Positions 1-40,158 of a stretch of DNA of 40,158 bases are shown piece after piece. The notes beneath the pieces are model-generated. The model had not been told where the DNA came from and made no database searches. It saw only the letters and a list, made by a program, of their open reading frames with translations. Positions within the stretch are counted from its first letter, which is position 1; each line of letters starts with the position of its first letter. Source of the stretch: a virus; the IMG/VR virus record IMGVR_UViG_3300048924_000390, positions 1 through 40,158 of that record. One strand, 5' to 3'. The translations under genes were made by a program, and so were the position numbers.

Positions 1-672
1 AACCTCGACCTGATGTACGCGCTGCCAGGCCAGACTTTGGAAGGCCTCGACGCCGACCTCTCGCAGGCACTGGCCCTCGCGCCGCCGCACATCTCGGTGT
101 ACCACCTGACGATCGAGCCCAACACCTGGTTCGCCAAGTTCCCGCCCACGCTGCCCGAAGACGACATTGCCTACGCCATGCTCGACCGCATCACCGAGCG
201 CACCAGCGCCAACGGCATGTCGCGCTACGAGGTGTCGGCCTATGCGCGTGAGGGGCACCAATGCGCGCACAACCTCAACTACTGGCAGTTCGGCGACTAT
301 CTCGGTATTGGGGCCGGCGCGCACAGCAAGTTGAGCTTTGCGCACCGTATCGTGCGGCAGGTGCGCTTTCGCGAGCCGCGCCTGTACATGGAGAACGCGC
401 GCGTGGGCGCCGCGGTGTCGCAGAGCGACGAAGTGGCACTGGCCGATCTGCCGTTCGAGTTCATGCTCAACGCGCTGAGGCTGAAGACCGGCTTCACGCT
501 GCCGCAATTCAGCGAACGCACGGGGCTGGCGATGACGTCGATCCAGCGCGGTCTGGAAGAAGCAGAGCGCAAGGGGCTCGTGGCACGCGACCTGTTCCGT
601 GTGTGGCCGACCGAGCGCGGGCTGGATTTTCTGAGCGATCTGCAGGCGATGTTCCTGCCCGACGAAGAGTAG
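1..672 (+). CDS. hemW: HemW heme chaperone / coproporphyrinogen III oxidase-like radical SAM protein, C-terminal part
   Basis: The reading frame is open from the first base, so this is the 3' part (223 codons plus stop) of a gene that starts upstream of the window. The translation has features typical of HemW: ALPGQTLE near the start, ISVYHLTIEP, then the conserved block CAHNLNYW..GDYLGIGAGAHS, and a winged-helix-like C-terminal segment (LPQFSERTGLAM). The radical SAM CxxxCxxC cluster lies outside the window. HemW is a heme-binding insertase/chaperone in cytoplasmic heme trafficking and was often annotated as oxygen-independent coproporphyrinogen oxidase. This is a host gene; it is followed 32 bp later by the tRNA-Ser used as the phage attachment site. 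Confidence 0.93.
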   Translation, partial: NLDLMYALPGQTLEGLDADLSQALALAPPHISVYHLTIEPNTWFAKFPPTLPEDDIAYAMLDRITERTSANGMSRYEVSAYAREGHQCAHNLNYWQFGDYLGIGAGAHSKLSFAHRIVRQVRFREPRLYMENARVGAAVSQSDEVALADLPFEFMLNALRLKTGFTLPQFSERTGLAMTSIQRGLEEAERKGLVARDLFRVWPTERGLDFLSDLQAMFLPDEE

Positions 673-704
673 GGCGGCGCCGTCGGCATAAAATCAGTGG
701 TTCC

Positions 705-792
705 GGAGAGTTGGGTGAGTGGTTTAAACCAGCAGTCTTGAAAACTGCCGACGAGAAATCGTCCGTGAGTTCGAATCTCACACTCTCCGCCA
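705..792 (+). tRNA. tRNA-Ser (anticodon UGA)
   Basis: The 88-nt sequence folds as a class II tRNA. The acceptor GGAGAGT (705-711) pairs with ACTCTCC (782-788), followed by discriminator G789 and encoded CCA (790-792). The anticodon stem GCAGT/ACTGC encloses CTTGAAA with anticodon TGA. The long variable arm (CGACGAGAAATCGTC region) and the T arm GTGAG.TTCGAAT.CTCAC are as expected for serine tRNAs. The gene is intact although the prophage is inserted in its 3' end, because the phage side of the recombination core supplies identical bases. Confidence 0.96.
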
Positions 793-793
793 G
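776..793 (+). other. attL: left prophage attachment core (18-bp direct repeat)
   Basis: The 18 bases TCTCACACTCTCCGCCAG occur here and again at 39715-39732 in the same orientation. They cover the 3' half of the T arm, the acceptor 3' strand, the CCA and one further G of tRNA-Ser. The bases on either side differ between the two copies. This is the usual pattern for tyrosine-recombinase phages that use a tRNA 3' end, and the integrase gene starts 158 bp away. Confidence 0.93.
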
Positions 794-815
794 AATCAAT
801 CTCTGGCAGTTTTTG

Positions 816-849
816 AAAGTCCCGCGCAGTCTCTGCGACGGGACTTTTT
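816..849 (+). terminator. Rho-independent terminator downstream of tRNA-Ser
   Basis: AAAGTCCCG (816-824) pairs with CGGGACTTT (839-847). An inner CGCAG/CTGCG stem, a three-base loop and a single bulged A complete the hairpin, and a short T run follows. This is a strong hairpin of about 14 pairs. It lies on the phage side of attL, so in the lysogen it ends the tRNA transcript before int. Confidence 0.85.
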
Positions 850-927
850 CATTGGGGACATCGTCCTTTTGCGTCTCGAAATGTCTGGCGAGAATCTTCG
901 CTAGGCGGGCTCCAAACATGGCATAGA

Positions 928-955
928 TCATGGTATTTTTCCACCGATACCATGA
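928..955. repeat. Inverted repeat overlapping the integrase start codon
   Basis: TCATGGTAT (928-936) and ATACCATGA (947-955) are perfect 9-bp inverted arms separated by 10 bases. The right arm contains the integrase ATG (952-954). It could be a protein operator or an mRNA hairpin hiding the start codon. No good ribosome binding site is visible upstream of this start. Confidence 0.6.
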
Positions 956-2097
956 CACTCACCGTTAAAGCTGTAGATGCGGCCAAGCCGCGCGAGAAGG
1001 CATACAAGTTGGCGGATGCCCACGGCCTCTACCTCTATGTTTCGCCCAAGGGTGCAAAGAGCTGGCGAGCCAACTACACCGCGGGCGGAAAGCAGAAAAC
1101 GAGGACGTACGGCCTGTACCCTGGTGTGAGCCTGGCAGACGCGCGAAAGGCGCATATGGCCGGCCGCGAAGACGCGCCGGCGCGGAAGGTGGCTCCGACG
1201 TTCGAAGTGGTCACGCGCGATTGGCTGAAGGCAAAGCTGCCGACCCTTACGAATGGCAAGCATCAGATTCAAGTCGCGAACACGTTGGAGCGTTACGCGC
1301 TCCCAGCTCTCGGAAAGTTACCCATCGACTCGATCCCCCGGTCTGAGTTGGTAAAGGTGGTGCGTGAAGCGCAGGCCGGCGGAAAAGTCGAAACGGGGCA
1401 TCGCGTCGCAAGTCGCATTTCGGCGGTCTTCGATTTCGCGCAGGACACGGGCCTGATAGAACAACATGGTGCGGCTGGGCTCACGCGCGTGCTTGTTGCG
1501 CGCAGGACCAAGAAACCAATGGCAAGCATTCCACCCGAAGAGGCGGGCGAGTTGATGTGCGCTATCGATAGTTACGACGATTCAGTGACGCGGCTCGGCT
1601 TGCAACTGCTTGCGTATACGTTCGTCCGTGTTGGGGAGCTGCGCCGCATGCTGTGGGGAGAGCTGAAAGAGAACGGGGCCGTATGGGTGGTGCCCGAGGC
1701 GCGCATGAAGATGCGCATTCCTCATGTGGTGCCTCTCTCGCGGCAGGCGCAATCGATTCTTGTGACGCTGCGCGAGATGAGTGGAGATGGGGCACTTGTG
1801 CTCGAATCGCCGATTCGTCCGGGGCATCCGCTTTCAGAGAACACATTCTTGTTCGCGCTGTACCGCCTTGGCTACCGCGGCAAGATGACCGCCCACGGCT
1901 TCCGTGCCCTGGCCTCGACCGTATTAAACGAACGCTCGGGTTTCGCGCACGACGTTATAGAACGACAACTAGCGCACAAGGAAGCCGACGCTGTTCGTGC
2001 GGCCTACAACCGCGCGGAATATCTTGAGCAGCGTCGGCATTTGATGCAGTGGTGGTCAGACTGGCTCGATGGAATGAAAGATGCCGCGCGCAGATGA
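952..2097 (+). CDS. int: Phage tyrosine integrase with N-terminal arm-binding DUF4102-type domain
   Basis: This 381-aa tyrosine recombinase would catalyse integration and excision between attP and the tRNA-Ser attB. The N-terminal part (about residues 1-75, with KLADAHGLYLYV and KSWRANY) is the arm-type DNA-binding domain seen in P4/CP4-57-like integrases. A SAM-like core-binding domain (about 85-180) and the catalytic domain follow. The visible catalytic set is R226 (TFVRVGELR), K253, H315 and R318 (TAHGFR), H342 (LAHKEAD) and nucleophile Y352 (AAYNRAEY). Length and order are normal for the family. The gene lies next to attL and points into the prophage. The ATG at 952 sits inside an inverted repeat, which suggests control of translation or of promoter access. 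Confidence 0.95.
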   Translation: MTLTVKAVDAAKPREKAYKLADAHGLYLYVSPKGAKSWRANYTAGGKQKTRTYGLYPGVSLADARKAHMAGREDAPARKVAPTFEVVTRDWLKAKLPTLTNGKHQIQVANTLERYALPALGKLPIDSIPRSELVKVVREAQAGGKVETGHRVASRISAVFDFAQDTGLIEQHGAAGLTRVLVARRTKKPMASIPPEEAGELMCAIDSYDDSVTRLGLQLLAYTFVRVGELRRMLWGELKENGAVWVVPEARMKMRIPHVVPLSRQAQSILVTLREMSGDGALVLESPIRPGHPLSENTFLFALYRLGYRGKMTAHGFRALASTVLNERSGFAHDVIERQLAHKEADAVRAAYNRAEYLEQRRHLMQWWSDWLDGMKDAARR

Positions 2098-2211
2098 TTT
2101 GCTTTGTTGCAACGGAAGTGCAGAACCCAATGGCGCCTTCGAGCGATTTAGACGAAGCTCCCCGCGGTCCGTAGTTGTACGGCCGTAACCGATAGCCGAG
2201 GAGCACGCAAA

Positions 2212-3666
2212 ATGAATGATAAATCAATGTCGGCCAGTGCGATCACGTCCCAAAAAAACGCTGAATCTGAGGATGTGCAAGTCAAGGAATCCCCAATTGA
2301 AGTGGTGGTGAGGAATTACCTCTATGCCATTTTGGGGATTGGCCGCACCGCAAAAATTGCGCTGCCTCATTTTTCAAAATGGAGAAATGCGGAGCTTGAT
2401 AAGGTTTACGAAAAAGTAAAGAATTTCGTTCCAGTCTCAAAGACGGAAAAGGAGGATGCGACACTTACTTTTGCGAACGCCCGAGAGCTTGCGGAATTTA
2501 TGGATAACTGGCGTGAGTTTAAGGAGCTTTTAAATCATGACCCGTCAGCTGTTCTTGCGAAAAGTCTTTTCACTCATCTCTTTGCGGAGTTTGATTCTTA
2601 TCTGGGCGAGTTGCTTAAAATAATTTATCTCAAGGATGATAAGTTAATCAAAGGCATTGTTCGGGAGATATCTCTTTCTGATTTGATGGAGTTCCAAGAT
2701 TTATCCGATGTAAAAGTCGCAATGGTTGACAAAGAGATAGAGACATTTCGTCGAGACAGTTATGTCGAACAATTTTCAGCGCTTGAGAGAAAATTTGGCT
2801 TATCGTTGCGAAAATTCAATGAATGGCCGCTGTTTGTTGAGTTGTCTCAGCGTCGGAATTTGCTAATTCACAATGGCGGATTGGTTAGCGAGCAATATTT
2901 GGCGGTTTGTAAGCGCGAAAATTATTTATTTGATACCAAGCCGGGAATCGGTGAGGCGCTTACCGTGTCCTCTGCTTATTTTGTTGCAGGAAGTCGAATA
3001 CTTTCTAAAGTGGGCGTCATGCTGGCCTACACTTTATGGAGCAAAATATTCCCCCAAGAAGCTAACGAATTTCATACCTCGCTCAATGGTACGCTGTATA
3101 ACTGCCTGCAGCAGCAGCGCTGGAAATTTGTTGCTGAGCTGGAGGATTTTGTTCTTAGCGAGCCATTGCGAAAGGGTATATCTGAAATTCAGCTGCGAAT
3201 CAGAATTGTAAATGTTTCAATTGGATTAAAATTCTCAGGCGACTCTCAGAAGGTAAATCATCTTTTGGATTCTCTGGATTGGACGGCGAGTGTTCGGGAT
3301 TTTAAGTTGGCGATTGCTGTGCTTCAAGATCGTTATGATGAAGCTGTCGATATAATGAGAGGCATTGGGCGGAGTGGTGAAATTCTTCGTCAGTCTTCTT
3401 ATCATTCATGGCCCTTGTTTACCGAGTTTAGAAAGCAGCCAGAGTTTCATCGGGCGTATGTGGAAATTTATGGAGAGCTATTTTCTGAGACTGTTGAAAC
3501 TTCGAATGGATCTGTACATGCGCAAGCGACCGCGCCGGTCAAATCTGAAATTGGTATCGAAAAGCAGCCAATAAGTGACGTGGAGCCGAGAGAGGTAGTT
3601 TCAAAGAAAAAGCCTAAGAGTAGGTCAGCAAGCGGCTCCAAAAAGAAAGATACGGGCGCCGCCTGA
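2212..3666 (+). CDS. HEPN-like protein, possible ribonuclease effector (cargo gene)
   Basis: This 484-aa protein has a good Shine-Dalgarno (AGGAG, 8 nt before ATG). It contains LFAEFDSYLGELLKIIYL (about residues 122-140) and, about 75 residues later, QRRNLLIHNGG (213-223). The latter gives R215-x4-H220, the R-x(4-6)-H signature of HEPN domains, with the helix-1 context typical of RiboL-PSP/MAE_28990-like HEPN proteins. Many HEPN proteins are metal-independent RNases in anti-phage or toxin-antitoxin systems. The C terminus is a basic Lys/Ser-rich tail (about 466-480). The coding sequence is clearly richer in A+T than int or the late genes, which suggests recent acquisition. The gene is convergent with the excisionase and lies beside int, a usual place for cargo. 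The HEPN call rests on a short motif and the spacing of two helices; exact family and function are unknown. Confidence 0.72.
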   Translation: MNDKSMSASAITSQKNAESEDVQVKESPIEVVVRNYLYAILGIGRTAKIALPHFSKWRNAELDKVYEKVKNFVPVSKTEKEDATLTFANARELAEFMDNWREFKELLNHDPSAVLAKSLFTHLFAEFDSYLGELLKIIYLKDDKLIKGIVREISLSDLMEFQDLSDVKVAMVDKEIETFRRDSYVEQFSALERKFGLSLRKFNEWPLFVELSQRRNLLIHNGGLVSEQYLAVCKRENYLFDTKPGIGEALTVSSAYFVAGSRILSKVGVMLAYTLWSKIFPQEANEFHTSLNGTLYNCLQQQRWKFVAELEDFVLSEPLRKGISEIQLRIRIVNVSIGLKFSGDSQKVNHLLDSLDWTASVRDFKLAIAVLQDRYDEAVDIMRGIGRSGEILRQSSYHSWPLFTEFRKQPEFHRAYVEIYGELFSETVETSNGSVHAQATAPVKSEIGIEKQPISDVEPREVVSKKKPKSRSASGSKKKDTGAA

Positions 3667-3686
3667 GTTGTGTGGGTTAGGTTGGA

Positions 3687-3878
3687 TTAATTGTTTTTTG
3701 GAATTGAGCCGTTTTGTACAAAAAAATGCAGATCTGAGACGCGCCACCGAGTCAGGCCGGCAATTTTCACCGGTTGAGGTAATTGTCTTAGCCTCACTTT
3801 GTTCCAAAATGTGGAGCGTCCTATTGAGAGTAGTTTGGCTGCTTCGCTAGCTGGAATTAAGAGTTTTTCGCTCATCAT
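3687..3878 (-). CDS. AlpA-like small HTH protein, probable excisionase
   Basis: This 63-aa protein (62 aa if the second of two adjacent ATGs is used; AAGGA lies 5 nt before the first and 8 nt before the second) has LLIPASEAAKLLSIGRSTFWNKV followed by LPQPVKIAGLTRWRVSDL. This is the winged-helix/MerR-like fold of AlpA and phage excisionases (HTH_17 type). Such proteins bend attachment-site DNA or control int. It is the last gene of the leftward operon, 27 nt after the HD hydrolase gene, and converges on the HEPN gene. Expression from P_L on induction would suit an Xis role; this is inferred from family and position. Confidence 0.8.
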   Translation of the reverse strand: MMSEKLLIPASEAAKLLSIGRSTFWNKVRLRQLPQPVKIAGLTRWRVSDLHFFVQNGSIPKNN

Positions 3879-3905
3879 TTTTTCCTTTTTGATTTTGCCA
3901 ATACT

Positions 3906-4535
3906 TCAGATTTGATCTAGCTCGGAGAAGCGTCGCTTAAACAATTCGCGCCACTGCCGCCATGTCATCACCTCGCGCTCCGGCGTGTCGAGGCGTACCC
4001 AGTCGGCGGGCGCGACCGGCTGCAGGGTGTTGTCGCCGAGTACGGGCCACGGCATGTGCCGCGACGGGTCGTACGGCGTCAGATCGCGGCGCGCGGTGGC
4101 GAGTGCCTGCAGGTCTATGGAGCGCAGAGACTCGCGATGCCCAGCGAACACCGAAAGAAGCTTGAAGTGCTCGCGCACGCCCTTCGCATGCTCGGCTTCG
4201 AAGGCGTGCCATGCGCCGATGCCGAAGGCCATGCTGTAGCTGTTCACAGCCTGCTTTGCCGGGCTGATGAGGTCGTTGGTGTAGGCTTCGTGCGCGTCGT
4301 GCAGCAGCGCTGCCATCTGCACGAACACTGAGGCGCCTGCGCGCTGGGCGATGTCGCAGCACAGGAGGCTGTGCTCGGCCACGCTGTAGGGGCGCGAGGT
4401 GGCGCCGTTGAACTGGGCGACTATGGCGAGGTGGTGCGCCACGTCGTTGATGTCCACCGGGCGGCCGCATGCGCCGTAGGCGGTGGGGCCGGCGAGGTGG
4501 TACTCGGCGCCGCTGGCAGTGAGCATCCACGTCAT
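3906..4535 (-). CDS. HD-domain metal-dependent phosphohydrolase (YfbR-like)
   Basis: The ATG at 4535 is chosen because it forms an ATGA overlap with the stop of the upstream gene; an open frame continues upstream but overlaps that gene. The 209-aa product shows RPYSVAEHSLLCC followed by ALLHDAHEAYTNDLISPAK. The His and His-Asp pairs are metal ligands of the HD superfamily. The closest described type is the YfbR-like 5'-nucleotidase/phosphohydrolase that phages carry and that probably acts on nucleotides. It belongs to the coupled leftward operon from P_L. The substrate cannot be read from sequence. Confidence 0.85.
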   Translation of the reverse strand: MTWMLTASGAEYHLAGPTAYGACGRPVDINDVAHHLAIVAQFNGATSRPYSVAEHSLLCCDIAQRAGASVFVQMAALLHDAHEAYTNDLISPAKQAVNSYSMAFGIGAWHAFEAEHAKGVREHFKLLSVFAGHRESLRSIDLQALATARRDLTPYDPSRHMPWPVLGDNTLQPVAPADWVRLDTPEREVMTWRQWRELFKRRFSELDQI

Positions 4536-4729
4536 TGCGCGCCCTCCGGCTGCTGTTGCAGGCTGCGGGCACGCAGGGTGGCGCGGTGGTCGTTGAACAC
4601 CTTCTTGAAGTGCTGCCCTGAGCGCTCGTCGAAGGGGTAGCTGCATGCGAAGTTGAGCGAGTGGCCGGCCTCGGCCGCCTCCTTCGCTTCGCGCTCGATC
4701 TTGTCGAGCGACACGATGGGAAAGTCCAT
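4532..4729 (-). CDS. Small conserved-looking phage protein of unknown function
   Basis: This 65-aa product begins MDFPIVSLDKIEREAKEAAE and is charged, with a predicted amphipathic helix near its start. GGAG lies 5 nt before the ATG. Its stop overlaps the start of the HD hydrolase gene (ATGA), so the two are probably translationally coupled. I do not recognise a domain. Confidence 0.75.
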   Translation of the reverse strand: MDFPIVSLDKIEREAKEAAEAGHSLNFACSYPFDERSGQHFKKVFNDHRATLRARSLQQQPEGAQ

Positions 4730-4751
4730 GAAGTCTCCGTTGAATGGGTCG

Positions 4752-5096
4752 CTAGGCGGCGGCGTGCGCCGGCGCGGGGGCGCGTGCGGGCAGCAGCTCG
4801 CACGAGGTGATGGCGGCGTGGATTTCGGGGGCGTGAGCGCCTGGCATCGAGCGCGGGTTCGTGAGCACCAGGCGCAGGGCGTCGCCGGCCTTCAGGCTGC
4901 GGTGCCGGGCGCGCCACGCTTCGGCCTCGGGGCCGGTCCAGCGCACCACGTATACCTCGACCGCGCGAGGGCCTTGGTTGTCAACGACGCGTATCTTCAG
5001 CACGAAGGCGCCGGCGTCGTTCCTGTGCTCGCTGACGGCTGGGCGCGTTGGGTGGTCTTTGCCGACGAAGAAGAGGCCCGTGGTGGTGGTCGTCAT
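4752..5096 (-). CDS. Hypothetical phage protein, possible OB-fold
   Basis: This 114-aa protein starts at an ATG overlapping the stop of the upstream gene (ATGA at 5093-5096). The middle (VLKIRVVDNQGPRAVEVYVV, then a loop and LKAGDALRLVLTNP, then IHAAITSCELLP) has the strand pattern and LKAGD turn of a small OB-fold. Its position in an early operon would suit a nucleic-acid-binding protein. No motif proves this. The last 12 residues are Ala/Pro-rich. Confidence 0.72.
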   Translation of the reverse strand: MTTTTTGLFFVGKDHPTRPAVSEHRNDAGAFVLKIRVVDNQGPRAVEVYVVRWTGPEAEAWRARHRSLKAGDALRLVLTNPRSMPGAHAPEIHAAITSCELLPARAPAPAHAAA

Positions 5097-5263
5097 TGCT
5101 GCGTACCCCGCTGCATCTCGGCGCGGATGCGCTTGAAGGTCTTGCGGATGTCGGTGGCGACGGCCGGTGTGTATTGGAGGCGGTCATCGGCAAGGCCGCC
5201 GACCGGGCCGGTGCGCTGCGGCTGCTTGGGCCGGCGCGGGCGAGGGGAGGTAATCACGATCAT
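5093..5263 (-). CDS. Small basic phage protein of unknown function
   Basis: The 56-aa product starts MIVITSPRPRRPKQPQRTGP. I choose the ATG at 5263 because it overlaps the preceding stop as ATGA (5260-5263); an in-frame ATG eight codons upstream has no such support. The N-terminal half is Arg/Pro-rich and the C-terminal part (TDIRKTFKRIRAEMQRG) looks helical and basic. Both ends overlap neighbouring genes by 4 nt, which supports a real gene. Function unknown. Confidence 0.65.
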   Translation of the reverse strand: MIVITSPRPRRPKQPQRTGPVGGLADDRLQYTPAVATDIRKTFKRIRAEMQRGTQQ

Positions 5264-5421
5264 GGAGTGCTCCAGCCGTAGACGCACATCGCGGCGAGCA
5301 CGATGGGCAGGACGATGAAGACCGCCAGCGCTGCAGCGGTCGCGAAGAGGCCCGGAACGGGCGCGACTGGCGATGTCCTCATGAGGCCATTGCCGGTTTC
5401 GTGGAGAGAGGTCGAGCGCAT
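5260..5421 (-). CDS. Small single-pass membrane protein
   Basis: This 53-aa product has one strong hydrophobic segment, GLFATAAALAVFIVLPIVLA followed by AMCVYGW, near its C terminus, so a single inner-membrane span is likely. An alternative ATG at 5382 would leave little more than the span. The stop overlaps the next start (ATGA). It lies in the early leftward operon; similar small membrane proteins in this position can affect host division or superinfection, but no family is recognised. Confidence 0.65.
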   Translation of the reverse strand: MRSTSLHETGNGLMRTSPVAPVPGLFATAAALAVFIVLPIVLAAMCVYGWSTP

Positions 5422-5431
5422 GGCCGGCCTT

Positions 5432-5704
5432 TCAGAAGAGGCAGGTCGCGACGGCGCGGCCCGGAGTGGTGAGGGCGATCTCGAGCGCGATGTCGAACAC
5501 CTCTTCGTCAGAGGCACCGTGTCGGCTTGCAAGCAGGGCCGCGCTCATCGGGTTGCGCTCGCAGTAGGGTGAACCCGGGCGGTGCTCGTAGTGGTATCTG
5601 CCGCACCGACACAGGCGATGGCCGGTTTCGCGCAGATGCTGCGTGAACAGGCCATGGCTGCGGCGCCGAGTGCGGCACTCGGGGCAGCGGAAGAGGAACG
5701 CCAT
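5432..5704 (-). CDS. Zinc-ribbon-like phage protein
   Basis: The 90-aa protein begins MAFLFRCPECRTRRRSHG. It contains CPEC and later CRCGRYHYEHRPGSPYC, giving several Cys/His pairs that could bind one or two zinc ions, followed by an acidic helical C terminus. The start is coupled to the upstream stop as TAATG (overlapping by one base), with AGGGAG about 10 nt before the ATG. A DNA- or protein-binding role is plausible but unproven. Confidence 0.78.
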   Translation of the reverse strand: MAFLFRCPECRTRRRSHGLFTQHLRETGHRLCRCGRYHYEHRPGSPYCERNPMSAALLASRHGASDEEVFDIALEIALTTPGRAVATCLF

Positions 5705-6195
5705 TACGCGTCATCTCCCTTGCTGCTAGCGCCTGCCGTGGGCTCTTGCGCCATACTCGTGCCCGCAACGCAGGAGGGCTCATGGCACACGGAACCATCG
5801 TTGGTATCAACCACGGCACCGGGATGTTTGCAGTTCAGGACGGAGGCGGCCAACTTGCCGTTTTCGAGCTGCTGGACTCCAACGACCTCGAAATCGGCGA
5901 TCAGGTGACCGGTGATTTGGAGGCTCTCGGCGGCGAAGACTTCTTTCACGTCAGAACCGACGAGACCTTTTCCGTCTATGGGCAGAGTGGTCCATGCAGT
6001 GTTGAACACGCCCGCAGGATGCTTGGCGGCTGAATCTTTCGCGGCCGCCTTCTTTCCGCCGCCCGATTGCAGGTCGCGCACGCCCTTGGCATAGCCACTC
6101 CAAAACGCCCGCATCGACTCGGAGATGCCGTGTTGATCCTTGAGCGTGTCAGCTCGCCGTAGGAGGGCGCTGATTTCTTTATCCGACGCACTCAC
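5704..6195 (-). CDS. Hypothetical early-operon protein; its C-terminal half lies antisense to another plausible gene
   Basis: The GTG start at 6195 overlaps the preceding stop (GTGA) and the TAA stop overlaps the next ATG (TAATG), so both ends fit the coupled operon. The N-terminal about 50 residues (MSASDKEISALLRRADTL..., AFWSGYAKGVRDLQ) look like a normal helical protein, followed by a KKAAAKDSAAK linker. The rest covers the complement of a rightward ORF (5782-6033) that has a perfect Shine-Dalgarno and a convincing protein. The codons of the two frames lie exactly on top of each other, a phase in which GC-rich DNA easily gives false open frames. The true extent of this protein is therefore uncertain. 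Confidence 0.55.
   Translation of the reverse strand: MSASDKEISALLRRADTLKDQHGISESMRAFWSGYAKGVRDLQSGGGKKAAAKDSAAKHPAGVFNTAWTTLPIDGKGLVGSDVKEVFAAESLQITGHLIADFEVVGVQQLENGKLAASVLNCKHPGAVVDTNDGSVCHEPSCVAGTSMAQEPTAGASSKGDDA
5782..6033 (+). CDS. Small beta-rich protein encoded antisense inside the leftward operon
   Basis: This 83-aa ORF has AGGAGG four nt before its ATG, the best ribosome binding site of the region. It encodes MAHGTIVGINHGTGMFAVQ, then LAVFELLDSNDLEIGDQVTG, DLEALGGEDFFHV, and FSVYGQSGPCSVEHARRML. The alternating pattern suggests a small OB/cold-shock-like barrel, and it resembles short conserved proteins I recall from betaproteobacterial genomes; that recollection is not a search result. 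An in-frame ATG further upstream lacks a ribosome site. It lies wholly within the complement of the 5704-6195 gene. By hand count GC at codon positions 1 and 3 is about equal (67% and 66%), so composition does not decide which strand codes. Confidence 0.6.
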   Translation: MAHGTIVGINHGTGMFAVQDGGGQLAVFELLDSNDLEIGDQVTGDLEALGGEDFFHVRTDETFSVYGQSGPCSVEHARRMLGG

Positions 6196-6539
6196 GCTGC
6201 ACCTCTTGCGCCGAGGTTGAGGGCGTCAATCTCCCCGTTGAGCACGCGTGCGCGCTCCGCGAATTCGACGGCCATCGGGTGTGCAGGCACTTCCTCGGTG
6301 TATGCCTCGACGGTCGCGTCGGAGATGCCTGGCAGGCTGATGCTGCCGAGCTTCAGTGCCTTGTCGGCGAGCGGCACGCCCATGGCCTGCCATGTCGAAA
6401 CGCCCACCGCCTTGCAGCGGTAAAACGCCTGGCGCCGGCGGCCAGTGATGCGCATCCAGATTTCGACGCGAGCCGCGCGGGTCGCAACGAACGGCGAGGC
6501 GCGACCAGATGTCGCGTGGTTGGTTTGTGTGCGGGCCAC
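6192..6539 (-). CDS. Hypothetical early-operon protein
   Basis: This 115-aa product has a GTG start at 6539, 4 nt after the stop of the upstream gene. It contains RRRQAFYRCKAVGVSTWQAMGVPLADKALKLG and a C-terminal helical region (AVEFAERARVLNGEIDAL). The stop overlaps the next GTG (GTGA). No family recognised; probably part of the P_L transcript. Confidence 0.68.
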   Translation of the reverse strand: MARTQTNHATSGRASPFVATRAARVEIWMRITGRRRQAFYRCKAVGVSTWQAMGVPLADKALKLGSISLPGISDATVEAYTEEVPAHPMAVEFAERARVLNGEIDALNLGARGAA

Positions 6540-6543
6540 GGTG

Positions 6544-6726
6544 TCAGCCCTCGATGCGCACGGTTTCGATCACCGGGCAGCCGGTGATGCGCTGCGCGAT
6601 GTCGGCTGCTTGCGCGGCGCTGATGGCTTGAAACTGGACGAACGGCGCGGCGCCGGTGTCCGAGGGGTTCAGGTTGCCCAGGGCATCCCGAGGGGTGTAG
6701 TAGCAGCGATAGGGGCGTGTTGCCAT
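6544..6726 (-). CDS. First gene of the leftward early operon, unknown function
   Basis: This 60-aa product starts MATRPYRCYYTPRDALGNL. I choose the ATG at 6726, which has GGAG six nt upstream; an ATG two codons further up has poorer spacing. It is the first gene after P_L and would be the first product made when repression is lifted. The C-terminal half (ISAAQAADIAQRITGCPVIE) looks like a small alpha/beta unit. No function recognised. Confidence 0.72.
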   Translation of the reverse strand: MATRPYRCYYTPRDALGNLNPSDTGAAPFVQFQAISAAQAADIAQRITGCPVIETVRIEG

Positions 6727-6753
6727 GTCCATCTCCGAGTTGAGATGGACGAA

Positions 6754-6782
6754 AGTCTAGAAAAACTAGATTATTGAGTCAA
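6754..6782 (-). promoter_or_regulatory. P_L: promoter of the leftward early operon
   Basis: On the minus strand, TTGACT (6777-6782) and TAGACT (6754-6759) are separated by exactly 17 bp. Operator O_L1 fills part of the spacer and the -10. The same architecture occurs at P_R in front of cro. A second TTGACT starts five bases further upstream (6782-6787). Confidence 0.75.
6756..6770. promoter_or_regulatory. O_L1: repressor operator (TCTAG-N5-CTAGA)
   Basis: TCTAGAAAAACTAGA is a 15-bp site with perfect 5-bp inverted arms, overlapping the -10 of P_L. The same site recurs at 6800-6814, and a version with a different central 5 bp at 7531-7545. All three are in promoter regions next to the CI-like gene, so they are probably its binding sites. 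Confidence 0.78.
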
Positions 6783-6799
6783 GTCAAACTTTACTAAAA

Positions 6800-6814
6800 T
6801 CTAGAAAAACTAGA
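6800..6814. promoter_or_regulatory. O_L2: second repressor operator upstream of P_L
   Basis: This is the same 15 bases as O_L1, with centres 44 bp apart (about four helical turns), so dimers could contact each other on one face of the DNA. It lies between the end of cI and the -35 of P_L. Confidence 0.75.
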
Positions 6815-6822
6815 TTACGAGT

Positions 6823-7473
6823 TCACACGAAGGTCTCAACCTTGCCGATCACTACGCCACAGAGTGAGGCGGACCCGTTGATCTTGATGATCCGGTCAGG
6901 CCAAGATGGATTGAGGGCCTGGAGCATCCGCACATCACCCTCGATGAGTAGTTGCTTGAAGGTGGCCTCTTTTTCGTCATCGAGCCGAACGATCACAAGC
7001 GACTTGTGAAGGGCATCGCGATCTGGATCGACAAAGATGCGGTCACCATCCTTGAACGACAGATCGCCCGCCGGGTTGTGCATGCTGAATCCCCGGACCT
7101 TGAGCGCATAGGTGCGGGGACCATGCCTCATGGGGCAGGGAAGCCACTCTTCCGCCGCCCCTGGCTGGAAACTCTCGACGATTTGGGACCAATGCCCAGC
7201 TTGCACCCATGAGATGAGCGGAACCCCGTATGGTGCGCCGGTCGGATCAAGCGATTCAACGTTGCCGACCTCCTGGGACGCTTGGCGCGCTTCGACTGGA
7301 AGCGGGTAGCCCGTTGCTTCCGCGATTTTCTTGATCTGTGCGTAGCTCGGCGCCGTCTTGCCAGCTTCCCAGAAACCCGCAGTTGCCTTGCTCCGGCCTA
7401 CGGCTTCGCCAAGGTCAGCCAGTGTCCAGCCTTTGTGCTTTCGTGCGGCCCGCACCCAGTCTTTGAGTTCCAT
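6823..7473 (-). CDS. cI: CI-type phage repressor with XRE HTH and S24/LexA autopeptidase domain
   Basis: I choose the ATG at 7473 (MELKDWVRAARKHKGW); the open frame upstream only runs through the operator region. The 216-aa protein has an XRE helix-turn-helix (about residues 5-60) and a LexA/S24 domain. The Ala92-Gly93 cleavage site lies in WVQAGHW, the catalytic Ser130 in VRGFSMHNP, and Lys173 in EATFKQLL. It should keep the prophage silent by binding the TCTAG-N5-CTAGA operators and be lost by RecA-stimulated self-cleavage during SOS. No clear ribosome site precedes the start, so a leaderless or weakly translated mRNA is possible. It is divergent from cro and upstream of the P_L operon. Confidence 0.93.
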   Translation of the reverse strand: MELKDWVRAARKHKGWTLADLGEAVGRSKATAGFWEAGKTAPSYAQIKKIAEATGYPLPVEARQASQEVGNVESLDPTGAPYGVPLISWVQAGHWSQIVESFQPGAAEEWLPCPMRHGPRTYALKVRGFSMHNPAGDLSFKDGDRIFVDPDRDALHKSLVIVRLDDEKEATFKQLLIEGDVRMLQALNPSWPDRIIKINGSASLCGVVIGKVETFV

Positions 7474-7518
7474 CGAGCGATGGTAAAGAAAAACTTGACC
7501 GAGTGAGGCGAGTTCTTC

Positions 7519-7547
7519 TTGACCTAAATGTCTAGAATTACTAGACT
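7519..7547 (+). promoter_or_regulatory. P_R: promoter of cro
   Basis: TTGACC (7519-7524), a 17-bp spacer and TAGACT (7542-7547) lie about 30 bp before the cro ATG. The operator at 7531-7545 fills the spacer and overlaps the -10, so repressor binding would exclude RNA polymerase. A second CTTGACC copy lies 24 bp upstream (7494-7500) without a matching -10. Confidence 0.75.
7531..7545. promoter_or_regulatory. O_R: repressor operator in P_R
   Basis: TCTAGAATTACTAGA has the same arms as O_L1 and O_L2 but a different centre (AATTA rather than AAAAA). The centre may tune affinity between the two control regions. Confidence 0.75.
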
Positions 7548-7576
7548 TCTGGCAATTCAAGAGCTGAGAGTCAAGC

Positions 7577-7828
7577 ATGGAGCACCCCATCGAAAGGGCG
7601 GCAAAGATCGTGGGTTCGCAAACCGCCCTTGCTACCGAGCTGGGCGTTACGAAGGCCGCTGTGGGCCAATGGAAAGAGGATGGCCGCCGCGTGCCGGCGG
7701 AGCATTGCCCACTGATTGAGGAATTGACGGCCGGCGCCGTGCGCTGCGAAGAACTGCGTCCCGATGTGGCGTGGCGCGTGCTGCGCGGTCAAGCGCATCG
7801 CGTCGAAAGGCTGGGCGCTGATGTCTAG
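7577..7828 (+). CDS. cro: Cro-like / YdaS-family HTH regulator
   Basis: This 83-aa protein reads MEHPIERAAKIVGSQTALAT then ELGVTKAAVGQWKEDGRRVP and AEHCPLIEEL. This is the helix-turn-helix of YdaS-type antitoxin/Cro-like proteins, which occupy the cro place in many lambdoid prophages. It starts 30 bp after P_R and is divergent from cI, so it should repress cI or the early promoters and favour lytic growth. Its stop lies one base from the end of the convergent gene at 7830. Confidence 0.88.
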   Translation: MEHPIERAAKIVGSQTALATELGVTKAAVGQWKEDGRRVPAEHCPLIEELTAGAVRCEELRPDVAWRVLRGQAHRVERLGADV

Positions 7829-7829
7829 G

Positions 7830-8135
7830 CTACTTGGGGCGAGCGAGCCAGTTGGCCTGCTCGCGAATGGCGCGCAAGAGGCTGTCGCGCATTTCCCGCA
7901 TGACCCCCGCTGCCCCCCCTCTTTCATTGGCATGCCGGTGAGCGCTGAAGTAGATGCGAGCGCGAGATTCCAGCCTGTCGGCGTTTCGACGGATGTACGA
8001 ATCTGGCCCCAGGTGCGCGCACAGAAAGCTAAGGCGAGCAAGACGCGTGGCGTCGGCCCCCGGTGCTGCTCCTGCGAGCAGTTCCTCAATTTCTTCGCAT
8101 GTTTTAAGGATTTCTGCCAATGAGTTCGTTGCCAT
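7830..8135 (-). CDS. Hypothetical protein antisense to the cro-cII interval
   Basis: This 101-aa product starts MATNSLAEILKTCEEIEELL and is largely helical and basic at the C terminus. It is the last of three leftward genes (8667 to 7830) lying between cro and cII. AAAGGCGG lies about 8 nt before the ATG. A stop codon lies just upstream in this frame, so an independent start is likely. A -1 slip in the preceding gene at an A5 run would instead fuse the two proteins. Function unknown. Confidence 0.62.
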   Translation of the reverse strand: MATNSLAEILKTCEEIEELLAGAAPGADATRLARLSFLCAHLGPDSYIRRNADRLESRARIYFSAHRHANERGGAAGVMREMRDSLLRAIREQANWLARPK

Positions 8136-8374
8136 GCGCCATGCCGCCTTTTTCGGTCAGGGTTGCCGAGGTGGTCCTCGTTGAATGCCAGCGCGGTGAG
8201 GGCGATATGCGCCGCGATGTTCTCCAGATTTTCCATCCCAACGGAAATCTGTTGGCGGAACACGACCGCATTCACCAAGACCCCGAATATGCCTCCTACT
8301 TTCTGCGGGACGCACGCGCGCAGCCAGCCGGGAAAGGTCCGAATGAAGAGTAGCTGCGGATCTCTTCTGGGCAT
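8104..8374 (-). CDS. Hypothetical leftward gene with a probably disrupted 3' end
   Basis: The ATG at 8374 overlaps the upstream TAA (TAATG). The first about 80 residues (MPRRDPQLLFIRTFPGWLRA, then VGMENLENIAAHIALTALAF and NEDHLGNPDRK) look like a real small protein. The uninterrupted frame then runs on to 7571 through a different frame of the next gene and antisense of cro, which is implausible. At the A5 run near 8152-8156, one base fewer would give a short C terminus and a TAA at 8104-8106. One extra base, or a -1 slip, would fuse it to the 7830-8135 protein. I give the end for the first case. A sequencing error in the A run is possible. Confidence 0.45.
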
Positions 8375-8667
8375 TACGACAGCCATCCGCTCGCAGGCCG
8401 TATCACATCAACGGCGGGCGCAAGCACGCGCTCGCACAGTTGCGCCATCGCTGCGCGCTGACGCAGCGCCTGCAGCCCTTGGGCGCCTGCGCTTGCAGTC
8501 GTTATCTCGATCCACGCCGCAATCGTCTCCCGGTTCAGGTCTGGTTCGACCTCCAGTAGTTGGACGAGCTGCTGCAGGAATTGCTCGATGGCGTCTATCC
8601 GTTCCGATAGCGTCGGGGCAGGACTCGCATCCGCGAGGTTTTGGCTGTTTTTCACTGAGGTCTGCAT
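8374..8667 (-). CDS. Hypothetical helical protein divergent from cII
   Basis: This 97-aa protein includes LSERIDAIEQFLQQLVQLLE, a likely coiled coil, followed by another helical segment. Its ATG (8667-8665) overlaps the cII ATG (8666-8668) in the sequence CATG, so the two genes are exactly divergent with no intergenic DNA. Its promoter must therefore lie inside cII. No good ribosome site is seen. It begins the three-gene leftward group. Function unknown. Confidence 0.6.
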   Translation of the reverse strand: MQTSVKNSQNLADASPAPTLSERIDAIEQFLQQLVQLLEVEPDLNRETIAAWIEITTASAGAQGLQALRQRAAMAQLCERVLAPAVDVIRPASGWLS

Positions 8668-9196
8668 GAGGATGAATATCTCAATCGACGAGGCGCATGG
8701 CTATGGCGCCGACGAACCAGTACCCAACAAGATCAAGGGCCATGACGTTGCAGTCGCCGCGTACGACACCGCGCACGGCTATGACGGTGGCATCCAGGCG
8801 CTGGCGAAGCGGATGGGGGTCAACGCCAACACGCTGACGCACAAGGTCAACATGGAGAACACCACGCATCACCTCACGCTGCGCGATGCAGTCGAGATGC
8901 AGTGGCAGAGCCGGAATTTCTCCATCCTGCACGCGATGGCCGACGAGCTGGGGCACACCTGTTCGCTCGCCACTCCTGCGTATTCCGAGGGCGATCCAAT
9001 CGACACGTTGATGCGCCTGCAGATGCAGTTCGCCGATTACGTGCAGGCGCTCGGCGAGGCGTTGACGCGCCGCGAGAACGGCGTTTCGAAGAACCAGATG
9101 CGCAAGGCGGAGTACCACGCCGCCGAGACGGTTGCCGCTGTGGGGCACGCTCTGGCGATGCTTCGCGGCCTGATGCGGGAGGCGCCGAAGGTATGA
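8666..9196 (+). CDS. cII: Phage regulatory protein CII (CP76-type)
   Basis: The 176-aa protein contains AYDTAHGYDGGIQALAKRMG, VNANTLTHKVNMENTTHHLT and LRDAVEMQWQSRNFSILHAM, which match the pattern of the phage CII/CP76 regulator family (HTH-like, common in betaproteobacterial prophages). TGAGG lies 5 nt before the ATG at 8666; an ATG two codons later is an alternative. It is expected to act in the lysogeny decision or as a transcription regulator. It reads from the direction of P_R, but three opposite-strand genes lie between it and cro. Confidence 0.85.
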   Translation: MRMNISIDEAHGYGADEPVPNKIKGHDVAVAAYDTAHGYDGGIQALAKRMGVNANTLTHKVNMENTTHHLTLRDAVEMQWQSRNFSILHAMADELGHTCSLATPAYSEGDPIDTLMRLQMQFADYVQALGEALTRRENGVSKNQMRKAEYHAAETVAAVGHALAMLRGLMREAPKV

Positions 9197-9236
9197 GCCT
9201 TGGGGGGCAGGCTGGCCGGGGAGGGCGCACGACGCC

Positions 9237-10184
9237 ATGAGCATCCGGCTGATGACGATGGTGTTCGACCGCTATCCCGAGGGCGGCAGCGAGATGCTGC
9301 TCGCGCTCGCGATGGCGGACCACGCACGCGATGACGGCACGCGCATATGGCCCTCGCTCGACGAGCTAGCGCGCAAGACGCGGCAGAGCCGACGCACGGT
9401 GCAGCGACAGATCGCGAAGATGGTTGCCTTGGGCTGGCTTGAGCAGGTTCGTGCGGCCACCGGCCGACCTGGCGCGACGAATGAATACCGCGTCAATGCG
9501 GCATGGATCGCGGGTGAACAGCTGCCCAAGACGGGTGCCAATCTGTCACCCGTCGAGGCATCGCATGCATGCGATACGGGTGACGGATTGGCACCCCTTC
9601 CGACCCCTGAAATTATCCACACAGGTGACAAGTTGGCACCCGTCGAGACGACCGAGAGGGGTGTCACCGGTGACGAGAGGGGTGTCATGGGTGACGCGAG
9701 GGGTGACACAGCTATGACACCCGAATCTTCAAGAACCGTCAGGAACCATACCCCCCTACCCCCCGGCGGGGGGGCGAGCGGGTTCGACGAGCTTTTCTCG
9801 ATCTACCCGAACCACGACAACCGGCTGAAGGCGGAACGCCGCTACAACCGCATCGCGCCAGACGCCGCGCTGCAGCGCACGATGCGCTCGGCCATCGAGG
9901 CCCAAAGGCTTGGCAAGAGGTGGACAAAGGACGGCGGAGAGTTCGTGCCCGAGTTCGCGACCTGGTTGCGCAACGAACGGTGGCGAGACGAACCTCGCGC
10001 ACCCGGCGCGACCGGCGGCGCATGGCACGAGACGCGCAGCGGCATCGATGCGAAGGCGCGCGAGCTGGGCCTCGCTGCATGGGATGAGGCGGCCTTCTCG
10101 ATGGGGCGGGGCGAGAGCTATCTCACCTTCACCGCACGAGTGAAGCGCGCCGCCGTAGAGGCGAGGGAGGTCGCATGCGCATGA
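9237..10184 (+). CDS. Phage replication initiator (lambda O-like, N-terminal winged helix) containing the origin
   Basis: This 315-aa protein has an N-terminal helix-turn-helix (about residues 5-85; MADHARDDGTRIWPSLDELA and RQSRRTVQRQIAKMVALGWL) typical of phage O-type initiators (HTH_36). A low-complexity linker (about 95-180) and a C-terminal domain (about 181-315; FDELFSIYPNHDNRLKAERR) follow. The linker is encoded by the inverted and tandem repeats of the probable origin, as in lambda O. The linker repeat ERGVTGD-ERGVMGD-ARGDT reflects the 21-bp DNA repeats. No phage helicase or helicase loader gene follows, so it may recruit host DnaB directly through the C-terminal domain. Confidence 0.85.
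   Translation: MSIRLMTMVFDRYPEGGSEMLLALAMADHARDDGTRIWPSLDELARKTRQSRRTVQRQIAKMVALGWLEQVRAATGRPGATNEYRVNAAWIAGEQLPKTGANLSPVEASHACDTGDGLAPLPTPEIIHTGDKLAPVETTERGVTGDERGVMGDARGDTAMTPESSRTVRNHTPLPPGGGASGFDELFSIYPNHDNRLKAERRYNRIAPDAALQRTMRSAIEAQRLGKRWTKDGGEFVPEFATWLRNERWRDEPRAPGATGGAWHETRSGIDAKARELGLAAWDEAAFSMGRGESYLTFTARVKRAAVEAREVACA
9531..9722. other. Probable prophage replication origin (iterons plus DnaA box)
   Basis: Within the initiator gene lie: a 21-bp inverted repeat with 20 of 21 matches (9533-9553 against 9576-9596) around a perfect 16-bp palindrome (9560-9575); a third related copy at 9621-9643; a perfect DnaA box TTATCCACA (9613-9621); and two tandem 21-bp repeats (9654-9674, 9675-9695) plus a partial third (from 9696). 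No strongly A+T-rich unwinding tract is obvious next to it. Confidence 0.75.
9613..9621 (+). promoter_or_regulatory. DnaA box (perfect consensus)
   Basis: TTATCCACA matches the high-affinity DnaA box consensus TTATNCACA at every position. It lies between the large inverted repeat and the tandem repeats of the phage origin. Confidence 0.65.
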
Positions 10185-10960
10185 CGTTTGCTTTCGATGG
10201 CAGCGGCCTTGCCAGCGTGCAGGGACAGCTCGCCAAGCTGTCGGGTCAGCAGGCCAAGCAAGCCTATGCCGAGGGCATGAACGATGGCGGCTTTCATGCG
10301 CGACGTGAGTGGCAGCGCGAGCTAAGCGACCAGTTCGACAGACCCACGCCGTACGTCCTCAAGAGCGTGTACGTGCGCAAGGCCACGCCCGACCGGCTGA
10401 GCGTGGAGATTGAGCCGACCTACTTCGGCGGCAAGGGCGTGGACCCGCAGAAGATCTTGCAGGCGCAGGAGTACGGCGGGCCGCGCAACGACAAGCGCAG
10501 CGAGGCGGCGCTGCGCCGCATCGGCCTCCTGCCGGTGGGCTATCAGACGGCCATTCCCGCGACGCCATTCCCCGGCAGCGATGACGGGCGGGGCAACGTG
10601 CGGGGCGGCTTCCTCGTGCGCCTGCTGGCCTACTTCCAAGCGCTGGGAGAGCAGGGCTACAAGGCCAACATGACGGACAAGCGCAAGGCACGTCTGCACA
10701 AGGGCACGAAGGACCGCGAGGGCGTGCGCTTCTTCGTCGCATACGGTCGTCTTCGCAGTGGCCCGACACAGCACCTCGCGCCTGGCATATGGGCAGCGAC
10801 AGGCACGCAGGGCGGCGTCGTGCGTCCGGTGCTGATGTTCGTGCGCAATGGGTCGTATGAGTCGCGCATCAATCGTCAGCGCGTGGCCGAGAGGGCGGAC
10901 CTGCAGCCGTACATCGAGCGTCGCATCCGCTACCGCATCCGAAAGCTGGCAGGCGAATGA
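10175..10960 (+). CDS. Putative minor tail / virion protein (gpZ- or gp10-like)
   Basis: This 261-aa protein overlaps the initiator stop by 10 nt and has GGGAGG 4 nt before its ATG. The N-terminal part (AKLSGQQAKQAYAEGMNDGG, RREWQRELSDQFDRPTPYVL) and the overall strongly basic character resemble minor tail proteins of the lambda Z / HK97 gp10 kind. The assignment is by resemblance only. It is the last gene before the cos site, so in the packaged linear genome it would lie at the right end, far from the other tail genes. Confidence 0.55.
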   Translation: MRMTFAFDGSGLASVQGQLAKLSGQQAKQAYAEGMNDGGFHARREWQRELSDQFDRPTPYVLKSVYVRKATPDRLSVEIEPTYFGGKGVDPQKILQAQEYGGPRNDKRSEAALRRIGLLPVGYQTAIPATPFPGSDDGRGNVRGGFLVRLLAYFQALGEQGYKANMTDKRKARLHKGTKDREGVRFFVAYGRLRSGPTQHLAPGIWAATGTQGGVVRPVLMFVRNGSYESRINRQRVAERADLQPYIERRIRYRIRKLAGE

Positions 10961-11009
10961 CGAACGCACGCGCCACGTCGCCCGGCGGCCCGGGTCCTTC
11001 CGCAGAAGC

Positions 11010-11040
11010 ATGGGTTACGGGTAATTCGAACCGCGAACTT
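11010..11040. other. Putative cos site (lambda-type cosN)
   Basis: Just before terS the sequence GGTTACG (11013-11019) is followed by twelve bases GGTAATTCGAAC (11020-11031) and then CGCG (11032-11035). In phage lambda the cohesive end is flanked in the same way: GGTTACG, twelve bases, CGCG. The phage also has lambda-type Nu1 and GpA terminase subunits. By analogy the cohesive ends would be 12-nt 5' overhangs. Confidence 0.65.
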
Positions 11041-11072
11041 GGACTGTTCGGCGTTGTTGCTAAGGGGGTTAA

Positions 11073-11603
11073 GTGAAGGCAGTCGAAGTGATGAGGCAGG
11101 CGATTTCGCAGGCCGAGTTTGGCGCGTGGGTCGGAATCAGCGAGGCGCGCGTCAGCCAGCTCATGGCCGAGGGGGTGCTCACGCGCGGCGAGTCCGGCCA
11201 TGAATGGCTCGTTGCGTATTGCGAGCGGATGCGCGACATCGCCGCCGGCCGTGCATCGTCCGAGACGGGTGGCCTCGACCTCGTGCAAGAGCGCGCCGCC
11301 CTGGCGCGCGAGCAGCGCCTCGGCATCGCCATCAAGAACGCCGTTGCCCGCGGCGAGTACGCGCCCATCTCGCTGCTCGCCGAGGTGCTGGCGACCGCGA
11401 GCCAATCCGTCTCAGAACGCTTCGAGCAACTGCCCGGCCTGCTGCGCAAGGTCTGCCCCGAGCTGCCCGATACGGCGCGCGATCAGGTGATGTCCGCCAT
11501 TGCCGACGCGCGCAACCAGTGGGTGCGCGCCACAGCCCGCCTCGTGGCCGAAGCTGTGACGCCGCCCGATGACGACCTTGAAGAAGAGGGCGATCCCCAG
11601 TGA
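11073..11603 (+). CDS. Terminase small subunit (Nu1-like)
   Basis: This 176-aa product has a GTG start preceded by AAGGGGG. Its N-terminal winged helix (SQAEFGAWVGISEARVSQLM, AEGVLTRGESGHEWLVAYCE) matches lambda Nu1-type DNA recognition, followed by a helical region (REQRLGIAIKNAVARGEYAP) and an acidic C terminus. It would bind cos, 42 bp upstream, and load the large subunit. The stop overlaps the terL start (GTGA). Confidence 0.88.
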   Translation: MKAVEVMRQAISQAEFGAWVGISEARVSQLMAEGVLTRGESGHEWLVAYCERMRDIAAGRASSETGGLDLVQERAALAREQRLGIAIKNAVARGEYAPISLLAEVLATASQSVSERFEQLPGLLRKVCPELPDTARDQVMSAIADARNQWVRATARLVAEAVTPPDDDLEEEGDPQ

Positions 11604-13738
11604 GCCTGGCACCTACCGAGACGCAGCGCGCCGTCATCAAGGCGACCTTGACCGGCCTCGGGCCGCTCAAGATGGAGCGCCCCCAGCCGCTCAGCGCATG
11701 GGCTGAAGCGAACTTCTACCTGTCGCCCGAGGCCAGCCACACGCAGGGCGAGTGGAGGGCCTACCCGTTCCAGCGCGGCTGGATGGATGCCTTCAGCAAT
11801 GACGACATCGAAGAGGTGACCGTCCGCAAGGCGAAGCGCGTCGGCTACACCAAGACGCTGCTCGCCTTCATCGCTTACAACGCAGCGCACCGCCGGCGCA
11901 AGCAGGCGCTGTGGATGCCGACCGACGACGACCGCGACAGCTTCGTGAAGTCCGAGATCGAGCCGATGCTGCGCGACGTGGGCGCCCTCAAGGCCGTGAC
12001 GGTTCCGGGCAAGGAAGACACGATGAAGCTGAAGAGCTTCTTCGGATCGGTGCTGCACCTGCTCGGTGGCAAAGCCGCGCGCGCCTATCGCCGGATCACG
12101 GTGGCCGTCGCGATCCTCGACGAGGCCTCGGCCTTCGACCAGAAGATCGAGAAATCGTCCGACCCGATCACACTCGCGCGCGGCCGCCTCGAAGGCGCGC
12201 CGTTCCCGAAGCTGGTCGCCGGCAGCACCGTGCGCATCAAGGACTTCGACCACATCGAATACCGCGAGAAGAACGCCGATGCGCGCATGCGATACAACAT
12301 CGTTTGCCCGCACTGCGACGCCGAGCACCCGCTCATGTGGGGCAGCAAGAAGGTGCAGCACGGCTTCAAGTGGGACGGCTACGACCACGACACCGTGCGG
12401 CATGTGTGCCCGCACTGCCACGAGTCGATCACCCAGGCCGATTACCTGCGCATCTGGGACAGCGCTGCGATGTGGGTCAGCGAGTGCGGCCGGTATCGCT
12501 ACGACCACCATCTGCACGTATGGACTGATGCGCAGAGCGTCGTCATCCGTGCGCCGCGCCATGTGGCCTTCGTCGAGATGTGGAGCGGCTACAGCCCACA
12601 GCGCGCGTGGTCCGACATCGTGCGCGAGTTCCTGGAGGCCACGACGAAGGCGAAGGCCGGCGACACCGCACCGCTCGAAGGCTTCGTCAACGAAACGCTT
12701 GCGCAGTATTGGGAGGCCGTCGTCGAGCGCGCCGACGAGCACGCGCTCTCGCGCCGCGCTGAGAACTATCGCCGCTTCAACGTGCCGTATGGCGGCCTCG
12801 TGCTGGTCACGGGCGTGGACGTGCAGGACAACCGATTCGAGGTAGTGACGTGGGCCATCGGCCGCGGTGAGGAAATGTGGTGCGTCGATTACAGCGTGAT
12901 CTACGCGAACCCCGCCGATGAGCGCGATTGGTCGCACCTCGATGCCTACCGCAAGACCATCTTCCAGCATGCGAGCGGGCAGGCGATGCGCATCGAGGCC
13001 ATGGCGGTGGACACCGGCGGCCACTTCACGCACCAGGCCTACAACTACTGCCGCCAGCGCGAGCGCGAGCGGGTGTTCGCGGTGCGCGGTGACCCGCAGC
13101 CCAGCAAGATGGTCAAGAGCAAGGCCACGGTGCAGGACGTGAACTGGGGCGGCAAGATCATCAAGAAGGGCGTGCGCCTCTGGTACGTGGGCACCGACAC
13201 GGCAAAGGACTTGATCTACGGGCGCCTGTGCGTCGAAAAGAGGGGCGCCGGCTTCGTGCACTTCAGCAAGGACTTGCCGCAGGAGTTCTATACGCAGCTG
13301 ACCTCCGAGGCGCGCGTGCCGCAGCGCGTGGCCGGTGGCGAGGCCTATCGTTGGATGAAGTCGCCGGGTGCGCGCAATGAAGCGTTGGACTGCACTGTCT
13401 ACGCGGTCTTCTGCACGCACATGCTCGGGCTGCACCTCTACACAGGAAAGATGTGGGAGCGGTTGGAGTCCATCGTTCAGCCGCCAACGGCAGACCTGTT
13501 TCGCGTGGAACGGACTGAAGAGGCTTCACCGGCGGATGTTCCACGCGAAACGCAGTCGCAGAAAGAGCCGGCAGAGCAACAGGCCGCCGAGCTGAGCGTT
13601 GCACCAGCGAGCGCACCTCCAACGGTCACCGCGCCGCTACCGACGCCGCCGCCTGCCGCAATTGCTCCGAAGCCGGTGCAGCCGCGTCGGATCGTTCAAC
13701 GCCCATCCCGAAAAATCTATCCCGCACGAACATGGTGA
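11600..13738 (+). CDS. Terminase large subunit (lambda GpA-like)
   Basis: This 712-aa DNA-packaging ATPase/nuclease has a lambda-type Walker A KAKRVGYTK (about residues 77-85) and Walker B VAVAILDE (about 168-175). Two CPHC motifs (one followed by DAEH, one by HESI) form a probable zinc site. Acidic nuclease positions include GVDVQDN, VDTGGHF and EALDCTVYA. The last about 80 residues are a Pro/Ala/Thr-rich low-complexity tail ending SRKIYPARTW, perhaps a flexible arm towards the portal. The GTG start is coupled to terS. The DNA for the start of the tail carries a 14-bp perfect inverted repeat (13498-13551). Confidence 0.94.
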   Translation: MSLAPTETQRAVIKATLTGLGPLKMERPQPLSAWAEANFYLSPEASHTQGEWRAYPFQRGWMDAFSNDDIEEVTVRKAKRVGYTKTLLAFIAYNAAHRRRKQALWMPTDDDRDSFVKSEIEPMLRDVGALKAVTVPGKEDTMKLKSFFGSVLHLLGGKAARAYRRITVAVAILDEASAFDQKIEKSSDPITLARGRLEGAPFPKLVAGSTVRIKDFDHIEYREKNADARMRYNIVCPHCDAEHPLMWGSKKVQHGFKWDGYDHDTVRHVCPHCHESITQADYLRIWDSAAMWVSECGRYRYDHHLHVWTDAQSVVIRAPRHVAFVEMWSGYSPQRAWSDIVREFLEATTKAKAGDTAPLEGFVNETLAQYWEAVVERADEHALSRRAENYRRFNVPYGGLVLVTGVDVQDNRFEVVTWAIGRGEEMWCVDYSVIYANPADERDWSHLDAYRKTIFQHASGQAMRIEAMAVDTGGHFTHQAYNYCRQRERERVFAVRGDPQPSKMVKSKATVQDVNWGGKIIKKGVRLWYVGTDTAKDLIYGRLCVEKRGAGFVHFSKDLPQEFYTQLTSEARVPQRVAGGEAYRWMKSPGARNEALDCTVYAVFCTHMLGLHLYTGKMWERLESIVQPPTADLFRVERTEEASPADVPRETQSQKEPAEQQAAELSVAPASAPPTVTAPLPTPPPAAIAPKPVQPRRIVQRPSRKIYPARTW
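13497..13552. repeat. Inverted pair of parS-like 16-mers in terL
   Basis: TGTTTCGCGTGGAACG (13497-13512) and TGTTCCACGCGAAACG (13537-13552) contain a 14-bp perfect inverted repeat with a 26-bp spacer. The second matches the bacterial parS form TGTTCCACGTGAAACA at 14 of 16 positions. It may be a ParB-like or unrelated protein-binding site, or a strong mRNA hairpin. Confidence 0.5.
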
Positions 13739-14034
13739 ACACCACGAACCAAAACGACATCGTTCTCGACATCATCTCTCGCCTGCAAGACGCACTTGTC
13801 GAGGCAAAGGGCGAGTTAACGCCCGAGCTGGTGAAGGGGGTCGAGGCGAGCGTCCGTGCGGACTGGGGCGGTGACCGCGTGTTCATTGCGAAGCGCCGCG
13901 GCGAAGGGCACAGCAACCGCAACAGCCGGATCATGCGCGATTACCTCGGTGGCGAACGGCTGAAGCTGCTTGCTCGTCGCTATGAGCTTTCTGAGCGTCA
14001 AGTGCTGCGGATCGTCAAAGCGCCCTCGAAATGA
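13732..14034 (+). CDS. Mor transcription activator family protein
   Basis: This 100-aa protein overlaps the terL stop by 7 nt. The C-terminal part (VRADWGGDRVFIAKRR, NRNSRIMRDYLGGERLKLLA, RRYELSERQVLRIVK) has the pattern of the Mor/Mga-like HTH family first described as the Mu middle-operon activator. It may activate the late genes, and no Q antiterminator was recognised elsewhere. The location after the terminase rather than in the early region is unusual for a late activator. It is the last phage-like gene before the A+T-rich two-gene insert. Confidence 0.78.
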   Translation: MVNTTNQNDIVLDIISRLQDALVEAKGELTPELVKGVEASVRADWGGDRVFIAKRRGEGHSNRNSRIMRDYLGGERLKLLARRYELSERQVLRIVKAPSK

Positions 14035-14207
14035 CTATGTAGAAGCGAAATGCAAATACTCTTTTTTTTCTTTTTTGTCTTCTTGGCCAAAAGTAATATG
14101 CCACTGAGCGTCTGAGGAATAAAACTTGGCGCTCCCCAGTTTATGTGATGGACACGGCCAAGCTCATGAATAAAAGTCAGCCGTCAATACGATGACAGGA
14201 GCGGGAA
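14035..14207. other. Intergenic region before the two-gene insert
   Basis: This 173-bp stretch has low GC, a T-rich run (about 14059-14082) and AGGAGCGGGA just before the next ATG. The T run has no convincing stem in front, so I do not call a terminator. A promoter for the inserted genes probably lies here, but no -35/-10 pair is clear. Confidence 0.4.
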
Positions 14208-15722
14208 ATGGAAAAATACTTCGTCTATCTGTTCGCAATGATGGCAGCAATGCTAGCAAATCCTTGTCAAGCTGCACCTTCTTTAAGTAAGGGGACCTCG
14301 ATCAGGGGAGCGACGGCATATCAAGACTCGCAAGATTTGAGTCAATTCTATTACATCCCACTTTCCAGCGAAGCCACCTTAGGCGATCGGCTGAAAACGT
14401 TTGAAGTAAAGTATTTTGGCATGGGGCGCCAGTTTTTAGTCCGTCAATCAAACGGTGCTATTAAGAGCAAGGCAGGAGCCATTGTCAGTGGTACGTTTGT
14501 AGTCGATTTGAGCGATGCGCAGCGTGCGGCATTGTTGGCTCAAATAACTAAAGATTTCGGAGTTGCAAATCCGAAATTGTTGCCAATCTCGATTGTCGAT
14601 CCGAAGCTCGAGTCTGTCGTGATGGATCAAATAACAGGCTTTGGCGACGTAATTCAGCAAAAATGGGCGACGGGTTTTGCAATCGGCTCGGAGTCAGCCT
14701 TTAGCGTTGGTAGTCTTAATTCAGGCTTCGCTCAAGTAGCGGCTAATTTTGCTCCCGGTGGAAATCCGTTTGAGATTCACGCTAATCCTGCGATTGGAGT
14801 GAATATTCTTGGAAAAGCTGAATTCGTAGGTGACCCATGGACCGCGGAAATTAAATGTGATTTAACGCAAGTCTGGTCGCAAGTCCGATCTAGTGCGAGT
14901 GTTTCGGCTTCATGGGGATGGTTCAGGCTTGGTAGGGCTAGCTATAACAGCATTGTCCAGGATCTCCAAAAAAACGGAGCTTGCAAATTCAACATGACAG
15001 AAGGAAGCATGGATACCGCCCAGTTTGGGCGACCTGTGTTTGAAATGATGAAGGCGATGTTTGAGGAAATGAATCGCAGCGCAATTGCCGGAGAGGGTTA
15101 TTTTAAGTTTGAGCCAAATCCTGAGGCCCCTGCTGTGGGCGGTGGTGGAGGCGGGGGCGGACTTTTTGGTTGGAGTGTGAGCGTTAATGGCGGATATAGT
15201 AGCGCCGCATTTACACAAGGTAGAAGATGGGACACAACAGTAAGCTACACAGGACGCGTGATGATTCCAATTACGCTTGGCACAGCACTAGCTGTTTCGT
15301 GCAGTGCTGCGACCGCAGGACATTTCGTCGACCTAGGAGATTCGACCGAGCCGTGCATTGTTCAATCGAAAATCAATGCCTTTCAAAAGCGAACGGAAAA
15401 AGAAGGTCTCGCTAAAACGGCTGAGCTTTCAAGATTGAATCAGCAGCTATTGAAAAAGGAAATTAGCCTTGCTGAATATGTCCAACTCAAATTGGCCATT
15501 GATGATATGGTTTTCTCTGACGACTCATATGTGGCGAAGGGGGCGAATTTTTCGACTTTTGCCGCCAACTCGGTTGTTGAAGAGGCGACTTTGAAGGAGG
15601 GCATTTTCTATTCTGTAGATCAAGCCGGTCGCAATATTAAATCTCAAAAAATCGACGCAAGCTACAAGCTTTTAAAGCCGTCGGAAACTCTAAATAGCAG
15701 TAGAGCGTTTATGAGTAAATAG
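14208..15722 (+). CDS. Exported protein of unknown function (cargo module, gene 1)
   Basis: This 504-aa protein has a typical signal peptide (MEKYFVYLFAMMAAMLANP, cleavage probable after CQA at about residue 23), so it should reach the periplasm or beyond. The mature part has a Gly stretch of eight residues (about 312-319), a Ser/Gly-rich strand-like region around it (GWSVSVNGGYSSAAF), several Cys and a C-terminal helical segment (AELSRLNQQLLKKEISLAEY). I do not recognise a family. AGGAG precedes the ATG. A+T content is visibly higher than in the neighbouring terminase and portal genes. It is followed one base later by a membrane protein gene; the two form an insert within the late operon. 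Confidence 0.78.
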   Translation: MEKYFVYLFAMMAAMLANPCQAAPSLSKGTSIRGATAYQDSQDLSQFYYIPLSSEATLGDRLKTFEVKYFGMGRQFLVRQSNGAIKSKAGAIVSGTFVVDLSDAQRAALLAQITKDFGVANPKLLPISIVDPKLESVVMDQITGFGDVIQQKWATGFAIGSESAFSVGSLNSGFAQVAANFAPGGNPFEIHANPAIGVNILGKAEFVGDPWTAEIKCDLTQVWSQVRSSASVSASWGWFRLGRASYNSIVQDLQKNGACKFNMTEGSMDTAQFGRPVFEMMKAMFEEMNRSAIAGEGYFKFEPNPEAPAVGGGGGGGGLFGWSVSVNGGYSSAAFTQGRRWDTTVSYTGRVMIPITLGTALAVSCSAATAGHFVDLGDSTEPCIVQSKINAFQKRTEKEGLAKTAELSRLNQQLLKKEISLAEYVQLKLAIDDMVFSDDSYVAKGANFSTFAANSVVEEATLKEGIFYSVDQAGRNIKSQKIDASYKLLKPSETLNSSRAFMSK

Positions 15723-15723
15723 C

Positions 15724-16293
15724 ATGAACTTTTTCAAGCTTCTTGTGAAAGTGATTCTGTCATTTGCTAAACGATCGCCGGTTGCTTTTTGCTCTACGGT
15801 GGTAGTGATTGTTGGCGTTGTCTCGGTGCTGTCTTACTCGCTGGCGGAAAATACTGAATGGAGATGTGCGTTTCGTGCAAAGTGGTTTGGGAGCGTGCCT
15901 GATCGTCTTGCTACCTATGTAATTGTTGGGTACGGTGATAAGCCGTATTGTCCGCTTCCTAATGATCAGTTGGCCCATCAAATTGCTGCAGGAAAGCCGC
16001 TAACAATTTGGGTTCGTGCAGTTCATTTTGATCATGTAGATGTGCCGAGCGAGCCGTTGCAAGTTGATATTGAAATCATCAATGCGAAGACTGGCTCCAT
16101 AGTCGAAACGATTGCCCCGAAGTTTTTACTAAATCCAACCACCGTAAATACAAAAAATGAAGATGTAAGGGGATTTTCGTACGGCTACATTGTTTTTACG
16201 AGTTCTGAACGCGAAATTTATCGGGCCAGGGCTAAATATTTGGATGCGGAAATTCCTTCGTATTCACTCGGTCCTCCCATCGTTGTTTTTTGA
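15724..16293 (+). CDS. Membrane-anchored protein of unknown function (cargo module, gene 2)
   Basis: This 189-aa protein has one N-terminal transmembrane segment (about residues 18-42; VAFCSTVVVIVGVVSVLSYS) and a periplasmic domain of about 145 residues. That domain is rich in strands (PLTIWVRAVHFDHVDVPSEP, LQVDIEIINAKTGSIVETI), suggesting an Ig-like beta sandwich. It starts one base after the stop of the exported protein and shares its low GC, so the two were probably acquired together. A role at the cell envelope, such as superinfection exclusion or host conversion, is an inference from topology. Confidence 0.75.
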   Translation: MNFFKLLVKVILSFAKRSPVAFCSTVVVIVGVVSVLSYSLAENTEWRCAFRAKWFGSVPDRLATYVIVGYGDKPYCPLPNDQLAHQIAAGKPLTIWVRAVHFDHVDVPSEPLQVDIEIINAKTGSIVETIAPKFLLNPTTVNTKNEDVRGFSYGYIVFTSSEREIYRARAKYLDAEIPSYSLGPPIVVF

Positions 16294-16614
16294 CCGAATA
16301 CTTCAATCGGCGAGCCAGAGATGCGGCCAAAATAACGTACTAGGCGCACACACGGGCGCTTCGGCTATAAATTCTGTGTCCAGTAGGCGTGCTTGGTTGA
16401 ATAGGAATTCAAATCGCATTGTGTTCGGCTTTTCACTCCTCAGTGCGAAGCTACTGGACGGCGCGAGCCACGCCAGACTCAACGCCACTCCAAGGTTGCT
16501 TCTAGTTTCTATCCATAGCCCAAAGTAGCCTCTCGCTCGAAGTGACACGCCTCGCCTTGTTGATGTCATCCCGCGTCTTCGATAGTCCGGTCAACACTGA
16601 CCAAAGGCCCGACC
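16294..16614. other. Gene-poor region after the two-gene insert
   Basis: This 321-bp stretch has no convincing rightward gene. It contains a 9-bp inverted repeat GTCCAGTAG (16378-16386) / CTACTGGAC (16451-16459). A leftward open frame of 88 codons (16303-16569; ALRSEKPNTMRFEFLFNQAR) has no ribosome site or known domain; I leave it as a possible remnant. AAAGGC lies 7 nt before the GTG of the next gene. Confidence 0.5.
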
Positions 16615-17160
16615 GTGCCTATCGATGCTTTCAACACCGAACCCATTTCCATCATTCCCGGCGATACCGTCAAGTGGACCCGAACGCTCGCCGACTATCC
16701 GCCCTCCGCAGGCTGGGCACTGAGCTATGAACTTCTCAATGCCCAGCACCGCTACGAAATCGCCGCCGCGGCTGATGGCAATGCACACCGCGTCATCGTC
16801 TCTGCGCGGACCACGCGGACCTATGCGCCTGGCTCCTACGACTGGCGCGCCCGAGTCACCAACGCGGATGAGGTCTACACAGTCGCCACCGGCCGACTGA
16901 CGGTCACACCTTCATTCGGCGCGGCGGCCGATATCCGCTCGCACGCACGGCGCACGCTGGAAGCCATCGAGGCGGTGCTCGAAGGCAGGGCCACCAGTGC
17001 AACCGCCGAATACGAAATCAACGGCCGGCGCCTGAAGTACATCCCGCTGATCGAGCTGCACGCGCTTCGTACGAAGTACCAGCGCGAGGTCGCGGCAGAA
17101 GAGGGCAAGAGCGGGCCGCGTGGCGTGTCGGGTCGCATCATGGTGAGGTTCGGCCAATGA
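16615..17160 (+). CDS. Head-tail joining protein, gpW-like, with N-terminal beta domain
   Basis: This 181-aa protein has a GTG start. The N-terminal half (PGDTVKWTRTLADYPPSAGW, AHRVIVSARTTRTYAPGSYD) looks like a small beta-sandwich. The C-terminal part (ARRTLEAIEAVLEGRATSAT, YEINGRRLKYIPLIELHALR) matches the pattern of lambda gpW-like joining proteins. The stop overlaps the portal start (ATGA), the normal order for W and B. gpW closes the filled head and prepares it for the tail. Confidence 0.75.
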   Translation: MPIDAFNTEPISIIPGDTVKWTRTLADYPPSAGWALSYELLNAQHRYEIAAAADGNAHRVIVSARTTRTYAPGSYDWRARVTNADEVYTVATGRLTVTPSFGAAADIRSHARRTLEAIEAVLEGRATSATAEYEINGRRLKYIPLIELHALRTKYQREVAAEEGKSGPRGVSGRIMVRFGQ

Positions 17161-18710
17161 AGACGCCCGCCTTCCTGCGCCGCGTCTTCGGTGGCAAGTT
17201 CGCGGCGAAGAAGACACAGGTCCGCCGCTTCCATGCGGCCCGCATCGATCGGCTCTCGGCCGACTGGATCGCGACCTATTCGAGCATTAACGAAGAGCTG
17301 CGCGGCGATCTCGACAGGCTTCGTGCACGAGGCCGAGAGATGCGCAACAACAACGACTACGCGCGCAAGTTCTGCGGCATGGTCGAAACGAACATGGTAG
17401 GGCCGGCCGGCTTCGTGATGCAGGCACGCAGCGAGAACGCGCCGGGCAAGGCCGACAAGCTCGCCAATGACGCCATAGAGGCCGCCTTCGTGCGCTGGCA
17501 GACGGTGTGCGACGTGACCGGGCGGCAATCGTTGCGCGACATGTGCGAGACCCTTGTCGGCGGTTTGCCGAGCGATGGCGAGTTTCTGGTGCGGCTCGTG
17601 CGCGGACCCGATGCCGGCAACGAGTTCAACTTCGCGCTGCAGCTCATCGACGTGGATCGCATCGACACCACGTTCAACGGCATCGAGCCATCGACGGGCA
17701 ACACCGTCATCATGGGCGTGGAGGTCAACGCCTGGCGGCGAACGGTTGCGATCCACATCTTCGAGGCGCATCCGAACGATGGCCCGCGCACTTCCCGCCG
17801 GCGCGTGCGACTGCCGGCCGAGGACGTGATTCACGGCTTCAAGGTCGAGCGCGCCGAGCAGGTGCGCGGCATCCCGTGGATGGCACCCGGCATGCTGAGC
17901 CTGCATCACCTGGGCGGCTTCATGCTCGCTGCGGTGCTTGCGGCCGAGCACGGCGCGAATCACTTCGGTTTCTTCACGCAGAACAATGATGCGACCCCCG
18001 GTGTGTTGCCAGTGGGCCAGCATGAAGAGGGCGACGGCGGCGAGGCCATCACCACGAGCCAACCCGGCGTCTACGACACGTTGCCGCCTGGCTACGACTT
18101 CAAGCCGCACGAGAGCAAGTATCCGAATGAGGTCTTCGGCCCGTTCGTGAAGACAGCGCTTCAGCGTGTCGCCAGCGGGTGGCGCGTCTCGTATCACGCG
18201 CTGGCGAACGACCTCGAAGGCGTCAACTTCTCCAGCATCCGCAGCGGCACGCTCGACGAGCGCGACCGATGGTCGTCGGATCAGCAGTGGTTCATCGACA
18301 TCCTGCTCAAGCGCGTGCGCTCCGAGTGGCTGGTGATGTCGCTGCTATCGAACGCGATCACCATGCCCAACGGAAGCCCGTTGCCCGCGGCAAAGGTCGC
18401 GAAGTTCGCGCCGCACGACTGGCTCGGCCGCCGTTGGGAGTGGGTGGACCCGCTCAAGGACATGAACGCGCGCATTGCCGGTGTGGGCGCTGGACTGGTC
18501 TCGCCGCAAGAACTGAGCGCGCAAATGGGCCGCGACTTCTACGACACGATGCTGAAGATCAAAGAGGCACAAGACCTCGCGAAGCAGCTCGGCATCGTGC
18601 TGCCCGCCTACGCAGCGAAGAGCGTCGCGTCGGCGCCCAAGACCACGCCAAAGGGCCAGCCTGCAGAGGCCGAAGAGGAAGAAGAGGAGGACGAAGAAGT
18701 CACAGCCTAG
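17157..18710 (+). CDS. Portal protein (lambda gpB family)
   Basis: This 517-aa protein shows the features of the lambda-type portal family: an N-terminal Arg-rich part (RFHAARIDRLSADWIATYSS), RARGREMRNNNDYARKFCGM near residue 55, LVRGPDAGNEFNFALQLIDV in the body, and DLEGVNFSSIRSGTLDERDR in the C-terminal half. It forms the dodecameric ring through which DNA enters. The last about 20 residues are almost all Glu/Asp (AEAEEEEEEDEEV), an acidic tail. It is coupled to the W-like gene by a 4-nt overlap. Confidence 0.93.
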   Translation: MKTPAFLRRVFGGKFAAKKTQVRRFHAARIDRLSADWIATYSSINEELRGDLDRLRARGREMRNNNDYARKFCGMVETNMVGPAGFVMQARSENAPGKADKLANDAIEAAFVRWQTVCDVTGRQSLRDMCETLVGGLPSDGEFLVRLVRGPDAGNEFNFALQLIDVDRIDTTFNGIEPSTGNTVIMGVEVNAWRRTVAIHIFEAHPNDGPRTSRRRVRLPAEDVIHGFKVERAEQVRGIPWMAPGMLSLHHLGGFMLAAVLAAEHGANHFGFFTQNNDATPGVLPVGQHEEGDGGEAITTSQPGVYDTLPPGYDFKPHESKYPNEVFGPFVKTALQRVASGWRVSYHALANDLEGVNFSSIRSGTLDERDRWSSDQQWFIDILLKRVRSEWLVMSLLSNAITMPNGSPLPAAKVAKFAPHDWLGRRWEWVDPLKDMNARIAGVGAGLVSPQELSAQMGRDFYDTMLKIKEAQDLAKQLGIVLPAYAAKSVASAPKTTPKGQPAEAEEEEEEDEEVTA

Positions 18711-18761
18711 TGACATCGCGCGCCTTATGAATGTCAGTGCTGCGCCGTTGCAATAGGCGCC

Positions 18762-20633
18762 ATGACTTCAAGTCTTCCTCAAGCACTTCGCCAGCATCTG
18801 CCCACCGGGCAACTGAAGCGCGCCTTTGTTGTAGACCGCTCTTCCATCGACGAAGAGGCGCGCACCGTGAAGCTCGCATTCGCGAGCGAGACGCCAGTGG
18901 ATCGCGGCTACTTCGTCGAGGTGCTGGACCTCAGCCGCAAGTCAATGCGCACCGGTCGCCTCATGGCCGGCGCCAACCTCCTTTGCGACCACGACACACG
19001 GGATGTCGTCGCGGTCGTCGAGTCTGTGGAAATCGGTTCGGACAAGGTAGCCCGTGCCGTTGTGCGCTTCGGTCGAAGCGCACGCGCAGAAGAAGTCTTC
19101 CGCGACGTGATCGACGGCATCCGCGTCAACGTTTCGGTCGGCTACATCATCCACGAAGCAATCCTCGACGGCACGAAGGATGGGTACGACACCTACCGCG
19201 TGACCGACTGGGAGCCCTTCGAGCTGTCTCTGGTCAGCGTCCCCGCTGACGTGACTGTCGGTGTCGGCCGCAGTCTCGCCGCCGAGCCGCAGGCCGCTCC
19301 CTCTCTTTCCTCCATTTCCACACCCTCCACGGAGAACCGCGCCATGACGACGCCTGAAGTCAAGCCGGCAGGCACCACCACGCCTGCCCCCACCATCGAC
19401 ACCACCGCGCAGCGCAACCACGCCGCCGAAATCAGCAAGATCGCTGCCGCCATGCCCGGCGGCGCCGAGCTGGCAATGCGCTCCATTCAAGCCGGTCACA
19501 CGGTCGAGCAGTTTCAGGCCGAGGCGATTCGCTCGCTCTCGTCCAAGCCCGTCCCCACGGCCGACATCGGCCTCACCACCAAGGAAACGCGTCGCTTCAG
19601 CATGGTCCGCGCGCTGCACGCGTTGGCGAACCCCGGCGATGTTGCCGCCCGCAACGCTGCAGCCTTCGAGTTCGAATGCTCGAACGCCACCGCCGCCAAG
19701 CTCGGCAAGTCGGCGCGCGGCATCCTGATCCCGTTCGAAGTGCAAAAGCGCGACATGAACGTGGGCACGCCTACGGCCGGCGGCAACCTGGTGGCCACAG
19801 ACCTGATGTCGGGCGACTTCATCACCATCCTGCGCGACGCGATGGTGCTCAACACGCTGGGCGTGCGCTTCCTGTCGGGTCTGGTCGGCAACATCGCCAT
19901 TCCGAAACAGACCGGCTCGGGCAGTGCCTACTGGGTGGCCGAGGGTCAACCGCCGGACGAGAGCGGCGCGGCCATCGGCCAGGTGGCGATGTCGCCGAAG
20001 ACGGTCGGCGCCTTCACCGACATCAGCCGCAAGCTGTTGCTGCAGTCGAGCATCGATGTCGAGAGCTTCGTCTCGACCGACCTCGCGATGGTGCTCGGCC
20101 TGGCGATCCAGCGCGCAGCCATCGCCGGCGGCAGCGTCGTGAACGAGCCGAGCGGCATCCTCGCGAAGATCGCGGCCAGCATCCTCGGCGGTGCCAACGG
20201 AGGGGCGCCGACCTGGGATCACGTCGTGGATCTGGAAACGGCCGTCTCGGTCGCCAATGCCGACGTGGGCACGCTGGCCTACCTGACGAACGCCAAGGTG
20301 CGCGGCAAGCTGAAGAAGACCTTCGTCGATGGCCCCGGCACCGGCGAGCGCGTGTGGCAGAAGGGCAGCGAGCCGCTCAACGGCTACCGCGCCGCCGTCA
20401 CCAACGCCGTGCCGAGCAACATCACGAAGGGCAGCGGCGCCAACCTCTCGGCGCTCATCTTCGGCAACTTCGCCGACCTCGTGATCGGCATGTGGGGCGG
20501 CCTCGACCTGATGGTCGATCCCTACACGCACAGCACCACGGGCACGGTGCGCGTGACCGCGCTGCAGGACGTGGATGTCGGCGTGCGCAACGTCGAGAGC
20601 TTCGCCACCATGGAAGACGCGGAAACCGCCTGA
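18762..20633 (+). CDS. Fused HK97-type prohead protease and major capsid protein
   Basis: This 623-aa protein joins two functions. Residues about 15-170 are an S78 prohead protease: His77 (LLCDHDTR), Ser125 (NVSVGY) and Glu154 (PFELSLVSVPA) are the probable triad. After a Pro/Thr-rich linker and a scaffold-like helical delta region (about 195-330), the HK97-fold major capsid follows (about 335-620; NTLGVRFLSGLVGNIAIPKQ, YWVAEGQPPDESGAAIG, LGLAIQRAAIAGG). An in-frame ATG at 19344 with GGAG nine bases upstream (codon 195) could produce capsid without protease, supplying many capsid copies per protease. HK97-type capsids with lambda-type portal and terminase show mosaicism. Confidence 0.92.
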   Translation: MTSSLPQALRQHLPTGQLKRAFVVDRSSIDEEARTVKLAFASETPVDRGYFVEVLDLSRKSMRTGRLMAGANLLCDHDTRDVVAVVESVEIGSDKVARAVVRFGRSARAEEVFRDVIDGIRVNVSVGYIIHEAILDGTKDGYDTYRVTDWEPFELSLVSVPADVTVGVGRSLAAEPQAAPSLSSISTPSTENRAMTTPEVKPAGTTTPAPTIDTTAQRNHAAEISKIAAAMPGGAELAMRSIQAGHTVEQFQAEAIRSLSSKPVPTADIGLTTKETRRFSMVRALHALANPGDVAARNAAAFEFECSNATAAKLGKSARGILIPFEVQKRDMNVGTPTAGGNLVATDLMSGDFITILRDAMVLNTLGVRFLSGLVGNIAIPKQTGSGSAYWVAEGQPPDESGAAIGQVAMSPKTVGAFTDISRKLLLQSSIDVESFVSTDLAMVLGLAIQRAAIAGGSVVNEPSGILAKIAASILGGANGGAPTWDHVVDLETAVSVANADVGTLAYLTNAKVRGKLKKTFVDGPGTGERVWQKGSEPLNGYRAAVTNAVPSNITKGSGANLSALIFGNFADLVIGMWGGLDLMVDPYTHSTTGTVRVTALQDVDVGVRNVESFATMEDAETA

Positions 20634-20636
20634 GCC

Positions 20637-20924
20637 ATGAGCTTCGCCGAAGACCTGTCCGTTTTCTTCAGCGACTTTGCGGTGGACGCCTCGTTCACCG
20701 TCGAAGGCGTGCAGAAGACCGCGCGCGTCCTGTTCGAACGTCCCTACGCGGCGCCCTTCGGCGTGCAGGTCGATGCAGATGCGCCGTTGTGCCAAGGCGC
20801 GACGCAAGCCCTTGCCGGCCTGCAGCGCGACGACGCGATCACCGTGGACGGCACGCCGTTCGAAGTGGTGCGCGCGGAGGCGGACGGCACCGGCGTGACG
20901 AACCTCGTTCTTCGGAGCGCCTGA
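20637..20924 (+). CDS. Head-tail attachment protein (FII-like)
   Basis: This 95-aa protein starts three bases after the capsid stop. The pattern DLSVFFSDFAVDASFTVEGV followed by VDADAPLCQGATQALAGLQR and ITVDGTPFEVVRAEADGTG is typical of lambda FII-type attachment proteins (Phage_attach). It would join the completed head to the tail. Confidence 0.78.
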   Translation: MSFAEDLSVFFSDFAVDASFTVEGVQKTARVLFERPYAAPFGVQVDADAPLCQGATQALAGLQRDDAITVDGTPFEVVRAEADGTGVTNLVLRSA

Positions 20925-20926
20925 GC

Positions 20927-21334
20927 ATGTTCCTTCTCGAAGTCAACGTCTGCGACCGCCTGCGCGAGGTGCTTCCCGCGTGGGAGGTGATGGGCTATTC
21001 GACCGGCAAGGGCAATCGCGATGCCGGCGCGCTGGTGTCCGTCATGTTCGCCGCCGGTGCGCTGGCCGACGTGAAAGAGGGCGCTGTGGGCCTCGCACCT
21101 GGCTGGAGCGTCCTGCTGTCGGTCAAGCGCGGCCCTGCCGCGGCGGCGTTGCTCGACACCGCCGTTTCAACGGTCATCGAGCACCTTCACAACTGGGCGC
21201 CCGGCAAGGCCGGTGGCCGCAACTGGGGCGCACTGAAGCTCGCGCGCTTCACGGCGCCGGACTTCGCAGACGGCGGGCTCATCGGCATCGAACTTCTCTT
21301 CTCCACCACCGGCCGCTACCTCGGCCAAGAGTGA
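20927..21334 (+). CDS. Tail terminator-like protein (gpU-type)
   Basis: This 135-aa protein starts MFLLEVNVCDRLREVLPAWE at an ATG two bases after the upstream stop. Size, position between the attachment protein and tail-tube gene, and the ending GLIGIELLFSTTGRYLG fit the tail-terminator group, which caps the tail tube. The family call rests mainly on gene order. Confidence 0.68.
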   Translation: MFLLEVNVCDRLREVLPAWEVMGYSTGKGNRDAGALVSVMFAAGALADVKEGAVGLAPGWSVLLSVKRGPAAAALLDTAVSTVIEHLHNWAPGKAGGRNWGALKLARFTAPDFADGGLIGIELLFSTTGRYLGQE

Positions 21335-21354
21335 AACCAATCAACAGAACCACC

Positions 21355-22143
21355 ATGGCAAACAAATTCGAAAAGAGTGAATACGTGATCCCGCGCGGTC
21401 GCGTCTTCTTCGACCCCATCGACGACGCCGACCAGATCACGGGGGAGCGCCATTTCGGCAACTGCCCCACGGTCACGCTCAGCATCTCCACCGAGAAGGC
21501 CCCGCACTACAGCGCGGAAGTCGGCCCCGGCGTGAAGGATGCGGATCGCGTGGTGCGCATCGACCGCACCGGCAAGGTGACGTGCGACAACATGAGCATC
21601 GACAACCGCGCGATGTTCATTTCGGGCGAGAAGTCGACAACCACGCAAGAGGCTGGGCAGGTTGCCGCGGAAGCGATCAACGTGATCCCGGGGCGCTTCT
21701 ACCAGCTCGGCCGCACCGATGCGAACCCGGCCGGCGCCCGCAACGTGTCTGCGGTGGCTGTGACGCCTGGCGCTGGCGGCGAAGCCTTCGAGCTGGGCAA
21801 GGACTACACCGTCGATGCGGCGCTTGGGCGCCTGCAGATCCTGACCGATGGCGGCATCCCGGCGGGCGCGATCAAGGTCGCGTACACGAAGCCCGCCGCG
21901 ACCTGGCAGACGATCAAGTCGAGCGAGAAGACGCTGCGCCGGGGTGCGCTGCGCGTCATCTCCAACATTGCCGAAGGCGAGCAGAGCGACACGTACATGC
22001 CGCTCGTGACCCTCACGCCCACCGGCGACCTGTCGCTCGTGACCAGTGACGACGCCTATACCGCGATGGAGTTCGATGTCGAAGTGCTGACCCCGCCGAA
22101 CGGCGTGGCGATCTTCGTGGACGGCCGCCCAGTAGCCGCCTGA
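21355..22143 (+). CDS. Major tail tube protein
   Basis: This 262-aa protein starts MANKFEKSEYVIPRGRVFFD. It contains GNCPTVTLSISTEKAPHYSA, TGKVTCDNMSIDNRAMFISG and VISNIAEGEQSDTYMPLVTL, a pattern common to siphophage tail-tube proteins with an added Ig-like part in the middle. It lies just upstream of the tape measure gene, as expected. Confidence 0.8.
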   Translation: MANKFEKSEYVIPRGRVFFDPIDDADQITGERHFGNCPTVTLSISTEKAPHYSAEVGPGVKDADRVVRIDRTGKVTCDNMSIDNRAMFISGEKSTTTQEAGQVAAEAINVIPGRFYQLGRTDANPAGARNVSAVAVTPGAGGEAFELGKDYTVDAALGRLQILTDGGIPAGAIKVAYTKPAATWQTIKSSEKTLRRGALRVISNIAEGEQSDTYMPLVTLTPTGDLSLVTSDDAYTAMEFDVEVLTPPNGVAIFVDGRPVAA

Positions 22144-22249
22144 CCGATCCCTTCGCCGTCGCCGACCTCCCGGCGGCGGCGACGCCTGGCGCTTCGCAGG
22201 AGGCGACACACGTCGCCGCACTGGCTACCCCCTCACCACTTCCCTAAAG
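22144..22249. other. Tube/tape-measure intergenic region with hairpins, no tail-chaperone gene
   Basis: This 106-bp region contains two GC-rich stem-loops. CGCCGTCGCC pairs with GGCGGCGGCG with one mismatch, and GGCGAC-ACAC-GTCGCC is perfect. No T run follows. Most siphophages keep the frameshifted tail-assembly-chaperone pair here; no such ORF is seen. Confidence 0.5.
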
Positions 22250-24979
22250 GTGCTCCCGTTGGCCTTCAAGCCGATTCAGATCGTCATCAATGCCAAGGAC
22301 GACGCGTCCAAGGTGTTCGACCGGATTCAAGCGCGCCTTGCCGCCTTCGCTGCGGTCGTGCTCGGCTACTTCGGCATTCAGGCCTTTGCGGGCTGGGTCA
22401 AGGGCGGGGCGGACTTCGAGCAGGCGCTCAGCCGCGTGCAGGCCGCCACCGGCGCGACCGCGGCCGAGATGCGCCAACTGCGCAAGGCTGCGCAGGAAGC
22501 CGCCGCAGATGCCCGATACGGGTTCACCGAACTGGAGGCGGCGGGGGCGCTGGAGAACCTGGCAAAGGCCGGCCTCAGCGTCAGCGATGCCATCCGCACG
22601 CTGCCGGCCGCGATGCAGCTCGCGCGCGCCGGCGATGTCGAGCTGGCGACCTCGGCCGAGTATCTGACGAAGATCGTCAACGGACTCGGTTTGGCCTTCA
22701 CGGACTCGGGCCGCGTGGCCGACGTGCTTGCCAAGGGCGCCAACGCGACGAACACCAGCGTGTCAGGACTGGCGCAGGCATTGAGCTACGCGGCGCCGCT
22801 GGCGAACACCCTCGGGCTGAGCCTCGAATCCACGGTTGCCATCATCGGCAAGTTCGCCGACGCCGGTATCGACGCGAGCCGCGCCGGTACGGCGTTGAAC
22901 AGCATCCTTGCGCAGTTCTCCGACCCGGCGAGCAAGTTCCGCACGGAGCTGGCCGCCGCCGGCATCACGACGAACAACTTCGAGAAGATGCTGCACGAGC
23001 TGGCCGCAGCCGGCCCGGCAGGGCAGCGCGCCATTGCGGCGGTCGGGCAGGAAGCAGGCCCGGCCCTGCGCGCGCTGCTCAATCAGGGCGTGGACAAGCT
23101 CGACGAGCTGAAGAAGGCCCTGCAGGGCGCCACGGGCAGCGCGGCCGAGACGGCGGCCGTCATGCAGGCGAATCTCAATGGCGCGCTCAACGGTTTGCGC
23201 ACCGCGTGGGATTCGACCGTCAATGCGCTGACGACCCCGATTCTTCCGGTCCTGAAGGAAGGCGTCGAGCAGTTGTCCGGGGCGCTTCGCGCGGCCGTGG
23301 CCGATGGCACGGTGGGCCGCTTCGGATCCGCGCTGGCGACGGCCTTTCAGAACGGCATCAAGTGGGTGCAGGCGTTCATCGCAAGCGTGGATGTGCCGGT
23401 GCTGGTGGCGAAGGCGCAGGCGATGGCCGACCAGGCGAGCGCGCTGCTCGACAGCTTCGGGCAGAAGGCGCAGACCACGGGCAACATCGTGCAGACCCTG
23501 TGGGGCGTCATGTCCACCGGCGCGAATGTCGTCCTCGCGGCCATCTACAAGATTGCCGAGGGCATGGCGACCGTGGTCGCCGCGGTGCAGCAGGGCATTG
23601 CCACCATCATTTCCGGCCTGGCGAAGATCACCTTCGGCGATCTGTCGGCCGCGTTCAAGCAGGCGGCCGAAGAGGTGCGCGTTTCGGCCGAGGCCACCGG
23701 CGGGGTGGCCGTGGCCTTCGGCGAGAAGGCGGGCGAAGCCTTCGACCGTGCGGCCGAGGGTGCCGAGCAGGCGCGTGCCGGCTGGGCAGGGCTGACCGGC
23801 GACGCGGAGAAGACGACGGCTGCGGCGGCCAGCGGCGCGGCAGCGTTCACGAACATGGCGGCCGAGATGAAAGCCGCCGGCGACAGCGCGCAGGAAGCCG
23901 GCCAGAAGGCCGCCATCGCCGCCGACACACAGAAGGTGAAGGCAGAGGAAGTCCGAGCCACGGTCGAGCGGCTGCGCGCCGAATACGCGCAGGCCATCGA
24001 GACGAAGAATTTCGAGCTGGCGGCGCAGAAGCTCGACGAGCTGAAGAAGGCCAACAACGCGGCGGCCGATGCGGCGGGCGCGAACAAGAAGGCGCAGGCC
24101 GAGGCTGCGGCCGAGATTGCCGCCGCGTTCCAGCGCGCCGGCGTGCAGACCAAAGTCGAACTGGAGACGGTTGCGAAGACCGCGCTGCGCGACTACGAGC
24201 TGATTCGCGACAGCGGGCAGGCGACCGCTATCGGGTTGGGTGAGGCGTGGAAGCGTGCGGCAGAGGCCGCCATCGCCGCCGGCAACGGCGTGGCACCTGG
24301 CTGGGTGCAGGCTCAAGCCGCAATGCGCGGCTTCGAGGTCACGCTCGACAGCGCCGGCCGCAACACGCTGAAGCTCAAGGACGCGCAGACCGACGCCACG
24401 CAGGCCGCCTATGGCCTGGCCGGCGCGCTGCGCGAGGTCACCAATGCACGCGAGCGCGACATCGAGGCGCGCGAGAAGGCCATCCAGTTGCAAGAGCGCG
24501 AGGTCGCACTCGAAAACAAGCGGCTTGGGCGCGATGCGAACGGCTTCTCGACCGACAAGACCGGTAAGACCGTGACCGCTGGGAGCGATCTGGGCACCCT
24601 GACCGGCATCGCCGCGTTCCTGAAGGCTGCGGGCGTCAGCGACGAGAAGAGGGCGCGTGAGATTGCGATGGAGTTTGCCGACTCGAAGGGAAACATCCAG
24701 TTCTTCAACAACCCCGGGCAGAAAAAGTATGCGGACGGCGGCACGTTGAGCGAGGCGGTGCTGAAGGCTGCCGAGAGGGAGACGTTCTTCGGCAATGGGA
24801 AATCGCCCACCTCGATCCCGAAGCCCGAATCGAACCGCAATGTGAATCTGCAGCTGCAGCTCAACGGCCGCGACTACGGCCGCGTGAACACAGACGCCGC
24901 CGGCGCCGATGCCATCGAGGGCCTGCTCGCGCAGCTTGGCGCCGCGCGCGGGACTTCTTCACTCCGTCCGGGCAACTGA
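22250..24979 (+). CDS. Tail tape measure protein
   Basis: The 909-aa product (GTG start; a TTG three codons later gives MAFKPIQIVINAKDDASKVF and has better spacing from AAAGG) is long, Ala-rich and helical. It has the usual early TMP block (AEMRQLRKAAQEAAADARYG, TELEAAGALENLAKAGLSVS), hydrophobic segments near residues 25-45 and 400-450, and coiled coils at about 540-720. TMP length sets tail length; about 0.15 nm per residue suggests a tail near 135 nm. Confidence 0.93.
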   Translation: MLPLAFKPIQIVINAKDDASKVFDRIQARLAAFAAVVLGYFGIQAFAGWVKGGADFEQALSRVQAATGATAAEMRQLRKAAQEAAADARYGFTELEAAGALENLAKAGLSVSDAIRTLPAAMQLARAGDVELATSAEYLTKIVNGLGLAFTDSGRVADVLAKGANATNTSVSGLAQALSYAAPLANTLGLSLESTVAIIGKFADAGIDASRAGTALNSILAQFSDPASKFRTELAAAGITTNNFEKMLHELAAAGPAGQRAIAAVGQEAGPALRALLNQGVDKLDELKKALQGATGSAAETAAVMQANLNGALNGLRTAWDSTVNALTTPILPVLKEGVEQLSGALRAAVADGTVGRFGSALATAFQNGIKWVQAFIASVDVPVLVAKAQAMADQASALLDSFGQKAQTTGNIVQTLWGVMSTGANVVLAAIYKIAEGMATVVAAVQQGIATIISGLAKITFGDLSAAFKQAAEEVRVSAEATGGVAVAFGEKAGEAFDRAAEGAEQARAGWAGLTGDAEKTTAAAASGAAAFTNMAAEMKAAGDSAQEAGQKAAIAADTQKVKAEEVRATVERLRAEYAQAIETKNFELAAQKLDELKKANNAAADAAGANKKAQAEAAAEIAAAFQRAGVQTKVELETVAKTALRDYELIRDSGQATAIGLGEAWKRAAEAAIAAGNGVAPGWVQAQAAMRGFEVTLDSAGRNTLKLKDAQTDATQAAYGLAGALREVTNARERDIEAREKAIQLQEREVALENKRLGRDANGFSTDKTGKTVTAGSDLGTLTGIAAFLKAAGVSDEKRAREIAMEFADSKGNIQFFNNPGQKKYADGGTLSEAVLKAAERETFFGNGKSPTSIPKPESNRNVNLQLQLNGRDYGRVNTDAAGADAIEGLLAQLGAARGTSSLRPGN

Positions 24980-24980
24980 C

Positions 24981-25376
24981 ATGGCCGCACCGAAATTTCA
25001 CAACCTGGCAGGTCTGCAGATCCCGCGCGGCATGGTCTGGTCCGACGAGTTCGCATGGAACGCTGTCGAGAAGAGCCTCGGCTATTCCGTCACGGGTGCC
25101 GCGCTCATCGATGCCGCCGTGCGCCTGGCGGGCCAGCCGATCACGCTGCAGGGCGAGGTTGATGCCGGGTGGATCAAGCGCGGCGCCCTCAAGGCCCTGA
25201 AGGCGCTCAACGAATCGAACCCTGTCGGCGAACACGCACTCGTGCTGGCCGACGGTCGTGCCTTCACGGTCCAGTTTGCGCCCGGCGTGGCTGTCGAGGG
25301 CAAGCCGCTGGCGCGCCCCGAGCTGCCGCCTGAGGACTACCCCTACATCGCCACCGTGCGCCTCATCACCGTTTGA
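24981..25376 (+). CDS. Hypothetical tail protein
   Basis: This 131-aa protein starts at the ATG one base after the tape measure stop (MAAPKFHNLAGLQIPRGMVW). The middle (AALIDAAVRLAGQPITLQGE, ALVLADGRAFTVQFAPGVAV) is beta-rich. By position between the tape measure and the large tail protein it is probably a tail-tip component. No family recognised. Confidence 0.75.
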   Translation: MAAPKFHNLAGLQIPRGMVWSDEFAWNAVEKSLGYSVTGAALIDAAVRLAGQPITLQGEVDAGWIKRGALKALKALNESNPVGEHALVLADGRAFTVQFAPGVAVEGKPLARPELPPEDYPYIATVRLITV

Positions 25377-25378
25377 CC

Positions 25379-28300
25379 ATGACCATTCTCGAATCCGATA
25401 TCAAGCTCGTCACCACGCAGGTGATGGACGACGTGCCCGAGGGCGGCGGTGCGCCCACGTCGAACGTCATCGAAGACGGCAAGAGCAATGCCATCTTCAA
25501 GGACATCTCGGCCGTGGACCGCGCGCAGGGCGACGTGTCGATCATGAAGATCGCAGCCGTCATCCAGACCCTGAACACCGACACCGCGCTCGGCGGCGTC
25601 GTCATCATCTCGCGCGCACCGGCCGACCCAAAGGTGAGCGCTGCGCTCTTCTACACCGGCGACTTCTTCGACCGCCGCGCGAGCATCCAGAACCGGATCG
25701 AGGCTTACACCTCGCCCGGCGAAGAGTTCAACGGCTTCCTGCTGTCGAACCATGTGCAGGGACAGCGCTCGCTGCAGATCTTCCAGCGCCCCGGCGCGAC
25801 GCCGCCCACCATCAACGGCACGCTGCAGGTCAGCGGCGGCGGCAAGACCGAATACGTGCGGGTGTCGGATGTGTCGGTCGAGCAGCGCACCTACAGCTAC
25901 AGCACCGGCGGCAGCTTCGTCGATTACGCGGCGCAGGTGTGCGTCTGCGAAATCGTCGATGGCCTGAAGAACGACTACACCGGCACGCCGGCCAACCGCC
26001 TCTTCGAGCGCACGGCCACCGCCGCGGCGATCAACAAGATGCTCGTGGCGAACGCCTCGAAGTTCTACGGTATCTCGAAGCTCGCCGCCAACGTCGCCAC
26101 GGGCGACCTCTCGGCGACGGTCGAGCACATCGACACCCAGCTCGTGCCGAGCGCCACTACCGAGATTCCCATCGTTGACACCTCAGCCGCTGGCTCGGCT
26201 GTGTCGCTGGTGGCCTCCGGCTCGGGCACCGTGTCGCTGAACACCGGCGTTGCCTTCGGCCCCAATTCGATCATCACCTTCGGCAATCCGGCCTATCCGG
26301 GCTCGCTGTCGGTGGCGACTTCGGCCGGCACGCTTACAGACGACGGCGGGCGCCTGAAGCTCGGCGCGCTGACCATTGGCAGCGTGAACTATGCGGGCGG
26401 CTCGATGGCCTTCGCCAGCGATGCGCCCGCCATCACCGGCAACAAGACGATCACCTTCAGGCCCGCCGGCGCGCCCATTGAGCTGGCCGACTCGACCTCC
26501 ATCGTGGTGACGGCCGAGAGCCGGCGCATCAACTACCCGCTGACCATCCTCCCGCCACCGGCGCCGGGCTCGCTGCGCGTGGCCTACCGCGCTGGCGCCA
26601 ACTGGTACGAGCTGGCCGACGATGGCGGCGGGCGGCTCTCGGGCACCAGCTCCAGCATCGGCAGCGGCACCATCGACTACACAACCGGCACCGCGTTGCC
26701 CTCGCTCGGCTCGCTGCCCGACGTGGGAAGCGAAGTCATCTTCACCTGGGCGGCGAAGGTCAATTACAAGGACCGCAGCGGGGCGCTGCCTGCGGCCGTG
26801 TCGATCATGCTGGCCCTCGATAACCAGGCGGCGCAGTCGGGCACGGTGTCGGTGGACTGGAACGACGGCACTGCGCGCCATGCGAGCGACAACGGCAGCG
26901 GGGCGCTCGCGGGCGATGCCACGGGCCCGGTGTCCTATGCACTGAGTACCCTCGAAGTCCGGCCCAACGTGTTGCCGGCCTCGGCCGTGGCCTTCACGGT
27001 CGGCTACAGCCACGGCGAGCCGGAATCGAAGAGTTTTCAGGCGCCGGCGCGCGACCTCGACGGTTCGGTCACGGTCAACCTCGGCAAGACCAACATCGCG
27101 CCGCAGTCCGTCGCGCTGAGTTGGAACCTCGTGCTGGAGTCCACCCACGGCGTGCCCGCCGAGCAGTGGGTGCCGCAGAACTTCGCCGCGATCAAGAGCG
27201 TGACGGACGACGGTGCGGGCCGCCTGCGCGATGCGCTCGGCATCGAGTTCGGCACCATCGACTACGCGACGGGCCTCGCCAAGTTCTTTCCCGAGGTCGT
27301 CTCCACTGTCACCGTGCCGGTGTGGGCCGTCACGCAGCTCGGCGTGCTCGGCACGGTCCTCTCGCCGAACCTGCCCGGGGCATACCGCAACACGCTGACC
27401 GGCTACCAGTACGTGGGCCTCGCCTCGACGATGCCCTTCGATTCGACGGCGCTCGTGTCGGTCGATTTCCGGGTGGTGAGCGCGGGCACGACGAAGAGCC
27501 AGGTGTTCAACCAGCCGAAGCTGTCGATCAAGCTGTTGCCCAACTTCAGCGAGGCCGGCGTGCCGGGCACGGTGAATTTCACGCTGGGCGGGAAGACGTA
27601 CTTCGACCGTGCCGGCAGTCTCTACACGGACCTCGACCCGGCCACCGGCGCCGCCTCGCTGGCCGGCACCTACGACTACGCCACGAACGTGGCCTCGCTC
27701 ACGACCTGGCCGGCCTCGGGCTCGACGGCCGTCGTCGTGAACAGCCTGCTGACCACGCTCGACGGTCAGCCCGTGGAGTACGTCGTCTTTCGCACGCCCG
27801 TGGCACCGATCAGCCCGGGCTCGCTGCAGCTCTTGGCCACGAAGCTCAACGGCGGAACGATCAACGTCACGGCCGATGCCTCGGGCTTCATCAGCGGCGC
27901 GAACGTGCTCGGCACCTTCGACTATGCGACCGGTGTCGGCAAGGTGCGCTTTGGCGACTGGGTGACGGCCGCCGGTAACGAGGGCGCCATCTGGTATCGC
28001 GCTGACGCCGTGGGCAGCGACGGCAAGATCTGGAGGCCGGTCCCCGTCTTCGCCAGCACCATCCGCTACAACGCCGTCGCCTTCACGACGCTGCCCGTGG
28101 ATGCAACCCTGTTGGGCCTCGACCCGGTGCGCCTGCCGGCCGATGGCCGCGTGCCGATCTTCCGCAGGGGCGAGCTTGCGGTGATCCACAACACCAGGCG
28201 CATGCCGGCGGCCGTGGTCGCCAACGGGCAGACGCTGGACACCGGCCGCGTGCGCCTCTCGCGCGTGCGCGTCGTCGGCGCAGACGGCAAGACCATCGAG

Positions 28301-28960
28301 GCCGGCTACACGCACCACCTCGATGCGGGGACCGTGACCTTCACCGACGTGACGGGCTACGCGCAGCCGGTGGTCGTCGAGCACCGCATCGAGGACATGC
28401 TCACCGTCTCCGACGTGGGCATCGATGGCCGCCTGGCCTTTGCCGGCCGCGTCACGCACGACTACAGCGCGGGCGACAGCTACGTGAGCAGCGCGGTGCG
28501 CATGGGCGACGTGAAGGCGCGCGTGTCGCTGCTGTTCGATCAGCAGACATGGAGCGGCGCATGGTCGGACAGCCTGATCGGCGCTGCAGCGGATGCGACG
28601 TTCAACGACATCGATTACCCGATCACGGTCACGAACAAAGGCGCAGTCACCGAGCGCTGGCGCATCCAGATCAACGCCGGCGGCACTTCCTACAACCTCA
28701 TTGGCGAAAAGCTCGGCCAGATCGTGACGGGCCAGAGCATGGCCGTCGATTGCTCGCCGCTCGGTCCCTCGGGCGTGCCCTACATGACCATCCCCGCCGC
28801 CGGCTTCGGCTCAGGCTGGGCCGCGGGCCAGCTCATCCGCTTCAACACCATCGCTGCCACCTTCCCCTTCGTGCCGATTCGCACCGTGCAGATGGGCGCC
28901 GAAACGGTGCTCGACGACAGCTTCGAAATTCTGGTCCTTATCGGTGTGGACCGTCCCTAA
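25379..28960 (+). CDS. Large tail-tip / baseplate-type structural protein with repeated beta modules
   Basis: This 1193-aa protein starts at ATG 25379 (MTILESDIKLVTTQVMDDVP), just after the upstream stop; a TTG two codons earlier is less likely. The N-terminal about 270 residues form one domain. From about residue 320 to 860 a motif recurs about six times: DDG-x-GxL followed by GT(I/Y/F)DYATG (near 26390, 26670, 26930, 27255, 27668 and 27914), suggesting tandem beta-sandwich modules. It should form part of the tail tip or fibre base. I recognise it only as a generic large phage tail protein. Confidence 0.8.
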   Translation: MTILESDIKLVTTQVMDDVPEGGGAPTSNVIEDGKSNAIFKDISAVDRAQGDVSIMKIAAVIQTLNTDTALGGVVIISRAPADPKVSAALFYTGDFFDRRASIQNRIEAYTSPGEEFNGFLLSNHVQGQRSLQIFQRPGATPPTINGTLQVSGGGKTEYVRVSDVSVEQRTYSYSTGGSFVDYAAQVCVCEIVDGLKNDYTGTPANRLFERTATAAAINKMLVANASKFYGISKLAANVATGDLSATVEHIDTQLVPSATTEIPIVDTSAAGSAVSLVASGSGTVSLNTGVAFGPNSIITFGNPAYPGSLSVATSAGTLTDDGGRLKLGALTIGSVNYAGGSMAFASDAPAITGNKTITFRPAGAPIELADSTSIVVTAESRRINYPLTILPPPAPGSLRVAYRAGANWYELADDGGGRLSGTSSSIGSGTIDYTTGTALPSLGSLPDVGSEVIFTWAAKVNYKDRSGALPAAVSIMLALDNQAAQSGTVSVDWNDGTARHASDNGSGALAGDATGPVSYALSTLEVRPNVLPASAVAFTVGYSHGEPESKSFQAPARDLDGSVTVNLGKTNIAPQSVALSWNLVLESTHGVPAEQWVPQNFAAIKSVTDDGAGRLRDALGIEFGTIDYATGLAKFFPEVVSTVTVPVWAVTQLGVLGTVLSPNLPGAYRNTLTGYQYVGLASTMPFDSTALVSVDFRVVSAGTTKSQVFNQPKLSIKLLPNFSEAGVPGTVNFTLGGKTYFDRAGSLYTDLDPATGAASLAGTYDYATNVASLTTWPASGSTAVVVNSLLTTLDGQPVEYVVFRTPVAPISPGSLQLLATKLNGGTINVTADASGFISGANVLGTFDYATGVGKVRFGDWVTAAGNEGAIWYRADAVGSDGKIWRPVPVFASTIRYNAVAFTTLPVDATLLGLDPVRLPADGRVPIFRRGELAVIHNTRRMPAAVVANGQTLDTGRVRLSRVRVVGADGKTIEAGYTHHLDAGTVTFTDVTGYAQPVVVEHRIEDMLTVSDVGIDGRLAFAGRVTHDYSAGDSYVSSAVRMGDVKARVSLLFDQQTWSGAWSDSLIGAAADATFNDIDYPITVTNKGAVTERWRIQINAGGTSYNLIGEKLGQIVTGQSMAVDCSPLGPSGVPYMTIPAAGFGSGWAAGQLIRFNTIAATFPFVPIRTVQMGAETVLDDSFEILVLIGVDRP

Positions 28961-28978
28961 AGAGAGAGCAAAGAGAAC

Positions 28979-30187
28979 ATGACTTCCGTTGTCGATACCA
29001 GCGTCAAATACTTCTCGAGCCTGATGTCTGGAGCGCCGGCCCTGTCCGGCACGGTGGGCTCAATGATTGCCCTTCTGGATGCGTGCCTGAAGGATGGCTT
29101 TGACCTGAAGACGCTCGCGTCGCTGACCGTGGCCGGCGGCGTTGCCACCGCGGCCTTCACCGGCACGCATTCCGCTGCGGTCGATTCCGTCGTGCTGATC
29201 GCTGGCGTCACCGGTGGGCCAACCGGATGGGCTGGGCTCAACGGCGAACAGAAGATCACGGGCAAGCCTGGCGCTGCTTCGGCGACCTTTGCGACCAATC
29301 TCCCGGATGGGGTCTACACCGGCACCATCACCATGAAGATGGCACCGCTGGGCTTCGCGAAGCCCTTCGCAGGGACCAACCTGGCCGCTTACCAATCGAC
29401 GGACCCGGCGAGCACGAAGATGATTCTGCGGCTCGATGACACGGTGGCCACGACCACGCGCGTGGTCGGGTGCGAGTCGATGACCGACATCGGTACATAT
29501 GCGGGCTTGTTTCCTACGGCGCTGCAGTTTTCGGGCGGCGGGTACTGGGCAAAGAGCATTGGCGCGAATTCCACGCCCGTGCAGTGGATGGTCATTGGCG
29601 ACTCGCGCGCCTTCTACATCCACGTCTGCCCCGGCTTCAGCTCGAACGCCTCGTGGACTCAAGGCTTTACGCGCGGCTTCGGTGATGCCGTCGCGCTGAA
29701 GCCTGGCGGTGATGCGTATGCCTGCTTTCTGAGCTACTCCGACACGGCGGCACCAGCCGGCCAAATCACCGGCCAGCCCGAGTACGCCCAAAACCTTTTA
29801 CAGGCATTCCCGCGCGCGCCGACTGGGCTTGGCTCGTCCCTCTTGAACAACTGTTTTCCCTATGTCGGCACGAGCGCGGGCATGTCTGGGATGGATACGT
29901 TCTTCGGGCCATTCCCCAGCATCATCGATGGCGCCCTCCGGGTGTCGCGTCGCTTCTTTGCGACGGGCACGGGCGTGCCGCCTCGGGCAGACGCACCCGG
30001 CATCTACAGCGTGCCGCACAACCTGTCCTTTGACTCGTTCAAATTCAATGACCGCCAGCCCGGGACTGGGGTCCTTGCGGGGCGCAATTTGATTGTGGTC
30101 AACTCCACAAACACGTCCGTCAACCAAGGGGCGACGAGCAGCGTGGCAGGCACTACGTTTTTCGATGTGACCGGTCCCTGGCGCTAA
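28979..30187 (+). CDS. Hypothetical tail structural protein
   Basis: The 402-aa product follows the large tail protein by 18 bases, with a purine-rich stretch (AGAGAGAGCAAAGAGA) before the ATG. It is rich in Ser, Thr, Gly and Ala and has beta-type patterns (TGTITMKMAPLGFAKPF, WMVIGDSRAFYIHVCPG). Its place in the tail-tip cluster indicates a virion protein. No specific family recognised. Confidence 0.72.
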   Translation: MTSVVDTSVKYFSSLMSGAPALSGTVGSMIALLDACLKDGFDLKTLASLTVAGGVATAAFTGTHSAAVDSVVLIAGVTGGPTGWAGLNGEQKITGKPGAASATFATNLPDGVYTGTITMKMAPLGFAKPFAGTNLAAYQSTDPASTKMILRLDDTVATTTRVVGCESMTDIGTYAGLFPTALQFSGGGYWAKSIGANSTPVQWMVIGDSRAFYIHVCPGFSSNASWTQGFTRGFGDAVALKPGGDAYACFLSYSDTAAPAGQITGQPEYAQNLLQAFPRAPTGLGSSLLNNCFPYVGTSAGMSGMDTFFGPFPSIIDGALRVSRRFFATGTGVPPRADAPGIYSVPHNLSFDSFKFNDRQPGTGVLAGRNLIVVNSTNTSVNQGATSSVAGTTFFDVTGPWR

Positions 30188-30190
30188 GCA

Positions 30191-31699
30191 ATGGCGGCCC
30201 ATCGTTACTGGAGTGCCCGTGCGTTTACGCCCGCCGCCGGCCGGGCCATCGCACTGAGCGAGTTTCATCTGTTCGCCGCAGGCGCGCGAGTGGATGCGAC
30301 CGCGACGCTCTCGGCCGCGGTCGCGCCGGCGTCCGGCTCGCTGGCGGATTTGAAGGATGACGTGCTCACAACTGGCGCGCGTTGGCCGAACGCTCAAGAT
30401 GTGAATCTGCTGTGGGACTTCGGCGCGGGTGGCGGCTACGACATCGATGCGATCCGTCTCGGGTCGAGCAACACGGGGCAGGCGGAATTCCCCATCTTCT
30501 GCAGCCTCTGGTTTTCTGACGACGCGGTGACGTGGACGCAGCAGGCCGTCTGGGCAGCGGACTACCCGGGGCCGAAGGTGAAGGTCGCAGGCTATTTCGG
30601 ATGGCATCCGAACGACATCGCCGTCGCTGCGCAGTTGGGGTTTGTGGGTGCCAACGGTTCCACGGTCTTCACCGATGACGTGGCGGGCAACGTGTGGACA
30701 CCAGCGGGCAGCGCGCAGATCAAGACCGATCAGTTCAAGTGGGGTGGCTCGGCGGGGTACTTCAACGGCACGACCGACTACCTCTCGATGCCTGCAAAGG
30801 CCTCGCTCAACATGGGCACGGGCGATTTTTGCATGGAGGTCTGGTTTCGCGCGGCGGCTCTGATGAACAACTTCGGCACGCTGCTCTCAAACGGAACGCC
30901 GGCGTTCGGCACCAACAGCCGATTCCTGATGGTCTATGGAACGGCCGCCACCGTGGTGGCGACGCGCGGAAGGATCGGTTGGGGCGGCGATGGTTCGAGC
31001 CTGGCCAACCCCGCGCTGCTGTCCACCACCGTGGTGACGGTCGGCGCCTGGTATCGCGTGAAGGTGATGCGGATCGGTGTGAATGCGCTGCTGTTCGTGA
31101 ACGATGTGCTTGAGGCCTCGGCGAACTTGGGCGGTGGCGGTGCGCTGGATTTAGGCCTCTCCGGGACTCGTGTGGGCAGCAACGGATGGGACGGCGCCGC
31201 GGGGTTCTTTCAAGGGCACATCGGCGAGCTGCGCATCACGCGCGGCGTCGGCGAGCCGGGAGATATCCCCGCATATGTCCGTCACCCGGTGCCGAAGAAG
31301 ACCTCGCTCGCTCGGGCGTTGCAGCCTGAGGGCCGACTGATGTCGCAGCTCTACACCGGGCCGTACACCGGTCTTCGCCTTGCTGCGGGTCCGATCTTCA
31401 CGCGGGGGGACTTCCTCACCGGGGTGCTCGGCAAGGGCAACGGCCGGCTGCGTGGCTTCACGCTCGATTACGTCAACCCGCTCAACAAGCCGTATCCGTG
31501 CCGCGTGGCGCTGATGCGGGAGGTGGGCAATCTCGTGGTACGTGAGCAGTGGTCCAAGGCGGACGGCAGCTACGACTTCCAGTACATCGATGAGCTGCAG
31601 AGCTACACCGTCATCGCCTACTACGAGGCGCACGGAAAGCGCGCCGTGGTGACTGACGGCCTGACCCTTGCAAATGGCAAGGTGGAGCTGATGCCATGA
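30191..31699 (+). CDS. Tail adhesin candidate with discoidin-like and LamG-type domains
   Basis: This 502-aa protein begins with a discoidin-like beta region (about residues 1-135; IALSEFHLF, WDFGAGGGYDIDAIRLGSS). A concanavalin/laminin-G-like domain follows (about 145-360; AGYFNGTTDYLSMPAKASLN, GDFCMEVWFRAA, VGAWYRVKVMRIGVNALLFV, HIGELRITRGVG). Its C-terminal part is probably virion-anchoring (about 390-502). Such lectin folds bind carbohydrates, so this is the best candidate here for receptor binding at the host surface. No tail-fibre chaperone follows. Confidence 0.75.
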   Translation: MAAHRYWSARAFTPAAGRAIALSEFHLFAAGARVDATATLSAAVAPASGSLADLKDDVLTTGARWPNAQDVNLLWDFGAGGGYDIDAIRLGSSNTGQAEFPIFCSLWFSDDAVTWTQQAVWAADYPGPKVKVAGYFGWHPNDIAVAAQLGFVGANGSTVFTDDVAGNVWTPAGSAQIKTDQFKWGGSAGYFNGTTDYLSMPAKASLNMGTGDFCMEVWFRAAALMNNFGTLLSNGTPAFGTNSRFLMVYGTAATVVATRGRIGWGGDGSSLANPALLSTTVVTVGAWYRVKVMRIGVNALLFVNDVLEASANLGGGGALDLGLSGTRVGSNGWDGAAGFFQGHIGELRITRGVGEPGDIPAYVRHPVPKKTSLARALQPEGRLMSQLYTGPYTGLRLAAGPIFTRGDFLTGVLGKGNGRLRGFTLDYVNPLNKPYPCRVALMREVGNLVVREQWSKADGSYDFQYIDELQSYTVIAYYEAHGKRAVVTDGLTLANGKVELMP

Positions 31700-32106
31700 A
31701 CGTGCTCGCCATCAATGCAATGTTGGCCGGGCCGGGCCTCGTGGCGTACCTGGGGGAGGGCTCGCGCTTCCTCGTGTGCGGGGGCGTGCAGCCGCCCGAG
31801 GGGAGCGCAGTCGTCACACTGTTGGCTGCGGCCGTCCTCGCACTGCCCGCTGGCGCTGTTGCAGATGGGGCGCTTTCACTCGTGCAGGCCGACAGCGCAG
31901 GCGACCTGGCGGTCGCGACAGGCATCGCGACGTGGGGCCGGCTGGAGCTGGCAAACGGCACATGGGTGGCCGACTTCAGCATGAGCGGTCCCTCGGGCTC
32001 CGGGCAGGTCAAGCTCGTGGTGCAGAACCCGCCCGAGGGCGACCCCGAGGCCAAGCTCTATCAGGGCGGCACGTTCTTCATCGGCGAGGTGGTCATCGGT
32101 GGTTGA
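31696..32106 (+). CDS. Hypothetical tail-cluster protein
   Basis: This 136-aa product starts in an ATGA overlap with the adhesin stop. It has a hydrophobic Ala/Leu segment (VVTLLAAAVLALPAGAVADG) and a beta-rich second half (GRLELANGTWVADFSMSGPS). It overlaps the next gene by 8 nt. Function unknown; a virion part by context. Confidence 0.68.
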   Translation: MNVLAINAMLAGPGLVAYLGEGSRFLVCGGVQPPEGSAVVTLLAAAVLALPAGAVADGALSLVQADSAGDLAVATGIATWGRLELANGTWVADFSMSGPSGSGQVKLVVQNPPEGDPEAKLYQGGTFFIGEVVIGG

Positions 32107-33991
32107 CGACCTCATTTTTCGCAGGCCGCCGCTCGATGGGCCGCCGAACGTTCTCGTCTTCGGCGAGCCCGAAGAGCCGACCAGCGGCGCGGCCTATGCG
32201 TTCGGCCGCATCCCGTTGCCGGGCTTCTTCGTGTCCGGCGGCGTCATCGCGACGATGCCGCCTCTTGCGACGGCCGCTGGCCGCATTCCGCTGCCCGTCT
32301 TCATGGTCGGCGGGGTGGCGAAGTACGCGAGCGCCGTTTCGCGTCCGCTGGTGGGTAAGGTGTCCAGTGGCTGGCAGGTCGCGAGGCAGATCGAGGGCGG
32401 TGCCGTGGCGAAGCATCAGAGCGCTCAGCGTGCGCGCGTCGGGCGCGTGTCCGCCTGGCAGAGTGCCGAGCCTGCCGCAGCCAGCATCGCGGCAGCGTGG
32501 CAGGACACGTTTCGCGCGCGTGCTGCGGCGCTGGCAGAGCATCAGGCCGCGCGCCAGGTCGAAGCCACCACGGGCATTCGCCATCAGGAAGCGGTGCGGG
32601 CCCGCTCGGGCATCTCAGCTCGGTGGCAAGAGGCGCAGCGCCTGGCGCTGGCGCCGGTCGGCATCCGGTCTCAGGAGGCCGAGCGCATGCGTCGCGGTGT
32701 GCGCGTGAGCTGGCAGGAGGCGGTGCGGGCGCAGGCACGCCATGCGGACCGATTCGGCGCCGCCCTGCAGCTCGATGTTGGGCGCGTCTCGCGCTGGCAG
32801 GCGGCGATGTATCCGCTGCCTGGTCGCTCGGTTGTCGTGCCGCCCGTCGAAAGCCCGTGCTACGAGCCCTCGACAACGCTCGTCTTTCGCGAGCGGCAGC
32901 AGCACAGCACCACGCTCATCTTTGTTTGCGAGCGGCACGGGCCGCCGCCGGGCACCGGCGAAACCGTCGTCGTGCCCATTCTGGAGGTTTACACCGTGCA
33001 GAACAGCATCAGCCTCGTGCGCCTCGACAGCGGCGAGCCCATCGAGGCCTTGGCCTTCAGCATGCGCCTCGATGCCGATTCATGGACATGGCAATGGAGT
33101 GCGACGCTGCCGGGCTCGGCATGGCCCGTCATCCGGCGCGGCATTCACGCTGCGCCGGTGGACATCCTTGCAACCGTCAACGGTGTGCCGTATCGGCTGA
33201 GCGTGACCGGCTGCAATCGGGATCGCCGCTTTGCGGACAGCAAGGTGCAGGTTTCGGGCAAGGGCCGCGCCGCCATGCTCGACAGTCCTTATTCGCAGAT
33301 CCTCAACCATGTCTCGCCCGACTCGCGCAGCGTTGCGCAGTTGCTCGACCTGGCGCTGACGTACAACGGCGTGAGCATCGGGTGGGGGATCGACTTCGGC
33401 CTCATGGATTGGGCCGTGCCCGGTGGGGCGTGGGCCTTTCAGGGGAGCCACATCGGCGCCGTGCTCGACATCGCAGGCGCCGCCGGTGCCATCGTGCAGC
33501 CACATGCGACCGATGCGACGCTGCGCGTGCTGCCGCGCTATCCGGCCGCACCGTGGCACTGGTCAACGCTTGCGCCCGATTTCGTGCTGCCTGCAGCGGC
33601 AGTGGCCATCGAGGGCATCCAGCCGCTAACGAAGCCGGATTACAACCGGGTCTTCGTGGCCGGCACCACGGGTGCCGGCGTGCTCGGGCAGGTCACGCGC
33701 AGTGGCACCGCCGGCGACAGCGTTGCAGACATGGTGACGCATGCACTCATGACGGATGTCGTGGGTGTGGCGCAGCGCGGCCTTCCGATCCTCTCGGACA
33801 CCGGCGCGCAGGCCGACGTGACGCTCAGCCTTCAGGTGCGGCCGGAAACAGGCGTCATTCAGCCCGGTGCGCTCGTGCAATACGAAGAGGGCGCCGAGAC
33901 GTTCCTCGGCCTCGTGCGCAGCGTGTCGGTGGACTGGCAGCGGCCCGTGCTACGCCAGTCGATCACCCTCGAAACGCACATGGAGGCGTGA
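32099..33991 (+). CDS. Tail hub-like protein with 14-residue WQxAxR repeat array
   Basis: The GTG start at 32099 overlaps the upstream stop. The 630-aa protein has three parts: a short N terminus with two copies of GRIPLP; ten tandem 14-residue repeats (about residues 92-232; one is 15 long) beginning W/H-Q-x-A-x-R, for example HQEAVRARSGISAR; and a C-terminal part (about 290-630; VQNSISLVRLDSGEPIEALA, VSGKGRAAMLDSPYSQILNH) resembling phage baseplate/tail-hub proteins. It ends in the beta pattern VQYEEGAETFLGLVRSVSVD. It probably sits at the tail tip; the repeat array may be an extended helical stalk. Confidence 0.78.
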   Translation: MVDDLIFRRPPLDGPPNVLVFGEPEEPTSGAAYAFGRIPLPGFFVSGGVIATMPPLATAAGRIPLPVFMVGGVAKYASAVSRPLVGKVSSGWQVARQIEGGAVAKHQSAQRARVGRVSAWQSAEPAAASIAAAWQDTFRARAAALAEHQAARQVEATTGIRHQEAVRARSGISARWQEAQRLALAPVGIRSQEAERMRRGVRVSWQEAVRAQARHADRFGAALQLDVGRVSRWQAAMYPLPGRSVVVPPVESPCYEPSTTLVFRERQQHSTTLIFVCERHGPPPGTGETVVVPILEVYTVQNSISLVRLDSGEPIEALAFSMRLDADSWTWQWSATLPGSAWPVIRRGIHAAPVDILATVNGVPYRLSVTGCNRDRRFADSKVQVSGKGRAAMLDSPYSQILNHVSPDSRSVAQLLDLALTYNGVSIGWGIDFGLMDWAVPGGAWAFQGSHIGAVLDIAGAAGAIVQPHATDATLRVLPRYPAAPWHWSTLAPDFVLPAAAVAIEGIQPLTKPDYNRVFVAGTTGAGVLGQVTRSGTAGDSVADMVTHALMTDVVGVAQRGLPILSDTGAQADVTLSLQVRPETGVIQPGALVQYEEGAETFLGLVRSVSVDWQRPVLRQSITLETHMEA

Positions 33992-33993
33992 GC

Positions 33994-34221
33994 ATGGCAT
34001 CGACGAATCCCTATGTCGCGCTGCTGGCGCTGCTGCCGAACTACCCGCTACAGATCGCAACCATCACCGCCATCGATGGCGAGGTCGCGCGCCTGGCGCT
34101 TCCTGGCGGCGGTGTGCTCACGGCGCGCGGCACTGGCGCAGTGGGCGATCAAGTCTTTGTGCGCGATGGTGTCATTGAAGGGCAAGCGCCCTCGATGCCC
34201 TTCGTTCAAGTCGAAATCTAA
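33994..34221 (+). CDS. Small tail-cluster protein
   Basis: This 75-aa product starts at ATG two bases after the hub stop (MASTNPYVALLALLPNYPLQ). It contains ITAIDGEVARLALPGGGVLT and VGDQVFVRDGVIEGQAP, a small beta-barrel-like pattern. It is the last structural-type gene before the lysis cluster. Function unknown. Confidence 0.75.
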   Translation: MASTNPYVALLALLPNYPLQIATITAIDGEVARLALPGGGVLTARGTGAVGDQVFVRDGVIEGQAPSMPFVQVEI

Positions 34222-34241
34222 AGAGAGAGAAGAGGCACCTC

Positions 34242-34610
34242 ATGGACGTGGGCGACATCGCCGGCAATCCGATCGCACAGCTTGCGTTCCTGATCCTGTC
34301 GGCCGCCGGTGGATACAAGGTCTGGCGCGCGCAGCAGCCGACCGAGGCAAAGGAGCGCGCCGACAGCGAAGGGCAGATTGCCGCGCTCGCGACCTGGCAG
34401 CAGTTGCTCGAAGGCGAGCGCGCCGCGCGCGTGAAGGCCGAAGAGCGCGCCGACAAGTTCGCGGCCGAGCGCAATCAGGCGCTGCAGGAGCTGTGGGAGA
34501 TGAAAGGGCAGTTCAAGGTGATGAGCGAATCGCTCGCGGCGCAGGCGCTTGAGCTGGGTTCGCTGCGTGAGCTTGTCCGTCAACTGAAGGACCAACGCAA
34601 TGCACCCTGA
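34242..34610 (+). CDS. Membrane-anchored coiled-coil protein, possible holin or lysis accessory
   Basis: This 122-aa protein has an N-terminal hydrophobic segment (about residues 10-25; IAQLAFLILSAAGGY) and then a long charged coiled coil (about 35-118; ADSEGQIAALATWQQLLEGE). AGAGG lies 7 nt before the ATG. It precedes the endolysin by one gene, a usual holin position, but the single span and long coil are not those of classic holins. Confidence 0.68.
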   Translation: MDVGDIAGNPIAQLAFLILSAAGGYKVWRAQQPTEAKERADSEGQIAALATWQQLLEGERAARVKAEERADKFAAERNQALQELWEMKGQFKVMSESLAAQALELGSLRELVRQLKDQRNAP

Positions 34611-34992
34611 CCTTCGCACCGACTCGGACCGCGCGCCGCTCGACGAGCAGCCGCGCATGCGCGTGCCACATCAGTGGCGCCGGCTCTTCGAAACCTTGGG
34701 CGTCGTCGGCAGCCTGTTCCTCGGCGGCTTCGGCTCAGGCTACTTCTGGGCCACGCGCAACGCCGAAGTGCAGATCGCACGACAGCGCGAAGACCACCTC
34801 GCCGAAATCAGCCGGCTGCGCGAGGTCTTCAGCACAAGCCTCACATCCCTCGCCGGCCGCGTAGACCAAGCGGCCGGCACCGCGGCGAATGCTGCGCTGA
34901 CTGCGGGTGAAGCCGCTAGTACCGCGCAGGCCGCCGCACAGACCGCCAACCAGGCCGCGAAGACTGCGGCAAAGGAGTTCAAGAAACCATGA
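34600..34992 (+). CDS. Single-span membrane protein, possible holin
   Basis: This 130-aa protein has one transmembrane segment (about residues 33-51; LGVVGSLFLGGFGSGYFWA), then a coiled-coil and an Ala/Thr-rich helix (about 90-125). It overlaps the upstream gene by 11 nt and the endolysin by ATGA. Together with the preceding gene it may perform the membrane step of lysis; which of the two is the holin cannot be told. Confidence 0.65.
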   Translation: MHPDLRTDSDRAPLDEQPRMRVPHQWRRLFETLGVVGSLFLGGFGSGYFWATRNAEVQIARQREDHLAEISRLREVFSTSLTSLAGRVDQAAGTAANAALTAGEAASTAQAAAQTANQAAKTAAKEFKKP

Positions 34993-35573
34993 TCGACACA
35001 CAGACCCTCATCGACTGCACGGGCGCCACGCGCGCTAACGCCGAGCGCTACGTGGTGCACCTGGCCGATGGCATGAACCGTTTTCGCATCCACTCGGTCA
35101 ATGCGATGGCGGGCTTTCTCGGGCAGCTCCCGGTCGAGTCCGACGACCTGGCGAAGGTCGAAGAAGACCTCTACTACACGACACCGGCGCGGCTGCGCGA
35201 GATCTTCCCGAGCCTGTTCGTGCAGGGCGGCTATCGAGCCGAAGACTACGTGTGCAACCCGCGTGCGCTAAGCATGCTGCGCTACAAGGGCTTCCACGGC
35301 CGCGGCTTGATCCAGCTCACATGGGAAGACGCCTATCTCGCGGCGGGGCGAGCGCTCGGCTTCGACTACCGCGGTAAGCCTGAACTGCTGCTGCAGCCGC
35401 AGCATGCGGCGCTGACGGCGTGCTGGTTCTTTGCCGAGTTCAAGGGGTGTCTGCCGGCGGCCGAGCGTGGCGATGTTTACGACATCACCGGGCGCGTCAA
35501 CGGGCCGAAGCGGCTGAAGCTGGCCGAGCGCAAGGCGGCCACGGCTCGAGCCTACAAGGTGCTGAGCAAATGA
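34989..35573 (+). CDS. Endolysin, glycoside hydrolase family 19
   Basis: This 194-aa protein has the GH19 core: AGFLGQLPVESDDLAKVEED with the probable catalytic acid Glu50 and second acid Glu59, YKGFHGRGLIQLTWEDAYLA around residues 98-117, and VYDITGRVNGPKRLKLAERK near the C terminus. There is no signal peptide, so it needs a holin to reach the peptidoglycan. The stop overlaps the Rz start (ATGA). Confidence 0.9.
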   Translation: MIDTQTLIDCTGATRANAERYVVHLADGMNRFRIHSVNAMAGFLGQLPVESDDLAKVEEDLYYTTPARLREIFPSLFVQGGYRAEDYVCNPRALSMLRYKGFHGRGLIQLTWEDAYLAAGRALGFDYRGKPELLLQPQHAALTACWFFAEFKGCLPAAERGDVYDITGRVNGPKRLKLAERKAATARAYKVLSK

Positions 35574-35923
35574 GCCTGATGCAAACCTTGTTGGTGGCGC
35601 TCGGGCTGAGCGTGGCGGGCAATGCTGCGCTCGGCTGGGCATGGATAGGCGCGCGCGAGAAGGCGGCCACGTCAGTCCTGCAGCGTGACGATGCGAGGGC
35701 CGCGGCCTCGGCATGCAGCGATGCGACCGACGACCTTCGCGACCTGGCCGACAAGCGCAGTGCTGAGGCAAAGAAGGCGCAGGTTGCGGCGCGCGCCGCG
35801 GCGACTGGGCGTCAGCAGGCCGCGCAAACGATCATGAGCACGCCAGCAGCCGTGCCCGGCAACGCCTGCGCGAGTGCACAAGTACGTATTGATGAATGGT
35901 TGAGAGGGAGAGAGCAGCCGTGA
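35570..35923 (+). CDS. i-spanin (Rz-like)
   Basis: This 117-aa protein has an N-terminal membrane anchor (MSLMQTLLVALGLSVAGNAA) and a helical periplasmic domain with paired Cys and many Ala/Arg. It starts inside the endolysin stop and its own stop overlaps the start of a lipoprotein gene, the usual Rz/Rz1 order. The pair spans the periplasm to disrupt the outer membrane at lysis. Confidence 0.82.
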   Translation: MSLMQTLLVALGLSVAGNAALGWAWIGAREKAATSVLQRDDARAAASACSDATDDLRDLADKRSAEAKKAQVAARAAATGRQQAAQTIMSTPAAVPGNACASAQVRIDEWLRGREQP

Positions 35924-36192
35924 GATGCCGCTTTGTCGTGGCCGCGTTGGGTCTCGGCGCGGCGCTCTCCGCGTGTGGGGTCGCCCCAGTTCAGGTGGTG
36001 AAGGTGCCGGTTCCTATTGAATGCCGGTTGCACATACCCCCGCGGCCTGTCATGCCCACCGACGTCCTCGCGTTCGGAGTTGACATCGATCGCTTTGCTG
36101 CTGCGGCGATGGCTGAAATCGAGGTGCGGGAAGGCTATGAAGGTGAACTGAAGGCGGCGTTGGCTCAGTGCACGGCAAAGGCTGATAACTAA
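35920..36192 (+). CDS. o-spanin (Rz1-like outer-membrane lipoprotein)
   Basis: I choose the GTG at 35920, which overlaps the Rz stop (GTGA) with a purine-rich AGGGAGAG upstream. The 90-aa product has a lipoprotein signal (MRCRFVVAALGLGAALSAC; lipobox LSAC, lipidated Cys19) followed by a Pro/Val segment (VKVPVPIECRLHIPPRPV) and a helical C terminus. The Pro-rich stretch is typical of Rz1. It ends the late operon and converges on the right-end island. Confidence 0.82.
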   Translation: MRCRFVVAALGLGAALSACGVAPVQVVKVPVPIECRLHIPPRPVMPTDVLAFGVDIDRFAAAAMAEIEVREGYEGELKAALAQCTAKADN

Positions 36193-36226
36193 TGCAATGT
36201 TGCGCCAGATTTCTTAATTTCTTATT

Positions 36227-37123
36227 TCAGCCGAACTTTGTCATTAATAATCCTGAGCCCCAATTAAATAGAAGGCAAATTATCGCAATATATATTGCAA
36301 AAAATACGTACTTTCCAAACATAACCGTCGAAGTCATTACCATGGACATCGCTGGTCTTTGGGCATCCCATTCTGATGGAGTAATTACGCCATTTGTTAT
36401 GAATGGCTTCCAATACTCGTTGATATGCTTCGGGGTGAAGCAGTCGCTGTGTCCGTAATCAAAATATCGATCAAATACTCGATTTGATTGAAATCCTAGC
36501 CTGCCGGATATTCCGTAACCTCTGGTTGAAATGGCCGCAAGAACAGGAAAAATATCTTTTGTTCCAACATCGTTGAGAATTCTTTTTTTCTCGATTTTAG
36601 GGGCGTGTTTATCCCAGGCGAAATCGGTTTTAACAATGCATCCGCAGAGGATAATTTTTTCGATCGTAATGTCTGGCGAGTTTTCGAGAATTTTACTTAT
36701 TATGTACGTGCCAAAACTATGAGCGATGACGACAATCTTTGAGTTCGGCTCTTGAGAGCGAATATCTCGAAGCTTTCTGGTTATGTTTTTTATTGGACCA
36801 CTGCGAAACGGTCCCCATAGGCCAAGAGCAGAAAACGGCTCATAACCAAGTGGCTCAACATTTAGTTGAGGAATATTTGCCAGCTCAGAGCGTACGAGAT
36901 GCTCCCATCGTCCATCTGTTCTGATGCCGTGAATTAGAACAACCGTAATGGACTGAGGGTTGTCGCGAATTTTCGCGAGCGCTAGGTCAAGCGTTGTGTC
37001 GAACGCTTGCAGAAATTCAAGAGGGACCAGCTTTCGAGCAGCCTGAAGAGCATTGAGCGTTCTATCGGGTGCGGAATCGTTCGCAACGCTGAATGCGAGT
37101 GCAATTACATCTTGGACTTCCAT
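36227..37123 (-). CDS. Alpha/beta hydrolase with C-terminal membrane anchor (cargo operon, third gene)
   Basis: This 298-aa protein shows an alpha/beta-hydrolase core: VVLIHGIRTDGRWEHLV (about residues 61-77, oxyanion region), nucleophile Ser136 in IAHSFGTY, a probable acid at Asp190 and His225 in YGHSDCF. Residues about 268-290 (MFGKYVFFAIYIAIICLLFN) are a transmembrane segment, so the enzyme would sit on the membrane with its active site in the cytoplasm. Serine hydrolases of this type can be lipases or esterases. The start lies one base after the stop of the middle gene, so the operon is coupled. Low GC differs from the adjacent spanins. A membrane-damaging effector role is inferred from topology and location, not from a family match. 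Confidence 0.82.
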   Translation of the reverse strand: MEVQDVIALAFSVANDSAPDRTLNALQAARKLVPLEFLQAFDTTLDLALAKIRDNPQSITVVLIHGIRTDGRWEHLVRSELANIPQLNVEPLGYEPFSALGLWGPFRSGPIKNITRKLRDIRSQEPNSKIVVIAHSFGTYIISKILENSPDITIEKIILCGCIVKTDFAWDKHAPKIEKKRILNDVGTKDIFPVLAAISTRGYGISGRLGFQSNRVFDRYFDYGHSDCFTPKHINEYWKPFITNGVITPSEWDAQRPAMSMVMTSTVMFGKYVFFAIYIAIICLLFNWGSGLLMTKFG

Positions 37124-37124
37124 C

Positions 37125-37499
37125 TTACGAAATTGGAACGTAGATGGTTTTGATTCGATCTAGCGTCACTTCTAGATCTAGATCTGTATGAAGATCGTGG
37201 ACAATTGATGGAACTTCCGCATAGGAGTGAAACTGAGCAATCCCGCCTCCAGCAGGAGATTCAATCACGAGTAGACGTTCCAAAACACGCTCCTGTAGTA
37301 GAAGCGTTATCACCCGAGAGAGACGCGCACTACTGCCCGCTTGCGAGATGTCAAACAATGAATTGGGGTCGAGCTTGATGTCTTTATATCGCTCACCCCT
37401 CGTTGCTTCGAAATCTTGAAAGAAGGTAGCGAGCCTATTGAAGGCATCGGCTTCCCCGGGATATTTATTTATTAAACTCTCGAATTTTTCCGCAAACAT
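37125..37499 (-). CDS. Small protein of unknown function (cargo operon, middle gene)
   Basis: The 124-aa product starts MFAEKFESLINKYPGEADAF and overlaps the upstream gene by 35 nt. An in-frame ATG at 37544 (MSLQYQPHVPQRTTT extension), with GAGG close to it, is an alternative and would overlap by 80 nt. The protein is acidic and mixed (LFDISQAGSSARLSRVITLL, ERLLVIESPAGGGIAQF), with a possible winged-helix-like middle (RLSRVITLLLQERVLERLLV). It could be an adaptor or inhibitor of the hydrolase. No family recognised. Confidence 0.65.
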   Translation of the reverse strand: MFAEKFESLINKYPGEADAFNRLATFFQDFEATRGERYKDIKLDPNSLFDISQAGSSARLSRVITLLLQERVLERLLVIESPAGGGIAQFHSYAEVPSIVHDLHTDLDLEVTLDRIKTIYVPIS

Positions 37500-38493
37500 G
37501 GTCGTAGTCCGTTGCGGTACATGAGGCTGGTATTGCAAACTCATTTACCTCGCCGGAGAGCAACACGTGAATTTCTCGCGGTGCATCCGGGTCTGGAACA
37601 ATAATATAGAAATTCGACCGATCAATTTTTCCTCCAGAACCAAGAAAATGATTTAAACCTCCTTTAGAGCCATCGTCATCAAAAATGTCCTCCGTTAATG
37701 AGGCAGTTGAGACGCTCATGCGGTTGCCCGTTGCGTTTCTTGCTTCAGATTGAACAAAGCGAACCTCACCCTTTAATGTCTCCTGCGCACTAATTAATTT
37801 AGACTTGGCATTTGAAAGGGAGATTTCTTTGAACTCGCTTCTAGGTAAAATTGGTGCAATCGCGTTGAAGAAAATTCCAATATTCTCTTGGTACTGCGAG
37901 GAGTTGTCCTGTCTTGCAATCCTAATCTCTAGCAGTCCATCGGAATGAAGTTTTGCAAGACTTACTGCTCGTTTTTTTTCGAGGCTATAAATCTTTTCGA
38001 CGGTATTGGGGGCGCTTCCTGGCTTCTCGCCTATGAGCTTTTTTGTGCTTCTGGTTTCAACTCGTTTTATCACCAGCGAGCTTGATCCATTTGAATATTT
38101 TTCACCACGAATGTCGACGATTTGAGGCGCATTGGGTAACTCCAAATCTAAAGGGGTATGCATCAAGTTGCTGAGCCCCATATGAGTCACTATCGGTTGA
38201 ATCCTTTGGGGATTCATCATCGCTTGTGCTCTCGTTGGATCGGCTTGATACAAAAAAACGTGCTGCCGGCCACACTCTTCTGTATTTCTTAGCAAATTCC
38301 GAAGGTCGTCGATCGAAATCTTTTCCTCTTCCAGAGCGGGGAGAATGCGCTGGTTGAAAAGTTCGTCCCAATTTGCGGCAGATACTGGGATTTTCTTTTC
38401 TTTTAAGAAGTCCCCGACCACAGATCTACTTGTCGCGAGCTGAATAAGCCGAAAAACCACGAGCGCATTGGCTGCGTCTTGATTAGTAAACAA
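37465..38493 (-). CDS. Protein of unknown function, first gene of the cargo operon (possible sensor)
   Basis: The 342-aa product has a TTG start with GGGGGAG 7 nt upstream. It begins with a helical segment (MFTNQDAANALVVFRLIQLA, FLKEKKIPVSAANWDELFN) and continues with a beta-rich body (about 130-330; SSSLVIKRVETRSTKK, GLLEIRIARQDNSSQYQENI, NFYIIVPDPDAPREIHVLLS). No catalytic motif, signal peptide or membrane span is seen, so it is probably cytoplasmic. Codon use is A+T-richer than in the phage late genes. It is divergent from the HNH endonuclease across about 300 bp. A sensing or regulatory role is a guess from gene order only. Confidence 0.75.
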   Translation of the reverse strand: MFTNQDAANALVVFRLIQLATSRSVVGDFLKEKKIPVSAANWDELFNQRILPALEEEKISIDDLRNLLRNTEECGRQHVFLYQADPTRAQAMMNPQRIQPIVTHMGLSNLMHTPLDLELPNAPQIVDIRGEKYSNGSSSLVIKRVETRSTKKLIGEKPGSAPNTVEKIYSLEKKRAVSLAKLHSDGLLEIRIARQDNSSQYQENIGIFFNAIAPILPRSEFKEISLSNAKSKLISAQETLKGEVRFVQSEARNATGNRMSVSTASLTEDIFDDDGSKGGLNHFLGSGGKIDRSNFYIIVPDPDAPREIHVLLSGEVNEFAIPASCTATDYDHVCGKIREFNK

Positions 38494-38795
38494 CGCCGTT
38501 CTCCCCCAAGGTGTTTAGTCTGGCGCCGTTTCGTCGGTACCTGTCGGTAGTCTAGGGGAGATGGCAGTGAGGCGCCATCCCATGTTTTCGGCTAGCCGGT
38601 TGATCTCGACTGGCATCCTAAGAGGTAGTTCGGCACCACCCGGGTCTGGGTCTGTTACGCGGACTCTCAGCCGCGGGCATGACTCTGAGCTTCTTGGGGC
38701 GCAAGTTGGACATTCATGCATCCATGTTCGCCTGCAAGAAGCGATCGCGTGCGCGAGGTTGTTAAGCTTTCGACTTCGTATCCAGGGAGGTGTCC
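38494..38795. other. Divergent control region between the cargo operon and the HNH gene
   Basis: About 300 bp separate the two divergent start codons and should hold both promoters; no clear -35/-10 pair is seen. A leftward open frame of 68 codons (38515-38721; starts MHECPTCAPRSSESCP, ends 21 bp before the operon) could be a small gene, but it has rare codons and no domain, so I do not call it. GGGAGG (38785-38790) is the HNH ribosome site. Confidence 0.5.
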
Positions 38796-39632
38796 TTGTT
38801 TGCTGTGATCGCCGAGAACGATGAGTCGAAGTGGGACGACGATACTGGCACGATCTATCACTTTCCGAAGCGATACGTGGCTACGTTAAGCCCTGGAGTG
38901 AAACTAATCTATTACAAGGGAGGGATGCGCAATGTGTCGTTTGCAGCGAGCCGATTGTCAGTAGAGCCTCACTACTTTGGGATGGCTTCGATCGGATCGG
39001 TGCACCTCGATAAAAAGAGTGCTAAGGGCGATCTGTTCGCGACCATCGAAGGCTATGTGCCTTTCGATACAGCAGTCCTTGCAAAACAGCCCTCGGGGGC
39101 TTACTACGAGCAGATACCGCCGAGCAGAGTTGCGAACTACTGGCGTGATGGCGTGAGATCGATCGATGAGACGGTCTATGCGGCCATTCTTGCCGCTACG
39201 GGAATCCTCTCCAACGACGCGAAAATGCACAGCGATTCGTCGCATGAGGGGCTACCGCCTGACGACGAGTTCGAGTCGGGCCAGGAAGGTACGCCGACGT
39301 TGCGCTACGTGACGACCTACGAACGCAATCCGCGATATCGTCGGCAAGCCCTTGCGATTCATGGATACCGCTGTGCCGCCTGTGAGGTGCATTTTGGAGA
39401 GAAGTACGGGCCGTACGCAGAAGGAGTGATCCATGTACACCACACCAAGCCAGTGTCACTTTATGACGCACCGCGCCGCATCGATCCAGCAAAGGACCTC
39501 GTACCAGTGTGTCCAAGCTGCCATGCGGTTATCCATCGAAACAAGTCAAAGACTTTAACGATTGAGGAGTTGCGGGCAATGCTTGCTGCTGCCAAACAAA
39601 GTGGCGCAGGCTCTCATGCGTTGACGCTTTAG
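38796..39632 (+). CDS. HNH endonuclease with N-terminal EVE/PUA-like domain (restriction-type)
   Basis: I choose TTG at 38796, five bases after GGGAGG; a GTG two codons upstream lies inside that ribosome site. The 278-aa protein begins MFAVIAENDESKWDDDTGTI then YHFPKRYVATLSPGVKLIYY, like EVE/PUA/SRA-type modified-base readers. The C-terminal part is an HNH nuclease of McrA type: CAAC, VIHVHHTKPVSLYD, DLVPVCPSCHAVIH, with two CxxC zinc pairs and the His-His/Asn/His set. Such proteins cut DNA bearing modified bases (type IV restriction). It lies next to attR and points towards the host. The reader-domain call is by appearance only. Confidence 0.78.
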   Translation: MFAVIAENDESKWDDDTGTIYHFPKRYVATLSPGVKLIYYKGGMRNVSFAASRLSVEPHYFGMASIGSVHLDKKSAKGDLFATIEGYVPFDTAVLAKQPSGAYYEQIPPSRVANYWRDGVRSIDETVYAAILAATGILSNDAKMHSDSSHEGLPPDDEFESGQEGTPTLRYVTTYERNPRYRRQALAIHGYRCAACEVHFGEKYGPYAEGVIHVHHTKPVSLYDAPRRIDPAKDLVPVCPSCHAVIHRNKSKTLTIEELRAMLAAAKQSGAGSHALTL

Positions 39633-39973
39633 CTAACGGGTGCAAGCGCTCCGCGATGATGGTATTAATCGTGGCATTGGGCCTCTAAGTGATTGATATA
39701 TAAGAAATCGTTGCTCTCACACTCTCCGCCAGCAACCCAGTATTCACGCGGGTTTGCGGGCAGGGCGGATGCTTTGTCCCTTTTGCCCTCTTTTATTGTT
39801 GTACTGAGCTGGTTCGTTTTGGACTGCTTTGCACAAGCGTGGTTGACCTCCAGCGGGGCAGATGACACGGGACGGCCTGGCCCCCGCCTGCGTAGACGGC
39901 AATTGGACATGCCCGGGCGAAAATCGGCCACGCCAAGTCCACTCTCTTGCCCTATCCGATTCGCCAAGCTCTC
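39633..39973. other. Right junction: phage end, attR, then host intergenic DNA
   Basis: Positions 39633-39714 are the last phage bases with no gene. attR follows (39715-39732), and 39733-39973 is host DNA in front of polB. A weak stem AACCC/GGGTT (39734-39754) lies just after attR, perhaps the remains of the original tRNA terminator. No gene or LexA-type box (CTGT-N8-ACAG) was found before polB. Confidence 0.55.
39715..39732 (+). other. attR: right prophage attachment core
   Basis: This is the second copy of the 18-bp TCTCACACTCTCCGCCAG, identical to attL and to the tRNA-Ser 3' end. The upstream bases do not continue the tRNA, so this is not a second tRNA. The distance between the copies gives a prophage of 38,939 bp. 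Confidence 0.93.
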
Positions 39974-40158
39974 GTGACGTCCACCGAACTCAAGGGCTTC
40001 ATCCTCACTCGCCACTGGCGGGATGCTCCCGCCGGCACGGAGATCGAGTACTGGCTGGCAACAGATGCGGGGCCGGTGAAAGTGGTCCTGACCTCCCAGA
40101 CCTCCGTCGCATTCGTCGCAACCCGGCACAGGGCAGCGGTAGAAGCGCACCTCATGGC
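39974..40158 (+). CDS. polB: DNA polymerase II, N-terminal part
   Basis: The GTG start gives MTSTELKGFILTRHWRDAPA then GTEIEYWLATDAGPVKVVLT and SVAFV. This closely matches the start of family-B DNA polymerase II of enterobacteria (FILTRHWRDTPQGTE..WLATDNGP as I recall it). The gene runs off the window after 61 codons. Pol II is a host repair polymerase used in restart and translesion synthesis. In the uninfected chromosome it would lie just downstream of tRNA-Ser. Confidence 0.92.
   Translation, partial: MTSTELKGFILTRHWRDAPAGTEIEYWLATDAGPVKVVLTSQTSVAFVATRHRAAVEAHLM

Follow-up and report, generated by a model that had tools for sequence, protein, structure and literature searches.

A probable cargo gene and its instructive antisense shadow reading frame in the putative P_L operon of a phage

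A rightward open reading frame (ORF) that lies codon on codon inside a leftward operon gene of a viral genome is interpreted here as a cargo gene of ordinary kind, whose shadow ORF on the opposite strand is instructive; overprinting is not supported. The DNA analysed was a 40158-base virus record (IMGVR_UViG_3300048924_000390), whose full length is called the window below. The preliminary description of this DNA had held that either one frame is false or the pair is a case of true overprinting. The leftward frame was indeed found to be without protein-level selection in the overlap, but both genes are real, so that the alternative as originally posed stands in part only. In all likelihood, two genuine genes lie tail to tail, and the leftward frame overruns its own gene, passing through the cargo antisense as far as the next operon gene. 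The features concerned are as follows.

5432..5704, minus strand: next gene down the operon (90 aa), which bounds a variable slot on the left; related prophages have it at 71-94% identity
5704-6195, minus strand: leftward ORF, 163 codons, GTG start, TAA stop
5704..5781, minus strand: last leftward codons, over the 5' region of the cargo gene, with the TAATG end at the next gene
5746..5757, plus strand: TTGCGCCATACT, likely -10 region of the rightward gene, a motif ahead of it that is conserved in five prophage loci
5772..5777, plus strand: AGGAGG ribosome-binding site of the rightward gene (from the sequence)
5782-6033, plus strand: rightward ORF, 83 codons, ATG start; gene for an 83-aa small beta-barrel (OB-like) protein (homologues, dN/dS, AlphaFold2 model)
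5782..6024, minus strand: portion of the leftward ORF that is antisense shadow, free of stops and unconstrained as protein
6025..6195, minus strand: leftward residues 1-57, the helical portion of this gene that is under selection, with only its last three codons inside the overlap
6192..6539, minus strand: preceding gene of the operon (115 aa), which bounds the variable slot on the right; related prophages have it at 60-82% identity
6754..6814, minus strand: probable P_L (TTGACT-17-TAGACT), accompanied by a pair of operator-like palindromes, TCTAGAAAAACTAGA (sigma-70 scan and palindrome matches)

The geometry given in the preliminary description was reproduced throughout. The rightward ORF is contained wholly in the leftward one, whose two ends are fixed by its neighbours: the GTG start overlaps the stop of the upstream gene as GTGA, and the stop is shared with the start of the downstream gene as TAATG. 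The stretch 5782-6195 measures 414 bases, which is divisible by 3, and the codons of the two ORFs are thus exactly opposed. GC content at rightward codon positions 1, 2 and 3 is 67.5, 41.0 and 66.3%, in keeping with an earlier hand count of about 67% and 66% for positions 1 and 3, and the AGGAGG site is followed four bases on by the ATG. The rightward stop codon lies opposite leftward codon 55.

The per-frame selection check that had been proposed was run on ten pairs from five loci (the window and the related loci L019, L021, L055 and L066). By the Nei-Gojobori method, dN/dS in the overlap was 0.03-0.34 for the rightward frame and 1.15-5.28 for the leftward frame in every one of the ten pairs. 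Between L019 and L055, which are closest to each other, the 18 differences comprised 16 synonymous and 2 nonsynonymous changes in the rightward frame, and 1 and 17, respectively, in the leftward frame. Because constraint on the rightward frame biases leftward dN/dS upwards, the overlap was tested again with the other frame held constant, by using the OLGenie definitions (PMC7531306) for the sas13 register in a script of our own with bootstrap ranges. Rightward dNN/dSN was 0.43 (0.32-0.55) with the leftward frame held constant, and leftward dNN/dNS was 1.05 (0.74-1.54) with the rightward frame held constant. Since control homologues of the rightward gene that lack the leftward gene gave a leftward dNN/dNS of 0.76 (0.51-1.18), the leftward frame shows no extra constraint. 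Among rightward-synonymous differences, leftward substitutions were roughly as conservative as chance predicts. A lowered synonymous rate within the overlap was also considered and rejected: rightward dS was 1.06 between the window and L021 and 1.05 between the window and L019, not below that of neighbouring genes, and the one low-dS pair, L019 and L055, had a low dN as well. The overlap is therefore under purifying selection in the rightward frame and neutral in the leftward frame, with the proviso that weak or recent leftward constraint would escape detection, because the pair is known from five loci only, two of them close.

Openness of the leftward frame, in turn, follows from codon usage. 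In the codon-aligned register, antisense stops require TTA, CTA or TCA in the rightward gene, and the frame stays open through the cargo antisense because GC-rich codon usage seldom has these codons. Under the codon usage of the window, the probability that the codon-aligned antisense of the rightward protein is open is 0.36 (0.18-0.39 for the individual homologues); 238 of 455 stretches of 83 codons taken from window genes (52%) have an open codon-aligned antisense; and five of six rightward homologues without the leftward partner are open in the leftward frame. The tail at 5704-5781 is open over 78 bases in the window, 81 in L021, and 93 in both L019 and L055, each with a probability of about 0.5 by composition. 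Over the overlap, neither frame contains a stop in any of the five loci. The preliminary description had looked to homologues of one protein only, with stops in the other frame of relatives, as the sign against its pairing; both proteins were found to have homologues, with 0 leftward stops in four related loci, a test that is weak in the codon-aligned register because openness follows from codon usage. The absence of stops as a sign of overprinting was consequently rejected, codon usage and composition making openness common. Elsewhere in the window, a leftward 650-aa ORF (11483-13435, minus strand) is codon-aligned for 612 codons with the terminase large-subunit gene (11600-13738); it has no Pfam match and is a large shadow ORF. 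Codon usage as the cause of codon-aligned antisense frames has been discussed previously, with reference to Merino 1994 and Silke 1997 (PMC3454372).

A search for homologues of both translations, likewise proposed at the outset, separated the two proteins. Homologues of the rightward protein (46-70% identity) occur in prophages, on a Paraburkholderia plasmid and in Burkholderiales genomes, and homologues of the leftward protein were found only in phage loci. The rightward gene is found without the leftward gene on the Paraburkholderia phymatum plasmid pBPHY02 (51% identity, annotated as WP_012406719.1), in Burkholderia sp. S171, in one viral contig and in other genomes of the order; homologues were detected in 5 of 399 genomes of the order at E <= 0.001, S171 being one of the five. 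Single-sequence searches of phages and viral contigs returned no relatives of either protein, and DNA similarity searches returned nothing among plasmids and the downstream gene only among phages; the relatives were reached via the plasmid match, alignments and flanking genes.

Signals upstream of the rightward gene are also shared. GGAGG sites precede the same ATG in L019, L021 and L055, and the motif TGCG[CT][CG]ATACT recurs in five of five prophage loci, with much the same spacing to the ATG. This CATACT-like candidate -10 element has no clear -35 partner and was missed by the sigma-70 scan, and a terminator scan found none near the gene. The AlphaFold2 model, predicted from an alignment without the plasmid sequence row, is a barrel of six strands plus a C-terminal helix (pLDDT 91.4, pTM 0.81). 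The best matches in the fold search include RPA, cold-shock (CSP) and HypC-like chains, all at E > 0.3; we use "OB-like" as a description and not as a membership because no fold match is significant. A PDB sequence search gave weak matches only, none of the fold searches produced a significant one, and Pfam, PHROGs and NCBIfam supplied no family name for the rightward or the leftward protein. The rightward gene appears to be an autonomous, moron-like cargo gene that carries a ribosome-binding site and probably also a promoter of its own.

The leftward gene, as far as comparison of sequences goes, is demonstrably constrained in its first third only. Residues 1-57 are 53-81% identical among five related loci, with dN/dS of 0.06-0.37. 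The predicted structure has an overall pLDDT of 48.3, with helices up to residue 57; by ten-residue blocks, pLDDT is 58-75 up to residue 50 and <=50 in every block beyond, the fall to low values setting in after residue 47. The domain had no match in the 399 genomes of the order, nor did the whole protein among plasmids. The remaining tail of about 106 residues, if made at all, would be unselected filler, a part of the two-gene reading that we hold to be very likely as a whole.

The pair occupies a variable slot. The two border genes (115 aa and 90 aa) retrieved approximately 30 related viral contigs, and the distance between the homologues of 6192-6539 and 5432-5704 ranges from 5 to 1701 bases, filled by differing small genes. 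In L005-L034, the slot holds differing short leftward genes, chained by start/stop overlaps. The leftward/rightward pair is present in the same slot in L021, L019 and L055, and a more distant pair with a different downstream gene is found in L066. In the latter (4998-5816, plus strand), the leftward frame crosses the cargo antisense and continues in frame into a coding-like stretch, giving an ORF of >270 codons. In L029 there is a leftward gene of 74 aa and no cargo gene, with an apparent deletion scar at 2780-3004. The antisense of this gene reads TARGLLGH-stop where the cargo C-terminus would lie and in its register, the relatives having ARxLLxx-stop; this fits loss of the cargo gene by an in-phase deletion, as suggested by about eight codons. 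L017 provides a second codon-aligned case in this slot, in which an unrelated rightward 102-aa gene (2624-2932, minus strand) lies inside a leftward ORF (2558-3004, plus strand) bounded by GTGA and ATGA; this rightward gene has homologues in 14 of the 399 genomes of the order.

The window encodes an integrase, a CI-like S24 repressor (6823-7590), a Cro/YdaS-like gene (7577-7828) and a GpA-type terminase. Two copies of an operator-like palindrome, TCTAGAAAAACTAGA, are found at 6756-6770 and 6800-6814, and a further copy at 7531-7545 has 2 mismatches; allowing <=3 mismatches, 5 matches were observed against 0.22 expected. They are overlapped by sigma-70-like sites, leftward at 6782-6754 and rightward at 7519-7547, and operator-like sites with sigma-70-like P_L and P_R thus flank the CI-like gene on both sides. 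The preliminary description had named the leftward transcript P_L, which agrees with the leftward promoter and two palindromes found here and with a CI-like repressor just upstream of the operon. Because of these palindromes, the overlapping promoter-like sites and the repressor, the leftward operon is very probably a P_L operon. A CI-controlled P_L operon would then include the leftward gene with its selected domain of about 57 residues, and the rightward 83-residue cargo gene would occupy the variable slot of that operon. The leftward frame, codon-aligned with the cargo gene by happenstance, would remain open through the cargo antisense and end at the next operon gene, and its tail may be translated as filler. 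In the lysogen, with P_L repressed, the cargo gene could be expressed from its own predicted promoter; after induction, P_L transcription would oppose the cargo gene and shut it off.

Three other explanations were weighed against that of two tail-to-tail genes. That the rightward ORF is a false frame and the leftward gene the sole real one might be argued from its position within a gene of the operon whose start and stop overlaps are firm, but the partner-free homologues on the Paraburkholderia plasmid and in Burkholderiales genomes, the strong purifying selection on the rightward frame and its confident fold refute this idea, to which we assign next to no likelihood. True overprinting, with both proteins functional across the entire overlap, could appeal to two frames that are open and alignable over their full length in five loci. 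Nevertheless, the leftward frame in the overlap is as neutral as in the control, its overlap part has no confident fold, and the 74-aa gene of L029 does without that part, which makes overprinting very improbable.

Some observations run against a mere shadow. In four of four loci (the window, L019, L021 and L055), the leftward frame contains no stop, keeps phase with the next gene and ends on the start of the latter; the tail lengths differ by multiples of three, all indels being in phase; and the L029 deletion is phase-preserving as well. The leftward frame, though not its sequence, could therefore be maintained. A translational bridge would account for this: irrespective of the amino acids encoded, the frame would be kept free of stops to let ribosomes travelling along the P_L transcript arrive at the next gene without Rho-dependent polarity over the cargo antisense. 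The P_L genes of the slot would then use cargo antisense as a translated bridge, under selection against stops and frameshifts only, and L017, where an unrelated rightward gene is likewise spanned from GTGA to ATGA, would be the second case. Against this stand the openness of five of six partner-free homologues in the same frame and of the tail at about even chance from composition alone. In addition, the ATGA or GTGA start of the next gene in relatives contains TGA, a stop in the leftward frame anyway, and a GGAGG-like site precedes the next gene in L019 and L055. The loci moreover share ancestry, and the window case was chosen for this very feature. Such a bridge is accordingly unlikely, if clearly less so than overprinting, and the reading of two genes with an overrunning leftward frame is preferred.

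Morons, or lysogenic cargo genes, are single genes of temperate phages with their own promoter and terminator. The rightward gene resembles this class in being single, in carrying a ribosome-binding site and likely also a promoter of its own, in lying on the other strand from the operon around it, in varying between relatives and in having homologues outside phages; it differs in that its 3' end overlaps an operon gene and no terminator was seen. In its arrangement, the pair can also be likened to gene 10 and olg1 of phage Fc02 (PMC9936078), an early operon gene of a temperate phage with a lysogen-side ORF opposite it, near the repressor. Both Fc02 proteins, expressed from plasmids, gave superinfection exclusion (PMC9936078), whereas the leftward overlap here is without selection. 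The sas13 (frame -1) shadow ORFs of GC-rich genes (PMC3454372) are alike in their long codon-aligned opposite frame and its cause in codon usage, the difference being that here a real short gene precedes the shadow in the same frame, and the shadow extends as far as the next operon gene.

For GC-rich phages, these data provide a clean counterexample to the reading of codon-aligned antisense ORFs as overprinting: a pair may have start/stop overlaps, homologues for each frame and stop-free relatives, and still only one protein in the overlap is under selection. They also identify a family of small OB-like proteins for which Pfam, PHROGs and NCBIfam have no model, with members in Burkholderiales prophages and chromosomes and on a plasmid, as well as a variable cargo slot within the P_L operon. 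Should the translated bridge prove true, cargo would be insertable against the operon without polarity.
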